The notes under the pieces are model-generated. The model was not told the origin of the DNA. It did not search any database and saw only the letters and a program-made list of their open reading frames with translations. A program made the position numbers and the translations under genes. Shown here in pieces: positions 1 to 64,000 of a stretch of DNA of 64,000 bases. Location: NCBI GenBank assembly GCA_017555695.1, contig JAFZFX010000009.1:31107-95106 (forward strand), read 5' to 3'. The stretch comes from Alistipes sp. GTDB lineage: Bacteria > Bacteroidota > Bacteroidia > Bacteroidales > Rikenellaceae. Every line of letters begins with the position of its first letter. The first letter of the stretch is position 1.

Positions 1-1
1 C

Positions 2-817
2 TACTCGTTGGCGGCAGAGTTGGAGGATATCTATCAGTGGACTGTGGACTTTTTCGGCATACAGAAGGGCGACAACTTCACCGTCATCTACGACGAGAAA
101 CTCATCGACACCACCCATGTCGGCATCGGCCGTATCTGGGGTGCGAAGTTCACCCACGCAGGCAAAGATGTCTATGCAATCCCCTTCAAGCAGAACGGCA
201 AGATTCAATATTGGGAGTTCAATGGAGCATCGTTGCGCAAGCAGCTGCTGAAGGCTCCGCTGAAGTTCTCACGCATCAGTTCGCGCTTCTCACGCGCAAG
301 ACTCCACCCCGTACATCGCGTCTATCGCCCGCACCTGGGTGTGGACTACGCAGCGCCATCGGGTACACCCGTACACGCCGTAGCTGACGGAGTAGTTACA
401 TTCAAGGGCTGGGACCGTGGTGGAGGCGGTAATACACTGAAAATCAAGCACGCAGGCAACCTTATGACGGGATACCTGCACTTGAGCAAATTTGCCAAGG
501 GCATCAGCCAAGGCTCGCGCGTATCGCAGGGCCAGCTCATTGGTTATGTGGGTAGCACGGGTACATCTACTGGTCCGCACTTGGACTATCGTATCTGGAA
601 GAACGGCACCAACATCGACCCGCTGAAGGTTCCGCAGGAGCCTGCCGAGCCCATCAACGATGCAAACAAGGCTGCCTTCGAACAGATTAGAGACCGCGTG
701 ATTGCTGAGCTCAACGGCGAGGCTACACCCGATATGATTGTAACACAACTCGACAGCGTAGTGATGGTAGCCGACACGGTGAAAGTCACTGTAGCAGAAG
801 AGAAAATAACCAAATAA
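2..817 (+). CDS. M23 family metallopeptidase, 5' end cut by the window
   Basis: Zinc endopeptidase of the M23 (lysostaphin/LytM) family, expected to cut peptide cross-links in peptidoglycan in the periplasm. The frame is open to the left edge, so the true start and any signal peptide or LysM region lie outside; the first in-frame TTG (base 8) is only an internal codon. Family signatures are HLGVDYAAPSGTPVHA (the HxxxD zinc pair) near residue 110, GYLHLS near 155, and GPHLDYRIW (HxH-like) near 190. About 60 residues follow the peptidase core with no domain I recognise. It ends 6 bases before the next gene, suggesting cotranscription. Similar proteins can be shape or division factors, which cannot be resolved here. 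Confidence 0.88.
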   Translation, partial: YSLAAELEDIYQWTVDFFGIQKGDNFTVIYDEKLIDTTHVGIGRIWGAKFTHAGKDVYAIPFKQNGKIQYWEFNGASLRKQLLKAPLKFSRISSRFSRARLHPVHRVYRPHLGVDYAAPSGTPVHAVADGVVTFKGWDRGGGGNTLKIKHAGNLMTGYLHLSKFAKGISQGSRVSQGQLIGYVGSTGTSTGPHLDYRIWKNGTNIDPLKVPQEPAEPINDANKAAFEQIRDRVIAELNGEATPDMIVTQLDSVVMVADTVKVTVAEEKITK

Positions 818-823
818 CGACCG

Positions 824-1243
824 ATGGAGGTAGATAAGAAAATAGATAATTTCATCAGCGAACACCATGTGCTAACACTTGCGGTGGCTACGCCTGACGG
901 AGCCCCCTACTGCTGCAACTGCTTCTATGCTTACGACAGCAAGACGGCGGCCTTCATCTTCACATCGGGAATGGAGACCCACCACGCACAGCTGATGACG
1001 GCCAACAACCGCGTGGCCGCCTCAATCGTACTGGAAACACGCACCGTGGGTAAGGTGCAGGGCTTGCAGATTACGGGACACATCCGCGAGGCTATCGAGG
1101 GCGACAAGCTCGCCTACATCAAACAGTACCCCTACGCCGCCGTGGCTGACCTTACGCTGTGGCGACTGGAGGCCGACTTTATGAAACTAACCGATAACAC
1201 TTTAGGCTTCGGCAAGAAACTTATATGGCAGAAACAGGAATAA
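824..1243 (+). CDS. Pyridoxamine 5'-phosphate oxidase-like split-barrel protein (YhbP/UPF0306 type)
   Basis: Small (139 aa) FMN-binding split-barrel family protein. It resembles YhbP/UPF0306 in length and layout: an N-terminal helix, LTLAVATPDGAPYCCNCFYAYD, then FIFTSGMETHHAQLM, where the HH region resembles the flavin or heme-contacting turn of the family. No catalytic assignment is possible from sequence; members are usually of unknown function or bind FMN or heme. It sits between the M23 peptidase (6-base gap) and ispD, whose start overlaps this gene by 19 bases, so translation of the two is probably coupled. Confidence 0.72.
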   Translation: MEVDKKIDNFISEHHVLTLAVATPDGAPYCCNCFYAYDSKTAAFIFTSGMETHHAQLMTANNRVAASIVLETRTVGKVQGLQITGHIREAIEGDKLAYIKQYPYAAVADLTLWRLEADFMKLTDNTLGFGKKLIWQKQE

Positions 1244-1905
1244 TCATCGTGGCGGGAGGCTCTGGCCAGCGTATGGGCAGCAGCATACCCAAGCAGTTCT
1301 TGATGCTGGGCAACCAGCCCGTGCTGGTACACTCCATCAACCGCATACACCAAACACTGCCCGCAGCAGAGATTGTGGTGGTGTTGCCCGAGGAGCATAT
1401 ACCTCTGTGGCAGAATCTGGCGGCCAGATTCGATGTGGCCAAGCATAAGATAGCAACGGGCGGTAGCGAACGCTTCTATTCGGTCAAGAACGGCTTGAAG
1501 GAGTTGAGCGACGATGTAAAGATTGTGGCAGTACACGATGCCGTAAGACCTCTGGTGTCGAAGAAACTACTTATCCGCCTGGTGCTCCAGGCCGAGAAGA
1601 GTGTGGCCGTGATACCCACCCTGCCGCCAGTGGATTCGTTCCGCTATGTGCAGGGCGACGACTCGTCAATCATCGACCGCTCGGCACTGCGTATTGTGCA
1701 GACCCCGCAGATGTTCAACGCCGAGGTGCTGCGCCGCGCCTACGAGCAGGAGTTCTCGACAAAGTTTACCGACGACGCCTCGGTGGTGGAGTCTATGGGC
1801 GAGAAGATTACCCTCTGCGAGGGCGAGCACCAGAACCTGAAGATAACCACACCCGAAGACCTTGTTATTGCCACAGCACTGCTCGATGCCGAGCAGGAGG
1901 CATAA
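1225..1905 (+). CDS. ispD: 2-C-methyl-D-erythritol 4-phosphate cytidylyltransferase
   Basis: Cytosolic enzyme of the MEP isoprenoid pathway, joining MEP and CTP to give CDP-ME. The 226-residue length is normal. The N-terminal nucleotide loop IIVAGGSGQRMGSSIPKQF carries the family's Arg and Lys. VHDAVRPLVS near residue 105 is the second signature, followed by RIVQTPQMF and TDDASVVE, and LKITTPEDL near the C-terminus. Its ATG lies inside the last 19 bases of the upstream gene, in another frame. IspF is not adjacent, so this is not an IspDF fusion. Confidence 0.95.
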   Translation: MAETGIIIVAGGSGQRMGSSIPKQFLMLGNQPVLVHSINRIHQTLPAAEIVVVLPEEHIPLWQNLAARFDVAKHKIATGGSERFYSVKNGLKELSDDVKIVAVHDAVRPLVSKKLLIRLVLQAEKSVAVIPTLPPVDSFRYVQGDDSSIIDRSALRIVQTPQMFNAEVLRRAYEQEFSTKFTDDASVVESMGEKITLCEGEHQNLKITTPEDLVIATALLDAEQEA

Positions 1906-1959
1906 CCTTGCGTCATACTCCGCAAAGCGATATAACCCACGCAAACCCAGCTTTTTAAG

Positions 1960-2490
1960 ATGATACGCAGCTTCAAATACAACATCGACCGCAAGACCAT
2001 CATCAAAACCGTGCTGACCATCCTCATTCTGGTGGCGGGCGCCGTTTTGCTCTATGTGCTGTACACGGGAGGTGCCTTTTCGGCGTGGTTCGTGTCGGCC
2101 ATCTTGGCCGTGTTGGCGCTGATGGTACTATCCATTCCGCAACGCGTGGTGCTGCTCGATGGCACGCTCGAGATTCAGTGTATCTCTGACATCACCGAGA
2201 TTAATATCCGCGAGATAGCCACAATCCGCAAGGTCGAGAAACGCGATATGCGCTGGATTAAGGTTCTGTTCGGCGCAGCGGGATTCTTCGGTTATTACGG
2301 CAAATACTTCGATTTTAAGGAGTTTGACACCGTTATGGTCTATGCCTCGGAGTGGAACAACTTTGTGGAAATTACCGACATCTACGACACCCGCATCTAC
2401 ATCTCGTGCCGCGAGGCCGACGCCCTAATCGATGCCGTCACCCAAGCCCAAAAGATGTTTGGCACAGAAGATAAAGATTCGACTGAATAA
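1960..2490 (+). CDS. PH domain-like membrane protein, function unknown
   Basis: A 176-residue protein with two closely spaced hydrophobic segments (about residues 16-35 and 42-62), then a soluble domain of about 110 residues. The soluble part is rich in beta-strands (VVLLDGTLEIQ, ITEINIREIATIRKVEK, FVEITDIYDTRIYISC) and ends in a helix (READALIDAVTQAQKMF). This pattern fits the bacterial PH-like (bPH) families. Topology suggests a cytoplasmic PH-like domain on a hairpin anchor. Role unknown. It ends just before a strong bidirectional terminator. Confidence 0.62.
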   Translation: MIRSFKYNIDRKTIIKTVLTILILVAGAVLLYVLYTGGAFSAWFVSAILAVLALMVLSIPQRVVLLDGTLEIQCISDITEINIREIATIRKVEKRDMRWIKVLFGAAGFFGYYGKYFDFKEFDTVMVYASEWNNFVEITDIYDTRIYISCREADALIDAVTQAQKMFGTEDKDSTE

Positions 2491-2497
2491 TAAAAAG

Positions 2498-2537
2498 ACT
2501 GGCTGTCAGATATGCTCCGACAGCCAGTTTTTCTTTT
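2498..2537. terminator. Bidirectional rho-independent terminator
   Basis: Arms ACTGGCTGTC and GACAGCCAGT pair perfectly over 10 bp around an 11-base loop. A T-rich run (TTTTTCTTTT) follows on the plus strand and an A-rich run precedes it. It separates the convergent PH-like gene (+) and the ZIP transporter gene (-). Confidence 0.88.
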
Positions 2538-2565
2538 ATGGTTTGTTTTGTGGATGGCAGCGCAG

Positions 2566-3348
2566 TTAGCCTAATGCGACATCGAGCAACATCATCAAGG
2601 CGAAGCCGACAGCGGCGCCTACGGTGCCGATGTTGGAGTGGCGGCCGTTCTGCGACTCGGGGATAAGCTCCTCGATGACCACATACATCATAGCGCCCGC
2701 CGCAAATGCCAACAAGAAGGGCAACACGGGGTGAAGTATATCTATCAAAAGAATGGTCACAATAGCTGCAACCGGCTCTACCACACCCGACAACACTCCG
2801 TAGGTAAAGGCTCTACGGCGTGAGCAGGAGCTGCTCTTCAGCGGCATAGAGACGATAGCACCCTCGGGGAAATTCTGTATAGCGATACCGAACGACAGAG
2901 CCATTGCTGCCGCCATAGTTATCTCGGCATTATCGGCCATCACGCTCGCAAATACCACACCTACGGCCATACCCTCGGGGATATTGTGCAGCGTAACAGC
3001 AAAAAGGAGCATCGCCGAGCGACCCAAGCCACTCTTCACTCCCTCGGGTTCAGATGAGCCGATATGCATATGTGGCACGAATGTGTCGAGCACCAGAAGC
3101 GAGAACATTCCCGCCAGGAAACCCGTCACGGCTGGCAACCACTCGACGCCTCCGCTTGCTGCCGTCATATTGATTGAGGGGATTAGCAGCGACCACACCG
3201 AGGCGGCAATCATCACACCCGCAGCAAATCCCAACAACAGTTTCTGCAGCCACGAGCTAATCTGCTCACGCAACAGAAAGACCATACCAGCACCCAACAC
3301 GGTGCCTAAAAACGGCAACAGAAGACCATACAATACGGCTGTATTCAT
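2566..3348 (-). CDS. ZIP family divalent metal transporter (GufA/ZupT-like)
   Basis: Inner-membrane importer of zinc or related divalent metals. The 260 residues carry about eight hydrophobic segments. The ZIP metal-site signatures are present: LHNIPEGMAVGV on TM4 and IQNFPEGA on TM5, with a His-containing loop (PHMHIG) between TM3 and TM4. IEELIPES near the C-terminus is also typical. It is the last gene of the reverse cluster DUF2148-luxS-nucleosidase-ZIP, 10 bases after the nucleosidase. The cluster could couple metal supply to the Zn/Fe-dependent LuxS, but that is inference. ZupT versus GufA specificity cannot be told. Confidence 0.9.
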   Translation of the reverse strand: MNTAVLYGLLLPFLGTVLGAGMVFLLREQISSWLQKLLLGFAAGVMIAASVWSLLIPSINMTAASGGVEWLPAVTGFLAGMFSLLVLDTFVPHMHIGSSEPEGVKSGLGRSAMLLFAVTLHNIPEGMAVGVVFASVMADNAEITMAAAMALSFGIAIQNFPEGAIVSMPLKSSSCSRRRAFTYGVLSGVVEPVAAIVTILLIDILHPVLPFLLAFAAGAMMYVVIEELIPESQNGRHSNIGTVGAAVGFALMMLLDVALG

Positions 3349-3358
3349 ACAAGCAAAC

Positions 3359-3946
3359 CTATCTTAATGACTCAAGACAATCAACAAATAGGCCGAAATC
3401 GCTATGTGAATCAACAAACTCATCGTATGACTGCTCGGAGTCACCCTCCTCGGGGACATCCGAAATCATCTTTACAACCACCACGGGCAGATCGAAGAGC
3501 TCGGCAGCCTGGCAGACAGCCGTAGCCTCCATATCGAACAGACCATCAGTAAAACCATACTTGGCTTTTGTGGCCGCTATAATTTCGCCATCGACAAAAG
3601 AGTCACCAGTCCAGATACCCATATCGTCGTGACCGATAAGCAGATGCGGGTCGGTAAGTTCGGGCACAAAGTCGCCGGGGATACGGCAGTCGTGGTAGCG
3701 GGCAATGCGAGGCATAACCACCTCACCACGCTTACGGCCAATGGTCGATGCTGCATAACCAACAACGGCCACACGGTCGAACTCGCCACCTGCACGCATC
3801 ACAGCCATAGCTGTATTTGCCGCAGCCAACGCCTTGCCGACACCCGTACGCACGATGGTATAGCTATTCTTCAACTCCTTGCCCTCGATGGCGGCGCTCA
3901 TATTGCGGTACTCACGCTCGGTGGGAACAATCACAAGGTATCTCAT
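3359..3946 (-). CDS. 5'-methylthioadenosine/S-adenosylhomocysteine nucleosidase-like protein (Pfs/MTAN family)
   Basis: Nucleoside phosphorylase-fold hydrolase. Its position directly after luxS (1-base gap) argues that it removes adenine from S-adenosylhomocysteine, giving the S-ribosylhomocysteine that LuxS uses. At 195 aa it is shorter than typical MTAN (about 230). It keeps the purine/ribose signatures FDMEATAVCQAAELF (Met-Glu pair) and VVKMISDVPEE (catalytic Asp in the ISD motif). A Lys stands where MTAN usually has Arg before ISD. A glycine-rich GVGKALAAANTA near residue 35 matches the family N-terminus. Alternative: a futalosine hydrolase-type nucleosidase. Confidence 0.78.
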   Translation of the reverse strand: MRYLVIVPTEREYRNMSAAIEGKELKNSYTIVRTGVGKALAAANTAMAVMRAGGEFDRVAVVGYAASTIGRKRGEVVMPRIARYHDCRIPGDFVPELTDPHLLIGHDDMGIWTGDSFVDGEIIAATKAKYGFTDGLFDMEATAVCQAAELFDLPVVVVKMISDVPEEGDSEQSYDEFVDSHSDFGLFVDCLESLR

Positions 3947-3947
3947 A

Positions 3948-4466
3948 CTACCACAACGGATTATAGATTGAACCTATACCCTCCTGCTCAGCCTGCTCAC
4001 GAGTGAACAGACAGCGCATATACTGCGCCATAGCGTCGTTGGTAGCGGCGATAGCATACAGTCCAGGGTTACCGCACTGCACCTCGTTCAAACCTACGAT
4101 ATCATCCTTCGATTTGAGGGGGAACACATTTTTATATACGCGCGCAAGAGCCAGACGGATATCCTCTGCATCGACATTGTTCATTGTCGAGAGGTAGAAA
4201 CCTGTCTTGCAACCCATCGGGCAGAACGACACGATGCTGGCGCCGATAACGGGGTCGAGACGCAGATGGTAGGCCATCAGATGCTCGATGGTGTGTACCT
4301 CACCCGAGCCAAGGGGCGAGTGATCCATAGGCGCACGGAAGCGCATATCCCACGAGTGAACGGCCAAAGTGTCGTTGATTGTGTAAACAGACCTCAAGTA
4401 AAGGCCCTCCTTAAGTGTTATATGGTCTACATCGAATGACGAAACCACCGATTTCTTGTTCTCCAT
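3948..4466 (-). CDS. luxS: S-ribosylhomocysteine lyase LuxS
   Basis: Splits S-ribosylhomocysteine into homocysteine and DPD, the AI-2 precursor, in the activated methyl cycle. The metal-site motif HTIEHL is present (both His ligands and the catalytic Glu). PMGCKTGFYLS holds the catalytic Cys, and the third metal ligand is the Cys of LNEVQCGNPG. I chose the ATG at 4466 (MENKKSVVSSF) because it matches usual LuxS N-termini; an upstream in-frame codon at 4508 would add an unlikely Lys-rich extension. Order on the minus strand is DUF2148, luxS, nucleosidase, ZIP. Confidence 0.95.
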   Translation of the reverse strand: MENKKSVVSSFDVDHITLKEGLYLRSVYTINDTLAVHSWDMRFRAPMDHSPLGSGEVHTIEHLMAYHLRLDPVIGASIVSFCPMGCKTGFYLSTMNNVDAEDIRLALARVYKNVFPLKSKDDIVGLNEVQCGNPGLYAIAATNDAMAQYMRCLFTREQAEQEGIGSIYNPLW

Positions 4467-4518
4467 ATCTCGTTTTGTTTTAATTTTTCCTTTTTTCTGA
4501 CACCACACCAGAAGACAA

Positions 4519-5061
4519 CTACTTCTTCACGGGCGACTTGCGGTCGAAGAAGGGGTTTTTCGACGAGGCGCTCAACGGAATAGCAAATGTCAGGTCGGCA
4601 TCGGGAATAACATTCATACGCTTGGCAGCCCATCCAGCCGAGAACATCACGCGCGAATCGAGACGCAGGTCGGCAATCTTCGAGCAGGCAGCACCGATAG
4701 CGATACCCACATCCACGCTGTTCATTGCACAAGGTGTAGCCTCGGGTTTAGCCTCGCAAGCGGCGTAACCGCAATAGCCGCAGTTAAGACCGCAGGGAAA
4801 GCCCTTCTCCTTAACACCAATTACGATAATAGCCTCAGCCTGAAGCACATTGGCTGCATCGCGCAACAAGAACTTCATACCCGACTCCTCGCTCAAGGCA
4901 AGCATATTCTGTGATAACTCCTCGATGTGCTCATCTGTAATCATAGCCACCTCTACCAGGTCACGGCCCTTGGCCTTGGGAGCTGTGCGGGCTGCAGTCA
5001 TCACAGCCTCGGCAAGCATTCTGACGCTCTGTCCGCGCAATTCACGCTCGTTGTAAATCAT
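4519..5061 (-). CDS. DUF2148 ferredoxin-domain protein
   Basis: A 180-residue cytosolic protein of the DUF2148 family. The central cysteine cluster GLNCGYCGYAAC plus a preceding Cys and the following CEAKPEATPCAMN suggests iron-sulfur cluster binding. VDVGIAIGAACSKIADL then DSRVMFSAGWAA are the conserved second half of the family. Function is unknown. First gene of the luxS operon, with a clear Shine-Dalgarno-like AGGAG 8 bases before the ATG, unusual among the A-rich leaders here. Cotranscription with luxS and the nucleosidase hints at sulfur or methyl-cycle metabolism, by context only. Confidence 0.8.
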   Translation of the reverse strand: MIYNERELRGQSVRMLAEAVMTAARTAPKAKGRDLVEVAMITDEHIEELSQNMLALSEESGMKFLLRDAANVLQAEAIIVIGVKEKGFPCGLNCGYCGYAACEAKPEATPCAMNSVDVGIAIGAACSKIADLRLDSRVMFSAGWAAKRMNVIPDADLTFAIPLSASSKNPFFDRKSPVKK

Positions 5062-5095
5062 AACTCTTCTCCTTTATTTAATTACTTTTCGGGCC

Positions 5096-5103
5096 TAAAA
5101 GTA
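5096..5103 (-). promoter_or_regulatory. Candidate -7 element for the DUF2148-luxS operon
   Basis: On the minus strand TACTTTTA differs from the Bacteroidetes TAnnTTTG form by one base and lies 35 bases before the start codon. No good TTTG box was found at the expected distance upstream, so support is weak. Confidence 0.35.
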
Positions 5104-5230
5104 CAACTTTTTTCGATAACGGCCTACTATCGGCCCACTATTTCGTTCAAATAGCCCCTCTACGACTCTCAACAAAGAGCGCGTGGCTCACTTTTTGCGT
5201 TGGCATAGAACAGAGAAAATAATCACTTCT

Positions 5231-6304
5231 ATGGAGAGAATCAGAATATATCAGTTTACCGACCCCACCTGCATCTGGTGTTGGGGCAACGAGCCTGCAA
5301 TCAGGGCGTTGGACTATCTTTACGGCAGCAAGATAGATATAGAATTCATCATGGGCGGACTCGTCGAGGATATCTACACGCTCTACAACATCGAGGGTAG
5401 CCGCCAGCACATACTCGACTGCGCCAACGCCCGAATCACCGACACCTGGCGTGCCGCCTCGAAGTGCCACGCGATGCCCATCAGAGAGGGTGCCGTGGCG
5501 CTCTACAACGAGAACTACACTTCGAGTTTCCCGCAGAACATAGCCTACGAAGCGGCCAAACGCATCGACCGCCAGAAGGCCAAACACTTTCTGCGACTGC
5601 TACGCGAAGCGACCTTCACCGAGGGTAAGCGCACCTCGCAGATTGATGTGCTGATTGAGTTGGCCGCGAAGGCGGGAATCGACGCCACGCAGTTCATCGA
5701 CGCCTACACCAACGGCGACGCGCAGGCCGACTTCCTGAGCGACAGGATGCTCTGCCAGCGCAATGGCATCACGGGCTTCCCATCGTATATGATTAAGTAC
5801 AACGACACGAGCATCATACTCGGTGGATATCAGAATCTTGATACATTCCACAACATCATAGCACGCCTATCGGGTGGCAAGGTAAAACCCAAGAAGGCGG
5901 GCCCCTCGCTGGCCAATGTACGCGAATTCATCAACCACTACGAGAGGGTCTATCCCGTCGAGATTGAGACCGCCTTTGGCCTCGACAAGGCGGCCACCGA
6001 CCTGATGATAAGCAACCTTATCGAGGATGGCAGCGTAGCAACAACCCCCATTGGACAAGGACAAAGACTTTCGTTGTCGGGCGCATACCGCACGGCACAA
6101 CACAATAAAAAATTTAATTATAAAACTATGGAAAAGAAAGAGTTGAAAACAACAGCCACAAAGGCCGAAAACGCAGCAACCAAATCAGCAGCCGAAAAGT
6201 CGGCTACAAAGGCCTCTGCAGAGAAGTGTACAACAAAGGGTTGTGGCACATCGAAGCCCAAGGCTACCACTGCGAAGAAGGAGAAGCAGACCGTTAAGGC
6301 ATAG
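5231..6304 (+). CDS. DsbA-family (FrnE-like) oxidoreductase with a Lys/Ala-rich C-terminal tail
   Basis: Thioredoxin-fold protein of the DsbA/FrnE group. The redox motif CIWCWG is at about residues 13-18, followed by a helical insert, and the cis-Pro loop ITGFPSYMIKY lies near residue 180. With no signal peptide it should be cytosolic. I chose ATG 5231 because the fold begins at once (MERIRIYQFTDPTC); an upstream in-frame ATG at 5183 is less likely. Residues 235-290 (VREFINHYERVYPVEIETAF...) look like an extra helical domain. From residue 300 (an in-frame ATG at 6128) the protein becomes a low-complexity Lys/Thr/Ala tail with two Cys. The DNA just before that ATG is A/T-rich like an intergenic leader, so tail and enzyme may be a recent fusion or a read-through pair. 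Confidence 0.75.
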   Translation: MERIRIYQFTDPTCIWCWGNEPAIRALDYLYGSKIDIEFIMGGLVEDIYTLYNIEGSRQHILDCANARITDTWRAASKCHAMPIREGAVALYNENYTSSFPQNIAYEAAKRIDRQKAKHFLRLLREATFTEGKRTSQIDVLIELAAKAGIDATQFIDAYTNGDAQADFLSDRMLCQRNGITGFPSYMIKYNDTSIILGGYQNLDTFHNIIARLSGGKVKPKKAGPSLANVREFINHYERVYPVEIETAFGLDKAATDLMISNLIEDGSVATTPIGQGQRLSLSGAYRTAQHNKKFNYKTMEKKELKTTATKAENAATKSAAEKSATKASAEKCTTKGCGTSKPKATTAKKEKQTVKA

Positions 6305-6353
6305 GGTCACTGCATCACCAACAGCAGACAAAATTTATTGGTTTGGTTTTAAC

Positions 6354-6395
6354 GGGGTTGTCCAGCAATTTGTCGGACAACCCCTTATTTTTAGA
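6354..6395 (+). terminator. Rho-independent terminator, GGGGTTGTC family
   Basis: Arms GGGGTTGTCC and GGACAACCCC pair over 10 bp with an 11-base loop, followed by TTATTTTT. Near-identical hairpins recur at 35534 and 58490. Ends transcription of the DsbA-like gene before the ilv leader. Confidence 0.88.
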
Positions 6396-6551
6396 AATTG
6401 CATAACAAAAGCTATTTTCAGAGTGGGTACTTACAGTTTTCAAAAGATAATTATGCATAACCAATGCAACAAAATCGGGCGTAAAATCAAGTAAATAGAG
6501 GTTTTGGGCGCATAAACAGCGGACTTTATATGCAGAAAAGTGGATATTTTT
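6396..6551. other. AT-rich spacer without recognisable gene
   Basis: Between the terminator and the ilv promoter I see no credible coding frame. A TTATGCATAA palindrome lies near 6450, and GCATAA near 6400 forms an inverted repeat with it. It could be a regulator site upstream of the ilv promoter, but nothing more supports that. Confidence 0.4.
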
Positions 6552-6583
6552 CTTGTTTTTAATATTTTTTACTATTATATTTG
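6552..6583 (+). promoter_or_regulatory. Promoter of the ilv-leu operon
   Basis: TATATTTG at 6576-6583 matches the Bacteroidetes -7 form TAnnTTTG exactly. CTTG at 6552-6555 stands 20 bases upstream in the place of the -33 TTTG box. Transcription should start near 6590, giving a leader of roughly 225 bases before ilvD. The early leader also holds a hairpin with arms GGTGTTT (6616-6622) and AAACACC (6631-6637). Confidence 0.7.
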
Positions 6584-6665
6584 CAGTGTAGTTAGGTTTT
6601 TTAGGTGAAATGAGGGGTGTTTTAGCCCCGAAACACCGTAAAAGTTAGGTAATTTAAGTTAATTT

Positions 6666-6722
6666 ATGAATAGCTGTTTGTATATTATTATCAACCTAAT
6701 CCTCGTGGTCTTGCGTAGATAA
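6666..6722 (+). CDS. Branched-chain amino acid leader peptide (attenuator peptide)
   Basis: An 18-codon frame, ATG to TAA, encodes MNSCLYIIINLILVVLRR. Ten of the 18 codons are Ile (4), Leu (4) or Val (2), clustered as Ile-Ile-Ile-Asn-Leu-Ile-Leu-Val-Val-Leu at codons 7-16. These are exactly the end products of the operon that follows. The stop codon lies 2 bases before the first arm of the antiterminator, so a ribosome reaching it would cover that arm. The arrangement parallels the enterobacterial ilv and leu leader peptides; homology is not implied. The peptide itself probably has no other role. Confidence 0.85.
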   Translation: MNSCLYIIINLILVVLRR

Positions 6723-6724
6723 CG

Positions 6725-6794
6725 GGAGAAAGGTTGTATGTATACAGTAGCTGAATTATACCAAGCCTTTCTCCTTGCTGGAGAAAGGTTTTTT
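6725..6794 (+). promoter_or_regulatory. Transcription attenuator of the ilv-leu operon
   Basis: Three arms are visible. A: GGAGAAAGG at 6725-6733. B: CCTTTCTCC at 6766-6774. C: GGAGAAAGG at 6780-6788, followed by TTTTTT (6789-6794). A and C are identical, and both pair perfectly with B over 9 bp. B:C with its 5-base loop and T-run is an intrinsic terminator, and A:B is the competing antiterminator. If ribosomes stall on the Ile/Leu/Val codons (6684-6713), A is free, A:B forms and transcription enters ilvD. If they reach the stop codon (6720-6722), A is masked and B:C terminates. The geometry is seen directly; the mechanism is inferred from known attenuators. Confidence 0.85.
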
Positions 6795-6814
6795 AGTTAA
6801 AAACAAGGTTAGTG

Positions 6815-8638
6815 ATGAAACATCAATTACGAAGCGCAGTAACCACCGTAGGACGCCGTATGGCTGGCGCGAGAAGTCTTTGGAGAGCAAACGGAATGAA
6901 GAAGGAGCAGATGGGTATGCCTATCATCGGCATCGCCAACTCTTTTACGCAAATGGTTCCGGGACATGTACATCTGCACGAGATTGGCCAGTATGTAAAG
7001 CAACTCATCGAGGAGCAGGGCTGTTTCGCCGCCGAGTTCAATACCATCGCCATCGACGATGGTATCGCAATGGGCCACGACGGTATGCTCTACTCGCTGC
7101 CTTCGCGTGACATCATTGCCGACAGCGTAGAGTACATGGCCAACGCCCACAAAGTGGACGCACTGGTTTGCATCAGCAACTGCGACAAGATTACGCCCGG
7201 TATGTTGATGGCATCTATGCGACTGAACATCCCCACAATCTTCGTTTCGGGTGGTCCGATGGAGGCTGGCGTATTCCGTGGCCGTGGCGCCGACCTGATT
7301 GACGCTATGGTATTGAGCGCCGACGAGAAGTGTACCGACGAGGATGCCGACGAGATTGAGGCTTCGGCTTGCCCTGGTTGCGGCTCTTGCTCGGGTATGT
7401 TTACCGCTAACTCTATGAACTGTCTGAACGAGGCTCTGGGTCTGGCTCTGCCTGGCAATGGTACTATCGTTGCCACACACGAGAATCGCAAGGCTCTCTT
7501 CGAGAAGGCTGCCCGCATCATCGTCGAGAATGCCAAGCGCTACTACTTCGAGGGTGACGACAGCGTTCTGCCCCGCTCTATCGCAACAAAGGCTGCCTTC
7601 GAGAATGCTATGTCGCTCGACATCGCTATGGGTGGCTCTACAAACACCGTACTGCACCTGCTGGCCGTAGCTCACGAGGCTGGTGTAGATTTCACAATGG
7701 CCGACATCGACCGTCTTTCACGCATGATTCCCGTACTCTGCAAGGTGGCACCCAACGGACACTACCACATTCAGGATGTGAATCGCGCTGGCGGTATTAT
7801 GGGCATCTTGGGCGAGCTCTCTCGCAATGGTCTTATTGACTCTACAGCCCGCCGAGTGGATGCAGCATCGTTGGCCGACATTCTGGATAAATACTACTTC
7901 GGTTCGGAGAATTTCTCTGACGAGGCACGCAAGATATATTTGAGCGCCCCCGCCAACCGCTACAGCCGCGTGATGGCGTCACAGGCCACCTACTACAAGG
8001 AGATGGACGACGACCACGCCGAGGGTTGCATCCGCGACTTCGACCACGCCTACTTCCGTGACGGAGGTCTGGCAGTGCTGACTGGTAACATCGCCCGCAA
8101 GGGTTGTATCGTGAAAACTGCAGGTGTGGACAAGAGCCTGATGCAGTTCAGCGGCAAGGCCAAGGTATTCGAGTCGCAGGAGCAGGCTATGAATGGCATC
8201 CTGGGTGGCGAGGTAGAGGCTGGCGATGTGGTTGTCATTCGCTACGAAGGTCCGAAGGGTGGCCCTGGTATGCAGGAGATGCTCTACCCCACTTCGTACC
8301 TCAAGTCGAAGCATCTGGATAAGGCGTGTGCGCTGATTACCGACGGCCGCTTCTCTGGTGGAACATCGGGTCTGTCGATTGGCCATGTATCGCCCGAGGC
8401 CGCATCGGGTGGTGAGATTGGTATCATCAACGATGGTGACATCATTGACATCAACATCACCGAGCGCTCGATTAACCTGCGCATCAGCGAGAGCGAACTC
8501 AGCGAGCGTATGGCCGCGTGGACTCTGCACGCTCCCGTAAACCGCGACCGTGTGATACCGCAGTCGCTCCGTGCATACTCACTGCTCGTCTCGTCAGCTG
8601 ACCAGGGCGCAGTAAGAATCCTGCCCGACGAGAAATAG
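6815..8638 (+). CDS. ilvD: Dihydroxy-acid dehydratase
   Basis: Fe-S enzyme that dehydrates dihydroxyisovalerate and dihydroxymethylvalerate to the 2-keto acids of valine and isoleucine. Length 607 aa is normal. Cluster ligands are Cys 123 ([12 protein letters not shown]) and the [12 protein letters not shown] stretch near residues 185-194; [10 protein letters not shown] near 270 and GRFSGGTSG near 510 are further signatures. Start ATG 6815 ([11 protein letters not shown]) fits the family better than the adjoining GTG at 6812. First gene of the operon, 20 bases after the attenuator T-run. Confidence 0.97.
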
Positions 8639-8673
8639 TAACCGAAAACAAGAATAACTACTAACTAAACGAT

Positions 8674-10410
8674 ATGATTTCAGGTTTTTCAGATAATAGT
8701 GTCGCAGAGCAGCCCAAGAAGGATTTGCCACGCATCTCGGGTGCAGAGGCGGTTATCCGCTCTTTCATCGAGGAGGGTGTGGAGACAATCTTCGGTTACC
8801 CTGGAGGTGCCATCATCCCCGTATACGATGCTCTGTACGACTATCAGGATAAGTTAAATCATATTCTAGTGCGTCACGAGCAGTGTGCGCTGCACTCGGC
8901 ACAGGGCTATGCCCGCGCCAGCGGCCGCACAGGAGTCTGCATCGTAACATCGGGCCCTGGTGCTACAAACACCGTGACAGGTTTGGCCGATGCTATGCTC
9001 GACTCAACGCCCGTGGTACTCATCAGTGGTCAGGTGGCATCAAGCACACTCGGTACTGACGCCTTTCAGGAGATTAACTTCTTGGAGATTACACAATCAG
9101 TCACAAAGTGGAATTGCCAGGTGAAGCGCGCTGAGGATATCCCCGCCGCCATCGCCAAGGCCTTCTACATCGCATCAAGCGGACGCCCCGGCCCCGTAGT
9201 GGTGGATATCACGAAGGATGCACAGAATGGCCTGCTCGACTTCGAGTACAAGCCCGTTAAGTTCATACGCAGCTACCAGCCCTACCGCGAGATTGACAGC
9301 GACCAGATTCTGGAGGCTGCACGATTGATAAACCTCTCGAAGAAGCCCATGGCTCTCATCGGTCAGGGTGTTATCCTGGGAGGTGCCGAGAAGGAGCTCA
9401 AGGAGTTCCTGGAGAAGAGCGGTATGCCCGCCGCAGCTACACTGCTGGGTCTGTCGGCTCTGCCCTCTGACCACCCGCAGTATGTGGGTATGCTCGGTAT
9501 GCACGGCAACTATGGCCCCAACATCAAGAACCGCGACTGCGATCTGCTGGTTGCCATCGGTATGCGTTTCGACGACCGCGTGACGGGCGATGCTTCGCAG
9601 TTTGGTATCAACGCCAAGGTGGTGCATCTCGAGATCGACCCCGCCGAGGTGAACAAGCTGGTATATGCCGATGTTCCCGTTATTGGCAATGTCAAGGAGT
9701 CGCTGCCACTGCTCACCGAGAAGATCTCAAAGAAGGAGCATACAAAGTGGCTCGACGAGTTCCGCGTATGCTACAACATCGAACGAGAGGATATCATCGA
9801 ACCAGCTATTGCACGCCGTGGCCCGCATCTGAGAATGGGCGAAGTGGTGGATGCCGTAGCCAGCCGATTCGACGACGCCATCCTCGTTACGGATGTGGGT
9901 CAGCAGCAGATGTTCGCATCGCGCTACTTCAAGTTCAAGCAGACACGTAGCATCATCACATCGGGCGGTCTGGGTACAATGGGCTTTGGCCTGCCCGCAG
10001 CCATCGGCGCAAAGATTGGCGCACCCGAGCGAGATGTATGCCTGTTCGTAGGTGACGGAGGTCTGCAAATGACATCGCAGGAGCTGGGCACAATCTACCA
10101 GTCGCAGGTGGGAGTGAAAATCATCCTGATGAACAACGGCTACCTGGGTATGGTGCGTCAGTGGCAGGAACTCTTCTACAACCGTCGCTACTCGTTCACC
10201 GAGCTGACAAACCCCGACTTCGAGTTGCTGGCAAAGGCCAACCGCATACCCTACCGTTGCGTTGAGCGTCACGAGGATTTGGACGAGGCCATAGCCGAGA
10301 TGAAGGCAACAGAGGGTGCATTCCTGCTGGAGGTGAGAGTCGAGAAGGAGGAGAATGTATTCCCGATGGTACCCGCAGGACAACCCGTAACTAACATCCG
10401 ATTGGAGTAA
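8674..10410 (+). CDS. ilvB: Acetolactate synthase large (catalytic) subunit
   Basis: ThDP-, FAD- and Mg-dependent enzyme forming acetolactate or acetohydroxybutyrate, the first common step of Val/Leu/Ile synthesis. Three domains are visible in 578 aa. The N-terminal PYR domain has the activating Glu in RHEQCALHSAQGYAR and the GGAIIPVYD loop. A central FAD domain follows (ARLINLSKKPMALIGQG). The C-terminal ThDP domain has GDGGLQMTSQELGT and ends its metal site in MNNGYLGMVRQWQ. About 25 extra N-terminal residues precede the conserved start. IlvN follows 15 bases downstream. Confidence 0.97.
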   Translation: MISGFSDNSVAEQPKKDLPRISGAEAVIRSFIEEGVETIFGYPGGAIIPVYDALYDYQDKLNHILVRHEQCALHSAQGYARASGRTGVCIVTSGPGATNTVTGLADAMLDSTPVVLISGQVASSTLGTDAFQEINFLEITQSVTKWNCQVKRAEDIPAAIAKAFYIASSGRPGPVVVDITKDAQNGLLDFEYKPVKFIRSYQPYREIDSDQILEAARLINLSKKPMALIGQGVILGGAEKELKEFLEKSGMPAAATLLGLSALPSDHPQYVGMLGMHGNYGPNIKNRDCDLLVAIGMRFDDRVTGDASQFGINAKVVHLEIDPAEVNKLVYADVPVIGNVKESLPLLTEKISKKEHTKWLDEFRVCYNIEREDIIEPAIARRGPHLRMGEVVDAVASRFDDAILVTDVGQQQMFASRYFKFKQTRSIITSGGLGTMGFGLPAAIGAKIGAPERDVCLFVGDGGLQMTSQELGTIYQSQVGVKIILMNNGYLGMVRQWQELFYNRRYSFTELTNPDFELLAKANRIPYRCVERHEDLDEAIAEMKATEGAFLLEVRVEKEENVFPMVPAGQPVTNIRLE

Positions 10411-10425
10411 GAAAGGAGCAAAGAG

Positions 10426-10962
10426 ATGGAAAAAGAGTTTATCATAACAATATTTTCGGAGAACACGGTCGGATTGCTCAGTCAGATTACAACCGTCTTC
10501 ACACACCGTAATGTAAACATCGAGTCGTTCACCGCCTCGGAGTCGGCTATCGAGGGTATCTACAAGCATACCATCATCGTCAAGAACGATGCCGAGAAGG
10601 TGGCCAACCTGGTGAAGCAGATTGAGAAGAAGATTGATGTGCTGAAGGTATTTTGCTACAGCCCCAACGAGGTGGTATTGCAGGAGTTGGCACTCTACAA
10701 GGTGCAGCGCAGCCGCAATGTCGAGGAGTTGGTTAGACGACACAATGTGCGTATTCTGGATATCCACGACGACTACATCGTGCTGGAGAAAACGGGCCAC
10801 AAGGAGGAGATTCGCGAGCTCTACAAGATGCTGGAGCCCTACGGCGTTTACCAATTTGTCTGCTCGGGACAGGTGGCCATCATCAAGTCACAGCGCGAAT
10901 TGCTGAGCGAGTATCTCGAGTATGTGGACCAAAGACAGAAGCAGATTGAGAATAACGAATAG
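10426..10962 (+). CDS. ilvN: Acetolactate synthase small (regulatory) subunit
   Basis: Regulatory partner of IlvB that confers valine feedback and stimulates catalysis. The 178 residues begin with an ACT domain (FIITIFSENTVGLLSQITTVFTHRNVNIESF), followed by the family's C-terminal domain (VLQELALYKV...ILDIHDDYIVLEKTGHKEEI). The usual order ilvB-ilvN is kept. An A-rich 60-base gap separates it from ilvC, with no visible terminator or TAnnTTTG promoter. Confidence 0.95.
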   Translation: MEKEFIITIFSENTVGLLSQITTVFTHRNVNIESFTASESAIEGIYKHTIIVKNDAEKVANLVKQIEKKIDVLKVFCYSPNEVVLQELALYKVQRSRNVEELVRRHNVRILDIHDDYIVLEKTGHKEEIRELYKMLEPYGVYQFVCSGQVAIIKSQRELLSEYLEYVDQRQKQIENNE

Positions 10963-11022
10963 ACCTAAATAACAAATTGAACAACAAATAATTAATAATA
11001 TAAACAAAAAAACTACAGAATT

Positions 11023-12069
11023 ATGGCAAAGATGAATTTCGGCGGCGTAGAGGAAAATGTCGTAACACGCGAGGAGTATCCATTGGCAAAGGCTTTGGAG
11101 ACATTGAAGGATGAGACAATCGCTATCATTGGTTATGGTGTACAGGGCCCTGGCCAGTCACTCAACCTTCGTGACAACGGTTTCAATGTAATCGTAGGTC
11201 AGCGTAAGGATTCAAAGAGCTGGGACAAGGCCGTAACAGACGGTTGGGTTCCTGGTGAGAACCTCTTTGACATCGAGGAGGCTTGCGAGAAGGCTACAAT
11301 CATCGAGTACCTGCTTTCTGATGCTGGTCAGATTGCTGTTTGGCCCACAATCAAGAAGCACCTTACTCCTGGTAAGGCTCTCTACTTCTCACACGGTTTC
11401 GGTATCACTTACAAGGAGCGCACAGGTATCGTTCCTCCCGCTGATGTTGATGTTATCTTGGTTGCTCCCAAGGGTTCAGGTACATCACTCCGTCGTATGT
11501 TCTTGCAGGGCCGTGGCTTGAACTCAAGCTACGCTATCTTCCAGGATGCTACTGGCAAGGCTTGGGACCGCGTAATCGCACTCGGTATCGGTGTTGGTTC
11601 AGGTTACCTCTTCGAGACTACATTCAAGCGTGAGGTTTACTCTGACCTTACAGGTGAGCGTGGTACATTGATGGGTGCTATCCAGGGTATCTTCGCTGCA
11701 CAGTACGAGGTATTGCGTCAGAACGGCCACACACCCTCTGAGGCTTTCAACGAGACAGTAGAGGAGCTCTCACAGAGCCTTATGCCTCTGATCGCCGAGA
11801 ACGGTATGGATTGGATGTACGCTAACTGCTCTACAACAGCACAGCGCGGTGCGCTCGACTGGTGGAAGAAGTTCCGCGATGCAACTCGTCCCGTATTCGA
11901 GGAGTTGTACAGCGAAGTAGCGTGCGGTAACGAGGCACAGCGCAGCATCGACACCAACTCACAGCCCGACTATCGTCAGAAGTTGGAGGAGGAGCTCAAG
12001 GAGATGCGCGAGACAGAGATGTGGCAGGCTGGTGCCGTTGTACGCAAACTCCGTCCCGAGAACAACTAA
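11023..12069 (+). CDS. ilvC: Ketol-acid reductoisomerase
   Basis: NADPH- and Mg-dependent enzyme converting acetolactate into dihydroxyisovalerate, and the ethyl analogue for isoleucine. It is a short form (348 aa). The Rossmann loop is IIGYGVQGPGQSLNLRDNG, followed by VGQRKDSKSW; the metal and catalytic region is GSGTSLRR...GERGTLMGAIQG and AFNETVEELSQS. By eye it resembles the mitochondrial fungal enzyme Ilv5 (ending REKLEKEL...VRKLRPEN) more than E. coli IlvC. Codons ending in T for Gly, Ala and Val are more frequent than in neighbouring genes, suggesting strong expression. Confidence 0.96.
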   Translation: MAKMNFGGVEENVVTREEYPLAKALETLKDETIAIIGYGVQGPGQSLNLRDNGFNVIVGQRKDSKSWDKAVTDGWVPGENLFDIEEACEKATIIEYLLSDAGQIAVWPTIKKHLTPGKALYFSHGFGITYKERTGIVPPADVDVILVAPKGSGTSLRRMFLQGRGLNSSYAIFQDATGKAWDRVIALGIGVGSGYLFETTFKREVYSDLTGERGTLMGAIQGIFAAQYEVLRQNGHTPSEAFNETVEELSQSLMPLIAENGMDWMYANCSTTAQRGALDWWKKFRDATRPVFEELYSEVACGNEAQRSIDTNSQPDYRQKLEEELKEMRETEMWQAGAVVRKLRPENN

Positions 12070-12087
12070 TCATTTTTCAGATACAAT

Positions 12088-12121
12088 CCGACAATAAGGC
12101 CTCATCGTAGGCCTTTGTCGG
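12088..12121 (+). other. Strong intergenic hairpin between ilvC and leuA
   Basis: Left arm CCGACAATAAGGCCT and right arm AGGCCTTTGTCGG pair nearly fully with a bulge around a 6-base loop. The tract after it is GGTTAATATT, not a T-run, so it is a poor intrinsic terminator. It may be an mRNA processing or stability element, or a weak partial terminator setting ilv versus leu expression. Confidence 0.55.
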
Positions 12122-12151
12122 GTTAATATTCCCACCCTACTATCAGTAAGT

Positions 12152-13648
12152 ATGAGCGAGAAAGTATATATATTTGACACCACATTGCGCGACGCCGAGC
12201 AGGTACCTGGTTGCCAGCTCAACACAATCGAGAAGATTGAGGTTGCGCGTCAGCTGGAGAAGCTGGGCGTAGATATCATCGAGGCGGGTTTCCCCATCTC
12301 AAGCCCTGGTGACTTCAACTCGGTGGTAGAGATTTCAAAGGCTGTGACTAACCCCACCATCTGTGCCTTGACGCGTGCCGTCAAGAAGGATATTGATGTG
12401 GCAGCTCAGTCGTTGGAGTTCGCCAAGCGAGGCCGAATCCACACAGGTATCGGCACCTCTACCTACCACATCTACGAGAAGCTGCGTATGACTCCCGAGA
12501 CCGTTCTGGAGCAGGCCGTAGAGGCTGTGAAGTATGCACGCCGATTCGTCGATGATGTAGAGTTCTATGCCGAGGATGCTGGCCGTACCGACGAGGAGTT
12601 CCTGGCACGCGTGGTAGAGGCTGTGATTGCAGCGGGTGCTACGGTTGTGAACATCCCCGACACTACGGGTTACTGTCTGCCGAGCGAGTATGGTGCCAAG
12701 ATTGCATATCTGAAGAACAATGTGCCCAACATCGACAAGGCCATCATCTCGACACACTGTCACAACGACCTGGGTATGGCTACGGCCAACACCTTGGCTG
12801 GTGTGCAGAACGGTGCGCGACAGGTGGAGGTTACAATCAACGGTTTGGGCGAAAGAGCTGGTAACACCGCTATGGAGGAGGTTGTAATGGCTATCAAGTG
12901 CCACTCTAACCTCGACTTCGAGGTGGGCATCGACTCAAAGCAGATTGTCACTACCAGCAAGTTGGTATCTAACCTTATGCGTATGCCCGTCCAGGCCAAC
13001 AAGGCTATCGTTGGTCGCAACGCATTTGCTCACTCGTCGGGTATCCATCAGGATGGCGTGCTTAAGAGCCGCGAGACATACGAGATTATCGACCCCGAGG
13101 ATGTAGGCATAGACCAGTCGAGCATCGTGCTCACAGCCCGCAGTGGCCGTGCTGCACTGAAGCACCACCTCGCCGAGCTCGGTTACACACCTGAGAACGA
13201 GGAGTTGGACGACATCTATCAGCGTTTCCTGGATTTGGCCGACAAGAAGAAGATGGTGACTACACGCGACCTAGAGGTGCTCATCGGCACAGCCTCATCG
13301 CGTCGTCGTATGAGCATACAGCTCACAGGCCTGCAGGTTGTCTGCGGTAAGTCGAGCATCCCTACAGCTACCGTACAGATTAGCTTCGATGGTGACACCT
13401 TCACCGAGACAGCGTGCGGTAACGGTCCCGTGGATGCAGCCATCACAGCCGTTAAGAACATCACCAAGCGCCGTGTCCACATCGAGGAGTTCCTCGTGCA
13501 GGCCATTACGCGCGGTAGCGATGACTTGGGTAAGGTACACATCCAGATTTCGCACAAGGGTAAGATTTACCACGGTTTCGGTGCAAATACCGACATCGTA
13601 ACAGCATCGGTGGAGTCGTTCATTGATGCAATATCGAAAATAGCATAA
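12152..13648 (+). CDS. leuA: 2-isopropylmalate synthase
   Basis: Claisen-type condensation of acetyl-CoA with 2-ketoisovalerate, the committed leucine step. At 498 aa it is the shorter LeuA type. The N-terminal HMGL-like TIM barrel opens with [12 protein letters not shown] (catalytic Arg and metal Asp) and has the metal site [14 protein letters not shown] near residue 205. [14 protein letters not shown] follows. The C-terminal leucine-responsive domain covers about residues 390-498 ([15 protein letters not shown]...). Citramalate synthase is a possible alternative, but leuCDB downstream supports LeuA. Confidence 0.94.
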
Positions 13649-13658
13649 TTAGCGACAG

Positions 13659-15053
13659 ATGAATACATTATTCGACAAAATATGGGATGCACACACCGTC
13701 AGAATGTTGGACGGAGCATCGTGTGTACTCTACATTGACCGTCAATACATACACGAGGTGACAAGCCCGCAAGCCTTTGCGGGTCTGCGCCGACGCGGCA
13801 TCGGGGTATTCCGTCCCGAGCAGGTGACGGCAAGTCCCGACCACAACATCCCCACACAGAATCAGCACCTGCCCATCTCTGAGCCGCAGTCAGCCGAGCA
13901 GGTTGCCACTCTGGAGCGCAACTGCGCCGAAAACAATATCACCATATTCCCCATCGGCTCGGAGCGCAACGGCATCATCCATGTGATTGGCCCGCAGACA
14001 GGACTCACACAGCCTGGCATGACCATCGTTTGTGGCGATAGCCACACCTCTACTCACGGTGCGCTGGGTTGCGTAGCCTTCGGTATCGGTACAAGCGAGG
14101 TGGAGATGGCGCTGGCATCGCAGTGTATCCTGCAATCGAAGCCGAAGAGTATGCGTATAAATGTCGAGGGTGAGTTGCGCGAGGGCGTATGCTCGAAGGA
14201 TATCATCCTCTACATCATCTCGAAGTTGGGCACAGGCGGTGGCACAGGCCACTTCGTCGAGTTCGCTGGCTCGGCTATCCGTTCACTCTCGATGGAGGCT
14301 CGTATGACAATCTGCAATATGAGTATCGAAATGGGAGCCCGTGGTGGTATGATTGCCCCCGACGAGGTGACATTCGAATACCTGAAGGGCCGCGAGTTCG
14401 CACCCAAGGGCGAGGAGTGGGATAAGGCCGTGGAGCGTTGGAAGAGCCTCAAGTCAGAGGATGATGCCATCTTCGACAAGGAGGAGACATTCGACGCTGC
14501 CGACATCGAGCCTATGATTACCTACGGTACAAACCCAGGTATGGGCATCGCCATCAACGCCGAGATTCCCTCGGCCGAGGGTCTTGACGAGGCATCGAAG
14601 GCTTCGTTCGACAAGGCGCTGGCTTATATGGGCTTCAACGCAGGCGAGAAGATGGCGGGCAAGAGAGTCGATTATGTATTCGTTGGCAGCTGCACAAACG
14701 GCCGTATCGAGGACCTGAGAGCCTTTGCTCACTTTGTTAAGGGTCGCAAGAAGGCCGACAGCGTGACGGCGTGGATTGTCCCTGGCAGCAAGGAGGTTGA
14801 GCGTATGGCTATCGAGGAGGGTCTGCGCGACATTCTTCAGGAGGCAGGCTTCGAGTTGCGCCAACCAGGATGCTCGGCTTGTCTGGCAATGAACGACGAC
14901 AAGATTCCCGCAGGCAAATATTGTGTAGCCACATCCAACCGCAACTTCGAGGGTCGTCAGGGCCCCGATGCTCGCACTCTGCTGGCAGGACCTCTGGTAG
15001 CAGCCGCAGCAGCGGTAACGGGCGTGGTAACCGACCCCAGAGAGTTGATGTAA
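13659..15053 (+). CDS. leuC: 3-isopropylmalate dehydratase large subunit
   Basis: Aconitase-family large subunit that isomerises 2- to 3-isopropylmalate together with LeuD. Fe-S ligands are visible: Cys in [12 protein letters not shown] near residue 345 and the pair in [10 protein letters not shown] near 408. [14 protein letters not shown] near 128 and [10 protein letters not shown] near 430 are further signatures. Length (464 aa) is standard. It starts 10 bases after leuA and is followed by leuD after 22 bases. Confidence 0.97.
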
Positions 15054-15075
15054 GAATATTCAGAAGTAAGCAATT

Positions 15076-15663
15076 ATGAGAAATAAATTCACTACACTCC
15101 AATCGACGGTGGTACCTCTGCCCATCGAGAATATCGATACCGACCAGATTATCCCCGCCCGCTTTCTGAAGGCCACCACACGCGAGGGCTTCGGCGAAAA
15201 CCTCTTCCGCGACTGGCGCTACGACAACAACGGAGAGCCCAAGGCCGACTTCGTGATGAACAACGCCACATACAAGGGTGAGATTTTGGTTGCAGGCAAG
15301 AACTTCGGTTGTGGCTCAAGCCGTGAGCACGCAGCGTGGGCCATCGATGGTGCTGGCTTCCGCGCAGTGGTATCGAGTTTCTTCGCCGACATCTTCCGTA
15401 ACAACGCCCTCAACAACGGACTCCTGCCCGTAACGGTGAGTGAGGAGATGCTGGCCGAGATTTTCAAGGCCGTAGAGGCTAACCCCGCAACAACGCTGAA
15501 GATTGACCTCAGCGAGCAGACTATCGAGATTGAGGGTCAGCCGATGAAGGAGAAGTTCGATATTACCCCCTACAAGAAGCAGTGTCTGATGAACGGATAC
15601 GACGATGTGGACTATCTGGTCAGCATACACGAAGAGATTGAGAATTACGAGAACGAGAGATAA
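15076..15663 (+). CDS. leuD: 3-isopropylmalate dehydratase small subunit
   Basis: Small subunit completing the LeuCD isomerase. Signatures are [20 protein letters not shown] at the N-terminus and [16 protein letters not shown] near residue 80, which closes over the substrate. The length of 195 aa is normal. It lies between leuC and leuB in the leucine segment of the operon. Confidence 0.97.
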
Positions 15664-15693
15664 CTCTCTTTGAACAAGCAAGATATTACGCAG

Positions 15694-16761
15694 ATGAAAA
15701 ATATTAAGATTGCTGTATTGCCAGGCGACGGCATTGGTCCCGAGATTGTAGCCCAGGCAGTGAAGGTTGTAGACAAAGTAGCAGCAAAATTCGATTACAA
15801 CATCGAGTACTCATACGGCATCGTGGGTGCCGCCGCTATCGATGCGGTGGGTGACCCCTACCCTGCCGAGACGCACGAGAAGTGTATGGCTGCCGATGCC
15901 GTTCTGTTCGGAGCGATTGGCGACCCCCGCTTTGACAACAACCCCGAGGCGAAGGTACGCCCCGAGCAGGGTCTGTTGGCTATGCGCAAGCAGTTGGGTC
16001 TCTATGCCAACCTGCGCCCCGTTACCACCTTCGAGTCGTTGCTCCACCGCTCGCCCCTGCGCTATGACCTGGTTGCAGGCGCCGACTTTATGTGCGTACG
16101 CGAGCTGACGGGAGGTCTCTACTTCGGTCGTCCGCAGGGCCGTTCAGAGGATGGTCAGACAGCATACGACACCTGCGTATATACTCGCAAGGAGATTGAG
16201 CGCATCTGCCGTCTGGGATTCCAGTATGCCGCCAGCCGTCGTGGCAAGCTGACCGTCGTGGACAAGGCCAATGTACTGGCTACATCGCGTCTGTGGCGTG
16301 AGACTGCCAAGTCAATGGAGAAGGATTACCCCAATGTGGAGGTCGAGTATATGTTCGTGGACAACGCTGCGATGAAGCTCATCCAGCAGCCCAGCCACTT
16401 CGATGTGATTGTGACCGAAAATATGTTCGGCGACATCCTCACCGACGAGGCGAGCGTAATCACTGGCTCGTTGGGTCTGTTGCCTTCGGCATCTATCGGC
16501 GAGGGCACATCGCTCTTTGAGCCTATCCACGGCTCATACCCGCAGGCTGCAGGCAAGAACATCGCCAACCCGATTGCCACTATTCTCTCGGCTGCGATGA
16601 TGTTCGAGTACGCCTTCTCGGATATGGAGGCGGGTGCCGCCATTCGCAAGGCCGTGGCTCTGTCGATTGAGCAGAACATCTCGACCGAGGATATCATCCC
16701 CGAGGGATGCCAGCCGCACTCAACAACTGAGGTGGGCGACTTTATTGCCTCACACATTTAA
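15694..16761 (+). CDS. leuB: 3-isopropylmalate dehydrogenase
   Basis: NAD-dependent oxidative decarboxylation of 3-isopropylmalate to 2-ketoisocaproate. Length 355 aa from ATG 15694 ([17 protein letters not shown]); a TTG eight codons upstream is in frame but less likely. Visible are ELTGGLYFG near residue 140, the catalytic Tyr region (YTRKEIERI), the metal-binding [15 protein letters not shown] near 245, and [18 protein letters not shown] near 275. Gap to leuD is 30 bases. Confidence 0.96.
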
Positions 16762-16782
16762 CCCCCAAAAACGCTTTCGATT

Positions 16783-18048
16783 ATGAGTAATGCGAACAAA
16801 TATTTTCCGGCTCTAAACGACATTATGACGGCAGAGCATACGCTGAGCGAGATTCTCTCGGCTACACCGCTTATGCATAATAGAAATCTGTCGGATAAGT
16901 TCGGAGCAGAGGTGATGCTCAAGCGCGAGGATTTGCAGATGGTGCGTTCGTATAAGATTCGCGGTGCCTACAACAAGATTCGCTCACTTACCGAGGAGCA
17001 GACCGCCCGCGGTATAGGCTGTGCGAGTGCGGGCAACCACGCCCAGGGTGTGGCACTGTCGTGCAACAAACTGCAAATCAAAGGCAAGATATTTATGCCT
17101 GTGACCACCCCCAAGCAGAAGATCAATCAGGTGAAGATGTTTGGCGGCGAGTTCGTCGAGGTGGTATTAGTGGGCGATACATTCGACCAGGCCAACACGG
17201 CAGCCATCGAGACCTGCCAGGCCGAGGGCAAGACATTCATCCCGCCCTTCAACGACCCCAAAATCATCGAGGGTCAGGGCACTGTAGGTCTGGAGATTCT
17301 GCAGCAGAGCAGAGCCGCTATCGACTATATCTTCGTTCCCATCGGAGGCGGTGGTTTGGCATCGGGCTTGGGTAGCGTATGCAAGATGATGTCACCCAAC
17401 ACCAAAATTATCGGCGTCGAGCCCGCAGGTGCTGCTGGCATGAAGCAGTCATTCGAGAAGGGCGAGGTAGTGGAGTTGGAACACATCGACAAATTCGTGG
17501 ATGGCGCAGCCGTACAGAAGGTGGGCGACATCACATTCGACATCTGCCGTCAGGTGCTTGACGATATCGTGGTTGTTCCCGAGGGCAAGGTATGTTCGAC
17601 AATTCTCAACCTCTACAACTTCGACGCTATCGTAGTTGAGCCCGCAGGAGCATTGAGCATCAGCGCCTTGGACTACTACCGCGACAAGATCAAGGGCAAG
17701 AATGTGGTCTGCATCGTCAGCGGCAGCAACAACGACATCGTGCGTATGGAGGATATCAAGGAGCGCTCGTTGCTCTATGAGGGACTGAAGCACTACTTCG
17801 TAGTACGCTTCCCGCAGAGAGCAGGTGCCCTGCAGAACTTCGTGAGCTATGTATTGGGCCCGCACGACGATATCACCTACTTCGAGTATAAGAAGAAGAC
17901 CAACCGCGAGAAGGGTCCCGTGCTGATTGGTATCGAGTTGCAGAACCTCAACGACTTCGAGGGTCTGACCGAGCGTATGCGTCAGAGCAACATCGACTAC
18001 GAATACCTGAACGACAACCCCAACCTCTTCGAGTTCCTGATTGGATAG
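16783..18048 (+). CDS. ilvA: Threonine deaminase (threonine ammonia-lyase)
   Basis: PLP enzyme making 2-ketobutyrate from threonine, the entry to isoleucine. PLP Lys is in MVRSYKIRGAYNK near residue 52; the phosphate-binding glycine loop is PIGGGGLASGLG near 188. At 421 aa it has one C-terminal ACT-like regulatory region (about 335-421, HYFVVRFPQRAGALQNF), unlike the 514-aa E. coli enzyme with two. Placement inside the ilv-leu operon argues for the biosynthetic role. Confidence 0.94.
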   Translation: MSNANKYFPALNDIMTAEHTLSEILSATPLMHNRNLSDKFGAEVMLKREDLQMVRSYKIRGAYNKIRSLTEEQTARGIGCASAGNHAQGVALSCNKLQIKGKIFMPVTTPKQKINQVKMFGGEFVEVVLVGDTFDQANTAAIETCQAEGKTFIPPFNDPKIIEGQGTVGLEILQQSRAAIDYIFVPIGGGGLASGLGSVCKMMSPNTKIIGVEPAGAAGMKQSFEKGEVVELEHIDKFVDGAAVQKVGDITFDICRQVLDDIVVVPEGKVCSTILNLYNFDAIVVEPAGALSISALDYYRDKIKGKNVVCIVSGSNNDIVRMEDIKERSLLYEGLKHYFVVRFPQRAGALQNFVSYVLGPHDDITYFEYKKKTNREKGPVLIGIELQNLNDFEGLTERMRQSNIDYEYLNDNPNLFEFLIG

Positions 18049-18090
18049 TAAGAAGAAACGGGCAAAGAGTAATTACAAAAGAGAAAAATT

Positions 18091-18465
18091 ATGAGTTTAA
18101 TAGGAAATATCATCTGGGTAGTATTTGGCGGAGCGTTGCTCTCGCTGGGCTATCTGTTCGGCGGCCTGGTGTTGTGCCTGACTATCGTCGGCATCCCCTT
18201 TGGCGTGCAGATTATGCGTCTGGGTATGTTCGCCTTGTGGCCCTTTGGTGGCGTGGTGAAATCGGCAGACAATGTGGGAGGTTGCCTGCCCGTATTGATG
18301 AATGTACTGTGGATTATCTTCGGCGGCATCGAGGTGGCGCTGGCTCACCTTTCGATGGGCGTAGTGTTCTGCATTACAATCATCGGAATACCCTTCGGTA
18401 TTCAGCACTTCAAGCTGATGATGTATGCGCTGTTGCCTTTTGGTCACCGCGTAGTACGCCGATAG
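18091..18465 (+). CDS. YccF domain-containing inner membrane protein
   Basis: A 124-residue membrane protein made of two copies of the YccF repeat. Each has a hydrophobic helix followed by an IVGIPFGVQIMRLGMFALWPFG-like motif (about residues 30-52 and 90-112, the second being IIGIPFGIQHFKLMMYALLPFG in split form). Function unknown. It follows ilvA by 42 bases with no terminator between and precedes a strong terminator, so it is the last gene of the ilv-leu transcript. Confidence 0.88.
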   Translation: MSLIGNIIWVVFGGALLSLGYLFGGLVLCLTIVGIPFGVQIMRLGMFALWPFGGVVKSADNVGGCLPVLMNVLWIIFGGIEVALAHLSMGVVFCITIIGIPFGIQHFKLMMYALLPFGHRVVRR

Positions 18466-18488
18466 CGAACGCAAAACTAAATAAAAAA

Positions 18489-18527
18489 GTGTCGTATCCT
18501 TTGCGGGGTACGACACTTTTATTTTTG
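18489..18527. terminator. Bidirectional terminator ending the ilv-leu operon
   Basis: Arms GTGTCGTATCC and GGGGTACGACAC pair around a short TTTGC loop, preceded by AAAAAA and followed by TTTTATTTTT. It serves yccF on the plus strand and malQ on the minus strand. Confidence 0.88.
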
Positions 18528-18536
18528 CCTATACAG

Positions 18537-20996
18537 CTACTCCATTCTAAGATGCACCAGGCGGGTGATTGCCTCGTTGGTCTTTTCGGCCGAGAGCAAC
18601 TCCTCTAAAGTGATGTGCATACGATAACGCCAATAGTGGTTCGGGTCGGCAGGGATGTTTATGCGCTCGGCATCGACATCCTCGGCGCGAATATCCTCAT
18701 CCTCCGCGAGCCAATCCTGCAACGGCAGAATGGCAAGGATAGAGTTAGAGCGCATCTGACGCGTGAGTATCTCGCTTGCCACATCGCCCGAACAGTCAGC
18801 GTCAGCCTCGGCCGCACGAGCGAGAACTTCAGTCCAATAACGCTGTGTAAGACAAGCATCCTCACGCCACCAACCTCTGATGGTGGACATATCGTGAGTG
18901 GATGTTGCCGCCACCGAGAAGTAGGGATAAGCCGACACTTCGCCAAAGGCGAGGCCAAACTGCTTGGGCATACGCTCAATCTCGAGCGAGAGAATACGCT
19001 CGGACTCCATAACCTCGGCTACGCAGGCGGGAATCATACCCAAATCTTCGCCGCAGGTGAGCATACGCGAGGCCGCAGAGAGTACACGCAGACGCTTGAT
19101 GGCATTCTTTCGCCACAGGTCGTTGTGGCGGTTATAGTAAAACTCCTCATACAGACGCATATATGCCTGCTGCTGTGCGGGTTCAAGAGCCTCAAACTTG
19201 GCAGTGCGGAAGCCCTCGATGCGGGGGAAATAACGCCCCGCAGCGTATGAATCCTCCAAGAACAGTACATCCGTAGAGAGCATATCTGTGGCTACATCGC
19301 GCTCAACATCAAAGTCAAAGCCAAACGACACAATCTCCTCTACACTATACGGCAACGATGGGTTGAAGTGTCCCAATACAGCACTCTTGGCACCGCGTGG
19401 CACCTCCCAAATGCGGAAGAAGCCAAGGATATGGTCAATACGGTAGGCATCGAAGTAGCGCTCCATCTTCCGCAGACGGGCACACCACCACGCATAGCCA
19501 TCCTCTGCCATACGCGACCAGTTATAGGTTGGGAAGCCCCAATTCTGACCATCCTCCGAGAAGGCATCGGGCGGAGCACCAGCCGACATAGTGCAGTTGT
19601 AGAGTTCGGGGGCACACCACACATCTACGCTGAACGGTGCAACGCCGATGGGGATATCGCCCTTAAGCGCCACGCCCGCATCGTGAGCATAGGCGTTGGC
19701 TGCACGCAACTGCTCGTCGAGCAGATACTGCACAAAGGCATAGAAGTATGTGTGGACACGATTTTTCTCGATATACTCTTTCACCGCCTCCTCGTCGTAG
19801 CTCGAGAGTTCGCCCCAGCGAGAGAACTCCACCGTCGCATATTTATCACGCAGAGCGCAGTAAACCATATATGGCAACAACCAACTGCGGCTCTCGTCGA
19901 AGAAACGAGCAAACGACTCGGCCGAAATGATGCTCTGGCCGCACAGTTCGTACACCTGGTGTAGGAACTCGGTCTTGAGCGCCATCACCGCCTCGTAATC
20001 TACTGCCGCCTTGGCATTGAGTCGGCGGCCTCGCTGTGAGAATTTACGCTTTAGCTCACGCAAAGATTTTGCCGTCGCAGTATCAGTCATCTTTGCACAC
20101 AGCTCTACGGCATCGTTGGGCGAGAGGTAGAGCGGATGGAGAGCAAACGACGAAATGGCATTATAGGGATAGGAGTCGGAGTAGGAGCCATCCTTAGTGG
20201 TGTCATTGACAGGCAAGAGCTGAATCACCGACATACCCGTAGCGGCTGCCCAATCGACCATCAGGCGCAAGTCACCAAAATCACCACTACCCCAACTATG
20301 CTTGCTACGCAACGAAAATACGGGGATAGCAACGCCCGCACCTCGCCAACGCATAGCATCACGCAGACGCAGACCTTTGACCTGCACGCAGGGGAAATTA
20401 TCAGCGGGGAAGCGACGATTCTCGCCCTGCTCATAGCGCTTGAATGAGTGTGTTGCGGCATCCACCACAACAAATTTATACTCCGTCGATGCCACCTCTG
20501 CGGGCAGACTCACACTCCACACCGCATAGGCGAGGGGAGTCATCTCAACAGCTCGCTCGACACACCAACCTCCCAACGCCTCACTCTCGCCTACGATAGC
20601 GAGAGCCTCATCCTTCATCAATGCGGGGGCTGCGACCTCGACACTAATGGGATTTTGCGCCGTATAGGCGACGGCCGGCAGCGTCTGACGACGGAATATG
20701 CACTGCTGAAAGAGCGTAGAGTAGTATGGTCGCTCGATGGGGTTATCGCTCCAACAATCATAGATATGTGCATCAGTATCGCACTCTATACTATGAGAAA
20801 ACTCCTCTCGGCGGAGCGTACTGCCATTAGTGCCCTGCAGCACATATTCGTACTCGGCACCTCGCTCGGCATCGCACTCGGCCACCCACACGCCATTGGC
20901 GCAGGGGGTCATAGCGATTTTTCTGCCATCGGCAAACGCGATTGCAATGACCTCGTCCGAGGCCGTATAATATTCAATTTGAAACCTTATTAACAT
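18537..20996 (-). CDS. malQ: 4-alpha-glucanotransferase (GH77) with N-terminal starch-binding modules
   Basis: Amylomaltase/DPE2-type enzyme that disproportionates maltodextrins in the cytosol. At 819 aa it is longer than E. coli MalQ (about 690). The first 240 residues hold two CBM20-like beta-sandwich modules (FQIEYYTASDEVIAIAFA...; VEVAAPALMKDEALAIVGE followed by LGGW...KFVVVD). The GH77 barrel follows: HSWGSGDFGDL, YPYNAISSFALHPLYLSP, KGDIPIGV, the nucleophile region YRIDHILGFFRIWEVP, LTCGEDLGMIPACV and ATSTHDMSTIRGWW. No signal peptide. No clear TAnnTTTG promoter precedes it, so it may share the receptor gene's transcript 47 bases upstream. Confidence 0.94.
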   Translation of the reverse strand: MLIRFQIEYYTASDEVIAIAFADGRKIAMTPCANGVWVAECDAERGAEYEYVLQGTNGSTLRREEFSHSIECDTDAHIYDCWSDNPIERPYYSTLFQQCIFRRQTLPAVAYTAQNPISVEVAAPALMKDEALAIVGESEALGGWCVERAVEMTPLAYAVWSVSLPAEVASTEYKFVVVDAATHSFKRYEQGENRRFPADNFPCVQVKGLRLRDAMRWRGAGVAIPVFSLRSKHSWGSGDFGDLRLMVDWAAATGMSVIQLLPVNDTTKDGSYSDSYPYNAISSFALHPLYLSPNDAVELCAKMTDTATAKSLRELKRKFSQRGRRLNAKAAVDYEAVMALKTEFLHQVYELCGQSIISAESFARFFDESRSWLLPYMVYCALRDKYATVEFSRWGELSSYDEEAVKEYIEKNRVHTYFYAFVQYLLDEQLRAANAYAHDAGVALKGDIPIGVAPFSVDVWCAPELYNCTMSAGAPPDAFSEDGQNWGFPTYNWSRMAEDGYAWWCARLRKMERYFDAYRIDHILGFFRIWEVPRGAKSAVLGHFNPSLPYSVEEIVSFGFDFDVERDVATDMLSTDVLFLEDSYAAGRYFPRIEGFRTAKFEALEPAQQQAYMRLYEEFYYNRHNDLWRKNAIKRLRVLSAASRMLTCGEDLGMIPACVAEVMESERILSLEIERMPKQFGLAFGEVSAYPYFSVAATSTHDMSTIRGWWREDACLTQRYWTEVLARAAEADADCSGDVASEILTRQMRSNSILAILPLQDWLAEDEDIRAEDVDAERINIPADPNHYWRYRMHITLEELLSAEKTNEAITRLVHLRME

Positions 20997-21043
20997 TGTC
21001 GTTCTATATATCTTTGGGCTTGCTATTTAGGTCAGCCCTCTAA

Positions 21044-23443
21044 CTAAAAGTCTTTACCCACAAATGCCGCACCCGAAGTGACTGCGCCCTTCTGCTCCTT
21101 GCCCGCCGAAGAGTTGAAGTGGTAACTCAACGAGAGGGTTATATTAGGATAGCGCGGTTTGACGAAGGTGGTAGCCTTCAGCGTCTGCGAGTCGCGTATA
21201 TGGTCGTAGCGCGCCGTACGGAACAGATCGTGAGCCACCAGCGCAAGCGACATTTTGTTTTTCAGCAGTTGTTGCCTTATGGCAAGGTCGAAGTAACAAT
21301 AGGCCTCCTCGCGACCCTGAGTCAGGACGGTCGGACCTACGAAGTTGGCATCGAACTGCATACGGGTTGTAGGCGAAAGCGTGAAGTTATTTATCCACGA
21401 TGCAGCGTAGCTCGTATTCTCGGAGTCGGTGCTGCCAACAAAATCGGCCATAAACTTATAGTGGAACAGGCTACCATTCATCGTCATACTCCACCAACGG
21501 GTGTTGCGAGTCTGCAGGTTGGCCTCGATACCCATCGTGCGGTCCACACCCGCATTGATAAGCGAGTCGAGTGTCACACCAGGCTCATACGCCACACGGA
21601 TAAGGTCATAAACACCACGGCGGTGACGATAGAAGCCCGACACAGAGAGCGAATTGGAGTTCTTGAAGCTCTTGCGGTAGCCCACCTCTGCCGAGTGGAT
21701 ATACTCGGGAGCAAGGTCGGGGTTACCTGTCAGGCGTGTATAGTAGTCCTTATATGTGATGTAGGGCTCCAACTTCCATACGCCAGCGCGGTTGGTGCGG
21801 TAAGAGTAGCCCGCAGTGATGGTGTTGCCATTGCCTGCATCGTAGGCTATATGGGTCGAGGGGAAGAGCTCCAGGCGCTTCACATCGCGATCGGCACCCT
21901 CGAAATCGATTGTAAGCACATCGTGCATATTGTCAGCACGCACACCCGCATCGAGTGTCACGGGGCCGAACTTATCGGTGAACATCACATAGGCCGAGTG
22001 AATCTGTCGGCGGTAGTAGAAGGGGGTGTACAAATCCTCCTGCCACTCGTAGTCCTGCACCTCGCGGTTCCAATAGCGGATATTGTAGTTGCCATGCTCG
22101 CTATACGATGTGTACTGATAGCCCAACTCCATCTTGCCACCCTCGCGGTAGTTGAGTTCGTAGTTGGCCGAGCCATCAAAGTCCCAATGGTGTTCCGACT
22201 CGTAGCCACGCGTACCCTCCCAACGGGCACCTGACAGCTCGAAGAGGTTACTCTCAGTGTACTCCAGCGAATACCAATCGTAGCGCATACGGCTATCGAG
22301 CGAGATTTTGTCGCCTCTATCGTTGAGTTTCCACACATAGTCAAACGATGCCTGACCGATGTGCTTCTCGATGTAGTTGTGGTCGTGGCTGTCGTATATG
22401 GCATCGTTAATCACAACACCACCCTGCTCACGATGCTCGTCATAGAGCATATCGCCACCATTGAGCCAGCGGGTCATACCGCCCTGCACCTCGACCGTAA
22501 GCGCGTGGTTGGATTTATTGAACTCCCAGCCCACACGGCCTATCTGCGAGTCGGTGCTACGGTAGCGGCTACCGTCGGCATCGGATGTGGTGATGTAGTC
22601 ATCGACGATGGTGGTCTTAAGCTGGCGGAACTCACTCTCGTCCTTGAGTTGTGAGCCTGCATAGCCCACATACCAGCGATTTGCACCCTTGCGGTAGCCA
22701 AACAACAGGTCGCTGTTCCAAGTGCCGATAGTGCTGGCCGAGAGGTTTACCGAGCCACTGAAGCCCTGCTTATTGTCGTTCTTGGTGATGATATTCACGA
22801 TACCCACATCGCCATCGGTCTTATACTTGGCCGAGGGCGTAGTGATAATCTCAATATCGGCAATATTTGCTGCGGCAATCTGATTGAGCGCCTGCGTGCC
22901 CTCCAGCATACTCGGCTTGCCATCTACATAGACCAAAAAGCCCGTACTACCACGAAACGAGAGGTTGCCGTCAGCATCTATTCTGACCGAAGGTGCCGAC
23001 TTCAGTACATCGACAGCCGTACCGCCCGAAGCCGACAACGAGGCCGAGCCGCTGATGCGCTGGCGGTCGAGTTTATATACAATCTTACTGCGTTCACCCT
23101 CGACGACGACCTCCTTGAGGCCTGTTTCGACCATACTGAGCGCTATCTCGCCAAGGTCAATCTTGGCGCCACGGCTGAAAGTGAGCTTATCACTCGTATA
23201 GGGTTGGTAGCCAACGACCATAATCGTCAGGTAGAAGCTACCATCACGCACATTATCAAGTGTAAATTTGCCCTCTCGCACTGCTGTCGAAGCCACCGTC
23301 TTGTTGTCGGCATCGACCACTACTACATCGGCATAATCAATCGCTTTGCGGGTGGTGGCATCGACAACACGGCCCGTAACGCTCTGGGCATAGGTAGCGA
23401 CACAACACATCATCGCACAAATCACAAGTAGTAAATCTCTCAT
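21044..23443 (-). CDS. TonB-dependent receptor-like outer membrane beta-barrel protein (PF14905 type)
   Basis: Exported outer-membrane protein of about 799 residues from ATG 23443. An in-frame TTG three codons upstream is rejected because the signal peptide (MRDLLLVICAMMCCVATYAQ) starts at the ATG. A carboxypeptidase-regulatory-like domain follows (VTGRVVDATTRKAIDYADVVVVD), then a plug (GGTAVDVLKSAPSVRIDADGNLSFRG...YVDGKPSMLEG) and a barrel ending in a Bacteroidetes-type C-terminal beta-strand region. No SusD partner is adjacent, so the substrate is unknown. A strong promoter lies upstream. Confidence 0.88.
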   Translation of the reverse strand: MRDLLLVICAMMCCVATYAQSVTGRVVDATTRKAIDYADVVVVDADNKTVASTAVREGKFTLDNVRDGSFYLTIMVVGYQPYTSDKLTFSRGAKIDLGEIALSMVETGLKEVVVEGERSKIVYKLDRQRISGSASLSASGGTAVDVLKSAPSVRIDADGNLSFRGSTGFLVYVDGKPSMLEGTQALNQIAAANIADIEIITTPSAKYKTDGDVGIVNIITKNDNKQGFSGSVNLSASTIGTWNSDLLFGYRKGANRWYVGYAGSQLKDESEFRQLKTTIVDDYITTSDADGSRYRSTDSQIGRVGWEFNKSNHALTVEVQGGMTRWLNGGDMLYDEHREQGGVVINDAIYDSHDHNYIEKHIGQASFDYVWKLNDRGDKISLDSRMRYDWYSLEYTESNLFELSGARWEGTRGYESEHHWDFDGSANYELNYREGGKMELGYQYTSYSEHGNYNIRYWNREVQDYEWQEDLYTPFYYRRQIHSAYVMFTDKFGPVTLDAGVRADNMHDVLTIDFEGADRDVKRLELFPSTHIAYDAGNGNTITAGYSYRTNRAGVWKLEPYITYKDYYTRLTGNPDLAPEYIHSAEVGYRKSFKNSNSLSVSGFYRHRRGVYDLIRVAYEPGVTLDSLINAGVDRTMGIEANLQTRNTRWWSMTMNGSLFHYKFMADFVGSTDSENTSYAASWINNFTLSPTTRMQFDANFVGPTVLTQGREEAYCYFDLAIRQQLLKNKMSLALVAHDLFRTARYDHIRDSQTLKATTFVKPRYPNITLSLSYHFNSSAGKEQKGAVTSGAAFVGKDF

Positions 23444-23509
23444 CTCTGTCAAGTTATGTGGTTAGTATAACATAAAAAAGCGGCCGCAAGCGACCACCAT
23501 TGCATTTGT

Positions 23510-23541
23510 CAAAGATAGAAAAAAATTGGCTCACCAACAAA
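23510..23541 (-). promoter_or_regulatory. Promoter of the receptor gene
   Basis: Read on the minus strand, TATCTTTG (23510-23517) is an exact TAnnTTTG and TTTG (23538-23541) sits exactly 20 bases upstream, the full Bacteroidetes -33/-7 pair. It points at the receptor ATG at 23443. Confidence 0.78.
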
Positions 23542-23574
23542 TCATTACGCCAATATTACACGCCTCGTCAAACA

Positions 23575-23607
23575 AAAGGCCCGCCCCTTGGGGGAGCGAG
23601 CCTTATA
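23575..23607 (-). terminator. Terminator after the sugar permease gene
   Basis: On the minus strand an imperfect hairpin of about 12 bp (AAGGCTCGCTCCC and GGGCGGGCCTT arms) is followed by TTGTTTG. It lies just past the stop codon of the permease and before the receptor promoter. Confidence 0.7.
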
Positions 23608-23627
23608 GCATAATCGAGCAATGGAGA

Positions 23628-24638
23628 TTAGTTTCCGCCCGACATTACAATCAGCGCCAAGCCTGCGATGAAGAAGAGGAACATCACGCCCAACAGAGTG
23701 TCGGTCTTGCGGTCGCTACCCTTAAACTCCTTCCAGATGAATACACCCCAAATGGCGGCAATCATAGGAGCGCCCTGACCCAAGGCGTAAGAGATGGCGG
23801 CACCAGCCTTACCCGCAGCAATATAGCTGAAGGCTGTACCCAAGCACCATACGTCACCACCCAAAACACCAACCAAGTGTGTAGAGAGCGAGCCCTTGAA
23901 GTATTCGCTATACGATACGGGCGCACCAACAAACGGGCGGCGCATAACGAGTGTATTGAATACGAAGTTGCTCAACAAAACACCAATCGAGAATACGAAT
24001 ATAGCCGAGTAGGGGGTAAGCATACCCGCTGTAGGCTGCTCGAAGTTATCCAAATCCATAGCCGCGGCAACGAAGCGGTAGAAGCACGACATCAGCACAC
24101 CAGCCACCATCGAGAGGATGATACCCTTGCGGTTAGCGGCGTTCTTCTCGCCACTCTTGCTCATTCGGCCCGACGCGATACCGTTGCAGATGACAGCCAC
24201 AACGATGAGCGCCACACCTAGGAAGAGCAACATCGGGTCACCCTTCGGAGCGCCTATATAGTTAATAATCACACCCAACACGAGAGCCAAACCAACACCC
24301 AAGGGGAAGGCCACAGCCATACCAGCCAACGACACCGAAGCCGAAAGCAGGATGTTAGATGCGTTGAAGATGATACCGCCCAGCAGTACGCTCAAGATTC
24401 CCGAACCCTTAGCCTGCATCAAATCCTCAACGAAGGGACGACCCTGCTCGCCGATGCTACCCATCGTAAGGCCAAGCAGAAGCGCGAACAGCACCATACC
24501 GATTACATAGTCCCAATAGAAAAGTTCGTAACGCCAAGTCTTGCCAGCGAGTTTCTGTGTATTACCCCACGAGCCCCAACAGAACATCGTGATAAAGCAG
24601 AATACGACTGCTAAAAGATAACTGTGTACAATAAACAT
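23628..24638 (-). CDS. DMT-superfamily sugar permease (GRP/RhaT-like), probable ribose uptake
   Basis: Polytopic inner-membrane protein (336 aa, about ten hydrophobic segments) of the DMT superfamily. It resembles the glucose/ribose porter and ureide permease-like groups: FCWGSWGNTQKLAGKTWRYELFYWDYVIG at the start (here as motif), internal repeat LGGIIFNASNILLSAS, and GGDVWCLGTAFSYIAAGKAG. It lies 20 bases after rbsK on the same strand, and in Bacteroides such permeases accompany ribokinases. Ribose is therefore the likely substrate, by context only. A terminator follows. Confidence 0.8.
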   Translation of the reverse strand: MFIVHSYLLAVVFCFITMFCWGSWGNTQKLAGKTWRYELFYWDYVIGMVLFALLLGLTMGSIGEQGRPFVEDLMQAKGSGILSVLLGGIIFNASNILLSASVSLAGMAVAFPLGVGLALVLGVIINYIGAPKGDPMLLFLGVALIVVAVICNGIASGRMSKSGEKNAANRKGIILSMVAGVLMSCFYRFVAAAMDLDNFEQPTAGMLTPYSAIFVFSIGVLLSNFVFNTLVMRRPFVGAPVSYSEYFKGSLSTHLVGVLGGDVWCLGTAFSYIAAGKAGAAISYALGQGAPMIAAIWGVFIWKEFKGSDRKTDTLLGVMFLFFIAGLALIVMSGGN

Positions 24639-24658
24639 AATTTAACTTTTTTAGGTTA

Positions 24659-25591
24659 TTACTTCTTCTTACGCAGGAACTCCTGTACCTCCTCGCGTGT
24701 AGGAGCTGCGGGCTGTGCGCCCATACGGGTTACACTGATGGCAGCTGCGGCACTCGCCTCGCGCACGGCATCAATCACCGAGCGACCCTCCGACATAACG
24801 CTGACCAACACGCCGTTGAATGTGTCGCCAGCGGCGGTAGTATCCACAGCCTCGACCTTGCGAGCCTCGACACGCATAAACATTGCACCGTCGTAAACCA
24901 TTGCGCCGTCGCTACCCAATGTGACGATGACATTACGCGGACCCATATCGTAGAGAGCCTGGGCGGCACGCTGTGCAGTGAGCATATCCTTAACCTCGAT
25001 GCCCGTCAGACGCGATGCCTCGCTACGGTTGGGCGTAATCAAGTAGAGGCTCTTCAACAACTCCTCGCTGAGGGGTTCTGCAGGTGCGGGTGCAGGGTTC
25101 AACACCACGGGAATACCCGCCTCGGCAGCCATCTTGGCTACATAGGTAACGGTCTCGACGGGAGTCTCCAACTGCATAAGCACGATGCTGGCACTCTTAA
25201 TCTCGTCGGCCGCTACATCAATGTCGGCGGGCGTAAGGTGCATATTGGCACCCGAAGCCACAACGATGCAGTTCTCGGCATTGCTGTCAATAGTAATCAG
25301 CGCTACACCCGACGGATGCTCCTTATCGACAAACACATAGTCAGTAACGATGCCGTCCTGCTTCATCGATTCGCGCACCTGACGGCCAAACAAATCGTCG
25401 CCCGTCTTGGCCACAAACACAACTCGGTTACCATAGCGAGCCGCTGCAACAGCCTGATTGGCACCCTTACCTCCTGCATTCATAAAGAAGTCGCCACCCA
25501 ACACCGTCTCACCGCCTGCGGGCAAGTGCGATGTCTTGACAACCATATCGGTATTACTGCTACCTACAACAACAATAGTCTTCTTTCGCAT
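24659..25591 (-). CDS. rbsK: Ribokinase
   Basis: PfkB-family kinase that phosphorylates ribose at O5. Signatures: N-terminal VVVGSSNTDMVV; GGKGANQAVAAARYG near residue 40, the first PfkB motif; and VDTTAAGDTFNGVL near 250 with the catalytic Asp and anion-hole glycines. I chose ATG 25591 (MRKKTIVVVG) over 25606. The predicted transcription start, about 25612, would leave almost no leader for the longer form. Operon with the permease downstream. Confidence 0.93.
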   Translation of the reverse strand: MRKKTIVVVGSSNTDMVVKTSHLPAGGETVLGGDFFMNAGGKGANQAVAAARYGNRVVFVAKTGDDLFGRQVRESMKQDGIVTDYVFVDKEHPSGVALITIDSNAENCIVVASGANMHLTPADIDVAADEIKSASIVLMQLETPVETVTYVAKMAAEAGIPVVLNPAPAPAEPLSEELLKSLYLITPNRSEASRLTGIEVKDMLTAQRAAQALYDMGPRNVIVTLGSDGAMVYDGAMFMRVEARKVEAVDTTAAGDTFNGVLVSVMSEGRSVIDAVREASAAAAISVTRMGAQPAAPTREEVQEFLRKKK

Positions 25592-25607
25592 AGTTTTAAG
25601 TTTCATC

Positions 25608-25631
25608 TATCCTATCCCCAAAGATAGGATA
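25608..25631 (-). promoter_or_regulatory. Palindromic operator overlapping the rbsK promoter
   Basis: A perfect inverted repeat: TATCCTATC, 6-base spacer CCCAAA, GATAGGATA. On the minus strand the -7 box TATCTTTG (25619-25626) lies inside it, spanning the spacer and half of one arm. A bound dimeric repressor would block RNA polymerase at the ribokinase/permease operon. No regulator gene lies within the window nearby. Confidence 0.65.
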
Positions 25632-25644
25632 TTTATGTCAATAT

Positions 25645-25682
25645 AACAAAAAATAGCGAGCAACTTTTATGCCCGCTATTTA
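25645..25682 (-). terminator. Terminator after deoD
   Basis: Arms AAATAGCG(a)GCA and TGC(c)CGCTATTT form a hairpin with a 7-base loop. On the minus strand it is followed by a T-rich run. It ends the NagB-PIG-L, nagB, deoD transcript before the rbsK promoter. Confidence 0.78.
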
Positions 25683-25704
25683 TCGTTGAATCTAAAATTC
25701 GCTC

Positions 25705-26415
25705 TTAGATGATATCAAACGCTATCTCCATCATATTCGTGAAGCTCGTCTGGCGCTGCTCGGCCGAACACGATGTACCGTGAACGAGCGAGTCAGAGAT
25801 GGTGCAGATGCAGAGAGCCTGATTGCCACTGCGTGCCGCATTCATATAGAGAGCCGCAGCCTCCATCTCAACGGCCAAAACACCCATCTTCTGCCAAGCC
25901 TTCCAGCCATCAGCTGAATCGCCATAGAACACATCGCTCGAAAGCAGGTTGCCGACCTTGTAGTCGATGCCCATACTCTCGGCCTTCTCCACTGCGGCAC
26001 GAGCCATAGCGAAGTCGGCAATGGGAGCGAATGTTCCAGGCAGGCCATACTGCGCGCCATAGTTCGAGTCGGTACAAGCACCAACGCCTATGACCACATC
26101 GCCCAACGCCAAATCGGCATTGTATGCGCCCGCAGAGCCTGTGCGGATGATGCGCTTGACGCCATAGAAGTTAAACAGTTCGTATGTGTAGATGCCAATC
26201 GAGGGCATACCCATACCGTGGCCCTGCACCGACACACGCTTACCCTTATACTCTCCCGTATAGCCGAGCATACCTCTGACGGCATTGTACTGCACGGGGT
26301 TCTCCAGGAAACGCTCTGCCATAAACTTGGCACGCAGGGGGTCACCCGCCATAATCACGCGGTCGGCAATCTCGCCCTCTTTCGCCCCGATATGTGGTGT
26401 AGGAACTACTGACAT
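25705..26415 (-). CDS. deoD: Purine nucleoside phosphorylase, hexameric DeoD type
   Basis: Cleaves purine (deoxy)nucleosides with phosphate, releasing base and (deoxy)ribose 1-phosphate. The 236-aa length and motifs match Deo[27 protein letters not shown] (here abbreviated; phosphate-binding loop), [35 protein letters not shown], and [10 protein letters not shown] with the catalytic Asp. It is 13 bases after nagB. Freed ribose phosphate may connect functionally with the neighbouring ribokinase operon. Confidence 0.96.
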
Positions 26416-26428
26416 AACTTACTACAGA

Positions 26429-27220
26429 TTACAAATTGTCCTTCTCAATATCCTTGAAGTAGCGGTAGGTATTAACCTTCAACTCGCCAACAGCGGGCTC
26501 GTCGCATACCAAGATGCCCTTGGGGTGCATCTGCAACGCTGTGATAGTCCAAGCGTGTGATACATCGCCCTCAACGCAGTGCTGAACTGCGCGAGCCTTC
26601 TTGTGACCCAGAGCCAATACCAACACCTGCTTTGCAGCGCAAACTGTACCTACACCTACTGTGAGAGCCAACTTGGGAACCTTGTTTACATCGTTGTCGA
26701 AGAAACGAGAGTTCACGATGATTGTATCCTCGGTCAAAGTCTTGATGCGTGTGCGTGAATTGAGTGAAGAGAAGGGCTCGTTGAAAGCCAAGTGGCCATC
26801 CTCACCAACACCACCGATGAAGAGGTCGATGCCACCAGCAGCCTCGATGCGCTTCTCATAACCCTCGCACTCGGCAGTCAAATCCTCGGCGTTACCGTTC
26901 AAGATGTTTACATTCTCGGGCTTGATGTCGATGTGTGAGAAAAAGTTGTTCCACATAAATGAGTGGTAGCTCTCGGGGTGCTCCTCGGGCAAACCAACAT
27001 ACTCGTCCATATTGAATGTAACAACATTCTTGAACGATACCTTACCAGCCTTGTAGAGGTTAATCAACTCGGCATACATACCCAACGGAGTTGAACCTGT
27101 GGGCAAACCCAATACAAAAGGCTCGCTGCAAACAGCAGCCTTAGCGTTAATCTGCGCGGCAACATAGTTAGCTGCCCAACGGCCAGCCTCGGCCGCATTA
27201 TTCTCAATAATTACTCTCAT
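26429..27220 (-). CDS. nagB: Glucosamine-6-phosphate deaminase
   Basis: Converts glucosamine 6-phosphate to fructose 6-phosphate and ammonia, central in amino-sugar use. The 263 residues contain all catalytic signatures: [21 protein letters not shown] (catalytic Asp), [14 protein letters not shown] (Asp, His and Glu of the active site), and [12 protein letters not shown] near the allosteric region. It lies immediately downstream of the NagB/PIG-L fusion gene, whose own NagB-like domain lacks two of these residues. Confidence 0.96.
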
Positions 27221-27254
27221 TTTTTTGTTTTATTTTAGTTGTTTATGTTTTCAA

Positions 27255-29195
27255 TTACAATGTCATCTTAACGAAAACCTCGATCGCCTGATACTCGGCC
27301 ATACCCAACAAATCGTAGAGGCGTGCAGTATTCTGCGTACGCTCCTCGGCACGCTGCCAGAACTCGCGGCTGTCATCACCAGGGAAGGGAACGATATCCT
27401 TCTGTGAGAGGTGACGATAGATGGCGTGACGCTTCTTGATAAGCTCGTCGGGGCTCAGAGGCACTGCCATATCAACCATATCGATATCCCACTCCATCCA
27501 GGCGCCACGATAGAGCCATACAACGCACTCGTTGAGCCACTCCTCGCCAGCATCCTTCAAACGGTAGAGAGCCTCCAGTACAGCCTCGGTGCAGACACGG
27601 TGAGTGCCGTGGGGGTCAGCCAAGTCGCCAGCCAAATAAACCTGGTGGGGCTTAACCTGCTGCAGCAACTCGGTGATAATCTCGATGTCCTTGTCAGTGC
27701 GCTGACCCTTCTTGATACCGCCAGTCTCGTAGAAAGGTAGGTTCAGGAAGTGAGCGTTGGTGTCGGGGTTCAGACCGAATGAGCGAACCGCAGCACGAGC
27801 CTCGGCACGACGGATAGCACCCTTCAGATTGAGCAGAGCGCGAGGCTCGGGGTCGCCCTTCTTCTTTGATGCGATAATCTGGCAAACCTCCTCCACGCGG
27901 TCACCGAAGCCAAGCTCGCGAGCTGAATCCATATGCTGAACCACTACATCGTCGTGAACGGCCACATTACCCGAAGTCTCGTAAGCCACATGCACATCGT
28001 GACCCTGCTCCACCAAACGGATGAATGTACCACCCATTGAAATCACATCATCATCGGGGTGGGGTGAGAATATAACAACACGCTTGGGGTAAGGTGTAGA
28101 TGCCACGGGACGAGTCGAATCGTCGGCGTTGGGCTTACCGCCGGGCCAACCGGTGATTGTATGCTGCAGGTCGTTGAAGACCTTGATGTTTACCTTGTCG
28201 TAGGTAGTCTCAACTGCGTCGAGCAACTCACCCAGAGAGTGCTCGATATAGTCATTGTATGTGAGCTTGAGGATGGGCTTCTCAACTACGCTGCACAACC
28301 AAAGCACAGCCTTACGCACCAGACGGGGAGTCCAGTTGCAGGGACCCACCAACCAGGGAGCCTTCTTAACTGTGAGGTTATCGGCTGCGGGGTCATCAAC
28401 CACGGCCTCGATAGCGGGATGGTTCTGGAGTGTAGATGCGGGGATAAGACGGCTTGCGTCACCCTCTACTACTTGCTTTATAACCTTGGCCTTATCCTCA
28501 CCCCAAGCCATCAACACGATACGCTTGGCGCTCATCACTGTGTTAAGACCCATCGTGATAGCCATCTTGGGTGTGTTGTCCACGCCGTTGAAGATACCAG
28601 CCTGAGCCTTGCGTGACTCGTAAGTGAGCTGTACCATTCGTGTTACAGACTTGATGTAAGAGCCAGGCTCGTTGAAGCCAATCTGACCCTTAACACCCAT
28701 ACCGATAACCATCAGGTCGATGTTGCGTGCCTTCTTATCGTACTCGGCGCAGTAAGCCGACACCTCCTCTACGGGAACATTGCCGTTGATGAGGTGGATA
28801 TTCTCGGGAAGAATATCTACATAGTTGAGCAAATCCTCGTGGATACGGTAGTTGCGGCTCTGAATCTCGCCACTGCCGATAGGATAGAACTCGTCGATGC
28901 TGTAGACCTCAACCTGTTTGAACGACACCTCGCCGCTCTTGTAACGCTCAACCAACTCGTTGTACAATCCGAGCGGAGTACGACCCGTAGTGAGACCCAA
29001 AGCGAAAAGACGACTCTCGCCCGAAGCCTGGTGGTCGTTGATAGCCTTCACAACGGTGTCGGCCACATACTTCACTCCGTCAGACTCTGTCTCGTAAACT
29101 GATGTAGGGATTTTCTCGTAACGGTGGATGATATCCTTGGGGATACCATTCAGCGCCAACCCTCCATCCTGAGGTAAAGAAAATTTCTTTTCCAT
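27255..29195 (-). CDS. Fusion of a NagB-like domain and a PIG-L/LmbE deacetylase domain
   Basis: A 646-residue fusion. Residues about 30-290 are NagB-like (GLTTGRTPLGLYNEL, YSIDEFYPIG, MGVKGQIGFNEPGS). Residues about 390-646 are PIG-L/LmbE-like (VVIFSPHPDDDVISMGG zinc motif; DPHGTHRVC with the third ligand His). The LmbE family usually deacetylates N-acetylglucosamine-type sugars, so the fusion may act on amino sugars with the adjacent nagB. In the NagB half the usual D-G-H is K-G-Q, so it probably cannot deaminate. Start ATG 29195 (MEKKFSLPQDG) is preferred over a codon 25 residues upstream, which would lead through an unlikely leader. Expected to be cytosolic. Confidence 0.87.
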   Translation of the reverse strand: MEKKFSLPQDGGLALNGIPKDIIHRYEKIPTSVYETESDGVKYVADTVVKAINDHQASGESRLFALGLTTGRTPLGLYNELVERYKSGEVSFKQVEVYSIDEFYPIGSGEIQSRNYRIHEDLLNYVDILPENIHLINGNVPVEEVSAYCAEYDKKARNIDLMVIGMGVKGQIGFNEPGSYIKSVTRMVQLTYESRKAQAGIFNGVDNTPKMAITMGLNTVMSAKRIVLMAWGEDKAKVIKQVVEGDASRLIPASTLQNHPAIEAVVDDPAADNLTVKKAPWLVGPCNWTPRLVRKAVLWLCSVVEKPILKLTYNDYIEHSLGELLDAVETTYDKVNIKVFNDLQHTITGWPGGKPNADDSTRPVASTPYPKRVVIFSPHPDDDVISMGGTFIRLVEQGHDVHVAYETSGNVAVHDDVVVQHMDSARELGFGDRVEEVCQIIASKKKGDPEPRALLNLKGAIRRAEARAAVRSFGLNPDTNAHFLNLPFYETGGIKKGQRTDKDIEIITELLQQVKPHQVYLAGDLADPHGTHRVCTEAVLEALYRLKDAGEEWLNECVVWLYRGAWMEWDIDMVDMAVPLSPDELIKKRHAIYRHLSQKDIVPFPGDDSREFWQRAEERTQNTARLYDLLGMAEYQAIEVFVKMTL

Positions 29196-29277
29196 AAAGT
29201 ATATTTCAATTAACAATTTATTAGTTCTTTCGGCTCCATTGGCCCACCTTAAAAACGACGAGGGGCACATATCATTG

Positions 29278-29285
29278 CAAATTTA
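29278..29285 (-). promoter_or_regulatory. -7 element of the NagB/PIG-L, nagB, deoD operon
   Basis: TAAATTTG on the minus strand is an exact TAnnTTTG, 83 bases before the chosen start codon. No clear TTTG at -33. The 289-base gap 29196-29484 otherwise holds only this and the divergent promoter at 29444. Confidence 0.55.
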
Positions 29286-29443
29286 GAAATATTTTTTCTT
29301 TTTGCGCTCCATTTTAGGTACAAAAATTAAGCGTCTGCAAAACTTTTTTCACCCTTACGACCACACCCGACACACAATCGTCACAAAATGATATTACGAA
29401 GCAAAATATCGAAGATATGGTTCCGTTTTTCGAGCTATTTTCT

Positions 29444-29451
29444 TATATTTG
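29444..29451 (+). promoter_or_regulatory. -7 element of the omega-amidase/ior operon
   Basis: TATATTTG is an exact TAnnTTTG located 33 bases before the ATG at 29485. The -33 region is poor. It runs divergently from the amino-sugar operon. Confidence 0.55.
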
Positions 29452-29484
29452 CATGATTAAGATTTGCGAAAAATCACTTTAGAG

Positions 29485-30234
29485 ATGAAAGTAACCATTC
29501 TTCAACGCGATATAGCGTGGGCCGACCCCGCAACAAACCGAGAGCTAACAGACCAGGCCATCGACCGAAATCCTGGCGCAGATATCTATGTGCTGCCCGA
29601 GATGTTCTCGACTGGTTTCTGCACCCAGCCCGAGGGCATAGCCGAGAGCAACAATAGCGACACACTAAAGTGGATGCAGCGTAAGGCCGCCGCAACCAAC
29701 GCCGCCATTGCGGGCAGCGTAGCAGTCGTTGAGGATGGACGCTACTACAACCGTTTTTACTTTGTAAAGCCCGACGGCGAGGTCGAACATTATGACAAGA
29801 AGCATCTATTCACCTACGGCGGCGAGCACAAGCGTTTCACTGCGGGCGATAGACGCGTGGTGGTGGAGTTTCGCGGAGTTCGCATCCTGCTGGAGGTGTG
29901 CTACGACCTTCGCTTCCCCATCTGGGCACGCAACCGTGGCGACTATGATATGATTCTCTATGTAGCAAGCTGGCCGACACCTCGCGTCGAGGCTTGGAGC
30001 GCATTGCTGGTGGCTCGAGCTATCGAGAATCAGTGCTATGTGGCGGGTGTGAACCGCGTGGGCACCGACCCCTCGTGCGAATATTGCGGCGGCAGCGTCA
30101 TCATCGATCCCTACGGCCGACGCATTGCCGAGTGCGAAAGAGGCAAAGAGTGCGAGGCTACAGCCGAGATAGATATGACAGCATTGGAGGCTTTCCGCGA
30201 AAAGTTCCCCGTGCTGAAGGATTCAGATATTTAG
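29485..30234 (+). CDS. Nitrilase-family amidohydrolase (omega-amidase, YafV/Nit2-like)
   Basis: C-N hydrolase likely to deamidate 2-oxoglutaramate or 2-oxosuccinamate, the by-products of glutamine or asparagine transaminases. The catalytic triad is visible: Glu in VLPEMFSTGF near residue 40, Lys in HYDKKHLFTYGGE near 106, and Cys in RILLEVCYDLRFPIWAR near 142. At 249 aa it is standard. ATG 29485 (MKVTILQRD) replaces an upstream TTG that would overlap the promoter region. It heads an operon with iorAB and an aminotransferase, which fits removal of the transaminase product. Confidence 0.87.
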   Translation: MKVTILQRDIAWADPATNRELTDQAIDRNPGADIYVLPEMFSTGFCTQPEGIAESNNSDTLKWMQRKAAATNAAIAGSVAVVEDGRYYNRFYFVKPDGEVEHYDKKHLFTYGGEHKRFTAGDRRVVVEFRGVRILLEVCYDLRFPIWARNRGDYDMILYVASWPTPRVEAWSALLVARAIENQCYVAGVNRVGTDPSCEYCGGSVIIDPYGRRIAECERGKECEATAEIDMTALEAFREKFPVLKDSDI

Positions 30235-30247
30235 CAAAAGAAGAGAT

Positions 30248-31843
30248 ATGATTTCAAAGAGATTACTTTTGGGCGATGAGGCTATAGCCTTGGGTGCCGT
30301 TCACGCTGGAATAAGTGGCGTGTACGCATACCCTGGCACGCCCTCAACCGAGATAACAGAGTTTATTCAGAGCAACGCCCCCGAGGTGCGTAGCCGTTGG
30401 TGCACCAACGAGAAGACCGCAATGGAGGCCGCGCTCGGCATGTCATACGCAGGCAAGCGTGCGCTGGTGTGCATGAAGCATGTGGGTATGAATGTTGCAG
30501 CCGATGCGTTTGTCAATTCGGCTATCACAGGCGTGAACGGAGGCCTGGTGGTGCTGGCTGCCGATGACCCCTCGATGCACTCATCACAAAACGAGCAGGA
30601 CTCACGCTTCTATGGCAAGTTCGCAATGATTCCCATCCTTGAGCCCTCATCACAGCAAGAGGCCTACGATATGATGCCCTACGCATTCTCGCTCTCGGAG
30701 CAGATGCGACTGCCCGTACTGATGCGCGTGGTGACACGCCTGGCTCACTCGCGTGCTGGCGTGCAAGTCACTACCCCCATTGCACAGAACGCTCTCAACC
30801 CCGACAACGAGCGCACACATTGGGTACTGCTCCCTGGCAACGCACGCCGACAGTACGCCTCACTCGTTGAGAAGCAGCCGCAGCTGGATAAGTCAGCCGA
30901 GACATCGCCTTACAACAGACTACACACCGCCAACAACGCCACTATGGGCGTGATTGCCTGCGGAATAGCATATAACTATGTGATGGAGAACGAGCCGCTG
31001 AAGCGTGGCATCTCTGTGTTGAAGGTATCGCAATACCCTCTGCCCGAGAAGACTATCAAGGAGTTTGCCGCATCGGTAGATACGCTTCTTATCGCCGAGG
31101 ATGGCCAACCCGTAGCCGAGGAGCAGATTAGGGCTATGCTCGGTGCGGAGTACAACCTGCGTGGCCGCCTCAACGGAGCCCTGCCCCGTATGGGTGAGCT
31201 TACACCCGACTGCGTAGGCGCAGCCTTGGGCGTGGAGGCTACAACTTCGTTTGCCGCATCGAATGGTGTCGTTGCCCGTCCGCCCGCACTGTGTCAGGGT
31301 TGCGGTCACCGCGATGTGTATGATGCGCTGAACAAGGTGGCGGCCGAGTATGCCGACGCTCGCATCTTTGGCGACATCGGCTGTTACACACTGGGCGCAC
31401 TGCCTCCGTTCCGAGCCATCGACTCTTGCGTGGATATGGGCGCATCAATCACTATGGCCAAGGGTGCTGCCGACGCTGGCGTTCACCCCGCCATTGCCGT
31501 TATCGGCGACTCAACATTCACCCACTCGGGAATGACAGGCCTGTTGGATGCCATCAACGACAAGGCCAACATCACGGTAATCATCTCCGACAACCTGACA
31601 ACGGCTATGACCGGAGGTCAGGACTCGGCTGGCACAAACAAGTTCGAGGCCATCTGCCTTGGTTTGGGTGTGGAGCCCGAGCATCTGCATGTGGTTACAC
31701 CCCTGCCCAAGAATATGGAGCAGATTACACAAATCATTCGCGACGAAATCGAGTACAAGGGTGTATCGGTGATTATTCCCCGCCGCGAGTGCATACAGAC
31801 ATTGAATCGTAAATTACGCCAAAAAAGAGCACAGGAGCAATGA
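30248..31843 (+). CDS. iorA: Indolepyruvate:ferredoxin oxidoreductase alpha subunit, short form
   Basis: ThDP enzyme subunit interconverting aryl pyruvates (indolepyruvate, phenylpyruvate) and aryl-acetyl-CoA with ferredoxin. The N-terminal pyrimidine-binding half starts LLLGDEAIALGAVHAGISGVYAYPGTPSTE (motif region 4-33), and the ThDP site is LCQGCGHRDVYDAL then GDIGCYTLG near residues 355-385. At 531 aa it stops at VIIPRRECIQTL and lacks the C-terminal two-cluster ferredoxin-like domain of archaeal IorA. Stop codon overlaps the iorB start by 4 bases (ATGA). Confidence 0.92.
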   Translation: MISKRLLLGDEAIALGAVHAGISGVYAYPGTPSTEITEFIQSNAPEVRSRWCTNEKTAMEAALGMSYAGKRALVCMKHVGMNVAADAFVNSAITGVNGGLVVLAADDPSMHSSQNEQDSRFYGKFAMIPILEPSSQQEAYDMMPYAFSLSEQMRLPVLMRVVTRLAHSRAGVQVTTPIAQNALNPDNERTHWVLLPGNARRQYASLVEKQPQLDKSAETSPYNRLHTANNATMGVIACGIAYNYVMENEPLKRGISVLKVSQYPLPEKTIKEFAASVDTLLIAEDGQPVAEEQIRAMLGAEYNLRGRLNGALPRMGELTPDCVGAALGVEATTSFAASNGVVARPPALCQGCGHRDVYDALNKVAAEYADARIFGDIGCYTLGALPPFRAIDSCVDMGASITMAKGAADAGVHPAIAVIGDSTFTHSGMTGLLDAINDKANITVIISDNLTTAMTGGQDSAGTNKFEAICLGLGVEPEHLHVVTPLPKNMEQITQIIRDEIEYKGVSVIIPRRECIQTLNRKLRQKRAQEQ

Positions 31844-32415
31844 AAAAAGATATAATTCTATCTGGCGTGGGCGGACAGGGTATCCTGACCATCGCCACAA
31901 TCATAGGTGATGCCGCAGCCGAGGCGGGCATCAACCTCAAGCAGGCCGAGGTACACGGCATGAGCCAGCGCGGCGGAGATGTGCAGTCTAATCTGCGCCT
32001 CTCGACCGAGGAGATTTACTCCGATCTGATTAAGCAGGGTGCTGCCGATATGATTATCTCGATGGAGCCGATGGAGGCTCTGCGCTACCTGCCCTACCTG
32101 AGCAGCGAGGGCGTGATAGTCACATCATCACACCCTTTCAAGAATATCCCCAACTACCCAGACGAGGAGGCGCTCTATGCGGCGCTGAACTCGCTCTGTA
32201 GCGTATCGATTCTCCCAATCGAGGATTTGGCCAAGCAGAACAACATCCCCAAGTGTGCAAATGTACTACTATTGGGTATGGCTGCAAAGTATTTAGAGAT
32301 TCTCTCGCCCGAGCAGTTGCGTGAGAGCATCAAGCGCGTATTCTCGTCAAAGGGAGAAAAGGTGGTTGAGATGAACTGCCAGGCATTTGATATTGGACTC
32401 AATTCGGTGAAATAA
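31840..32415 (+). CDS. iorB: Indolepyruvate:ferredoxin oxidoreductase beta subunit
   Basis: Gamma-type (KorC/POR gamma-like) subunit, 191 aa, that completes the ThDP oxidoreductase with IorA. Signatures are LSGVGGQGILTIATIIGDAA at the start (glycine loop) and AEVHGMSQRGGDVQSNLRLS near residue 40. Coupled to iorA by an ATGA overlap. No Fe-S motif is present here either, so electron transfer must use an outside partner. Confidence 0.93.
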   Translation: MKKDIILSGVGGQGILTIATIIGDAAAEAGINLKQAEVHGMSQRGGDVQSNLRLSTEEIYSDLIKQGAADMIISMEPMEALRYLPYLSSEGVIVTSSHPFKNIPNYPDEEALYAALNSLCSVSILPIEDLAKQNNIPKCANVLLLGMAAKYLEILSPEQLRESIKRVFSSKGEKVVEMNCQAFDIGLNSVK

Positions 32416-32425
32416 CTACGGGCGT

Positions 32426-33739
32426 ATGAAGATTTTTAGCGAAGAGTTGGTAGCCAAAGCGGTGAAGGAGTCGCACATTGCCGACCTCTCACAAGCCACC
32501 ATCGGCGAGGTATTGCTCGTGGCGCAATATCTTGAGCGCGAGACAGGTATTCCCTTCATCCGTATGGATCAAGGCTCACCTGGACTACCCGTAAACCGAT
32601 TCGGCGTTGAGGCCGAGAAGGCCGCCCTCGACCGAGGCGTAGGCTCGCAGTACCCTGCAGCGGCGGGTGTACCCGAACTGAAGAGCGAGGCCTCGCGATT
32701 CGTGAAGGCGTTTCTCAATGTAGATATCTCGGCTCGTGCCTGCGTGCCCACAGTGGGTAGTGTGGCGGGCTCGTTCGGAGCATTCATCGCCTGCACACAG
32801 CGCATCCCCGAGAAGAACAAGGTGCTTTTCATCGACCCTGGTTTCCCGATTCAGAAGTCGCAACTAAGAGTAATCGGCGCCGACTGGGTGGAGTTCGACA
32901 TCTACCACCATCGTGGCAAGGCTCTGCGTGCCAAGCTCGAGCAGATGCTCGCTGCGGGCGACATTGCCGCCATCGTCTACTCCAACCCCAACAACCCTGC
33001 GTGGATATGCCTGGAGGATGAGGAGTTGAAAATCATCGGCGAGTTGGCTACCGAACACGATGTAATCGTCATCGAGGACTTGGCATACTTCTGTATGGAC
33101 TTCCGTCAGGATCTGGGCCACCCCTTCGAGCCGCCCTATCCGCCTACGGTAGCACACTACACCGACAACTATATATTGATGCTATCGTCATCAAAGATAT
33201 TCAGCTATGCGGGACAGCGTATGGCCCTGACCTGCATCAGCGACAAACTCTTCGACCGACAGTTCCCCGCCCTGGCCGCACGATATAAGGATGCGGGCGT
33301 ATTTGGTCAGACGCTCATAGCCTCGATACTCTATATGATTACATCGGGCTGCACCGCCTCGACACAATATGCCTATGCCGAGATGTTGCGTCTGGCGACC
33401 GATGGCGAGATTAACTTCGTAGAGGACACACGCGAATATGCCGTTCGTGCCGAACGAATGAAAAAAATCTTCACCGACAACGGCTTCCACATCGTCTATG
33501 ATAGCGATGTGACACAGAAGGTGGGCGACGGATTCTTCTTCACCATCGGCTACGGCAAGATGAGCGGTGGCGAACTACTGAAGGAGTTGCTCTACTATGG
33601 CGTGAGCAGCATTTCGCTCTCGACAACTGGCAGCGAGCAGCAAGGCGTGAGAGCCTGCACATCGCGTATGCGAGAGGATTTGTACGAGGTGATGGAGTCA
33701 AGAATCAAGGCCTTCAACGAGGACCATCCCCTCGATTAG
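32426..33739 (+). CDS. Pyridoxal phosphate-dependent aminotransferase class I/II
   Basis: A 437-residue fold-type I transaminase. Visible are MDQGSPGLPVNRFGVEA at the N-terminal substrate loop, IVYSNPNNPAWICL (cofactor Asn) near residue 190, VIEDLAYFCMD (Asp for the pyridine N) near 218, and SSSKIFSYAGQRMALTC (Schiff-base Lys in SSSKIFSYAGQR) near 255. Substrate is not readable, but position after iorAB suggests an aromatic amino acid / aryl pyruvate pair. Confidence 0.87.
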   Translation: MKIFSEELVAKAVKESHIADLSQATIGEVLLVAQYLERETGIPFIRMDQGSPGLPVNRFGVEAEKAALDRGVGSQYPAAAGVPELKSEASRFVKAFLNVDISARACVPTVGSVAGSFGAFIACTQRIPEKNKVLFIDPGFPIQKSQLRVIGADWVEFDIYHHRGKALRAKLEQMLAAGDIAAIVYSNPNNPAWICLEDEELKIIGELATEHDVIVIEDLAYFCMDFRQDLGHPFEPPYPPTVAHYTDNYILMLSSSKIFSYAGQRMALTCISDKLFDRQFPALAARYKDAGVFGQTLIASILYMITSGCTASTQYAYAEMLRLATDGEINFVEDTREYAVRAERMKKIFTDNGFHIVYDSDVTQKVGDGFFFTIGYGKMSGGELLKELLYYGVSSISLSTTGSEQQGVRACTSRMREDLYEVMESRIKAFNEDHPLD

Positions 33740-33779
33740 AGTTAGAATTAATTAGGAATGAGAATAAAACTATTGAACT

Positions 33780-35081
33780 ATGATTTGGAACCCAAACAAA
33801 GAGTGTATGAGCCGCGACGAGATGCACGCGTTGCAGAGTAAGCGGTTGCAAAAACTTGTAACTTATGTCTATCACAATGTGCCCTTCTACCGCAACAAGA
33901 TGCAGCAGATGGATATAGCACCCGAGGATATCAATACAATCGACGACATCACAAAGTTGCCCTTCACCACTAAGCAGGATTTGCGCGACAACTACCCCTA
34001 CGGTCTGCAGGCGGCACCCGCATCGGAGATTGTGCGTGTACACGCATCGTCGGGCACTACGGGTAACCCCACCATTGTGGGCTACACACGCAAGGACTTG
34101 GCCGTATGGTCGGAGGTGATGACCCGCTGTCTAACAGCCTATGGCGTGACACGCGACGACACCTTCTCGGTGAGCTACGGCTACGGACTCTTCACGGGTG
34201 GTCTGGGCGCACACTACGGCGTTGAGAATTTGGGAGCAACAGTTGTCCCCACATCTACGGGTAATACCGAGAAGCACATCCGCCTGATTCGCGACCTGAA
34301 AATTTCGGGTATCGCCTGCACACCCTCGTATGCGCTCTACCTCGCCGAGTCACTCGAGAAGATGGGACTCACGAAGGACGATATAGGTCTTCGCATCGGT
34401 GCTTTTGGTGCCGAGCCCTGGACCGAGAATATGCGTAAGGAGATCGAGGAGCGTCTGGGCTTGAAGGGATACAACATCTACGGTTTGAGCGAGATTATGG
34501 GCCCTGGTGTATCGTATGAGTGTTCAGAGCAGAACGGCTCACACATCTGCGAGGACCACTTCTACCCCGAAATCATCAACCCCGACACATTGGAGCAGTT
34601 GCCCTATGGCGAGCAGGGTGAGTTGGTATTCACCACGCTGACAAAGGAGGGTATGCCGCTGTTGCGTTACCGCACCAAGGACCTCTGTACACTTATGGAT
34701 GGTCAATGCGCCTGTGGTCGTACGGCTGTGCGTATGAGCCGCATCGTGGGTCGTAGCGACGATATGCTCATCATTCGCGGTATCAATGTATTCCCCTCAC
34801 AGGTCGAGAGCGTCATCCTCGAGATGCCCGAGTTCGAGCCGCAGTATATGCTCATCGTGGATCGCGAGAACAACCTCGACACTCTGCAGGTGCAGGTTGA
34901 GGTGCGCCGCGACTTCTTCAGCGACGACATCGGCCGTATGCTGCAGATGAAGAAGGGTCTGGCCGACCGCCTGAAGAGTGTACTCTCTATCGGCGTGGAT
35001 GTACGACTGATGGAGCCCAACAGCATCGAGCGTAGCCAGGGCAAGGGCCGCCATGTGATTGACAAGCGAGTTTTGAAATAA
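33780..35081 (+). CDS. paaK: Phenylacetate-CoA ligase family (aryl-acetate:CoA ligase)
   Basis: Adenylate-forming ligase that activates phenylacetate, indoleacetate or similar acids to CoA thioesters. At 433 aa it has PaaK-type motifs: VHASSGTTGNPTIVGYT (ATP loop) near residue 85, YNIYGLSEIMGPGVSYEC near 235, LLRYRTKDLC near 300, and IIRGINVFPSQVES near 330. Within the iorAB operon it either reclaims arylacetates or, in reverse, yields ATP from aryl-acetyl-CoA. Both directions are documented for this enzyme pair in anaerobes. Confidence 0.92.
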   Translation: MIWNPNKECMSRDEMHALQSKRLQKLVTYVYHNVPFYRNKMQQMDIAPEDINTIDDITKLPFTTKQDLRDNYPYGLQAAPASEIVRVHASSGTTGNPTIVGYTRKDLAVWSEVMTRCLTAYGVTRDDTFSVSYGYGLFTGGLGAHYGVENLGATVVPTSTGNTEKHIRLIRDLKISGIACTPSYALYLAESLEKMGLTKDDIGLRIGAFGAEPWTENMRKEIEERLGLKGYNIYGLSEIMGPGVSYECSEQNGSHICEDHFYPEIINPDTLEQLPYGEQGELVFTTLTKEGMPLLRYRTKDLCTLMDGQCACGRTAVRMSRIVGRSDDMLIIRGINVFPSQVESVILEMPEFEPQYMLIVDRENNLDTLQVQVEVRRDFFSDDIGRMLQMKKGLADRLKSVLSIGVDVRLMEPNSIERSQGKGRHVIDKRVLK

Positions 35082-35096
35082 CAAATACCTGAAAAT

Positions 35097-35507
35097 ATGA
35101 CTATCAAACAATTATCCATTTTCCTGGAGAACAAGACAGGTCGCATCAACGAGGTTACGAAGATTTTGGGCCGTCACGGCATCAGCATGCAGGCTTTCTC
35201 TATGGCCGAGACTACCGAATTTGGCATACTACGATTGATAGTTGCCGATGTGGATAAGGCTGTCGAGATTCTGCGTGCGGAGAACTTCGCCGTGATGCTC
35301 ACGGATGTTATCTGCATCAAGTGTTCAAACGAGGCTGGTGCGCTGGCGACAATTCTGGAGCATCTGGCCGAGAAGGATGTATTCATCGAGTATATGTACG
35401 CCTTCTCTGAGGGCAACACAGCGAGCGTAGTTATCCGTCCGACCGATGTGGAGCGCTGCGTAGAGGTATTGCAGCACTGCCAATGCAGTCTGCTGAACAT
35501 CGGTTAA
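35097..35507 (+). CDS. Tandem ACT domain protein
   Basis: A 136-residue protein of two ACT modules (about 4-66 and 70-136): QLSIFLENKTGRINEVTKIL, then ICIKCSNEAGALATILEHL. ACT pairs bind amino acids as regulators. Such proteins accompany paaK/iorAB in many anaerobes, so an aromatic amino acid ligand is likely but not shown. It lies 15 bases after paaK and precedes a terminator. Confidence 0.87.
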   Translation: MTIKQLSIFLENKTGRINEVTKILGRHGISMQAFSMAETTEFGILRLIVADVDKAVEILRAENFAVMLTDVICIKCSNEAGALATILEHLAEKDVFIEYMYAFSEGNTASVVIRPTDVERCVEVLQHCQCSLLNIG

Positions 35508-35533
35508 TGCCGAGCCGACTTTCACAAAAAAAT

Positions 35534-35573
35534 GGGGTTGTCTAACAAATCTGTCTGACAACCCCAATTTTAT
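35534..35573. terminator. Bidirectional terminator, GGGGTTGTC family
   Basis: Arms GGGGTTGTC and GACAACCCC (9 bp), 14-base loop, T-rich tail AATTTTATTT and preceding A-run. It serves the ACT gene (+) and the DUF4861 gene (-). It shares arms and several loop bases with those at 6354 and 58490. Confidence 0.86.
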
Positions 35574-35587
35574 TTATATATCGCTAC

Positions 35588-36697
35588 CTACTTCACCACC
35601 TTAACCTCAAGCGGTTGAGAGAGTCTTACGGCTGCAGTCGTAACCTGCTGAAGCCACTCGTCGTGACTACCCACACCGCCCTGACTCCAGCCCGAACCGT
35701 TGAGCATCACAATCTTATCGCCAGCCTTGACCCTCTTGGTCACTACGGCGTGAGAGTTTATATCTTCGCACTGCGCTCCACCATCAAGAATCACCGCCAG
35801 CGAGATATTACCGTCACGCTCGGCATCCTTCGTATCAGACGCCGCCTCGGTGATGGCCACAAAATTAGCTCCATCAGAGCGTTGCTTGACATCGTGCGTA
35901 ATCACACCCGCCACAACATCAATCTCGCCATCGAAGCCATCAAAGCTATACTCCTGACGGGTAAAACGGCTGTCGGCATCGAGCGTTATGGTGCGGTGCA
36001 TCACAACCTTCCCTCCTGCCACCTCCATAGCATCGTAGCTGAACACGGCCGATGTACGCAACGGGCCATTTATCACGCACTCCTGCGTTGTGTAGTTACC
36101 CGAAAGCTGCAACTTGCCATCACTCACCACAGCCAAAGCACCGCCACCAAGCGTATTGCCCACCTTGTAGCAATCCATACCCTCGCCATAGTTGTGGTGG
36201 TAGTCATTGCGGGCAAACCACTCATCGATGATAAGTTTCGAGGTATTCTTCACCCACACATCGACACCCTGCGTACGGGGGTCTTTGAGCGATGGGCCAT
36301 AGATGCGATAGGCCGTCAGGTTATTCTCCCAGGCGTAGTCATCCATTCTCTCGGGAACATAACGACCAAAGACCTTGGACTCGTAGTCGGCTCGTTTGCC
36401 ACGGCCAATCTTATACTGCACAGCCTCACCTGCAGCCACATCCACCTGAAAGAGAATAGATTTCAGACTACCATCCTCGGCAAATACCAACTGTGAGGCA
36501 ACCTCCTCGCCTGCAGGGTTATAGACCACCACATTATCGGGATACGAGACACAATACTGCACATCGCACCACATAACCTCAACCACCTCGGCTCGGCTAT
36601 CCACCGCCGAAGGGTTCTTTATCTCCACACTAACGGGTCGGCCGAAGATCGAACAGCCACACAGGCCGAGCAAAAGAAACAGCAGAAAATGTCTCAT
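35588..36697 (-). CDS. DUF4861 family lipoprotein
   Basis: Exported protein of about 369 residues. The signal MRHFLLFLLLGLCGC has a lipobox ending at Cys 15, predicting a lipoprotein. ATG 36697 is chosen; an in-frame TTG at 36709 abuts kduD. The rest is beta-rich and matches DUF4861 as I recall it (PVSVEIKNPSAVDSRAEVVEV..., NDYHHNYGEGMDCYKVGNTLGGG, ALAVVSDGKLQLSGNY). The family is common near pectin and uronate genes, and here kduD, kduI and uxaC precede it on the same strand. Its activity is unknown; a role in periplasmic handling of unsaturated uronides is inference. Confidence 0.78.
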   Translation of the reverse strand: MRHFLLFLLLGLCGCSIFGRPVSVEIKNPSAVDSRAEVVEVMWCDVQYCVSYPDNVVVYNPAGEEVASQLVFAEDGSLKSILFQVDVAAGEAVQYKIGRGKRADYESKVFGRYVPERMDDYAWENNLTAYRIYGPSLKDPRTQGVDVWVKNTSKLIIDEWFARNDYHHNYGEGMDCYKVGNTLGGGALAVVSDGKLQLSGNYTTQECVINGPLRTSAVFSYDAMEVAGGKVVMHRTITLDADSRFTRQEYSFDGFDGEIDVVAGVITHDVKQRSDGANFVAITEAASDTKDAERDGNISLAVILDGGAQCEDINSHAVVTKRVKAGDKIVMLNGSGWSQGGVGSHDEWLQQVTTAAVRLSQPLEVKVVK

Positions 36698-36709
36698 ACA
36701 CTCACTCAA

Positions 36710-37513
36710 TTATTTGGGTTGTTTACCAATATAGGCCAGGATACCTCCATCGACATAGAGCACATGGCCATTAATGAAATCTGATGCCTTCGATGCCAGG
36801 AATACGGCAGGGCCCATCAAATCCTCGGGCGTACCCCAGCGTGCAGCGGGAGTCTTTGCCACGATGAACGAATCGAAGGGGTGACGACGACCATCCTTGT
36901 CGCGCTCACGCAACGGCGCAGTCTGCGGAGTGGCTATGTAGCCGGGGCCAATGGCGTTGCACTGTATATTGTACTCGCCATACTCCGAGGCGATGTTACG
37001 CGTCAGCATCTTCAGTCCACCCTTGGCCGAGGCGTAGGCCGAAACGGTTTCGCGTCCCAACTCGGACATCATCGAGCAGATGTTTATAATCTTACCTCCG
37101 CCTCGCTCTATCATCGAGGGGATAACCGCCTTGGCCATAATGAAGGCAGCCGTAAGGTCTATGTCAATCACTTCGCGAAACTCCTCAACCGACATCTCGT
37201 GCATAGGTATGCGCTTGATGATGCCAGCATTGTTCACCAGGATATCTACCGCACCCAGGCGCTCGGCAATGTCGGCCACCATACGCTTGACACCCTCCTC
37301 ATCGGTCACATCGCAGATGTAACCCACAGCGTCTATGCCCTTGGCCTTGTAGGCGGCCAACGCCTCGTCAAGATGCTCCTGTCGGCGGCAGTTGAAGGCA
37401 ATCTTCGCTCCCGCCTTGGCAAGTGCCTCGGCAATGGCAAAGCCTATGCCGTAGGCTGCACCCGTCACGAGCGCCACCTTACCCTCCAACGAAAAATTCT
37501 TCATTAAGTTCAT
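36710..37513 (-). CDS. kduD: 2-dehydro-3-deoxy-D-gluconate 5-dehydrogenase (short-chain dehydrogenase)
   Basis: Reduces 2,5-diketo-3-deoxygluconate (DKII) to KDG. SDR signatures: VTGAAYGIGFAIAEALAKAGA (cofactor loop) near residue 16, NNAGI near 93, catalytic Ser before SELGRETVSAYASAKGG (Tyr and Lys) near 160-166, and NAIGPGYIATPQT. Length 267 aa. The start at 37513 is one of two close ATGs (the other is 37504). The KduI gene follows upstream on the same strand, confirming the pectin/uronate role. Confidence 0.92.
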   Translation of the reverse strand: MNLMKNFSLEGKVALVTGAAYGIGFAIAEALAKAGAKIAFNCRRQEHLDEALAAYKAKGIDAVGYICDVTDEEGVKRMVADIAERLGAVDILVNNAGIIKRIPMHEMSVEEFREVIDIDLTAAFIMAKAVIPSMIERGGGKIINICSMMSELGRETVSAYASAKGGLKMLTRNIASEYGEYNIQCNAIGPGYIATPQTAPLRERDKDGRRHPFDSFIVAKTPAARWGTPEDLMGPAVFLASKASDFINGHVLYVDGGILAYIGKQPK

Positions 37514-37540
37514 CGCTACTCCAATTTACTCAATATAACA

Positions 37541-38383
37541 CTATTTCAGGTCGGTAATAGCCGAAAAGTCCTGGTCGCCATAGTCGAGGTTCTCGCCACC
37601 CATACCCCAAATGAATGTGTAGTTGTGTGTGGCCGCCGCGCTATGGATTGACCACTCGGGTGAGAGGACTGCCTCGTCGCCTCGCATCCAGATGTGGCGT
37701 GTCTCGTTGGGCTCACCCATAAAGTGACACACGGCATCACTCTCGGGTACCTCGAAGTAGAAGTAAGCCTCCATACGGCGTGAGTGAGTGTGGGCAGGCA
37801 TAGTGTTCCACACGCTACCCGTCTGCAGCTCGGTCATACCCATCTGCAACTGGCAGGTTGGCAACACCTGGCTCACCAGCATCTTGTTTATATTGCGGTC
37901 GTTAGAGCCCTCCAACGAACCCATCTGCGCCACGATAGCCTCGGCCTTGGTGACCTTCTTATCGGGGTAATTACGGTGAGCGGTTGTAGAGTTAAAATAA
38001 AACTTTGCGGGCGCACTACCGTCCTTGCTCTCGAAGATAACCTTACGCTCGCCAGAGCCGAGGTAGAGAGCCTCCTTGTAGCCAAGTTCATACTCCTTGT
38101 CACCCACACGAACGACGCCACTGCCGCCAACATTGAATATACCCAACTCACGACGAGTGAGGAAGTAAGGTGCCTTCAGCGGGTCGATAGCCTCCAGCTC
38201 GAGAGCCTCGGCAACGGGCATTGCGCCACCAACAACCATGCGGTCGTACATCGAATAGACCATATTCACCTCGTCGGCAACGAACATACGCTCGATAAGA
38301 AAATCACGGCGCAGGCGTGCGGTATCGTATGACTTGAAATCTTCGGGGTGTGCAGCATAGCGCACCTGATAGTTTGTCTTCAT
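37541..38383 (-). CDS. kduI: 5-dehydro-4-deoxy-D-glucuronate isomerase
   Basis: Cupin-fold, zinc-dependent isomerase converting DKI to DKII in the breakdown of unsaturated uronates. At 280 aa it is standard. Signatures are [17 protein letters not shown] near residue 40, [15 protein letters not shown] near 80, and the metal site [19 protein letters not shown] near 195 (His residues and Glu). Operon with kduD and, upstream, uxaC. Confidence 0.95.
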
Positions 38384-38459
38384 TTTTATATATCTGTTTT
38401 TAAGTTTTTTAGTGTATGGAAACCTATTTAAGTTGTGTAAAACTAAATATCAGGAAAAA

Positions 38460-39866
38460 CTAAAAATTAAAATAGTTCTTGGCGTTGTTGTAGCTGATAT
38501 CCTCCACCATCTGACCGATGAACTCCATCTCGCTGGCGGGCAGCAGCCCCTGCTCGATATCGTTGCCGATAAGATTACAGAGCGTACGACGGAAATACTC
38601 GTGACGGGGGTAACTCAAGAAGCTACGCGAGTCGGTCAGCATACCCACAAAGCGGCTCAACAGACCCAACAGCGAGAGGGTATTCATCTGGCGCTCCATA
38701 CCATCCTTCTGGTCGAGGAACCACCAGCCCGAACCGAACTGAATCTTACCCGCAGTGATACCGTCCTGGAAATTACCTATCATAGTGGCAACCATCTCGT
38801 TATCACGCGGATTGATGTTGTAGAGTATTGTCTTGGTGAGTTTGCCCTGCGACTCCAGACGATCGAGGTAGCGAGCCATATTGGTTGCCTGATTCCTATC
38901 ACCCATCGAGTCGAAGCCCGTATCGGGGCCAACAAGGGCCATCATACGACTGTTATTGTTGCGGATAGGGCCGAAGTGGAACTGCTGTGTCCAGCCACTC
39001 TCCCAATCCATAATACCGAACTCAACGAGCATTGCGCTCTTGTATTTACGAATCTCACACTCCGAGAGAGTTTCGCCGCCATAGACCTTCGCAAAGATGG
39101 CCTCAACCTCAGTCGTAGTGTAGTCCTCGGCATAGAACTCCTCGATGCCGTGGTCGCTCAAGCGACAACCTACGCTCTCGAAGAAGCGGTGACGCTCACG
39201 CAGTGCATCGAGCAGAGTCGCAAACGAGCGAATCTCGACGCCCGACACCTCCGCAAGGCGATCGATGTAGGTCTTGAAGTCCTTAGGTGACTCCACCGCC
39301 ATAGCCTTATCGGGTCGCCAAGTGGGTAGCACCTTGCACTCGAAGCCATCCTCACGACACTTGATGTGGTGCTCCAGAGAGTCTATCGGGTCGTCGGTCG
39401 TGCAGACAACCTCAACATTGTAGCGGCGCATCAGGCCACGAGCCGAATACTCTGGCCTCTGCAACAGCGCCGAGCAGTGGTCATAAATCTCGCGAGCCGA
39501 AGCAGGGTTCAACAACTTATCCACACCAAAGGCGGTCTTAAGTTCGAGATGAGTCCAGTGATAGAGCGGATTACGCATCGTGTAAGGCACCGTCTCTGCC
39601 CACTTCTCGAACTTCTCCCAATCTGTCGCATTGCCCGTACAATATCGCTCGGCAACACCATTGGTACGCATAGCACGCCACTTGTAGTGGTCGCCATCGA
39701 GCCATATCTCGGCCAGGCTACGGAAGCGGTGGTCGCTTGCCACATACTCGGGATTGAGGTGGCAATGGTAGTCGATAATGGGCATCTTCGATGCGTGATC
39801 GTGGTAAAGACGCTCTGCTGTAGGCGACTGCAGCAGGAAGTTATCGTCGTTGAATTTTCTGCTCAT
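38460..39866 (-). CDS. uxaC: Glucuronate (uronate) isomerase
   Basis: Interconverts D-glucuronate and D-fructuronate (or galacturonate and tagaturonate). The 468-aa amidohydrolase-fold protein has MPIIDYHCHLNPEYVASD near residue 30 (HCH metal motif), VVCTTDDPIDSLEHH near 165, and RGWWFLDQKDGMERQM-like SGWWFLDQKDG near 390. First gene of the reverse hexuronate operon; a promoter lies at 39920. Together with kduID it channels hexuronates to KDG. Confidence 0.95.
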   Translation of the reverse strand: MSRKFNDDNFLLQSPTAERLYHDHASKMPIIDYHCHLNPEYVASDHRFRSLAEIWLDGDHYKWRAMRTNGVAERYCTGNATDWEKFEKWAETVPYTMRNPLYHWTHLELKTAFGVDKLLNPASAREIYDHCSALLQRPEYSARGLMRRYNVEVVCTTDDPIDSLEHHIKCREDGFECKVLPTWRPDKAMAVESPKDFKTYIDRLAEVSGVEIRSFATLLDALRERHRFFESVGCRLSDHGIEEFYAEDYTTTEVEAIFAKVYGGETLSECEIRKYKSAMLVEFGIMDWESGWTQQFHFGPIRNNNSRMMALVGPDTGFDSMGDRNQATNMARYLDRLESQGKLTKTILYNINPRDNEMVATMIGNFQDGITAGKIQFGSGWWFLDQKDGMERQMNTLSLLGLLSRFVGMLTDSRSFLSYPRHEYFRRTLCNLIGNDIEQGLLPASEMEFIGQMVEDISYNNAKNYFNF

Positions 39867-39919
39867 AACTCTCTGATTTTATCCGACACTTTAGGTGGCG
39901 GAAAAGGTTTATTTACACA

Positions 39920-39927
39920 CAAAGATA
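39920..39927 (-). promoter_or_regulatory. -7 element of the uxaC-kduI-kduD operon
   Basis: TATCTTTG on the minus strand, 54 bases before the uxaC ATG, is an exact TAnnTTTG. At the -33 distance (20 bases) stands GTTG. The gap to the divergent gene holds only this and the promoter at 40013. Confidence 0.6.
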
Positions 39928-40012
39928 GCGATTTGCATCATCAAAATCAACTTTTATACCCTTTGAAATAGAGAAAAAGTCTGCTTTATGCAATTTCGCA
40001 TTTTGTTTTTTA

Positions 40013-40020
40013 TATCTTTG
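40013..40020 (+). promoter_or_regulatory. -7 element of the beta-helix gene
   Basis: TATCTTTG, an exact TAnnTTTG, 25 bases before the chosen ATG at 40045. This placement rules out the longer reading frame starting at 39988. Confidence 0.55.
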
Positions 40021-40044
40021 TATGGGATTTTATTTACAATGCTT

Positions 40045-41553
40045 ATGAAAACTAATATTTGGAACAGCATCAGAATGGGGCGCCTGGCAGCCATCGCGCT
40101 CATCACAGTAGCGATTGTATCGGCTTGCACATCCACCGAGGCTAACGCTCGCAACAACGACGCCGAGCAGTACATCCGCTCGCTCGACCGCCGTTCAGAG
40201 AAGATGAAAAATAGCATACTCAATAGTAAGACCGACATAAAAATCACGGGCAAGGCCTACTATGTAGCCAGCAATGGTAACGACCTCAACGACGGCCTCT
40301 CGCCCCAGAAGCCCATCAAGAGCATCGACAAGGTAAATTCACTCTCCCTGCAGGCGGGTGATGCCGTACTCTTCGAGCGCGGCGGCATGTGGCGTGGCCA
40401 CATCAAGTGCCAGCAGGGTGTAACCTATTCGGCCTACGGCAAGGGCGACAAACCCCGCATCTATGGCTCGCCCTGCGACGCTGCAAAGACAGGCGTATGG
40501 CTCGAGACCGAGGTGAAGAATGTATATGTTTACGACGGCGAGTTCTCAAACGACATCGGCACGCTGGTATTCAACCACGGCGAGGAGTGCGCCTTCAAGG
40601 TGATGAAGATACGCCAGAGCGACGGTTCGACACTCCACATCCGCACCAAGGAGCCCTTTGCCGACTATCGCGACCTGAAGCAGGACCTCGACTTCTACCA
40701 CGACTATATGGGCACCAAGCGCGTATATATCTACTCCGAGAAGGGTAATCCTGCTAAGCGTTGGGAGTCTATCGAGTTGCTCGTAAAGGGTCACATCTTC
40801 CAGGCTACTGACTTTGTCACTATCGACAACCTCTGCATCAAGTATGGCGGCTCGCACGGCATCGGTTGCGGCACAAACAAGTCGCTGACCGTAACAAACT
40901 GCGAGATGGGTTGGATAGGTGGCTCAATTCAGGCCGAGAGTATGTTTGGCCGCAATCAACCCACACGCTTCGGCAATGCGATTGAGATCTATGGCGGTTG
41001 CGACCACTTCCTGGTGGAGAACTGCTACATCTATCAGGTTTACGATGCCGCCATCACTCACCAGCACCAGGGCGACACCGACAAGACGCTCATAATGCGT
41101 AATGTGCGCTATGCGAACAACCTGGTGGAGGATTGCGTCTATTCGATTGAGTACTTCCTCGCCCGCAAGGATACCAACCAGTCGCACTTTATGGAGAATA
41201 TTCTCTTCGAGAACAATATCCTCCGTCGTGCAGGTTACGGCTGGGGTATTCAGCGTCCCGACAAGACGACTCCCGCACACATCAAGTCGTGGACTCACCA
41301 CACCAACCGAGCAACCAACTTCGTGGTAAGAAACAACATCTTCGACCGCTCGGCATGCCAGCTGCTCAACATCGAGGCTGGTAGCAAGGAGTGGTTACCC
41401 ACACTGCAGAACAATGTATATATCCAGCGCAAGGGCGACGAGGCTCTGGAGTGCGCCAACACAACCCAGGATATAAAGTTTGACGAAAATATAGAGAAGC
41501 TCTTGACCGAGCGCTACAACGAGCAGAATGCAAAGATTCTCTTTGCCAAGTAG
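40045..41553 (+). CDS. Right-handed parallel beta-helix lipoprotein (pectate lyase-like fold)
   Basis: Exported protein of about 502 residues. From ATG 40045 a signal segment (GRLAAIALITVAIVSAC) ends in a lipobox Cys. ATG 40075 is also possible. Then comes YYVASNGNDLNDGLSPQKPIKSI, the common opening of exported beta-helix enzymes, followed by helix rungs with Asn-rich turns (FVTIDNLCIKYGGSHGIG, NCEMGWIGGS, FLVENCYIYQVYDAAIT, ILFENNILRRAGYGW, NFVVRNNIFDRS). Polysaccharide binding or lyase activity is likely but no catalytic motif is assigned. The divergent uxaC/kdu operon suggests pectin-like substrates. Confidence 0.75.
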   Translation: MKTNIWNSIRMGRLAAIALITVAIVSACTSTEANARNNDAEQYIRSLDRRSEKMKNSILNSKTDIKITGKAYYVASNGNDLNDGLSPQKPIKSIDKVNSLSLQAGDAVLFERGGMWRGHIKCQQGVTYSAYGKGDKPRIYGSPCDAAKTGVWLETEVKNVYVYDGEFSNDIGTLVFNHGEECAFKVMKIRQSDGSTLHIRTKEPFADYRDLKQDLDFYHDYMGTKRVYIYSEKGNPAKRWESIELLVKGHIFQATDFVTIDNLCIKYGGSHGIGCGTNKSLTVTNCEMGWIGGSIQAESMFGRNQPTRFGNAIEIYGGCDHFLVENCYIYQVYDAAITHQHQGDTDKTLIMRNVRYANNLVEDCVYSIEYFLARKDTNQSHFMENILFENNILRRAGYGWGIQRPDKTTPAHIKSWTHHTNRATNFVVRNNIFDRSACQLLNIEAGSKEWLPTLQNNVYIQRKGDEALECANTTQDIKFDENIEKLLTERYNEQNAKILFAK

Positions 41554-41584
41554 CGCCACGACTTAATACAACCGACAAAAGATT

Positions 41585-42769
41585 ATGTTGGACATAATTA
41601 AATACATCACAAATCCCTTCGCCTATCTGTGCAGCATCGAATTTAGACTGCGCCGTCTGCGTCGCAGATGGCGTACGATGTCGAAAATTGCACCTCTGCG
41701 CTACTTCCTCAGAAGCAGATACGCCGTGGAGGCTACCCACCTTGAGTGCGAGGCCTTTGGTCGCAAATTCTCCTCTCCCGTGGGTCTTGCTGCGGGATTT
41801 GACCGCAACGGCGATATGATTGACTCTCTGGCCTCGGCTGGCTTTGGCTTTATCGAGGTGGGCTCAATCACCACACGCGAGCAGCGCAACACATCGAAGC
41901 CTTCGTTGTATGCTCTCGAGGAGGATCGCGCGCTGATTTACCGCGGGCAGACCGACAGTGCTGGCGTCGAGAAGGTTATCGAGAACATCAAGCGTCGCCA
42001 CAGCAACATTATGGTGGGCTGCAACATCGTCAAGGGTGACCTCACACCCGACGAGGATGCTCCGACCGAGTATCTGAAGTTGTTTCGTCCGCTCTATCAG
42101 TATGCCGACTACTTCACTATCAACATCGCATACAACTCCACTGCAAAGTGCTATACGCCCTACGACAAGGATGAGATAAACGCCATACTCACTCCTCTGT
42201 TTGAGTTCCGACGCGGTCAGAACGAGTATCGCCCCATCTTGATGAAGATTTCGCCCGACATCACCGATGAGCAGGTGGATATTATGACCGACATTATGCT
42301 GGAGACTCCGCTCGACGGAATCGTGGCTTGCGGTGGCTCTATCGGCCGTCACGGTCTGGAGAAGTCGGCGAGCGTGATGCACTCGATAGGTCGCACCGAG
42401 GGTACGATGTGCGGACACCCCCTGCACGAGAGAGCATTGGAGGTGGTGCGTCGCATATACGAGAGATCGAAGGGCACCTACCCCATCATCGGTTGTGGCG
42501 GCATCTCTACCCCAGACGAGGCTATGGCTATGCTGGAGGCGGGCGCTACATTGGTACAGATTTGCAGCGAGTTCATCTATGGCGGTGGCGCATCGTTGCG
42601 TAGTATAAATATGGGTCTTGACGAGCGCATCCGCGCCAAGGAGCAGCAGGCCATAGAGGCGGCGAAAGCAAAGGAAGCAGAAGAAGCCGAAGCGAAAGCC
42701 GAAGCCGAAAAGGCTGCCGAAACTGAAGTCACAACACCCAACGACAAAGCTAACGAGAACAATGGTTAA
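41585..42769 (+). CDS. Dihydroorotate dehydrogenase (PyrD) family protein with altered active site
   Basis: FMN TIM-barrel of class 2 PyrD size (394 aa), with N-terminal hydrophobic/basic helices (ITNPFAYLCSIEFRLRRLRRRW) like the membrane-binding region. FMN contacts look kept: VGLAAGFDRNG, MKISPDIT, PIIGCGGISTPDEAMAMLEAGA and LVQICSEFIYGG. Residues used for orotate differ from E. coli PyrD (from memory): NRMGFNN reads YRGQTDS, NISSPNT (catalytic Ser) reads NIAYNST, and IATNTT reads VACGGS. A pyrimidine role is therefore doubtful. The last 45 residues are a Glu/Ala/Lys low-complexity tail. The stop overlaps the cinA start by 8 bases. Confidence 0.72.
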   Translation: MLDIIKYITNPFAYLCSIEFRLRRLRRRWRTMSKIAPLRYFLRSRYAVEATHLECEAFGRKFSSPVGLAAGFDRNGDMIDSLASAGFGFIEVGSITTREQRNTSKPSLYALEEDRALIYRGQTDSAGVEKVIENIKRRHSNIMVGCNIVKGDLTPDEDAPTEYLKLFRPLYQYADYFTINIAYNSTAKCYTPYDKDEINAILTPLFEFRRGQNEYRPILMKISPDITDEQVDIMTDIMLETPLDGIVACGGSIGRHGLEKSASVMHSIGRTEGTMCGHPLHERALEVVRRIYERSKGTYPIIGCGGISTPDEAMAMLEAGATLVQICSEFIYGGGASLRSINMGLDERIRAKEQQAIEAAKAKEAEEAEAKAEAEKAAETEVTTPNDKANENNG

Positions 42770-44018
42770 AGCTACGATTATAACCATCGGCGACGAGATA
42801 CTCATCGGCCAGATTGTCGATACCAACTCGGTCTATATCGCCAAACTTCTGAACAAGGCAGGCATCACGGTCGAGGAGAAGATTTCGATTGGCGACAATG
42901 CCGAGCAGATAGAGCAGACCCTAAAGCGAGCCCACTTAAAATCGCAGATAGTCATCATCACTGGCGGTCTGGGCCCCACCAAGGATGACATCACAAAATA
43001 TACCCTGGCACGAATCTTCAACTCTGATATGCGTATGGACGAGGCCGTAGGCCGCCATGTGAAGCAGATGCTGGAGGTGCGTGGCATAGTCTACAACGAA
43101 CTCAACCAATCGCAGGCAATGGTACCGACGAAGTGCGAAGTGCTGTTCAACTACCACGGCACAGCACCAGGTATGTGGTTCGAAGGCGAGGAGCGACACA
43201 TCACAATCTCGCTGCCTGGCGTACCGTTCGAGATGGAGCATCTGATGGAGGACGAGGTTATGCCCCGCCTGATGGCCCATTTCGCACTGCGTGCCAATAT
43301 CCACTGCACAATGATTACAGCAGGCTTGCCCGAGTCGATGCTGGCCGAGCGCATTGCGCCGTGGGAGGATGCCCTGCCGCCCTACATCAAGCTGGCCTAT
43401 CTGCCCGCACCGAATGTGGTGCGACTGCGTCTGTCAGCCTACAATGTAGAGGACGAAGAGGGCGTAAGAGCCGAGATTGAGGCGCTATTCGGCGAACTAA
43501 ACAACATCATACCACAACATATCGTCGGCTTTGAGGAGGCCACAATGCAGGCCCTCGTACACGACATACTCACCTCTCGCAAAAAGAGCCTCTCTACGGC
43601 CGAGAGTTGCACGGGAGGTGCCATCGCTTCGCGCTTTACGGCTATGGCGGGCGCTTCGGCCTACTTCCAGGGCGGAGTCGTAGCATACGCCAACGAGGTA
43701 AAAGTTAATGCGTTGGGTGTAGAATCCAGCGACATCGAGCGCTATGGTGCCGTGAGCGAAACGGTAGCTCGACAGATGGCCGAAGGTGTACGCCGACTCA
43801 CGGGCTCGGACTACGCCATAGCCACAACGGGCATAGCGGGACCGACAGGCGGATCTGACGAAAAACCCGTAGGTACGGTATGGATGGCTATCGCCACCCC
43901 CGAGGGCACGAAGGCTACGCTGCGCCACTGCGGCACTGACCGAGGTCAGATTATCAACCGCGCAACGGCCTACGCCATCGAGATGCTCTACCACCATTTG
44001 AAGGAGACAAACAAATAA
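42762..44018 (+). CDS. cinA: CinA family protein (competence/damage-inducible; NMN deamidase)
   Basis: Two-domain 418-aa protein. Residues 1-170 are MoeA/MogA-like (ATIITIGDEILIGQIVDTNS, ITGGLGPTKDDITKYTLA), an ADP-ribose pyrophosphatase-type domain in this family. Residues 255-418 are the CinA C-terminal domain (STAESCTGGAIASRFTAMAGAS, VSETVARQMAEGV, ATTGIAGPTGGSDEKPVGTVW) that deamidates nicotinamide mononucleotide. It recycles pyridine nucleotides in the cytosol. Start overlaps the preceding gene. Confidence 0.94.
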   Translation: MVKATIITIGDEILIGQIVDTNSVYIAKLLNKAGITVEEKISIGDNAEQIEQTLKRAHLKSQIVIITGGLGPTKDDITKYTLARIFNSDMRMDEAVGRHVKQMLEVRGIVYNELNQSQAMVPTKCEVLFNYHGTAPGMWFEGEERHITISLPGVPFEMEHLMEDEVMPRLMAHFALRANIHCTMITAGLPESMLAERIAPWEDALPPYIKLAYLPAPNVVRLRLSAYNVEDEEGVRAEIEALFGELNNIIPQHIVGFEEATMQALVHDILTSRKKSLSTAESCTGGAIASRFTAMAGASAYFQGGVVAYANEVKVNALGVESSDIERYGAVSETVARQMAEGVRRLTGSDYAIATTGIAGPTGGSDEKPVGTVWMAIATPEGTKATLRHCGTDRGQIINRATAYAIEMLYHHLKETNK

Positions 44019-44033
44019 CAAAACTACACAATA

Positions 44034-45827
44034 ATGAAAAAAATTCTTTTAGCACTAATTATTTGCATTGTGGGCGGTATCGTATGTTTCGCTATCGACC
44101 GCATCCCCACCGATGTGGAGACTGCGACAAACGAGTATTCGGGAGAGATCGAGCGCGAGTACATCTCACCCGTAAAGATTGTATGGACACAGAACGAGCA
44201 GTTGATTAAAAATATCGACTACCTGTTGCGCGAGGGCAACGGCCAGGCCGACCTGACCAACAGCCACATCTGCGTAATGAAGAGTACCGACAAGGAGCAC
44301 CCCTCGGTGTTGCTCGACTTCGGCCGTGAGTTGCACGGTGGTCTGCAGATTGTGACTGGTATGCCCGCCGACCACACCCCCATACGCATCCGCGTGCGCT
44401 ATGGTGAGTCGGTAAGCGAGGCTATGAGCGAGATTGGCGAGCGAGGCGCAACAAACGACCACGCCATCCGCGACTTCGAGACTACACTCCCCTGGCTGGG
44501 CCTAAGAGAGTGGGGCAACTCGGGCTTCCGCTTTGTACGCATCGACCTGCTGGACGACAACCGCGACCTGCACATCAAGGAGATTCGTGCCATCTCGATG
44601 ATGCGCGACATCCCCTATCGTGGCTCGTTCAGATGTAACGATGAGCGCCTGAATAAGATTTGGCAGACTGGTGCCTACACCGTGCATCTGAATATGCAGG
44701 AGTACCTCTGGGACGGCATCAAGCGCGACCGTCTGGTATGGATGGGTGACCTTCACCCCGAAATCACAACAGTCAGCAATGTGTTTGGTTACAACGAGGT
44801 TGTGCCCAAGAGCTTCGACCTGGTGAAGAACACCACACCCCTGCCGCGTTGGATGAATGGTATGTACACATACTCTATATGGTGGGTAATCAACCAGCGC
44901 GACTGGTACTACTTCCACGGCGACGAGGCCTATCTGCGTGAGCAGCGTGACTACCTTGTGGAGTTGCTCGACATCCTGCTCAAGCAGGTAGATGAGAATG
45001 GCTTTGAGGTTAGCGGAGGTGGATTCCTCGACTGGCCGTCGAACGCCAACAGGCCCGCGATGCGCGCAGGAACACAGGCTCTGATGATGTGGGGTCTGAA
45101 GTCGGGCGCAGAGTTGTGCGAGTGCCTGGGCGAGAGCGAGATGGCGGCACGCTGCAACGAGCGCTACGCCAAGATGGTGGAGGCTGCTCCTGCCGTTGTT
45201 GAGCAGTACTTCAAGGAGGCACAGCATCCGACAGCACCTGGTAGCAAGCAGGGCGCAGCATTGATGGCACTGGCTGGCATCATCGACGCCAAGGAGGCCA
45301 ACGACAAGGTCTTGACCGTAGAGGGTGCGCGTGGATTCTCGACATTCTATGGATACTATATGCTTCAGGCTATGGCCAAGGCTGGCGACTATGAGGGCGC
45401 TATGCAGGTCATCAGCGACTTCTGGGGCGCAATGCTCGATATGGGTGCCACATCGTTCTGGGAGGATTTCCACACCGACTGGTTGCCCAATGCCGCACCT
45501 ATCGACGCCATCGTTCCCGAGGGCAAGAAGGATATTCACGGCGACTTCGGAGCATACTGCTATGTCGGCTTCCGTCACAGCCTCAGCCACGGCTGGGCAT
45601 CGGGTCCCACATCGTGGTTGATGCAGCACGCTCTGGGTGTAGAGGTCGTAGAGCCTGGTTGCAAGGTGGTGAAAATCGTACCCCACTTGGGTAAGTTGGA
45701 GTGGGTAGAGGGTAGCTTCCCCACACCCTACGGCGACATCCAAATCTCACACAAGAAGGATGCTGCTGGCAACATCAAATCTACCATCAAGGCTCCGAAG
45801 GGTGTAAAGGTTATTCGCGAGAAATAA
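44034..45827 (+). CDS. Alpha-L-rhamnosidase-like protein (GH78 family)
   Basis: Exported or membrane-anchored protein of 597 aa with an N-terminal hydrophobic signal (KKILLALIICIVGGIVCFA). A beta-sandwich follows (SVLLDFGRELHGGLQIV), then the (alpha/alpha)6 catalytic domain with the GH78 motif DGIKRDRLVWMGDLHPE near residue 225 (general-acid region), GGGFLDWP near 325, and TSFWEDFHTDWLP near 480. It is shorter than typical GH78 (700-1100 aa) and lacks the usual leading modules. Rhamnogalacturonan or rhamnose-glycoside use agrees with the nearby kdu/uxaC genes. 16 bases after cinA. Confidence 0.85.
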   Translation: MKKILLALIICIVGGIVCFAIDRIPTDVETATNEYSGEIEREYISPVKIVWTQNEQLIKNIDYLLREGNGQADLTNSHICVMKSTDKEHPSVLLDFGRELHGGLQIVTGMPADHTPIRIRVRYGESVSEAMSEIGERGATNDHAIRDFETTLPWLGLREWGNSGFRFVRIDLLDDNRDLHIKEIRAISMMRDIPYRGSFRCNDERLNKIWQTGAYTVHLNMQEYLWDGIKRDRLVWMGDLHPEITTVSNVFGYNEVVPKSFDLVKNTTPLPRWMNGMYTYSIWWVINQRDWYYFHGDEAYLREQRDYLVELLDILLKQVDENGFEVSGGGFLDWPSNANRPAMRAGTQALMMWGLKSGAELCECLGESEMAARCNERYAKMVEAAPAVVEQYFKEAQHPTAPGSKQGAALMALAGIIDAKEANDKVLTVEGARGFSTFYGYYMLQAMAKAGDYEGAMQVISDFWGAMLDMGATSFWEDFHTDWLPNAAPIDAIVPEGKKDIHGDFGAYCYVGFRHSLSHGWASGPTSWLMQHALGVEVVEPGCKVVKIVPHLGKLEWVEGSFPTPYGDIQISHKKDAAGNIKSTIKAPKGVKVIREK

Positions 45828-45868
45828 CATAATATAGTACACAAGTTGCACTTTAATCATCTAAAAAA

Positions 45869-47095
45869 ATGACTATTCCTAGTTTTAATGAAATAGTGTC
45901 TTACCTAACAGACAATGTTTCTAATGAAATTATAATTGCTGCATTGGCAACACTTGTAGTAACTATCGTAAAGTTAATTGATTACAAAGCTCAAGATAGT
46001 CACAGCAAGGCTGATAATATGCATAATAATTTCAACGCAACCTTAGATGGATTAAAGTCTGATTCAGATACCAAAAGGATTACATCCGCCATATTATTAC
46101 GCCGTTATATCAACGACTTAAATATATGGCGGACTGCAACTCCTTATAAACAAGATGCGTTGAATGTAATATCATCTCTCCTGCGCATTACACCTTGTGG
46201 AGAATTCCAAAAAACTTTGGCCGATTCGTTATCATTTACCAGAAGTGTACACAATCAAGATTTTCAGTACACCAATCTACAAAATGCTATAATCAAAGTT
46301 GCCAACAACACAAAAATAGACTTTTCGGATGTAGATTTCTATATGGCAGACCTATCGTATGCCTCCATCAATAATGCTAAATGTAGGAACACTGTTTTCA
46401 AGTGTTGCAATATGCGAAATACCACCTTTAGAGGTTGCAACCTAAATAATTGCGATTTCGCTGGAGCTAATTTGGACGGTGTTAGATTCTTGGATAATAC
46501 AACCCTTTATAATGCAAATTTCAAAGGAGCTATAAACATTCCCGAAAAAGTAAAGCCGCATCTTAACACTGATGGGAAATATTGCAAGAAGGAGCCAACT
46601 AATAATTACACCAACACCGACAATGTAAAAAGCGTTTTCATCAGTAGCATTGGCAATTTATCTCCAAAGCAAGGGGAATATATGGACGCTCTAAAAGACC
46701 ATTTGAAAAGATTAGGAATCGATACTCTATCTTTGAGCAAAGAAGAATATCGCAACTCTGGACAAATTATCGGCATACAGAGCAAGATAGAGAAAGCCAA
46801 CGGTGTAATTATAGTTGGACTTAGGAATCTATTAGTTGTGGATGGTGTTTACCGCCCCACTTCAAGCGAAAAACGCCAAGTCAGCAACATGTGGTTGCCA
46901 ACATCGTGGAATAACATCGAGGCTGGTATAGCAAGTGCATTAAAGAAACCAATACTTGTCATACACCAATCTGACTTAAATGACGGTATTTTCAATAAAG
47001 AGATTAATGACACCCGAATATCTCATATTGAAGCACAAATAAGTTCCGACAAATTTAAGAAGGATTTAGACAAATGGATTCACGAAAATATATAG
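45869..47095 (+). CDS. Membrane-anchored pentapeptide-repeat protein with a TIR/deoxyribosyltransferase-like C-terminal domain
   Basis: 408 residues, unlike its neighbours in composition: rows 45901-45960 and 46441-46500 hold 19 and 23 G/C of 60, while row 44701-44760 holds 37. Layout: one membrane helix at residues 20-38 (EIIIAALATLVVTIVKLI); a helical region at 60-125; pentapeptide repeats at about 148-222 (IDFSDVDFYMADLSYASI, NLNNCDFAGANLDGV); and a C-terminal alpha/beta domain at 253-408. That domain has VKSVFISSIG, a long helix, KANGVIIVGL, and a Glu 351 motif WNNIEAGIASALKKPILVI like the TIR/nucleoside-hydrolase group. I infer an NAD- or nucleoside-cleaving effector, perhaps in defence. 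It lies between GH78 and rpmB without a visible terminator upstream. Function unproven. Confidence 0.62.
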   Translation: MTIPSFNEIVSYLTDNVSNEIIIAALATLVVTIVKLIDYKAQDSHSKADNMHNNFNATLDGLKSDSDTKRITSAILLRRYINDLNIWRTATPYKQDALNVISSLLRITPCGEFQKTLADSLSFTRSVHNQDFQYTNLQNAIIKVANNTKIDFSDVDFYMADLSYASINNAKCRNTVFKCCNMRNTTFRGCNLNNCDFAGANLDGVRFLDNTTLYNANFKGAINIPEKVKPHLNTDGKYCKKEPTNNYTNTDNVKSVFISSIGNLSPKQGEYMDALKDHLKRLGIDTLSLSKEEYRNSGQIIGIQSKIEKANGVIIVGLRNLLVVDGVYRPTSSEKRQVSNMWLPTSWNNIEAGIASALKKPILVIHQSDLNDGIFNKEINDTRISHIEAQISSDKFKKDLDKWIHENI

Positions 47096-47146
47096 ATGAA
47101 GTAGTACAAATTAGCCCCAAATTGCCATTTTTTATATTTATACTGC

Positions 47147-47179
47147 AATTTTGAATTACGAATTTTGAATATTGAATTT
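47147..47179 (+). repeat. Degenerate AATTTTGAAT repeat in the rpmB promoter region
   Basis: AATTTTGAAT occurs exactly at 47147-47156 and 47161-47170, followed by a degraded ATTGAATTT. The second copy supplies the TTTG (-33) of the rpmB promoter. The same element in reverse complement ends the window. Confidence 0.7.
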
Positions 47180-47195
47180 ATTTTTCGTATCTTTG
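47164..47195 (+). promoter_or_regulatory. Promoter of the rpmB-rpmG-DUF4295 operon
   Basis: TTTG at 47164-47167, then exactly 20 bases, then TATCTTTG at 47188-47195: a full Bacteroidetes -33/-7 promoter. The rpmB ATG is 45 bases downstream. Confidence 0.8.
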
Positions 47196-47239
47196 CGCAC
47201 CCTTGTTGTAAGGGGATATAAACTAAAATTAACAAAACA

Positions 47240-47473
47240 ATGAGAGTTTGCGAGATTACAGGTAAAACTGCTGTAGTGGGTAACAATGTTTCTCACTCAA
47301 ACCGCAAGACCAAGCGTAAGTTCAACACTAACTTGAAGACTAAGCGTTTCTGGTCTGAGGAGGAGGGCCGCTGGTTTACATTGAAGGTAACCACTGCCGG
47401 TATGAAAACTATTAACAAGAAGGGCTTGGCTGCCGCTCTGAAGGAGGCTGCTGCTCCGAAGAAGGTTTACTAA
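47240..47473 (+). CDS. rpmB: 50S ribosomal protein L28
   Basis: A 77-residue basic protein of the large ribosomal subunit. It begins [26 protein letters not shown], the L28 signature (C-x-TGK and the N-V-SHSN stretch), and continues [11 protein letters not shown]. Codons favour the highly expressed set. First of three small translation genes, all on one transcript with rpmG and a DUF4295 gene. Confidence 0.97.
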
Positions 47474-47489
47474 AATTTATTGAGTACAA

Positions 47490-47672
47490 ATGGCAAAGAA
47501 AGGAAACAGAGTGCAGGTGATTTTGGAGTGCACCGAGCAGAAGGAGAGTGGCGTTGCAGGTATGTCACGCTATGTCACCACTAAGAACAAGAAGAACACA
47601 CCCGACCGTTTGGAGCGTAAGAAGTACAATCCTTACTTGAAGAAGGTGACAGTACATCGTGAAATTAAGTAA
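47490..47672 (+). CDS. rpmG: 50S ribosomal protein L33
   Basis: A 60-residue large-subunit protein. [17 protein letters not shown] and [22 protein letters not shown] are the L33 signatures. It has a single Cys (ILECTEQ) and lacks the CxxC pairs of zinc-binding forms. 16 bases after rpmB. Confidence 0.97.
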
Positions 47673-47685
47673 TTTTTTGTAAGTT

Positions 47686-47844
47686 ATGGCAAAGAAAGTA
47701 GTTGCAACACTTAAGACAGGTACTGCCAAGAAGTACACTAAGTGCATCAAGATGGTAAAATCAGAGAAGACTGGCGCTTACATCTTCAAGACTCAGAATA
47801 TTCTTGAGGAGGCTGAGATCAAGGCTTACTTCGCTGAGAAATAA
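47686..47844 (+). CDS. DUF4295 family small protein
   Basis: A 52-residue basic protein: MAKKVVATLKTGTAKKYTK followed by CIKMVKSEKTGAYIFK and an acidic helix NILEEAEIKAYFAEK. It matches the Bacteroidetes-specific DUF4295 family that follows rpmG in many of these genomes. Function unknown, probably tied to the ribosome given its company. Starts 13 bases after rpmG. A terminator follows, whereas many relatives carry ftsY next. Confidence 0.9.
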   Translation: MAKKVVATLKTGTAKKYTKCIKMVKSEKTGAYIFKTQNILEEAEIKAYFAEK

Positions 47845-47876
47845 TTTAGTTTTGCATTAAACATTTTGTTTAATAC

Positions 47877-47909
47877 AAAAAAGTCGCTTCCCTCGGGAGG
47901 CGACTTTTT
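47877..47909. terminator. Bidirectional terminator after the DUF4295 gene
   Basis: AAAAAGTCGC / GCGACTTTTT arms with an inner TCCC/GGGA step form a long stem, ending in TTTTT. It separates the ribosomal operon (+) from the PepSY-like lipoprotein gene (-). Confidence 0.88.
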
Positions 47910-47918
47910 GTGTTTTAT

Positions 47919-48764
47919 CTACTGTGGTATCACTTCACCATCGGCCTTGATGCTGAGTTGCGCCAGCGAATCGGCATTGAGCAGTTCGATGCGATAATAT
48001 TGCTCTGTCGGGCTCTCCACCATCTTCACACGAACAATCTCCCAATCGGCATAGTCGCTCTGCGCTATAGCTGCAGTGACCGCCTCGGGCAGGTCAGCAA
48101 CGCTCACCTCACTCTCAGCGAGTATCCAGCTGCCGCTGGCCGAAAAAAAGAGCTCGCGGATGGCGGTGCCATCGAGTATATCCACCTCGGTGATACCCGT
48201 CTCGTAGTCGAGGTTAATCACCACATAAGAGGGATAGGTCTGCTGAAGGTAGCTAACGATTGAGTCGCTCAACACGATGGGGCGATCGTAGTAGCCGTTA
48301 CCGTTAATGATGCTCTTTATCAGCACGCCGCCCGCGGTATAGTACAATTCCACTTCAATACCATCGCCCGCGGAGTCGTTCTCGGTCTCGATGACATAGG
48401 CCACCTCGCTGTTGTAGCGCTCGATCATATTCACATCATCCACAAACCAGTCGGCATAGCCTCCCGCCTCAAATGCAGCCTGAACGGCATCGGGGAGCGC
48501 GATGAAGGGGATATCGCTCACCGTCAGATACCACTTGCCGCTATTGTCCAACCAAGTGGTACACTCCACCTGCAGCGAGTCGGCCGCATTGTCGAACTCG
48601 GCTACCCAATATCCGACAGCCCTACCCCACGAGATATCCTGCGCGTTGGGGTACATCGTCATCAGAGTCTCCACCACCTTGGGATTTGACGGCACAATGT
48701 TGTCGTCATCGCTACAGCCCACAAAGGCCGCAACGGCTAAAAACAAGAACAGATACTTTTTCAT
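47919..48764 (-). CDS. PepSY-like lipoprotein
   Basis: Exported 281-aa protein. The signal KKYLFLFLAVAAFVGC ends in a lipobox Cys 17 with SDDD after it, as in outer-surface or periplasmic lipoproteins of Bacteroidetes. Three to four repeats follow of the PepSY-like pattern, each with a helix (VVETLMTMYPNAQDISW; LPDAVQAAFEAGGYADW; SIVSYLQQTYPSY; LPEAVTAAIAQSDYADW) and beta-strands ending in YRIEL or YVIET. Such proteins are thought to inhibit or sense, but no target is known. Not clearly linked to a neighbour. Confidence 0.8.
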   Translation of the reverse strand: MKKYLFLFLAVAAFVGCSDDDNIVPSNPKVVETLMTMYPNAQDISWGRAVGYWVAEFDNAADSLQVECTTWLDNSGKWYLTVSDIPFIALPDAVQAAFEAGGYADWFVDDVNMIERYNSEVAYVIETENDSAGDGIEVELYYTAGGVLIKSIINGNGYYDRPIVLSDSIVSYLQQTYPSYVVINLDYETGITEVDILDGTAIRELFFSASGSWILAESEVSVADLPEAVTAAIAQSDYADWEIVRVKMVESPTEQYYRIELLNADSLAQLSIKADGEVIPQ

Positions 48765-48861
48765 AGTTCAGAATTTTAAGATTCAATTCCCTCTACTGCA
48801 AAAACTGTACTCGATAGCACGGTGCGCCTAAAAATCTCGTCGCCGCACCATAACGCCAAAC

Positions 48862-48899
48862 AAAAAAAGGTTGCCCAACTGCGAAAGTCAGACAACCCA
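48862..48899 (-). terminator. Terminator after the DUF1080 gene
   Basis: On the minus strand GGGTTGTC and GGGCAACC form an imperfect hairpin followed by TTTTTTTG. Sequence is related to the GGGGTTGTC terminator family. Confidence 0.78.
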
Positions 48900-48932
48900 T
48901 AACTCTTCGGGGCGTAAGCCCGTCAGGCAATA

Positions 48933-49706
48933 TTACATCTCGCGAATCCAGATGTTGCGGAAGCTGATAGGCTCGCTCGGATCGCCGTGCATCTGCAGAC
49001 GGATGGGGCCATCGCCGTGAGGGCGCACCTGCGGGTGACCGATATACTCGGTTGTACCGCGAATGGTGTAGTGGTTAATCAACACGATACCATTCTGGAT
49101 TACGGTAACGGTAGGTGCTACCTTGTAAGTGCCGTCAGCGTTAAATACGGGAGCGCTGTATATGATGTCGTAAACATTCCACTCGCCGGGCTTACGCATT
49201 GCGTTTGCCAGAGGGATAATCTGCTTATAGACGCTACCAGTCTGGCCGTTGGCGTATGTCTCATTGTTGTAGCAGTCGAGAATCTGAATCTCGTAAATGC
49301 CCTGCAGGAAGACACCGCTATTACCACGAGCCTGGCTTGAGCCTGTGATATTCTCGGGTACACGCCACTCGATGTGAAGCTGGAAGCTACCAAAGTGCTG
49401 CTTGGTCTCGATGTCGCCCTTGGTCTTATCCACAGTGAATACGCCATCCTCCAACTTCCAGTCGGCCTCGCCGCCAGTCTTGCAACTCTTCCACGCCGAG
49501 AGGTTAGAGCCGTCGAAAAGCACGATAGCATCTGATGGTGCAGAGTTAGTCTTGATATCACCCGGAGTCACCACCTTGGGCTGCGGAGTCCAGAACTCGG
49601 TCATTGCGGGGCGCATAGCCTCGGGTTTGGGGTACTCCTTCTTCTCTTGTGCCGATACGCTGACAGCCATTGCGAGTGCCAACGCTGAAAAAATCAATTT
49701 TTTCAT
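48933..49706 (-). CDS. DUF1080 (3-keto-disaccharide hydrolase) protein
   Basis: Exported protein, 257 aa, with a signal peptide (KKLIFSALALAMAVSVSAQ) and a concanavalin-like beta-sandwich. Family motifs include IVLFDGSNLSAWKS near residue 65, FQLHIEWRVPENITGSSQARGNSGVFLQGIYEIQILDCYN (abbreviated) around 110-150, and GPIRLQMHGDPSEPISFRNIWI at the end. DUF1080 members hydrolyse 3-keto-glycosides or bind sugars. It follows a Gfo/Idh-type oxidoreductase gene, which supports oxidative (3-keto) glycoside breakdown. Confidence 0.88.
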   Translation of the reverse strand: MKKLIFSALALAMAVSVSAQEKKEYPKPEAMRPAMTEFWTPQPKVVTPGDIKTNSAPSDAIVLFDGSNLSAWKSCKTGGEADWKLEDGVFTVDKTKGDIETKQHFGSFQLHIEWRVPENITGSSQARGNSGVFLQGIYEIQILDCYNNETYANGQTGSVYKQIIPLANAMRKPGEWNVYDIIYSAPVFNADGTYKVAPTVTVIQNGIVLINHYTIRGTTEYIGHPQVRPHGDGPIRLQMHGDPSEPISFRNIWIREM

Positions 49707-49741
49707 ATCAAATAATTCTTTATTAAGTTAAATTGTAATTT

Positions 49742-51049
49742 CTATAATTTTGGGAACTCCCAACCCTTGCGGTAGTCGGGCTTGATGAGGCGGTTGGCCT
49801 CCTTGTTGTCGAAGCGCTGCTTCTCGTTGTCATAGATGAGCGCCGAGCCTACGCGAGCCGAGATATTACCCAAATGGGCATACTTGGCACACATAGCGCC
49901 ATTGTCGATTGTGCAGGCCGTATCCATCTTGCGCGAGCGCATACACTCGATAAAGTTGGTGTGGTGCAGAGGCAAATCCTGATAGTCGGGCGCCATCTTC
50001 GCGGCCTCGCACTTGCCCTGGAGAGGATAGACCTCCCAGCCCTCGCGGTTGGCCACCAGCGTACCGTTTGTGCCGACGAACTCCACGCCATAGTTCTTGC
50101 CGTAGGGGCCAGATTCGATGGCGGCATTGTTCCAGGTCATCACGAAGTCGTCGAACTCATACACCACCGACAGTGTGTCGAATGTCTCGGCGAAGTTGTC
50201 GGGATAGGTCCAGTTGCCACCCGAAGCCATCACGCGCTTGGGCATACCCTTCACATTCATACCCCACAGCGCCATATCCAGCAGATGCACACCCCAATCG
50301 GTCATCAGACCACCGCCGTAGTCCCAAAACATACGCCACGAACCGTGGTGACGGCTGGCATTGTATGTACGCTCGGGTGCGGGACCCAACCACATATCGA
50401 AGTCGATGTGGGCGGGAGCCTCAGAGTCCTGCGCAGGGTTAAGGATGGCGGCATAGCGGAAGTTGGCCCATACATTCACCTTGGCTATATGACCCAGCTG
50501 GCCGCTGTCGATAAACTTTTTCATCTCGTTCCACAACGGAGCGCTGCGCTGCTGCTGACCCACCGACACTACGCGGTTGTAGTGCTTGGCCGCCTTGGCC
50601 ATAATGTCGCACTCGGCAATAGAGTTGGCTACGGGCTTCTGAACATATACATCCTTGCCCGTCGCACACGCATCCACCAACTGCAGGCAGTGCCAATGGT
50701 CGGGCGTGCCGATAAGCACGGCGTCGATATCATTTCGCTCCAGCAGTTTGCGGTAGTCGCCGTAGAGGTCGGGCTGCTTGTTGCGGCGCTTGCCCAACTC
50801 GGCACCGCGGCTATTAAGGATATTTTGGTCGATGTCACACAGGGCAACACAATCTACATTGGGCACATTGATTGAATTGAGTAGGTCGGACCAACCCATA
50901 CTTCTACAACCAATAAGGCCGATGTTTATGCGGTCGTTAGCACCCATTACGCTCGCCTTTGGCGAGTGGGCTTTAACCAATGAGGGGCTGACTGCACCCG
51001 CTACCGCGAGCGCGCCCATCTTCTTCAAGAAGTCACGTCTTGTAACCAT
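49742..51049 (-). CDS. Gfo/Idh/MocA family oxidoreductase with Tat signal
   Basis: NAD(P)-dependent sugar oxidoreductase family, 435 aa. The N-terminus VTRRDFLKKMGALAVAGAV is a canonical twin-arginine signal, so it is exported folded, often with tightly bound cofactor. Rossmann start INIGLIGCRSMGWSDLL, then CDIDQNILNSRG, GTPDHWHCLQLVDACATGKDVYVQKP (Lys of the family motif) near residues 118-145. In related systems such enzymes oxidise glycosides at C3. Operon with a TIM-barrel isomerase and DUF1080. Confidence 0.9.
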   Translation of the reverse strand: MVTRRDFLKKMGALAVAGAVSPSLVKAHSPKASVMGANDRINIGLIGCRSMGWSDLLNSINVPNVDCVALCDIDQNILNSRGAELGKRRNKQPDLYGDYRKLLERNDIDAVLIGTPDHWHCLQLVDACATGKDVYVQKPVANSIAECDIMAKAAKHYNRVVSVGQQQRSAPLWNEMKKFIDSGQLGHIAKVNVWANFRYAAILNPAQDSEAPAHIDFDMWLGPAPERTYNASRHHGSWRMFWDYGGGLMTDWGVHLLDMALWGMNVKGMPKRVMASGGNWTYPDNFAETFDTLSVVYEFDDFVMTWNNAAIESGPYGKNYGVEFVGTNGTLVANREGWEVYPLQGKCEAAKMAPDYQDLPLHHTNFIECMRSRKMDTACTIDNGAMCAKYAHLGNISARVGSALIYDNEKQRFDNKEANRLIKPDYRKGWEFPKL

Positions 51050-51099
51050 AATATTATGAAGTTTTAGTTCTGTTTTGTCGGATGATATTTTGCCTGTGA

Positions 51100-52038
51100 T
51101 TATTTTCTGGTCAAGGCTTCACGAGCGAAGCATACGCAGTTGTAGACCTCCTTCAATGGGTCTGACCAAGGTTTAATCGGGTACTCGAGTTCGATGTCGC
51201 AGTGGATAGGCCATCGGTTGTCGCGCACCATACGAAGTATCTCACGCAGAGGAGTCTCTCCCTGACCCCATACCTGATTGAAGTTTGCGGGCTCTACGTT
51301 GGGGCCGGTCTTATCCTTAAGGTGTAGGCTGAAGATGCGGTCGTGGTACTTCTCGATAAAGTCGCGCGGGTCCTTGCCCGTAGAGCCGAGGTAGTGGCCA
51401 CAGTCAAAATTCAGCATCATCATAGGTGAAGCATCCAATATGGGGTCGCAACTGAATCCAGGCTGGGCATATTGGAAGTGGTTGTGCATCGCCACATATA
51501 CACCGTGTTTCTCGGCAAAGGGAGCCAATCGCTTGGCAGAGTCGAGGCTCAACTCCTGAACGGTCGCCTTTGCGCCCAAAGCCTTTACTCCCAGGAATAC
51601 GCGGTCAATCTCCTCGTCCGACCAACTTGCGGGAGAACAGTTCAAAACGTGGATGCCGATGCCAGCCGCAGCGAGCACATTGCGAATCTCCTTGATTTTC
51701 TCCAAATCCATATTTTTGCGCCACGCAACAATCTGCTCGGCAGGGACATTTTCAGGCTGGCCAGCATACTTTGCAAACTCGCCAAACATAATCTCCAGCG
51801 AACTGACGCCCGCCTTATGACAGGTCTTAATCAATTCGTGAACAGAGGGTGCGGGTTGTGAAATCCAACTATATGTTGAACTACCAATCTGCACTCCGCC
51901 AAATTTGGAGTTTAATTTAGTGCTTGACTTCGGAGATGACTCTGCGCTCTCCTTCGCACTCGCAAAAGCTGTTGGCAGGAGTGTCGCGGCAGCCAATGCA
52001 GCGGCAGATTGCTTCAAGAAGTCTCTTCGTGTAACCAT
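51100..52038 (-). CDS. Sugar phosphate isomerase/epimerase-like TIM barrel with Tat signal
   Basis: Xylose isomerase-like TIM barrel, 312 aa. VTRRDFLKQSAAALAAATLLPTAFA at the start is a twin-arginine signal, so it should act in the periplasm with its neighbours. Metal-site residues are spread through the barrel: SSLEIMFGEF (Glu), YVAMHNHFQ (His), LNFDCGHYLGS (Asp/His) and IHCDIELEYP (Glu). Substrate is unknown. It may dehydrate or isomerise the 3-keto sugars made by the next gene's product. First gene of this operon; promoter at 52082. Confidence 0.85.
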   Translation of the reverse strand: MVTRRDFLKQSAAALAAATLLPTAFASAKESAESSPKSSTKLNSKFGGVQIGSSTYSWISQPAPSVHELIKTCHKAGVSSLEIMFGEFAKYAGQPENVPAEQIVAWRKNMDLEKIKEIRNVLAAAGIGIHVLNCSPASWSDEEIDRVFLGVKALGAKATVQELSLDSAKRLAPFAEKHGVYVAMHNHFQYAQPGFSCDPILDASPMMMLNFDCGHYLGSTGKDPRDFIEKYHDRIFSLHLKDKTGPNVEPANFNQVWGQGETPLREILRMVRDNRWPIHCDIELEYPIKPWSDPLKEVYNCVCFAREALTRK

Positions 52039-52081
52039 AACTGTGTCGTTTTAGATTAGGCCTTCTGGTAGAAAGGCATTT

Positions 52082-52112
52082 CAAAGTTAGCTTTTTTAGA
52101 TTGTTATTCAAA
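52082..52112 (-). promoter_or_regulatory. Promoter of the isomerase-Gfo/Idh-DUF1080 operon
   Basis: On the minus strand TAACTTTG (52082-52089) is an exact TAnnTTTG with TTTG (52109-52112) 19 bases upstream. The isomerase ATG lies 44 bases downstream. Confidence 0.75.
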
Positions 52113-52144
52113 ATAAATACTTAAAAAATCGCCACCCAAAACCT

Positions 52145-52190
52145 CAAAAACAGCATACCCCGAGGCGATAAGTTTTCGCTTCGGGGTATG
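52145..52190 (-). terminator. Terminator after the SQOR-like gene
   Basis: Near-perfect 14-bp stem (CATACCCCGAGGCG and CGCTTCGGGGTATG) with a short loop, followed on the minus strand by TGTTTTTG. Lies downstream of the 52217 stop codon. Confidence 0.86.
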
Positions 52191-52216
52191 GGTTGCTATA
52201 CTCGTCAGGGGCTGGT

Positions 52217-53599
52217 TTAATAGAGTCCCTTCAGCATCAGGTTGAAGTAAATGGGCTTCAAGGCATAGACCTTCAGAGCCCAGGCAATCCAACGCTCTTT
52301 CGACATATCAAGCAGTGAGAGCGGGAATGTGAGTTGCTCCTTCTTGTCGTAGTCAAACTCGGCCAACAATACCTTGCCGTACTCTGTGACAATGGGGCAA
52401 GCGGCATAACCGTCGTAGATAGCCTCAGGTGCGCTACCCTCCATCAACGAAACGAGGTTAGCCACCGCTATGGGCAACTGCTTACGCACCGCCGCCGAGG
52501 TCTTGCTGGTGGGGATACCCGCACAGTCACCAAGGCAGATGATGTTGTTGTATGTGAGGTGAACGAGTGTCTGCTTATCGACCATAGCCCAACCGTCGGC
52601 CGCAAGGCTACCCTCGGTCCAGCTGAGTCCTGACTCACGCACGAAGTCGGGCGCACACTGGGGCACCATAAAGTGCATAAAGTCGTAATCGTCGCTGAAC
52701 GGAGTCACCACCTTGTTGCCCTCGGCATCGGTCTCCACGCGTTCGAAGTAGGCACGCTTGGCCGCAGTGTCGATGGCCTTCAGACGGCAGTTCACATCCA
52801 CGGGGATGTTGCGCTCCTTATAGATCTCTTCCAAACGGGGAGTGAAATAGGGCACATTATAGAGTTGCTTACTGCCTGTGTAGTAGTGCATATCAATCTT
52901 GTCGAGGTTGTCATTCTTGCGGGCATTATCCCACGAGAGCAGACAAATCTTTTTGGGCGCACCACCGCACTTATGTTTGGTGTAGGTGTCGCAGAAGATA
53001 CCCTTACCACCCTTCTCACCAAAGGCCTTCATTGCGGGCCAAGTCTTGGTAGCACCCTCTGGGCCATAGATGGTGTGGGCATTACCCTCGCCAATATTCT
53101 GGTAGGTTATACCCTCGATGCGAGACCAATCGTACTTAACACCCGATGCTACAACCAGGAAGTCGTAGGCTATAGAGCCGTTCTTCAGAGTATCGACCTT
53201 GTTCTGGGTGGGGTGAACGAGTGTAACCACATCCTTTACCCACTTTACGCCCGAAGGCATACACTCCGCCTGTGGCTTCCACACATCGTCGGGTTGATAG
53301 ACACCACTCGCAACAAGAGTAAAGCCTGGCTGATAGTACTGACGGTCGCTCGGGTCGATGATTGTAATATCGGGATTAGAGAGTGCGCGCTTCAGCTGTG
53401 AAGCCATACTGATACCCGCTGCACCTCCACCAATAATAACGATACGGCCCTTGGCATTGCTCTTTGCGGCGTAGGCCTTGTCGGTACCCACTGCGAGGAT
53501 AACTCCAGCGGCAGCCATAATCTTCAAGAACTGCGCACGCGTAATCACGCCATCACGCTGCAGGCGCTCCATCTCTTTTTCGAATTTCGATATAGCCAT
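52217..53599 (-). CDS. Sulfide:quinone oxidoreductase-like flavoprotein (SQOR type II)
   Basis: FAD protein of 460 aa that likely oxidises sulfide at the membrane and passes electrons to quinone. Rossmann loop VIIGGGAAGISMASQLKRA near residue 55. Both redox-active Cys contexts of SQOR are present: KCGGAPKKICLLSW near 210, and LGDCAGIPTSKTSAAV near 365, then YDGYAACPIVTEYGKVLLAEFDY. These resemble mitochondrial SQOR from memory, rather than short bacterial SQR or FCC. The N-terminus TRAQFLKIMAAAGVILAVG looks Tat-like but has one Arg where two are required. No persulfide partner gene adjoins. Confidence 0.84.
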   Translation of the reverse strand: MAISKFEKEMERLQRDGVITRAQFLKIMAAAGVILAVGTDKAYAAKSNAKGRIVIIGGGAAGISMASQLKRALSNPDITIIDPSDRQYYQPGFTLVASGVYQPDDVWKPQAECMPSGVKWVKDVVTLVHPTQNKVDTLKNGSIAYDFLVVASGVKYDWSRIEGITYQNIGEGNAHTIYGPEGATKTWPAMKAFGEKGGKGIFCDTYTKHKCGGAPKKICLLSWDNARKNDNLDKIDMHYYTGSKQLYNVPYFTPRLEEIYKERNIPVDVNCRLKAIDTAAKRAYFERVETDAEGNKVVTPFSDDYDFMHFMVPQCAPDFVRESGLSWTEGSLAADGWAMVDKQTLVHLTYNNIICLGDCAGIPTSKTSAAVRKQLPIAVANLVSLMEGSAPEAIYDGYAACPIVTEYGKVLLAEFDYDKKEQLTFPLSLLDMSKERWIAWALKVYALKPIYFNLMLKGLY

Positions 53600-53636
53600 A
53601 AAATACTCCTTTTTAGGTTGTTTCTCTTAATGTATG

Positions 53637-53644
53637 CAAATATA
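53637..53644 (-). promoter_or_regulatory. -7 element of the SQOR-like gene
   Basis: TATATTTG on the minus strand, 38 bases before the start codon, is an exact TAnnTTTG. The -33 region lacks TTTG. Confidence 0.5.
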
Positions 53645-53673
53645 CGAATTTATTCTACACGACGCGTCTTCCG

Positions 53674-56514
53674 TTATAAATCTTTGCGGCGAGTAGCCCT
53701 ATCAACCAGGTAGATTATCGAGCGATACTCGATACCCGAATGTGTAGTAAGACCTATCTCGCAGGTGCGGCTATTGGAGTAACCCTCCGCAGCGCCCGAC
53801 TGCTCGACAGCAGAGCGCAACTTACGCAGTGCGTAGGCGTTGATTTCGGGGTTGGTAAAACCTTTATCACCTGCAAATCCACAACAACCCACCCCCTCGG
53901 GCAGAACAACTCGCTTGGCGCACATCTTGGCCAGCGCGATAATCTTATCGGCAAGACCCATACGGCGCATCGAACAGGTGATGTGCAGAGCCACCGTCTC
54001 GTCGATGGGCTCGAAGAGCAACCTATCGCTCAAGAACTCCAGAATAAACTCGGCGGGCTCGTATAGTTTAAGGCGCGAAATCTTCTCGCGCATACGGTGC
54101 AGACAAGGGCTCTGGTCACAAAGAACAGGATAACGACCGCTGTCGCTCGCTCGCCACAGCGCCTCCTCCAGTTCGGCCACCTTTCTGTCGGCAATGTCGC
54201 TCATACCCTTACTCTCCCAAATAGTACCGCAACAGAGTGAGTCCATACGCTCGGGGAAGATGACCTCATATCCCGCCTTGTGCAAAAGCGAGAGCATCTT
54301 CTCGACCTGCGCCGCATCGTGACGATGCTTATGGTCGGGGCCCATAGTCTGGTTGATGCAACTCGGATAGTAAACCACGCGAGGCTTCTCGCCACCCGTC
54401 ACCTGATTGGCCGAGTGGGCAGAGGCTACCGCCTTTGGTATTTTATAGGCCAGCGGCATAGAGGGTTGCCAACGGGGCAGACCTATGGCGTGCATCGCAG
54501 AGGCCACGCCAGACATAGCCCTCTCTCCCAATACTCGGTGAGAGGTATCGGCCAGCCAAAGCAGAGGTCGCAACGACGATTTAATCTCGGCGAAGTGGTC
54601 GGCAGCAAAGGCTCCGACACGATGACCGAGACTACCCTGCGGATGGTTCTCCGCACGAAGCAGATGCGTCAGCTCACCCATATTGATGCCGAGTGGGCAA
54701 CTTGTCGAGCAGAGGCCGTCGCCAGCGCAACTCTCCTCGCCAAGGTAGGTGTAACCCCTCTCCAACTCGCGCAGCAGCGAAGGATTCTCGCCTGTAGCAC
54801 GCAGACGCGCAATCTCGCGACGAATGACTATTCGCTGGCGTGACGAGAGCGTAAGACCGCAACTTAGGCAGTTCACCTCACAGAAACCGCACTCGATACA
54901 GCGGTCGATGAGTGTCGCCGTCAGCGGCAAAGGTTTGAAGTTCGACAGATGGCATCGCTCGTCGTCATTGAATATTACACCGGGGTTGAGTATGTTTTGT
55001 GCATCAAAGAGCATCTTTATTCGGCGCATAATATCGAAGGCCTTGTCGCCCCATTCGCGCTTGACATAAGGTGCCATATTGCGGCCCGTGCCGTGCTCGG
55101 CCTTCAGTGAGCCGTCATATTTCTCCAATACCAACTTTGCCACCTGCTCCATCAGCTCCTCGTATCGGGCAACCTCAGCCTCGGTAGAGAACGACTGGTT
55201 TATGATAAAGTGGTAGTTACCCTCAAGGGCGTGACCATATATGCAGGCATCGTCGTAGCCGTATCTATCTAACAACTCGGCCAAATCGGCAGTAGCCTCG
55301 GGCAGATGCTCGATGGGGAAGGCTACATCCTCGATTAAGGATGTAGTGCCAGCACGGCGCGAGCCTCCCACCGAAGGGAATATACCCGAACGGATGGCCC
55401 AATATCGTGCCTGCAACGCCTCATCAGTCGAGAAGTGGGCGGGCTGATAGAGCTTAAAGTCACCCAAACGCTGCTCGATAGCCGATATATTTGACTGCAA
55501 CTCCTCTGCGGAGTGAGCCTTGGTCTCGGTAAGCACAGCCGTGAGTCCTACGCCCGTGGTATCGTTTACCGAAGCGAGCGACTTGGCATCGAGCAACTCG
55601 GCACTGTGAACAATACGCTCGCCACTTTGGCCAACAATCTGTCGCATAGCCACCACAGCCTTGCACGCCTCGCGTATCGAGTCGAAGTAGAGCATCGCGC
55701 AAGCCTTGTGTTCGAAATCTCGCTCCGAAAGCATCGTCACCTCCGACATAAAGGCCAAAGTTCCCTCCGAGCCTACCATCAAGTGGGCGATGATGTCGAA
55801 CACATCGTCGTACATCACCAGCGGCAACAGATTCAGACCCACCACATTCTTAATCGAATACTTCTGCCTGATGCGGGCCGTCAGCACCTCGTCAGCACGC
55901 ACCTCATCACGCAGAGCCTCCAGCGAGCGAATAAACTCCGAGTGGGTGGCGGCGAACTCGCGGCGACTATCCTCAGAGCCTGTATCGAGTACCGAGCCGT
56001 CGCTGAAAACAATTCGCATCGAGAGCAATACCCTATCACTGTTGGCGTGTGTACCACAATTCATTCCCGAGGCGTTATTCATCACGATTCCGCCCACCAT
56101 AGCGCTCTTTACCGATGCGGGGTCGGGCGAAAAACGATAGCCATAGGGCTTGAGTACTTCGCTCACCTTTGAGCCTATCACACCTGGCTGCAGACGGATG
56201 GCCTTGCCTCCGTCCAGCACTTCGTACTTCTCCCAATTCTTGCCCGCTACGACCAACACCGAGTCGCTCACCGACTGCCCCGAGAGGCTAGTGCCCGCAG
56301 CACGGAATGTGAGCGGCACAGAGTATTGTGCTGCCGCGCGTATAATCTTCGCTATCTCCTCCTCGCCATCGCTACGCAATACGATTTGCGGAAGGAGGCG
56401 ATAGAAGCCAGCATCGGTACCCCACGCCAGACGACGGAGGTAGTCGGTATAGATTCTCTGCTGGGGGATAAACGACTTTATATGATTGAGAAAATCGAGA
56501 TGACTCTGTTTCAT
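53674..56514 (-). CDS. FAD-linked oxidase and Fe-S protein fusion (YdiJ/D-2-hydroxyacid dehydrogenase type)
   Basis: A 946-residue fusion. Residues 1-500 form a VAO-type FAD domain (PLTFRAAGTSLSGQSVSDSVLVV; VGGIVMNNASGMNCGT; EGTLAFMSEVTML; the final helix GRNMAPYVKREWG). Residues about 530-650 bind two [4Fe-4S] clusters (CIECGFCEVNC; CAGDGLCSTSCPLG). The C-terminal CCG domains follow (SLCCGTIWESKG, GVGCCGFAGDKGF). It resembles E. coli YdiJ, a D-2-hydroxyglutarate or related 2-hydroxyacid dehydrogenase; the substrate cannot be fixed. Cytosolic, no signal. Confidence 0.9.
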   Translation of the reverse strand: MKQSHLDFLNHIKSFIPQQRIYTDYLRRLAWGTDAGFYRLLPQIVLRSDGEEEIAKIIRAAAQYSVPLTFRAAGTSLSGQSVSDSVLVVAGKNWEKYEVLDGGKAIRLQPGVIGSKVSEVLKPYGYRFSPDPASVKSAMVGGIVMNNASGMNCGTHANSDRVLLSMRIVFSDGSVLDTGSEDSRREFAATHSEFIRSLEALRDEVRADEVLTARIRQKYSIKNVVGLNLLPLVMYDDVFDIIAHLMVGSEGTLAFMSEVTMLSERDFEHKACAMLYFDSIREACKAVVAMRQIVGQSGERIVHSAELLDAKSLASVNDTTGVGLTAVLTETKAHSAEELQSNISAIEQRLGDFKLYQPAHFSTDEALQARYWAIRSGIFPSVGGSRRAGTTSLIEDVAFPIEHLPEATADLAELLDRYGYDDACIYGHALEGNYHFIINQSFSTEAEVARYEELMEQVAKLVLEKYDGSLKAEHGTGRNMAPYVKREWGDKAFDIMRRIKMLFDAQNILNPGVIFNDDERCHLSNFKPLPLTATLIDRCIECGFCEVNCLSCGLTLSSRQRIVIRREIARLRATGENPSLLRELERGYTYLGEESCAGDGLCSTSCPLGINMGELTHLLRAENHPQGSLGHRVGAFAADHFAEIKSSLRPLLWLADTSHRVLGERAMSGVASAMHAIGLPRWQPSMPLAYKIPKAVASAHSANQVTGGEKPRVVYYPSCINQTMGPDHKHRHDAAQVEKMLSLLHKAGYEVIFPERMDSLCCGTIWESKGMSDIADRKVAELEEALWRASDSGRYPVLCDQSPCLHRMREKISRLKLYEPAEFILEFLSDRLLFEPIDETVALHITCSMRRMGLADKIIALAKMCAKRVVLPEGVGCCGFAGDKGFTNPEINAYALRKLRSAVEQSGAAEGYSNSRTCEIGLTTHSGIEYRSIIYLVDRATRRKDL

Positions 56515-56535
56515 AATTGCCTAAATGATTTTGTA

Positions 56536-56543
56536 CAAATATA
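56536..56543 (-). promoter_or_regulatory. -7 element of the FAD/Fe-S dehydrogenase gene
   Basis: TATATTTG on the minus strand, 22 bases before the ATG at 56514, is an exact TAnnTTTG, directly beside the terminator of the upstream yebC gene. Confidence 0.5.
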
Positions 56544-56544
56544 C

Positions 56545-56585
56545 AAAAAAAACGATATTTGAGAACTCCCCAAATATCGTTTTTA
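56545..56585 (-). terminator. Terminator after yebC
   Basis: ACGATATTTG and CAAATATCGT arms pair perfectly over 10 bp, flanked by A and T runs. It is symmetric, and serves yebC on the minus strand. Confidence 0.83.
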
Positions 56586-56609
56586 CTCTTTGTTGTATGC
56601 TACGAAGGC

Positions 56610-57347
56610 TTACTCCTCGCTGCCGTCGTCCTCGGCCTCGGCCATTGTGGTATAAACATTTACCACATCCTCGTCCTCCTCCAACTTCTCCTGCAGCTTC
56701 TCTACAGCCTCACGCTCCTCGGCAGTGAGCTCCTTAGTGTCGGTGGGGATGCGTACGCCCTCACCAGATACCAACTCGTGACCGTTGTCCTCGATCCACT
56801 TCTGGATAGCACCGAATGACTCGTAGGGGGCACTTACTGTTACCTCGCCATCCTCAGCGTAGAACTCATCCACGCCCAAGTCAATCATCTCGAGCTCCAT
56901 CTCCTCGAAATCAACCTCGCCAGCAGGCTTAAATTTGAACACACACTTGTGCTCGAACATAAATGCCACGCTACCAGAGTTACCCAATGTACCACCACAC
57001 TTGTTGAAGTACATTCTCACGCTGGCTACCGTACGGTTAGTGTTGTCGGTGGCAGTCTCCACCAAGAACGCTACGCCGTGAGGGCCATAACCCTCGTAAA
57101 TCATCTCCTTGTAATCAGCAGCATCCTTGTCGGTTGCACGCTTGATAGCACGCTCGATGTTCTCCTTGGGCATATTCTCTGCCTTTGCGTTCTGAATCAA
57201 GATACGCAGGCGGGTGTTAGAGTTGGGATCTGCACCAGCAGCCTTAACTGCGATTTCAATCTCCTTACCGATTTTAGTAAAAACGCGGGCCATGTGTCCC
57301 CAGCGCTTCATTTTTCTAGCTTTGCGATACTCAAACGCTCTTCCCAT
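56610..57347 (-). CDS. YebC/PmpR/TACO1 family protein
   Basis: 245 residues with the family signatures MGRAFEYRKARKMKRWGHMARVF (split here), IAVKAAGADPNSN, AENMPKENIERAIKRATDKD, and YEGYGPHGVAFLVE. Classically annotated as a transcriptional regulator; recent work assigns these proteins to ribosome rescue at polyproline or to translational activation. A C-terminal acidic tail (EDEDVVNVYTTMAEAEDDGSEE, split) ends the protein. It stands alone. Confidence 0.93.
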   Translation of the reverse strand: MGRAFEYRKARKMKRWGHMARVFTKIGKEIEIAVKAAGADPNSNTRLRILIQNAKAENMPKENIERAIKRATDKDAADYKEMIYEGYGPHGVAFLVETATDNTNRTVASVRMYFNKCGGTLGNSGSVAFMFEHKCVFKFKPAGEVDFEEMELEMIDLGVDEFYAEDGEVTVSAPYESFGAIQKWIEDNGHELVSGEGVRIPTDTKELTAEEREAVEKLQEKLEEDEDVVNVYTTMAEAEDDGSEE

Positions 57348-57385
57348 AATGAGTTATATTTTTGTTGTTATTTTTTTGCTGACCG

Positions 57386-57393
57386 CAAAAATA
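57386..57393 (-). promoter_or_regulatory. -7 element of yebC
   Basis: TATTTTTG on the minus strand, 39 bases before the start codon, is an exact TAnnTTTG; a TTTG lies 15 bases further upstream, closer than the usual 19-20. Confidence 0.45.
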
Positions 57394-57467
57394 CTAAAAT
57401 AATTGACACAAAGCAACTCCGCCGTCAAAATAATGCTCGGCAAGGGCGCACTCTTGAGAAAAATCAC

Positions 57468-57475
57468 TACTTTTG
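57468..57475 (+). promoter_or_regulatory. -7 element of the threonylcarbamoyl-AMP synthase gene
   Basis: TACTTTTG, an exact TAnnTTTG, 25 bases before the ATG at 57501. Divergent from yebC; the -33 box is not clear. Confidence 0.5.
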
Positions 57476-57500
57476 TAGCAGTTGAAATAACATTTGATTT

Positions 57501-58067
57501 ATGGAGAAAGAGATTTTGGCAGCCATAGAGGTGCTACGCAATGGTGGATTGATACTATATCCGACCGACACGGTTTGGGGCATTGGCTGTGATGCTACGA
57601 ATGCCGAGGCCGTAGAGAAGGTGTATAAGCTCAAGCAGAGCCAGAACAAGCAGTCGATGCTCGTACTGTGCCGCGATGCCGATATGATTGTGCGCTATGT
57701 GAACAAGGCGCCCGGCATTGCATTCGAGGTGATGGAGATGTCCGAGAAGCCGCTGACGCTGATTCTGCAGGGTGCTGTAGGCGTTGCCGCCAACCTCATC
57801 CCCGAGGAGGGCACGCTGGGTGTACGCGTACCTAATCACGAATTCTGCCATCAGCTGTTGCGCCGTTTCGGCAAGCCTATCGTATCGACATCGGCCAACA
57901 TCTCGGGCGAGCCTACACCCACAAAGGGTCTAAAGGATGTGAGCCGCGAGATTATCGATGGTGTGGATTTCGTTGTCAATCCCCGCTTCCAGGGCAAGCC
58001 TACGGGTCAGCCGAGCGCAATCATCGCCTTTGGCGAGCGTGGCGAAGTGGAGATAATTCGTAAATAG
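57501..58067 (+). CDS. tsaC: L-threonylcarbamoyladenylate synthase (Sua5/YrdC/TsaC family)
   Basis: Makes threonylcarbamoyl-AMP from threonine, bicarbonate and ATP for the t6A37 modification of tRNAs that read ANN codons. At 188 aa it is the single-domain (TsaC-type) form. Signatures: LRNGGLILYPTDTVWGIGCDATN near residue 12-34, KLKQSQNKQSMLVLC, LIPEEGTLGVRVPNHEFC, and IVSTSANISGEPTPT near 130. The gene ends 7 bases before a thioesterase gene. Confidence 0.93.
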   Translation: MEKEILAAIEVLRNGGLILYPTDTVWGIGCDATNAEAVEKVYKLKQSQNKQSMLVLCRDADMIVRYVNKAPGIAFEVMEMSEKPLTLILQGAVGVAANLIPEEGTLGVRVPNHEFCHQLLRRFGKPIVSTSANISGEPTPTKGLKDVSREIIDGVDFVVNPRFQGKPTGQPSAIIAFGERGEVEIIRK

Positions 58068-58074
58068 GCGAGTT

Positions 58075-58467
58075 ATGCCGTTGCTTATTACCACGCCCAT
58101 ACAGGTGCGTTTCTCGGATGTGGACCTCTTCGGCCACATCAACAATGTGGTGCAGCAGATGTACTTCGACCTTGGCAAGACCGACCTGTTCAAGGAGTTG
58201 TGGCGTCTGACGGGTGCTGCCGAGCAGGTGCCAGCACTCATCGCGTCGCTCAACAACGAGTTCTATGAGCAGATATTCTACGGCGACGAGGTGGTGGTTG
58301 AGACCTTCATCGAGTCGATTGGCAATAAGAGTCTGACTCTCGTGCAGCGCCTGAAGTCAAACGGTAAGCTATGCACCCTCTCGCGCGTCGTGATGGTGTG
58401 CTACGACAAGGAGAAGTGCCAATCAGTTGCCGCACCCGATGCCTGGCGTAAGTACATAGGCGAGTAA
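58075..58467 (+). CDS. Acyl-CoA thioesterase (4HBT hotdog fold)
   Basis: A 130-residue single hotdog-fold protein of the YbgC/4-hydroxybenzoyl-CoA thioesterase group. The catalytic Asp region is VRFSDVDLFGHINNVVQQMYFD (position 12-34, split), matching the YRDTDxxGHVNN type. Substrate unknown; often hydrolyses acyl-CoA or acyl-ACP. It is cotranscribed with tsaC by context and followed by a GGGGTTGTC-type terminator. Confidence 0.87.
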   Translation: MPLLITTPIQVRFSDVDLFGHINNVVQQMYFDLGKTDLFKELWRLTGAAEQVPALIASLNNEFYEQIFYGDEVVVETFIESIGNKSLTLVQRLKSNGKLCTLSRVVMVCYDKEKCQSVAAPDAWRKYIGE

Positions 58468-58489
58468 ATAGAGAAAGAGCAAAAAACAA

Positions 58490-58530
58490 GGGGTTGTCCA
58501 ACAAGTGCGTCGGACAACCCCTATTTCTTT
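58490..58530. terminator. Bidirectional terminator, GGGGTTGTC family
   Basis: Arms GGGGTTGTCC and GGACAACCCC (10 bp), loop of 12 bases, followed by TATTTCTTT and preceded by an A-run. Separates the thioesterase (+) and the phosphodiesterase (-) genes. Confidence 0.87.
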
Positions 58531-58546
58531 GGGGATTTACACTACC

Positions 58547-59458
58547 TTATTCGAAAGCCTCTACGATAGGACGACCACGCCATACATCGGGAGTCTTTGC
58601 ACCGAAGATGTAAGCAATGGTAGGAGCAGTGTCGTAACGCACTACCGAGCTCTGAATCTGGTGACCCTTCTTCACGCCAGCGCCGTAGAATACAAGCGGA
58701 GCTTCCATCTCTGACATTGAGGTGCTACCGTGACCTGTGCCGATACCACCGTGGTCAGATACAACCATAAAGAGTGTCTCATCGTACATTCCAGCCTCCT
58801 TTGTTGCTTCGATAATCTGTGCAATGTAGGCATCCATAACCTCCAGACGACTCATATAGGTCTCTGAACCCCAGCCCTGGCCGTGACCCTCAACATCGGG
58901 AGAGTCGAAGATACACATCGCGAAGTCGGGCTTATGCTCCTTAAGGTAGGCGGTGTAGGCATTGACGATATCCACGCTCTTGCTCTCGCCCATAGGCACA
59001 TTCTTGTGGAATGTAACGGCCTTATTGTCAATCAAGTCGCCAATAACGGGCCACTCGTAGAATGCACACAGATTATACTCGGGGTTATGACGACGCAACA
59101 CGGTCATCATTGTGGGGAATATGCCATTCTCGCCCAGCTCGATTGAGGGGAAGTCTGGCGTACGGCTACCCCAAGTGTTATAGCCGTGCATCTCAGGACC
59201 TACGCCCATATACATCGAAGCCCAGTTGCAGGCACTCGACGAGGGGAGGATACTGCGAGCCTGGAGCGTCCACGCACCTTCGGCCATCATCATCTTCAGT
59301 GTAGGCATATTAGCTGCCTCGACGGTATTGCCAGCAAGGCCATCGAGACCAATCATCACCACATGCTTAACACCCTTTACGCCCTTGTGCTCAGACTGGC
59401 ACGAAAGCATCATCGCAGCCGCAACGGCCACACAGCAGAGAGAGAAAAATCTTTTCAT
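58547..59458 (-). CDS. Type I phosphodiesterase/nucleotide pyrophosphatase-like lipoprotein
   Basis: Exported 303-aa alkaline phosphatase superfamily protein with a lipoprotein signal (FFSLCCVAVAAAMMLSC). Metal site: VVMIGLDGLAG (Asp), nucleophile region PSSSACNWASMY (Ser where many relatives have Thr), DSPDVEGHG (Asp, His), VVSDHGGIGTGHGS (Asp, His, His). It should hydrolyse phosphodiesters or phosphate esters in the periplasm. Substrate unknown. Promoter at 59507. Confidence 0.86.
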   Translation of the reverse strand: MKRFFSLCCVAVAAAMMLSCQSEHKGVKGVKHVVMIGLDGLAGNTVEAANMPTLKMMMAEGAWTLQARSILPSSSACNWASMYMGVGPEMHGYNTWGSRTPDFPSIELGENGIFPTMMTVLRRHNPEYNLCAFYEWPVIGDLIDNKAVTFHKNVPMGESKSVDIVNAYTAYLKEHKPDFAMCIFDSPDVEGHGQGWGSETYMSRLEVMDAYIAQIIEATKEAGMYDETLFMVVSDHGGIGTGHGSTSMSEMEAPLVFYGAGVKKGHQIQSSVVRYDTAPTIAYIFGAKTPDVWRGRPIVEAFE

Positions 59459-59506
59459 AATAATATTAGGTTTATTAGATTAGTCTTTTTTAGTGATACA
59501 TCTATA

Positions 59507-59514
59507 CAAAGATA
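59507..59514 (-). promoter_or_regulatory. -7 element of the phosphodiesterase gene
   Basis: TATCTTTG on the minus strand, 49 bases before the start codon, is an exact TAnnTTTG. The -33 box is imperfect. Confidence 0.5.
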
Positions 59515-59548
59515 TGAATTTTTCCGTCACCGCAATACCTCGAGGCAA

Positions 59549-59580
59549 CAAAAAAAAAGGTTCCGATATTTCGGAACCTT
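59549..59580 (-). terminator. Terminator after rpsT
   Basis: AAGGTTCCG and CGGAACCTT (9 bp) around a 6-base loop, with a long T-run on the minus strand (A-run on plus). Confidence 0.87.
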
Positions 59581-59625
59581 CTTATCTTGGTCGTCATCGA
59601 CCTATCCACGATGCAATCTAAATGA

Positions 59626-59877
59626 TTAGAGAGCGTTTACGTGCAATGCCAATGAGCTCTTCAAGTTAGCAGCCTTATTCTTGTGAATAATGCCGTGCTT
59701 AGCGATCTTATCAAGCATTGATGATACCTTGGGCAGCAAAGCCTCTGCTGCGCTCTTCTCGGTTGTGTTACGCAAAGCCTTCACAGCGTTACGAGCTGTC
59801 TTGTGATAAAGGCGGTTATGCGCACGCTTTGTAGCGGTCTGACGAATTCTCTTCTTTGATGACTTGTGATTTGCCAT
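59626..59877 (-). CDS. rpsT: 30S ribosomal protein S20
   Basis: An 83-residue basic all-helical small-subunit protein, first 17S-rRNA-binding set. It starts [21 protein letters not shown] and contains [16 protein letters not shown] and [19 protein letters not shown], matching S20 throughout. Highly expressed codons. The 169 bases between it and tRNA-Glu (59878-60046) hold two small hairpins but no gene; no clear TAnnTTTG promoter was found, so it may be cotranscribed with the tRNA. Confidence 0.97.
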
Positions 59878-60046
59878 AGTTGTGTTAATTTTTATTTTAC
59901 TTTTTTCTGTTTCCTTTTTTTCGTAGGCTGTACCTCTCTCAAGGCACCCCCTCTTAATTATACCGCGAGGTCAAACCTCAACCGATGCTCCGTAGGCATC
60001 AAAAAATCTTTTCACCCTGTCAAACACCCGTAGGTGTAAGTCATAG

Positions 60047-60118
60047 TAGCCCATAGGAGAGTCGAACTCCTCTTTCAAGAATGAAAATCTTGCGTCCTAA
60101 CCGATAGACGAATGGGCC
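60047..60118 (-). tRNA. tRNA-Glu (UUC)
   Basis: Read on the minus strand it folds into a cloverleaf. Acceptor arms are GGCCCAT and ATGGGCT (a G-U pair at the first position). The anticodon stem CAAGA/TCTTG has loop TTTTCAT with anticodon TTC. The T arm holds GAGTTCGACTC. CCA is not encoded. The sequence closely resembles Bacteroides glutamate tRNA. Confidence 0.95.
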
Positions 60119-60160
60119 TTACCACTATCGCCCACAGCAAAGTGGTGGACTTTAGCGGTG

Positions 60161-60168
60161 CAAAGGTA
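60161..60168 (-). promoter_or_regulatory. -7 element of the tRNA-Glu gene
   Basis: TACCTTTG on the minus strand, an exact TAnnTTTG, 43 bases upstream of the tRNA 5' end, with GTTG 19 bases further upstream. Confidence 0.6.
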
Positions 60169-60199
60169 ATTAAAAAAATACAATCTGCAACTATTAAAA

Positions 60200-60248
60200 A
60201 GAAAAAAAGTGACATAAGCCCCTACTATACGAGAGATTTATGTCACTT
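60200..60248 (-). terminator. Terminator after adk
   Basis: AAGTGACATAA and TTATGTCACTT-type arms (11 bp) with a 20-base loop, followed on the minus strand by a T-rich run. It separates adk from the tRNA promoter. Confidence 0.8.
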
Positions 60249-60285
60249 ACAGCCTATGTTTTAGCCGTTTTTGGGTGGCGTCGAA

Positions 60286-60861
60286 CTACTTTTTAGAGTC
60301 GATAGCCGCGCAGATACGGTCGAACACCTCGTCCATAGTACCTACACCATCTACGGCAACATACTTACCCTGCTTTGCGTAGTGGTCAGCAACGATGGCT
60401 GTCTGCTCGCGGTAAACAGCGATTCGGTTGCGGATAACATCCTCTGATGCGTCATCGGCACGGCCTGAATCCTTACCACGCAACAAGATGCGATCAACCA
60501 ACTCCTGCTCGGGAACATCCATATAAACCATCACATTAACACCCAAACCATCCTCAGCCAAGATACGGTCGAACTCCTCGGCCTGGGCTGTAGTGCGGGG
60601 GAAACCGTCGAAGATGTTACCTACGGCATCCTTATGCTCCTGCATATAGTTACGAATCATACCGATTACGATTGAATCGGGAGCCAACTGGCCAGACTCG
60701 ATATAGCTCTGCATACTCTTGCCGAGCTCGGTACCACGAGCGATCTCACCACGAATTACCTCACCTGTAGAGATGTGGTTGATGTTATACTTCTCCTTAA
60801 TTCGCACGGCCTGCGTACCCTTACCGCATCCGGGCGCTCCAAATAATATGATATTAAGCAT
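60286..60861 (-). CDS. adk: Adenylate kinase
   Basis: ATP:AMP phosphotransferase, 191 aa, of the short form without the zinc LID. P-loop IILFGAPGCGKGTQA, AMP site ISTGEVIRGEI, GNIFDGFPRTTAQAEEFD, and LID start RILLRGKDSGRADD. All essential features are visible. Promoter at 60900. Confidence 0.97.
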   Translation of the reverse strand: MLNIILFGAPGCGKGTQAVRIKEKYNINHISTGEVIRGEIARGTELGKSMQSYIESGQLAPDSIVIGMIRNYMQEHKDAVGNIFDGFPRTTAQAEEFDRILAEDGLGVNVMVYMDVPEQELVDRILLRGKDSGRADDASEDVIRNRIAVYREQTAIVADHYAKQGKYVAVDGVGTMDEVFDRICAAIDSKK

Positions 60862-60899
60862 AATGGTAGTAGTTTTATTAACCTAACAATTAACGCCGC

Positions 60900-60907
60900 C
60901 AAAAGTA
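60900..60907 (-). promoter_or_regulatory. -7 element of adk
   Basis: TACTTTTG on the minus strand, 39 bases before the start codon, is an exact TAnnTTTG. The -33 position has TTTT. Confidence 0.55.
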
Positions 60908-61034
60908 CAAAAAGTTAAATTAAAAAGCGACATCAGAGCAAACTATTTGCTACATAAAATGGTACAAATTCTGTTTTTCGTTCCATTTTCGCCCAAATAT
61001 GACCACTTCGCGGGGCGGAGATAATCTTTTTTGC

Positions 61035-61042
61035 TAACTTTG
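61035..61042 (+). promoter_or_regulatory. -7 element of the 61062 lipoprotein gene
   Basis: TAACTTTG, exact TAnnTTTG, 19 bases before the ATG, so the 5' leader would be short. No TTTG at -33. Confidence 0.5.
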
Positions 61043-61061
61043 CATCAAAATCAGCAGAGAT

Positions 61062-61712
61062 ATGAAGTTACGCAATATACTACTACTCGCCACATTGACC
61101 CTCAGCTTGTGCGCCTGCCGCAAGGAGCTGAAGGAGCAGATGATGGCGGGATACATCGCCGAGGATTGTGACGGTCAGACCCTGATAGTGGATAGTATGG
61201 GCAGCGGCACAATCAAGCGCTTTATGCTTGACGACCAAACCATATACGAGGAGTTCGACTTGGTGGCGGGCAACATCGTCGAAGTGGCATATATGCCCAC
61301 CGACGAGGGGCAGATGCCGTCAGCCATCGCTATCACCACCAACGACACATACCCCAAGGTGTTGGGTCGCTGGAAGACTCGCGAGAATGAGCGACTCGGC
61401 ATCGAGATTGACATCAAGCGACACGGCAAGATAGAGCAAACCCTGCCCGAGGGCATATTGGAGTTCACATCGTGGCAGTTGCTGGCCAAGGAGGATACCA
61501 TCCGACTCTTCGGCACATTGTCGTTGCCGCCCGAGGTTATAAAGGCCGAAAAGAAGAAGCCGAGCAAGGAGGCTAAAGAGGAGGAGGCGACAGAGCCAGC
61601 ACGCCGCACCACAGCATTCACAGCCGAGGCCGTAGTGGGTCGTGATGGTGACAGCCGCACACTCACCATCATCACCGACAAGGGTGCAAAATCGACCCTC
61701 TATCAGCAGTAG
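61062..61712 (+). CDS. Lipocalin-like lipoprotein of unknown function
   Basis: A 216-aa exported protein. Signal KLRNILLLATLTLSLCAC ends in a lipobox Cys (residue 19), followed by RKELKEQ. The mature part is beta-rich (DGQTLIVDSMGSGTIKRFML; LVAGNIVEVAYMP; VLGRWKTRENERLGIEIDIKRHGKIEQTL), resembling the single-domain lipocalin-like lipoproteins of Bacteroidales. A Lys/Glu-rich linker (about residues 165-183) separates the last strands. No catalytic motif is visible. Confidence 0.68.
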   Translation: MKLRNILLLATLTLSLCACRKELKEQMMAGYIAEDCDGQTLIVDSMGSGTIKRFMLDDQTIYEEFDLVAGNIVEVAYMPTDEGQMPSAIAITTNDTYPKVLGRWKTRENERLGIEIDIKRHGKIEQTLPEGILEFTSWQLLAKEDTIRLFGTLSLPPEVIKAEKKKPSKEAKEEEATEPARRTTAFTAEAVVGRDGDSRTLTIITDKGAKSTLYQQ

Positions 61713-61734
61713 ATCTCAATAGAATACCACACTA

Positions 61735-61780
61735 AAAAAGGTTGTCCTACCCCACTCGGTAAGACAACCTTTTCTCTTTT
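61735..61780. terminator. Bidirectional terminator
   Basis: AAGGTTGTC and GACAACCTT arms with an inner TACC/GGTA step, a loop of about six bases, flanked by AAAAA and TTTCTCTTTTT. It shares GGTTGTC/GACAACC with the other terminators. Serves the lipoprotein (+) and the DUF4838-like gene (-). Confidence 0.84.
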
Positions 61781-61812
61781 TCGCCCGACCTAATGCGGCC
61801 TGGAAAATATCT

Positions 61813-62868
61813 CTATCGGCGGTAGCGGAAGAGGCCATTACCATAATCCTCCACCCAACTCATATCGCCATAGGTCTCGTAATATACAGCGTCAGCATAC
61901 ATCGCATAGGCCGTGATGTGACGGATACCCAGACTTGCATAGGTGTCGATATCCTGCAGGAATACCTCCTTATGCCAGGGCAACTTCTTGGCAGGCTTCT
62001 GCCAGCCGCTTATCAACGACACATCGGTCCAATACTCCAGCACCTGTGCCGTCTCGGCGGGGAAGACAGCAAGATTCTGCTTCAGCACCTCCATATATCG
62101 ACCGTGAGTCAAGGTCTGCCCGTCGCGCACCGCCTCGCTATCTCTCAGCGGCATATCCCAACGACGATAGAAGGGAGCAAATTCCAGGAAGATACCCTCC
62201 TCGGGCTTGATGGTCGAAGGAGCCTCCAGCGTATTGTCATAGCAGAGGTGAGCCAACAGAGCCTCGGGGTCGCTCTCGCGCAACACCTTGATGATGCGGT
62301 TCTCGATTATCAGAGCCTGGTCGCTATCGTTCAGATTCTTGCACTTCTCACAGTGACAACGCTTGCCACCATCGTCCAGCCAATAGTAGTAGCGGTGGTT
62401 GGTCGGCACATCACGCTTCGACATCGTGCGGGCGTTATCCGCAATAATCTCCAACGCCTCGCTCGATGAGGGGCAGCAGTTCGAATCCGCCACACGCTCA
62501 CCCTGCTCGTTCTGACGGAAATATTCGGGATGTTCGGCAAAGAGCGAACGGGGCAACAACGCCGATGTGGCGTGCTCCTGATACTCGGTCTTGATACCCG
62601 CCTCGGCACACGCCTCGAGGAAAGCCTTATATTCGGGAGTCTCGCGCTCGTCGCGGTGAGCAAAAACACTCAAGGTGTTAAGGTGCGACTTCTTGGCCAG
62701 CTCCAGCCAATCCAGGCGCTCGGGCTGATTCACATCGTTCCACCACAATACCATTCCGCGCGTCTCGAAGTACGGCGTATGCAGATACTGCCAATATGCA
62801 TAGGCGGCAAATCCCATAGCGATAAGAATCGCCACTCCGCTGCACGCAACTAACAATTTTCTCATCAT
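61813..62868 (-). CDS. DUF4838-like exported or membrane-anchored protein
   Basis: A 351-residue protein with an N-terminal hydrophobic helix (LLVACSGVAILIAMGFAAYAYW, split) that may be a signal anchor. It then follows the DUF4838 layout: TRGMVLWWNDVNQPERLDWL, FAHRDERETPEYKAFLEACAEAGIKTEYQEH, HRYYYWLDDGGKRCHCEKCKNL (a CHCEKC cluster likely holding a metal or disulfide) near residue 165, and IFLEFAPFYRRWDMPL near 220. Related proteins sit in glycan loci and resemble GH67/GH20-like barrels. Activity unknown. Terminator at 61735 follows. Confidence 0.68.
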   Translation of the reverse strand: MMRKLLVACSGVAILIAMGFAAYAYWQYLHTPYFETRGMVLWWNDVNQPERLDWLELAKKSHLNTLSVFAHRDERETPEYKAFLEACAEAGIKTEYQEHATSALLPRSLFAEHPEYFRQNEQGERVADSNCCPSSSEALEIIADNARTMSKRDVPTNHRYYYWLDDGGKRCHCEKCKNLNDSDQALIIENRIIKVLRESDPEALLAHLCYDNTLEAPSTIKPEEGIFLEFAPFYRRWDMPLRDSEAVRDGQTLTHGRYMEVLKQNLAVFPAETAQVLEYWTDVSLISGWQKPAKKLPWHKEVFLQDIDTYASLGIRHITAYAMYADAVYYETYGDMSWVEDYGNGLFRYRR

Positions 62869-62901
62869 AGTATCACAGATTTATGCTGTTCCCCAAATAC
62901 T

Positions 62902-63936
62902 TTACTCCTCCTTAAAGCCCTGCGCACGCAACTTGATGTCGCTGCCATCGGGCGTCACAAGGTAAGCTCCCGTAGTCTCGCGTGTGATGTGACCCACCAC
63001 ATCCACAACACCCAGACGCATCACCTGCTCCTGCATAGCAAGAGGTACGGTGAACATCAACTCGTAGTCCTCGCCGCCATTGAGTGCCGCCACAACGGGG
63101 TCGATGTGCATCTCCTCGGCCAGAGCCGTAGTCTGCTTGGCGATAGGAATACGGTCGAGATAGATTCTCGCGCCACACTTCGACGACTTGCATATCTGCA
63201 ACACCTCGCTTGCCAGACCGTCCGAGAGGTCAATCATCGATGTGGGGACAATCTTCTCCTCGGCCAACAACTCTATGATATCTTTACGCGCACGAGGCTT
63301 GAGATAACGCTGCAACAGATACTCGTATCCCTTGAACTGAGGCTCGGGGTTATCAATGCCGCTCAACACTCGCTTCTCGCGCTCGAGAAGTTGCAGACCC
63401 ATATACGAAGCACCGAGGTTACCCGTGATGCAAATCAGGTCGTTGAACTGCGCGCCGCTACGATAACTTATGGCCTTGCGCTTGGCACGACCCATAGCCG
63501 TGATGTTAATCACCAGACCCGTAACCGAGGCTCGTGTATCGCCACCAACGAGGTCCACGCCCAACTCGTCGCACGCAAAATATATACCCTCGTACAAATC
63601 TTTCAGCGCCTCGACCGACATCTTCGACGACACGCCGAGCGAGATGGTCACCTGCTCGGGCATAGCGTTCATAGCCAGCACATCGCTCACACCAACCACA
63701 ACGGCCTTGTAGCCGAGGTGCTTGAGCGGGAAGTATGTGAGGTCGAAATCGATACCCTCCAAGAGCGAATCGGTAGATACCACCACCGCATCGTCACGAC
63801 CCGCCGCTACAACGGCAGCATCGTCACCCACGCCACGCAGCGTGGTCTTACACTTTGTATTATGACCTTTGGTTAGTTCATCAATCAATCCGAACTCGCC
63901 TAACTCGGCAATCTCGGTACGCTTAATCTGACTCAT
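62902..63936 (-). CDS. thiL: Thiamine-monophosphate kinase
   Basis: AIR synthase-fold enzyme (344 aa) phosphorylating thiamine monophosphate to thiamine diphosphate. Signatures: FGLIDELT, GVGDDAAVV (ATP/Mg loop), VVSTDSLLEGIDFDLTYFP, VVGVSDVLAMNAMPEQV, LVGGDTRAS, ITGNLGASYMG, and SMIDLSDGLASEVLQICKSS. Chosen ATG at 63936; promoter at 63955. No TPP riboswitch is seen in the 64 bases upstream that the window shows. Confidence 0.95.
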   Translation of the reverse strand: MSQIKRTEIAELGEFGLIDELTKGHNTKCKTTLRGVGDDAAVVAAGRDDAVVVSTDSLLEGIDFDLTYFPLKHLGYKAVVVGVSDVLAMNAMPEQVTISLGVSSKMSVEALKDLYEGIYFACDELGVDLVGGDTRASVTGLVINITAMGRAKRKAISYRSGAQFNDLICITGNLGASYMGLQLLEREKRVLSGIDNPEPQFKGYEYLLQRYLKPRARKDIIELLAEEKIVPTSMIDLSDGLASEVLQICKSSKCGARIYLDRIPIAKQTTALAEEMHIDPVVAALNGGEDYELMFTVPLAMQEQVMRLGVVDVVGHITRETTGAYLVTPDGSDIKLRAQGFKEE

Positions 63937-63954
63937 AGGAAAACAATATTTTTA

Positions 63955-63986
63955 CAAAGATAACAATTTGTAATTCAAAATTCAAA
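63955..63986 (-). promoter_or_regulatory. Promoter of thiL
   Basis: On the minus strand TATCTTTG (63955-63962) is an exact TAnnTTTG; TTTG (63983-63986) lies exactly 20 bases upstream, inside the heptad repeat. Confidence 0.75.
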
Positions 63987-64000
63987 ATTCAAAATTCAAA
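63971..64000 (-). repeat. Heptad repeat (ATTCAAA)n at the right edge
   Basis: Four consecutive ATTCAAA units run from 63973 to the window end and probably beyond. In reverse (TTTGAAT) they match the AATTTTGAAT copies at 47147. Each unit offers a TTTG, one of which stands at the -33 position of the thiL promoter. Confidence 0.75.

Follow-up and report, generated by a model that had tools for sequence, protein, structure and literature searches.

Leader-peptide attenuation of the ilv, leu, thr, his, and trp operons is textbook knowledge in enterobacteria. A comparative survey of 2004 by Vitreschak and colleagues, whose abstract reportedly touches on Bacteroidetes/Chlorobi, could already contain ilv examples. 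In Rfam, the Bacteroid-trp family (RF01692) stands as a Bacteroidetes cis-regulatory RNA (PMC2864571). The attenuation passages of a Flavobacterium psychrophilum transcriptome study report strong clues for leader-peptide attenuation upstream of amino-acid biosynthesis operons; in those passages no ilv operon is named and no shared model is given (PMC9723704). A Bacteroides thetaiotaomicron map mentions short open reading frames (sORFs) reminiscent of leader peptides (PMC7366714). The window analysed here, a 64,000-nt stretch of Alistipes sp. DNA, carries ahead of its ilv-leu-ilvA genes what is, judging from sequence, very probably a classical ribosome-mediated transcription attenuator.

Results

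Leader frame and segments upstream of ilvD

An 18-codon frame (MNSCLYIIINLILVVLRR) can be read from the sequence on the forward strand between the ATG at 6666 and the TAA at 6722, and ten of its 18 codons encode isoleucine, leucine, or valine (I/L/V). Codon use in 11 genes of the window puts CTA at 2.0% of Leu and GTC at 12% of Val; the leader has both. The earlier note on this DNA had reported this frame, three arms beginning at 6725, 6766, and 6780, and a run of six T, and on direct re-reading every one of these coordinates was right. It had further claimed that the two outer arms, A and C, compete for the middle arm, B. Folding bears this out: the A:B antiterminator (2:3) is predicted at −21.2 kcal/mol versus −17.9 kcal/mol for the B:C terminator (3:4), arm B is shared between them, and the A:B duplex was matched by 0 of 200 shuffles.

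A predicted 1:2 hairpin is added here to the two competing hairpins, which makes four segments at the locus, not three. All lie on the forward strand. Segment 1 (6678–6710) consists of leader codons that pair in the predicted fold with segment 2 (6724–6747), whose arm A core (GGAGAAAGG, 6725–6733) starts two bases (CG) past the leader stop codon. Segment 3 (6761–6774) is arm B, with CCTTTCTCC at 6766–6774 as the partner of A or C. Segment 4 (6780–6794) is arm C, a second GGAGAAAGG at 6780–6788, with a U tract (T6, 6789–6794); it belongs to an intrinsic terminator predicted at 6763–6794, between the leader frame and ilvD. The 1:2 hairpin joins leader codons to arm A and to the bases 3′ of it, and 6666–6762 folds to −28.5 kcal/mol. 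Compared with dinucleotide shuffles, the fold of the 203-nt leader is better by 5.1 s.d. (z −5.1), and none of 200 shuffles equalled it. On the forward strand of the window, the arms form the sole triple of a 9-mer, its reverse complement, and the same 9-mer within 80 nt, and none arose in 20 block shuffles. Shine-Dalgarno mimicry was considered for arm A (AGAAAGG); purine-rich arms are expected anyway, because the arms must pair with I/L/V codons.

The first structural gene is ilvD (6815–8638; Pfam ILVD_EDD_N and ILV_EDD_C), followed on the same strand by ilvB, ilvN, and ilvC (8674–12069, by Pfam) and by leuA, leuC, leuD, leuB, and ilvA (12152–18048; leuA over NCBIfam cut-offs, the others by Pfam family and gene order). 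The run ilvD-ilvB-ilvN-ilvC-leuA-leuC-leuD-leuB-ilvA has a single direction and is presumably one transcript. A promoter is predicted on the forward strand at 6553–6583, 82 nt 5′ of the leader frame (TTG at 6553–6555, a 20-nt spacer, and TATATTTG at 6576–6583), which fits the Bacteroidota consensus. All 28 loci of the Alistipes group, a label given by the names of the nearest named loci, have the pattern TTG-N18-22-TAnnTTTG no more than 140 nt from the leader, versus 0.23 expected from base shuffles. Taken together, sequence and comparison establish the frame, its conserved composition, the competing pairings as predicted, the promoter pattern, and the operon link.

Several other features surround the element. 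Between promoter and leader frame, the 5′ UTR has a further hairpin at 6603–6638 (GGTG..GGGG..CCCC..CACC); the sequence at this site differs in L002 and L003, yet it looks self-complementary there by eye. Upstream of the promoter, an intrinsic-terminator-like hairpin with a T-rich tail (GGGGTTGTCC..GGACAACCCC, 6354–6393, forward strand) was seen by eye and is absent from a hairpin scan with a loop limit of 8; it would mark the end of the upstream transcription unit. The open reading frame ending at 6304 has a thioredoxin-like domain and then a low-complexity tail rich in Lys, Ala, and Thr (6130–6304), and an in-frame ATG near 6129 could alternatively begin a separate small basic protein.

Occurrence upstream of ilvD

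Loci with ilvD (L001–L155) were gathered by searches at genus, family, and order level and from genome contigs. The sample took the best 26 of 55 other-genus family genomes with ilvD, the best 29 of 61 other order-level genomes with a match, and the best 80 of at least 583 named stretches. Upstream regions with the ilvD start numbered 153 (L018 and L113 were without it), and 145 distinct regions were left after removal of L066, which was too short, and seven repeats. Exact-repeat detection, which demanded perfect C arms, missed most true cases, and an energy-based terminator search was used instead. The rule was fixed: a frame with at least eight and at least 36% I/L/V residues, a terminator below −11 kcal/mol, and a stop no more than 90 nt from the terminator.

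By this rule a leader was found in 63 of the 145 distinct regions from these best-scoring loci, all of them Bacteroidota, and not in the other 82. The 63 include 17 of 17 loci of the genus (L001–L017), plus L019 and L020, 1 of 25 family loci outside the genus (L022–L046, from the best 26 of 55 genomes), 22 of 29 order-level loci (L127–L155, the best 29 of 61), and 21 of 71 loci from named stretches (the best 80 of at least 583). None was found at the 31 loci named as other phyla. The sORF screen alone called 66 of 145, and the count of 63 is preferred because those 66 include false calls, among them L006 (wrong frame), L069, L084, L090, and L098. The energy-based search in turn miscalled the hairpin or missed the leader at L021, L022, L023, L063 (GTG start), L138, L144, L147, and L149, which look right by eye and stand outside the 63. 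Seventeen of 61 congeneric genomes have ilvD, and each of the 17 has a leader match to the covariance model R1; the model's sole other match among those listed, in G024, is weak and lies by eye between non-amino-acid genes. Within the family the element appears patchy, L025–L046 (among the best-scoring loci) being without a recognisable leader.

Small indels shift the leader stop, giving TAA just before arm A versus TGA just after it (GGTGA), as in L012, L015, L016, L020, L054, L057, and L059 versus L014 and L055. Both positions would put a terminating ribosome over arm A. At L182 (G340) the leader lies, by eye, 3′ of a leuB-like gene, and the gene order around the attenuator differs.

Conservation of the pairings and ribosome position

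Of the 63 loci, 51 have an A:B pairing that five or fewer of 200 shuffles could match (none could in 32), and at the other 12 more than 5 shuffles matched it. When arms were exchanged between loci, the native A:B pairing was better than the swapped average at 55 of the 63 loci, with 28 of 35 for loci not in the Alistipes group, and no better than it at 8. As for the 1:2 hairpin, leader codons take up half or more of arm A in the minimum free energy structure at 63 of 63 loci, a raw count made without shuffle comparison; the z of the fold itself is below −1 in 47 of 63. Against 200 synonymous recodings, the same fold is more stable than their average at 60 of 63 loci (z < −1 at 49), and in 35 of 63 no more than 10 of the 200 recodings are as good as the native fold.

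In the consensus fold of 28 relatives, CTC GTG GTC (Leu Val Val) pair with ACGGG and GAT around the stop, which would explain why these bases are conserved as well as their meaning. The RNAalifold covariation term of that 28-sequence alignment is small (−1.4, with two-sided changes in 3 of 20 pairs) because the arms barely vary in it. Synonymous differences among 15 leaders amount to 0.337 versus a column-shuffle mean of 0.19, a value reached by 5 of 500 shuffles, and this signal is confounded in that leader codons are also constrained by pairing.

The leading edge of a ribosome lies 12 nt past the first base of its A-site codon, the value used in our stall scan. Arm A is wholly free in the scan with the A-site at codons 1–16; the I/L/V codons, ten in all, end at codon 16, and codons 17 and 18 are Arg. 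For a transcript that does not yet include arm C, the modelled probability of A:B is 1.00 at codon 16, 0.75 at codon 17, 0.39 at codon 18, and 0.01 at the stop. Across the 63 leaders, arm A is free at 688 of 724 I/L/V codons versus 405 of 609 other codons, and with positions permuted 200 times the count averaged 602 and never exceeded 617. In 56 of 63, half or more of arm A is masked when the ribosome sits at the stop. In the model, then, the control codons are placed so that a stalled ribosome frees segment 2 and a terminating one masks it; where the I/L/V codons lie with respect to arm A is established, and the 1:2 hairpin is established as a predicted fold. With no ribosome, equilibrium folding before arm C is made favours A:B (0.85), and translation-independent shut-off would therefore require the 1:2 hairpin to form first.

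Leaders before other operons

A second covariance model, R2, was built solely from ilvD leaders (n = 37) and run on 247 order-level and 296 phylum-level genomes at E ≤ 0.001. It matched in 74 order-level and 17 phylum-level genomes, with the window's genome and two others in both sets. Of the 125 distinct matches, 103 were read, 12 of which are training loci; the 22 not read are the window, 15 lying beside ilvD by coordinates, five tandem partners, and one antisense duplicate. The next gene is ilvD in 51 of the 103, leuA in 33, an ilvE-type gene followed by ilvD in 6, and ilvN and ilvB in 1 each, which makes 92 branched-chain cases. It is gltB in 3 and hisG, AK-HSDH, and trpE in 2 each, giving 9 more, and amino-acid biosynthesis genes thus follow 101 of the 103; the remaining 2 next genes are unrelated. 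The ilv and leu genes were identified by similarity to those of the window and the others by eye. NCBIfam confirms ilvE at L216 and trpE at L224, as well as leuA for five proteins in addition to that of the window. For two truncated proteins its best names, below cut-off, are bifunctional aspartate kinase/homoserine dehydrogenase (L223) and glutamate synthase (L235). L225 and L281 of the 103, and the genus-level match L184, were taken as false, lying by reading beside no amino-acid genes.

Peptide composition was compared in 78 of 84 ilvD and leuA loci, after two repeats, three non-ATG starts, and one locus without a clear leader were dropped. The frame used was the one whose stop is nearest arm A, chosen regardless of composition, and distinct peptides were kept. 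Valine makes up 188 of 957 residues in 45 ilvD leaders versus 15 of 700 in 32 leuA leaders; a per-leader rank test gives p = 2e-12, which is indicative, because the leaders are related. Val is absent from two of the 45 ilvD leaders and occurs twice in three of the 32 leuA leaders. Ile stands at 18% in ilvD and 21% in leuA leaders, and Leu at 16% and 21%. The 32 distinct leuA leaders, found among L203–L289, are Ile- as well as Leu-rich with little Val. That leuA here might be citramalate synthase, which could have accounted for their Ile codons, was rejected: six LeuA proteins (the window's plus five more) score above two cut-offs for 2-isopropylmalate synthase and do not reach the citramalate one. 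The composition suggests that leu operons with such leaders may answer to isoleucine too, perhaps as LeuBCD serve an isoleucine route. Elsewhere, MTINNTIITTIITTG and MTTNNTIIITIITTG open the Thr/Ile leaders of AK-HSDH genes, four consecutive Trp stand in the L224 leader upstream of trpE, and HHH or HHRH occurs in the hisG leaders.

Two attenuators in series before one branched-chain operon occur as paired matches at L186, L240, L249, L283, and L216, and by eye also at L217 and L218, each attenuator with its own terminator and an Ile-rich or I/L/V-rich leader. Tandem attenuators are known for Salmonella mgtCBR (PMC3641672). The matches L235, L247, and L279, all in genus g86, precede a gltB-like glutamate synthase gene, and their leaders have several Lys and His codons (MKTKHTSFANKHAYKHNKIVQ and others).

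Discussion

For the classical attenuation that we favour at this locus, the ribosome would translate the 18-codon peptide as RNA polymerase transcribes the leader. With ample charged Ile, Leu, and Val tRNA, it would reach the stop codon and cover arm A, B would pair with C, and transcription would end near 6790. If any one of the three charged tRNAs were short, the ribosome would stall on an I/L/V codon and open the 1:2 hairpin, and arm A, now free, would capture B before C is made. Once A:B had formed, the terminator would be blocked and the ilv-leu-ilvA genes transcribed. We infer that the peptide is translated, that ribosomes stall on it, that transcripts end at 6790, and that all three amino acids are sensed.

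Short open reading frames are common and hairpins with a U tract arise by chance (3 found in 1.4 kb versus 1.5 expected), so the locus might be thought a plain 5′ UTR terminator with a chance frame, arm A being an accidental repeat. However, the I/L/V-rich frame, the arms, and their spacing are kept across Bacteroidales, leader composition changes with the downstream operon, and the genes behind 101 of the 103 R2 matches read are for amino-acid biosynthesis; we consider a chance arrangement extremely improbable. The structured leader, the mutually exclusive hairpins, and the amino-acid operon downstream would suit a tRNA- or metabolite-binding riboswitch, T-box-like or other, to which the frame is incidental. 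Yet no Rfam family reaches its gathering score on the element, in the window or at 20 related loci, and a permissive scan of 6560–6830 yields just PyrR and L10 leader, far below cut-off. The T-box model has no match at gathering score in the 64 kb and none up to E 5 in 6560–6830. As the leader amino acids also track the operon, a riboswitch is exceedingly unlikely.

The peptide is hydrophobic, and its end (LVV and a short tail) is conserved in most leaders of the Alistipes group, which would fit an arrest peptide, a leader that mainly senses translation status or the nascent chain rather than the charging of Ile, Leu, and Val tRNA. Against this, the peptide sequence varies widely, but its I/L/V content and the position of those codons relative to arm A persist, and leuA leaders retain Ile and Leu but largely lose Val. 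We find an arrest peptide very unlikely.

Leader-peptide attenuation, the reading put forward in the earlier note, is supported by the comparative check run here: relatives retain the frame with its I/L/V codons as well as the arms that compete. That one peptide senses Ile, Leu, and Val fits the data and is probably correct. The view that such leaders are under-recognised in Bacteroidetes stands for ilv operons, with no Rfam family covering the element in the window, at the 20 related loci, or in the permissive scan of 6560–6830, and no description of an ilv attenuator in Bacteroidota found in the open-licence literature; it does not hold for attenuation in general, which had already been reported in the phylum. 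New relative to the note are the 1:2 hairpin, where exactly the control codons lie, leaders in relatives that match their operons, and the tandem copies.

On balance, we think it somewhat probable that Bacteroidota have widespread, largely uncatalogued leader-peptide attenuators of a common layout, whose peptide reads out the product of the operon: Ile/Leu/Val before ilvD, Ile and Leu with little Val before leuA, mostly Ile before ilvE-ilvD-type operons, Thr/Ile before AK-HSDH, and His before hisG, with two complete attenuators in series at some operons and, in one lineage, a leader containing Lys and His before gltB. If true, leu operons in Bacteroidota would answer to isoleucine as well as leucine, and tight transcription-translation coupling would be implied in a phylum where translation initiation relies little on Shine-Dalgarno pairing. 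Attenuation needs a ribosome close behind RNA polymerase, and conservation of the element is therefore evidence for such coupling. The covariance models find leaders for several amino-acid pathways, and peptide composition may predict the amino acids to which each operon answers. For a major group of gut bacteria, this offers a testable form of control over how branched-chain amino acids are made.

The mechanism is classical and has precedents in the phylum, where the class is sparsely catalogued. One is Bacteroid-trp: its match at L290, like the ilv leader, has a frame, there with adjacent Trp codons, and then a terminator hairpin, but it concerns another amino acid and operon. RF01692 is over cut-off in 3 of 60 order-level genomes, has no match in the window, at L001 and 19 other loci, or in G000, and misses the trpE leaders L224 and L227. 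Among enterobacterial systems, the E. coli ilvGMEDA leader ilvL likewise has Ile, Leu, and Val codons, the 1:2, 2:3, and 3:4 logic, and an operon with ilvD; it has 32 residues versus 18 here, and unlike that operon the present gene run adds leuA, leuC, leuD, and leuB. E. coli leuL and thrL follow the same logic. The Thr/Ile leaders before AK-HSDH (L223 and L226) resemble thrL, whereas the leuA leaders described here differ from leuL in carrying Ile besides Leu codons.
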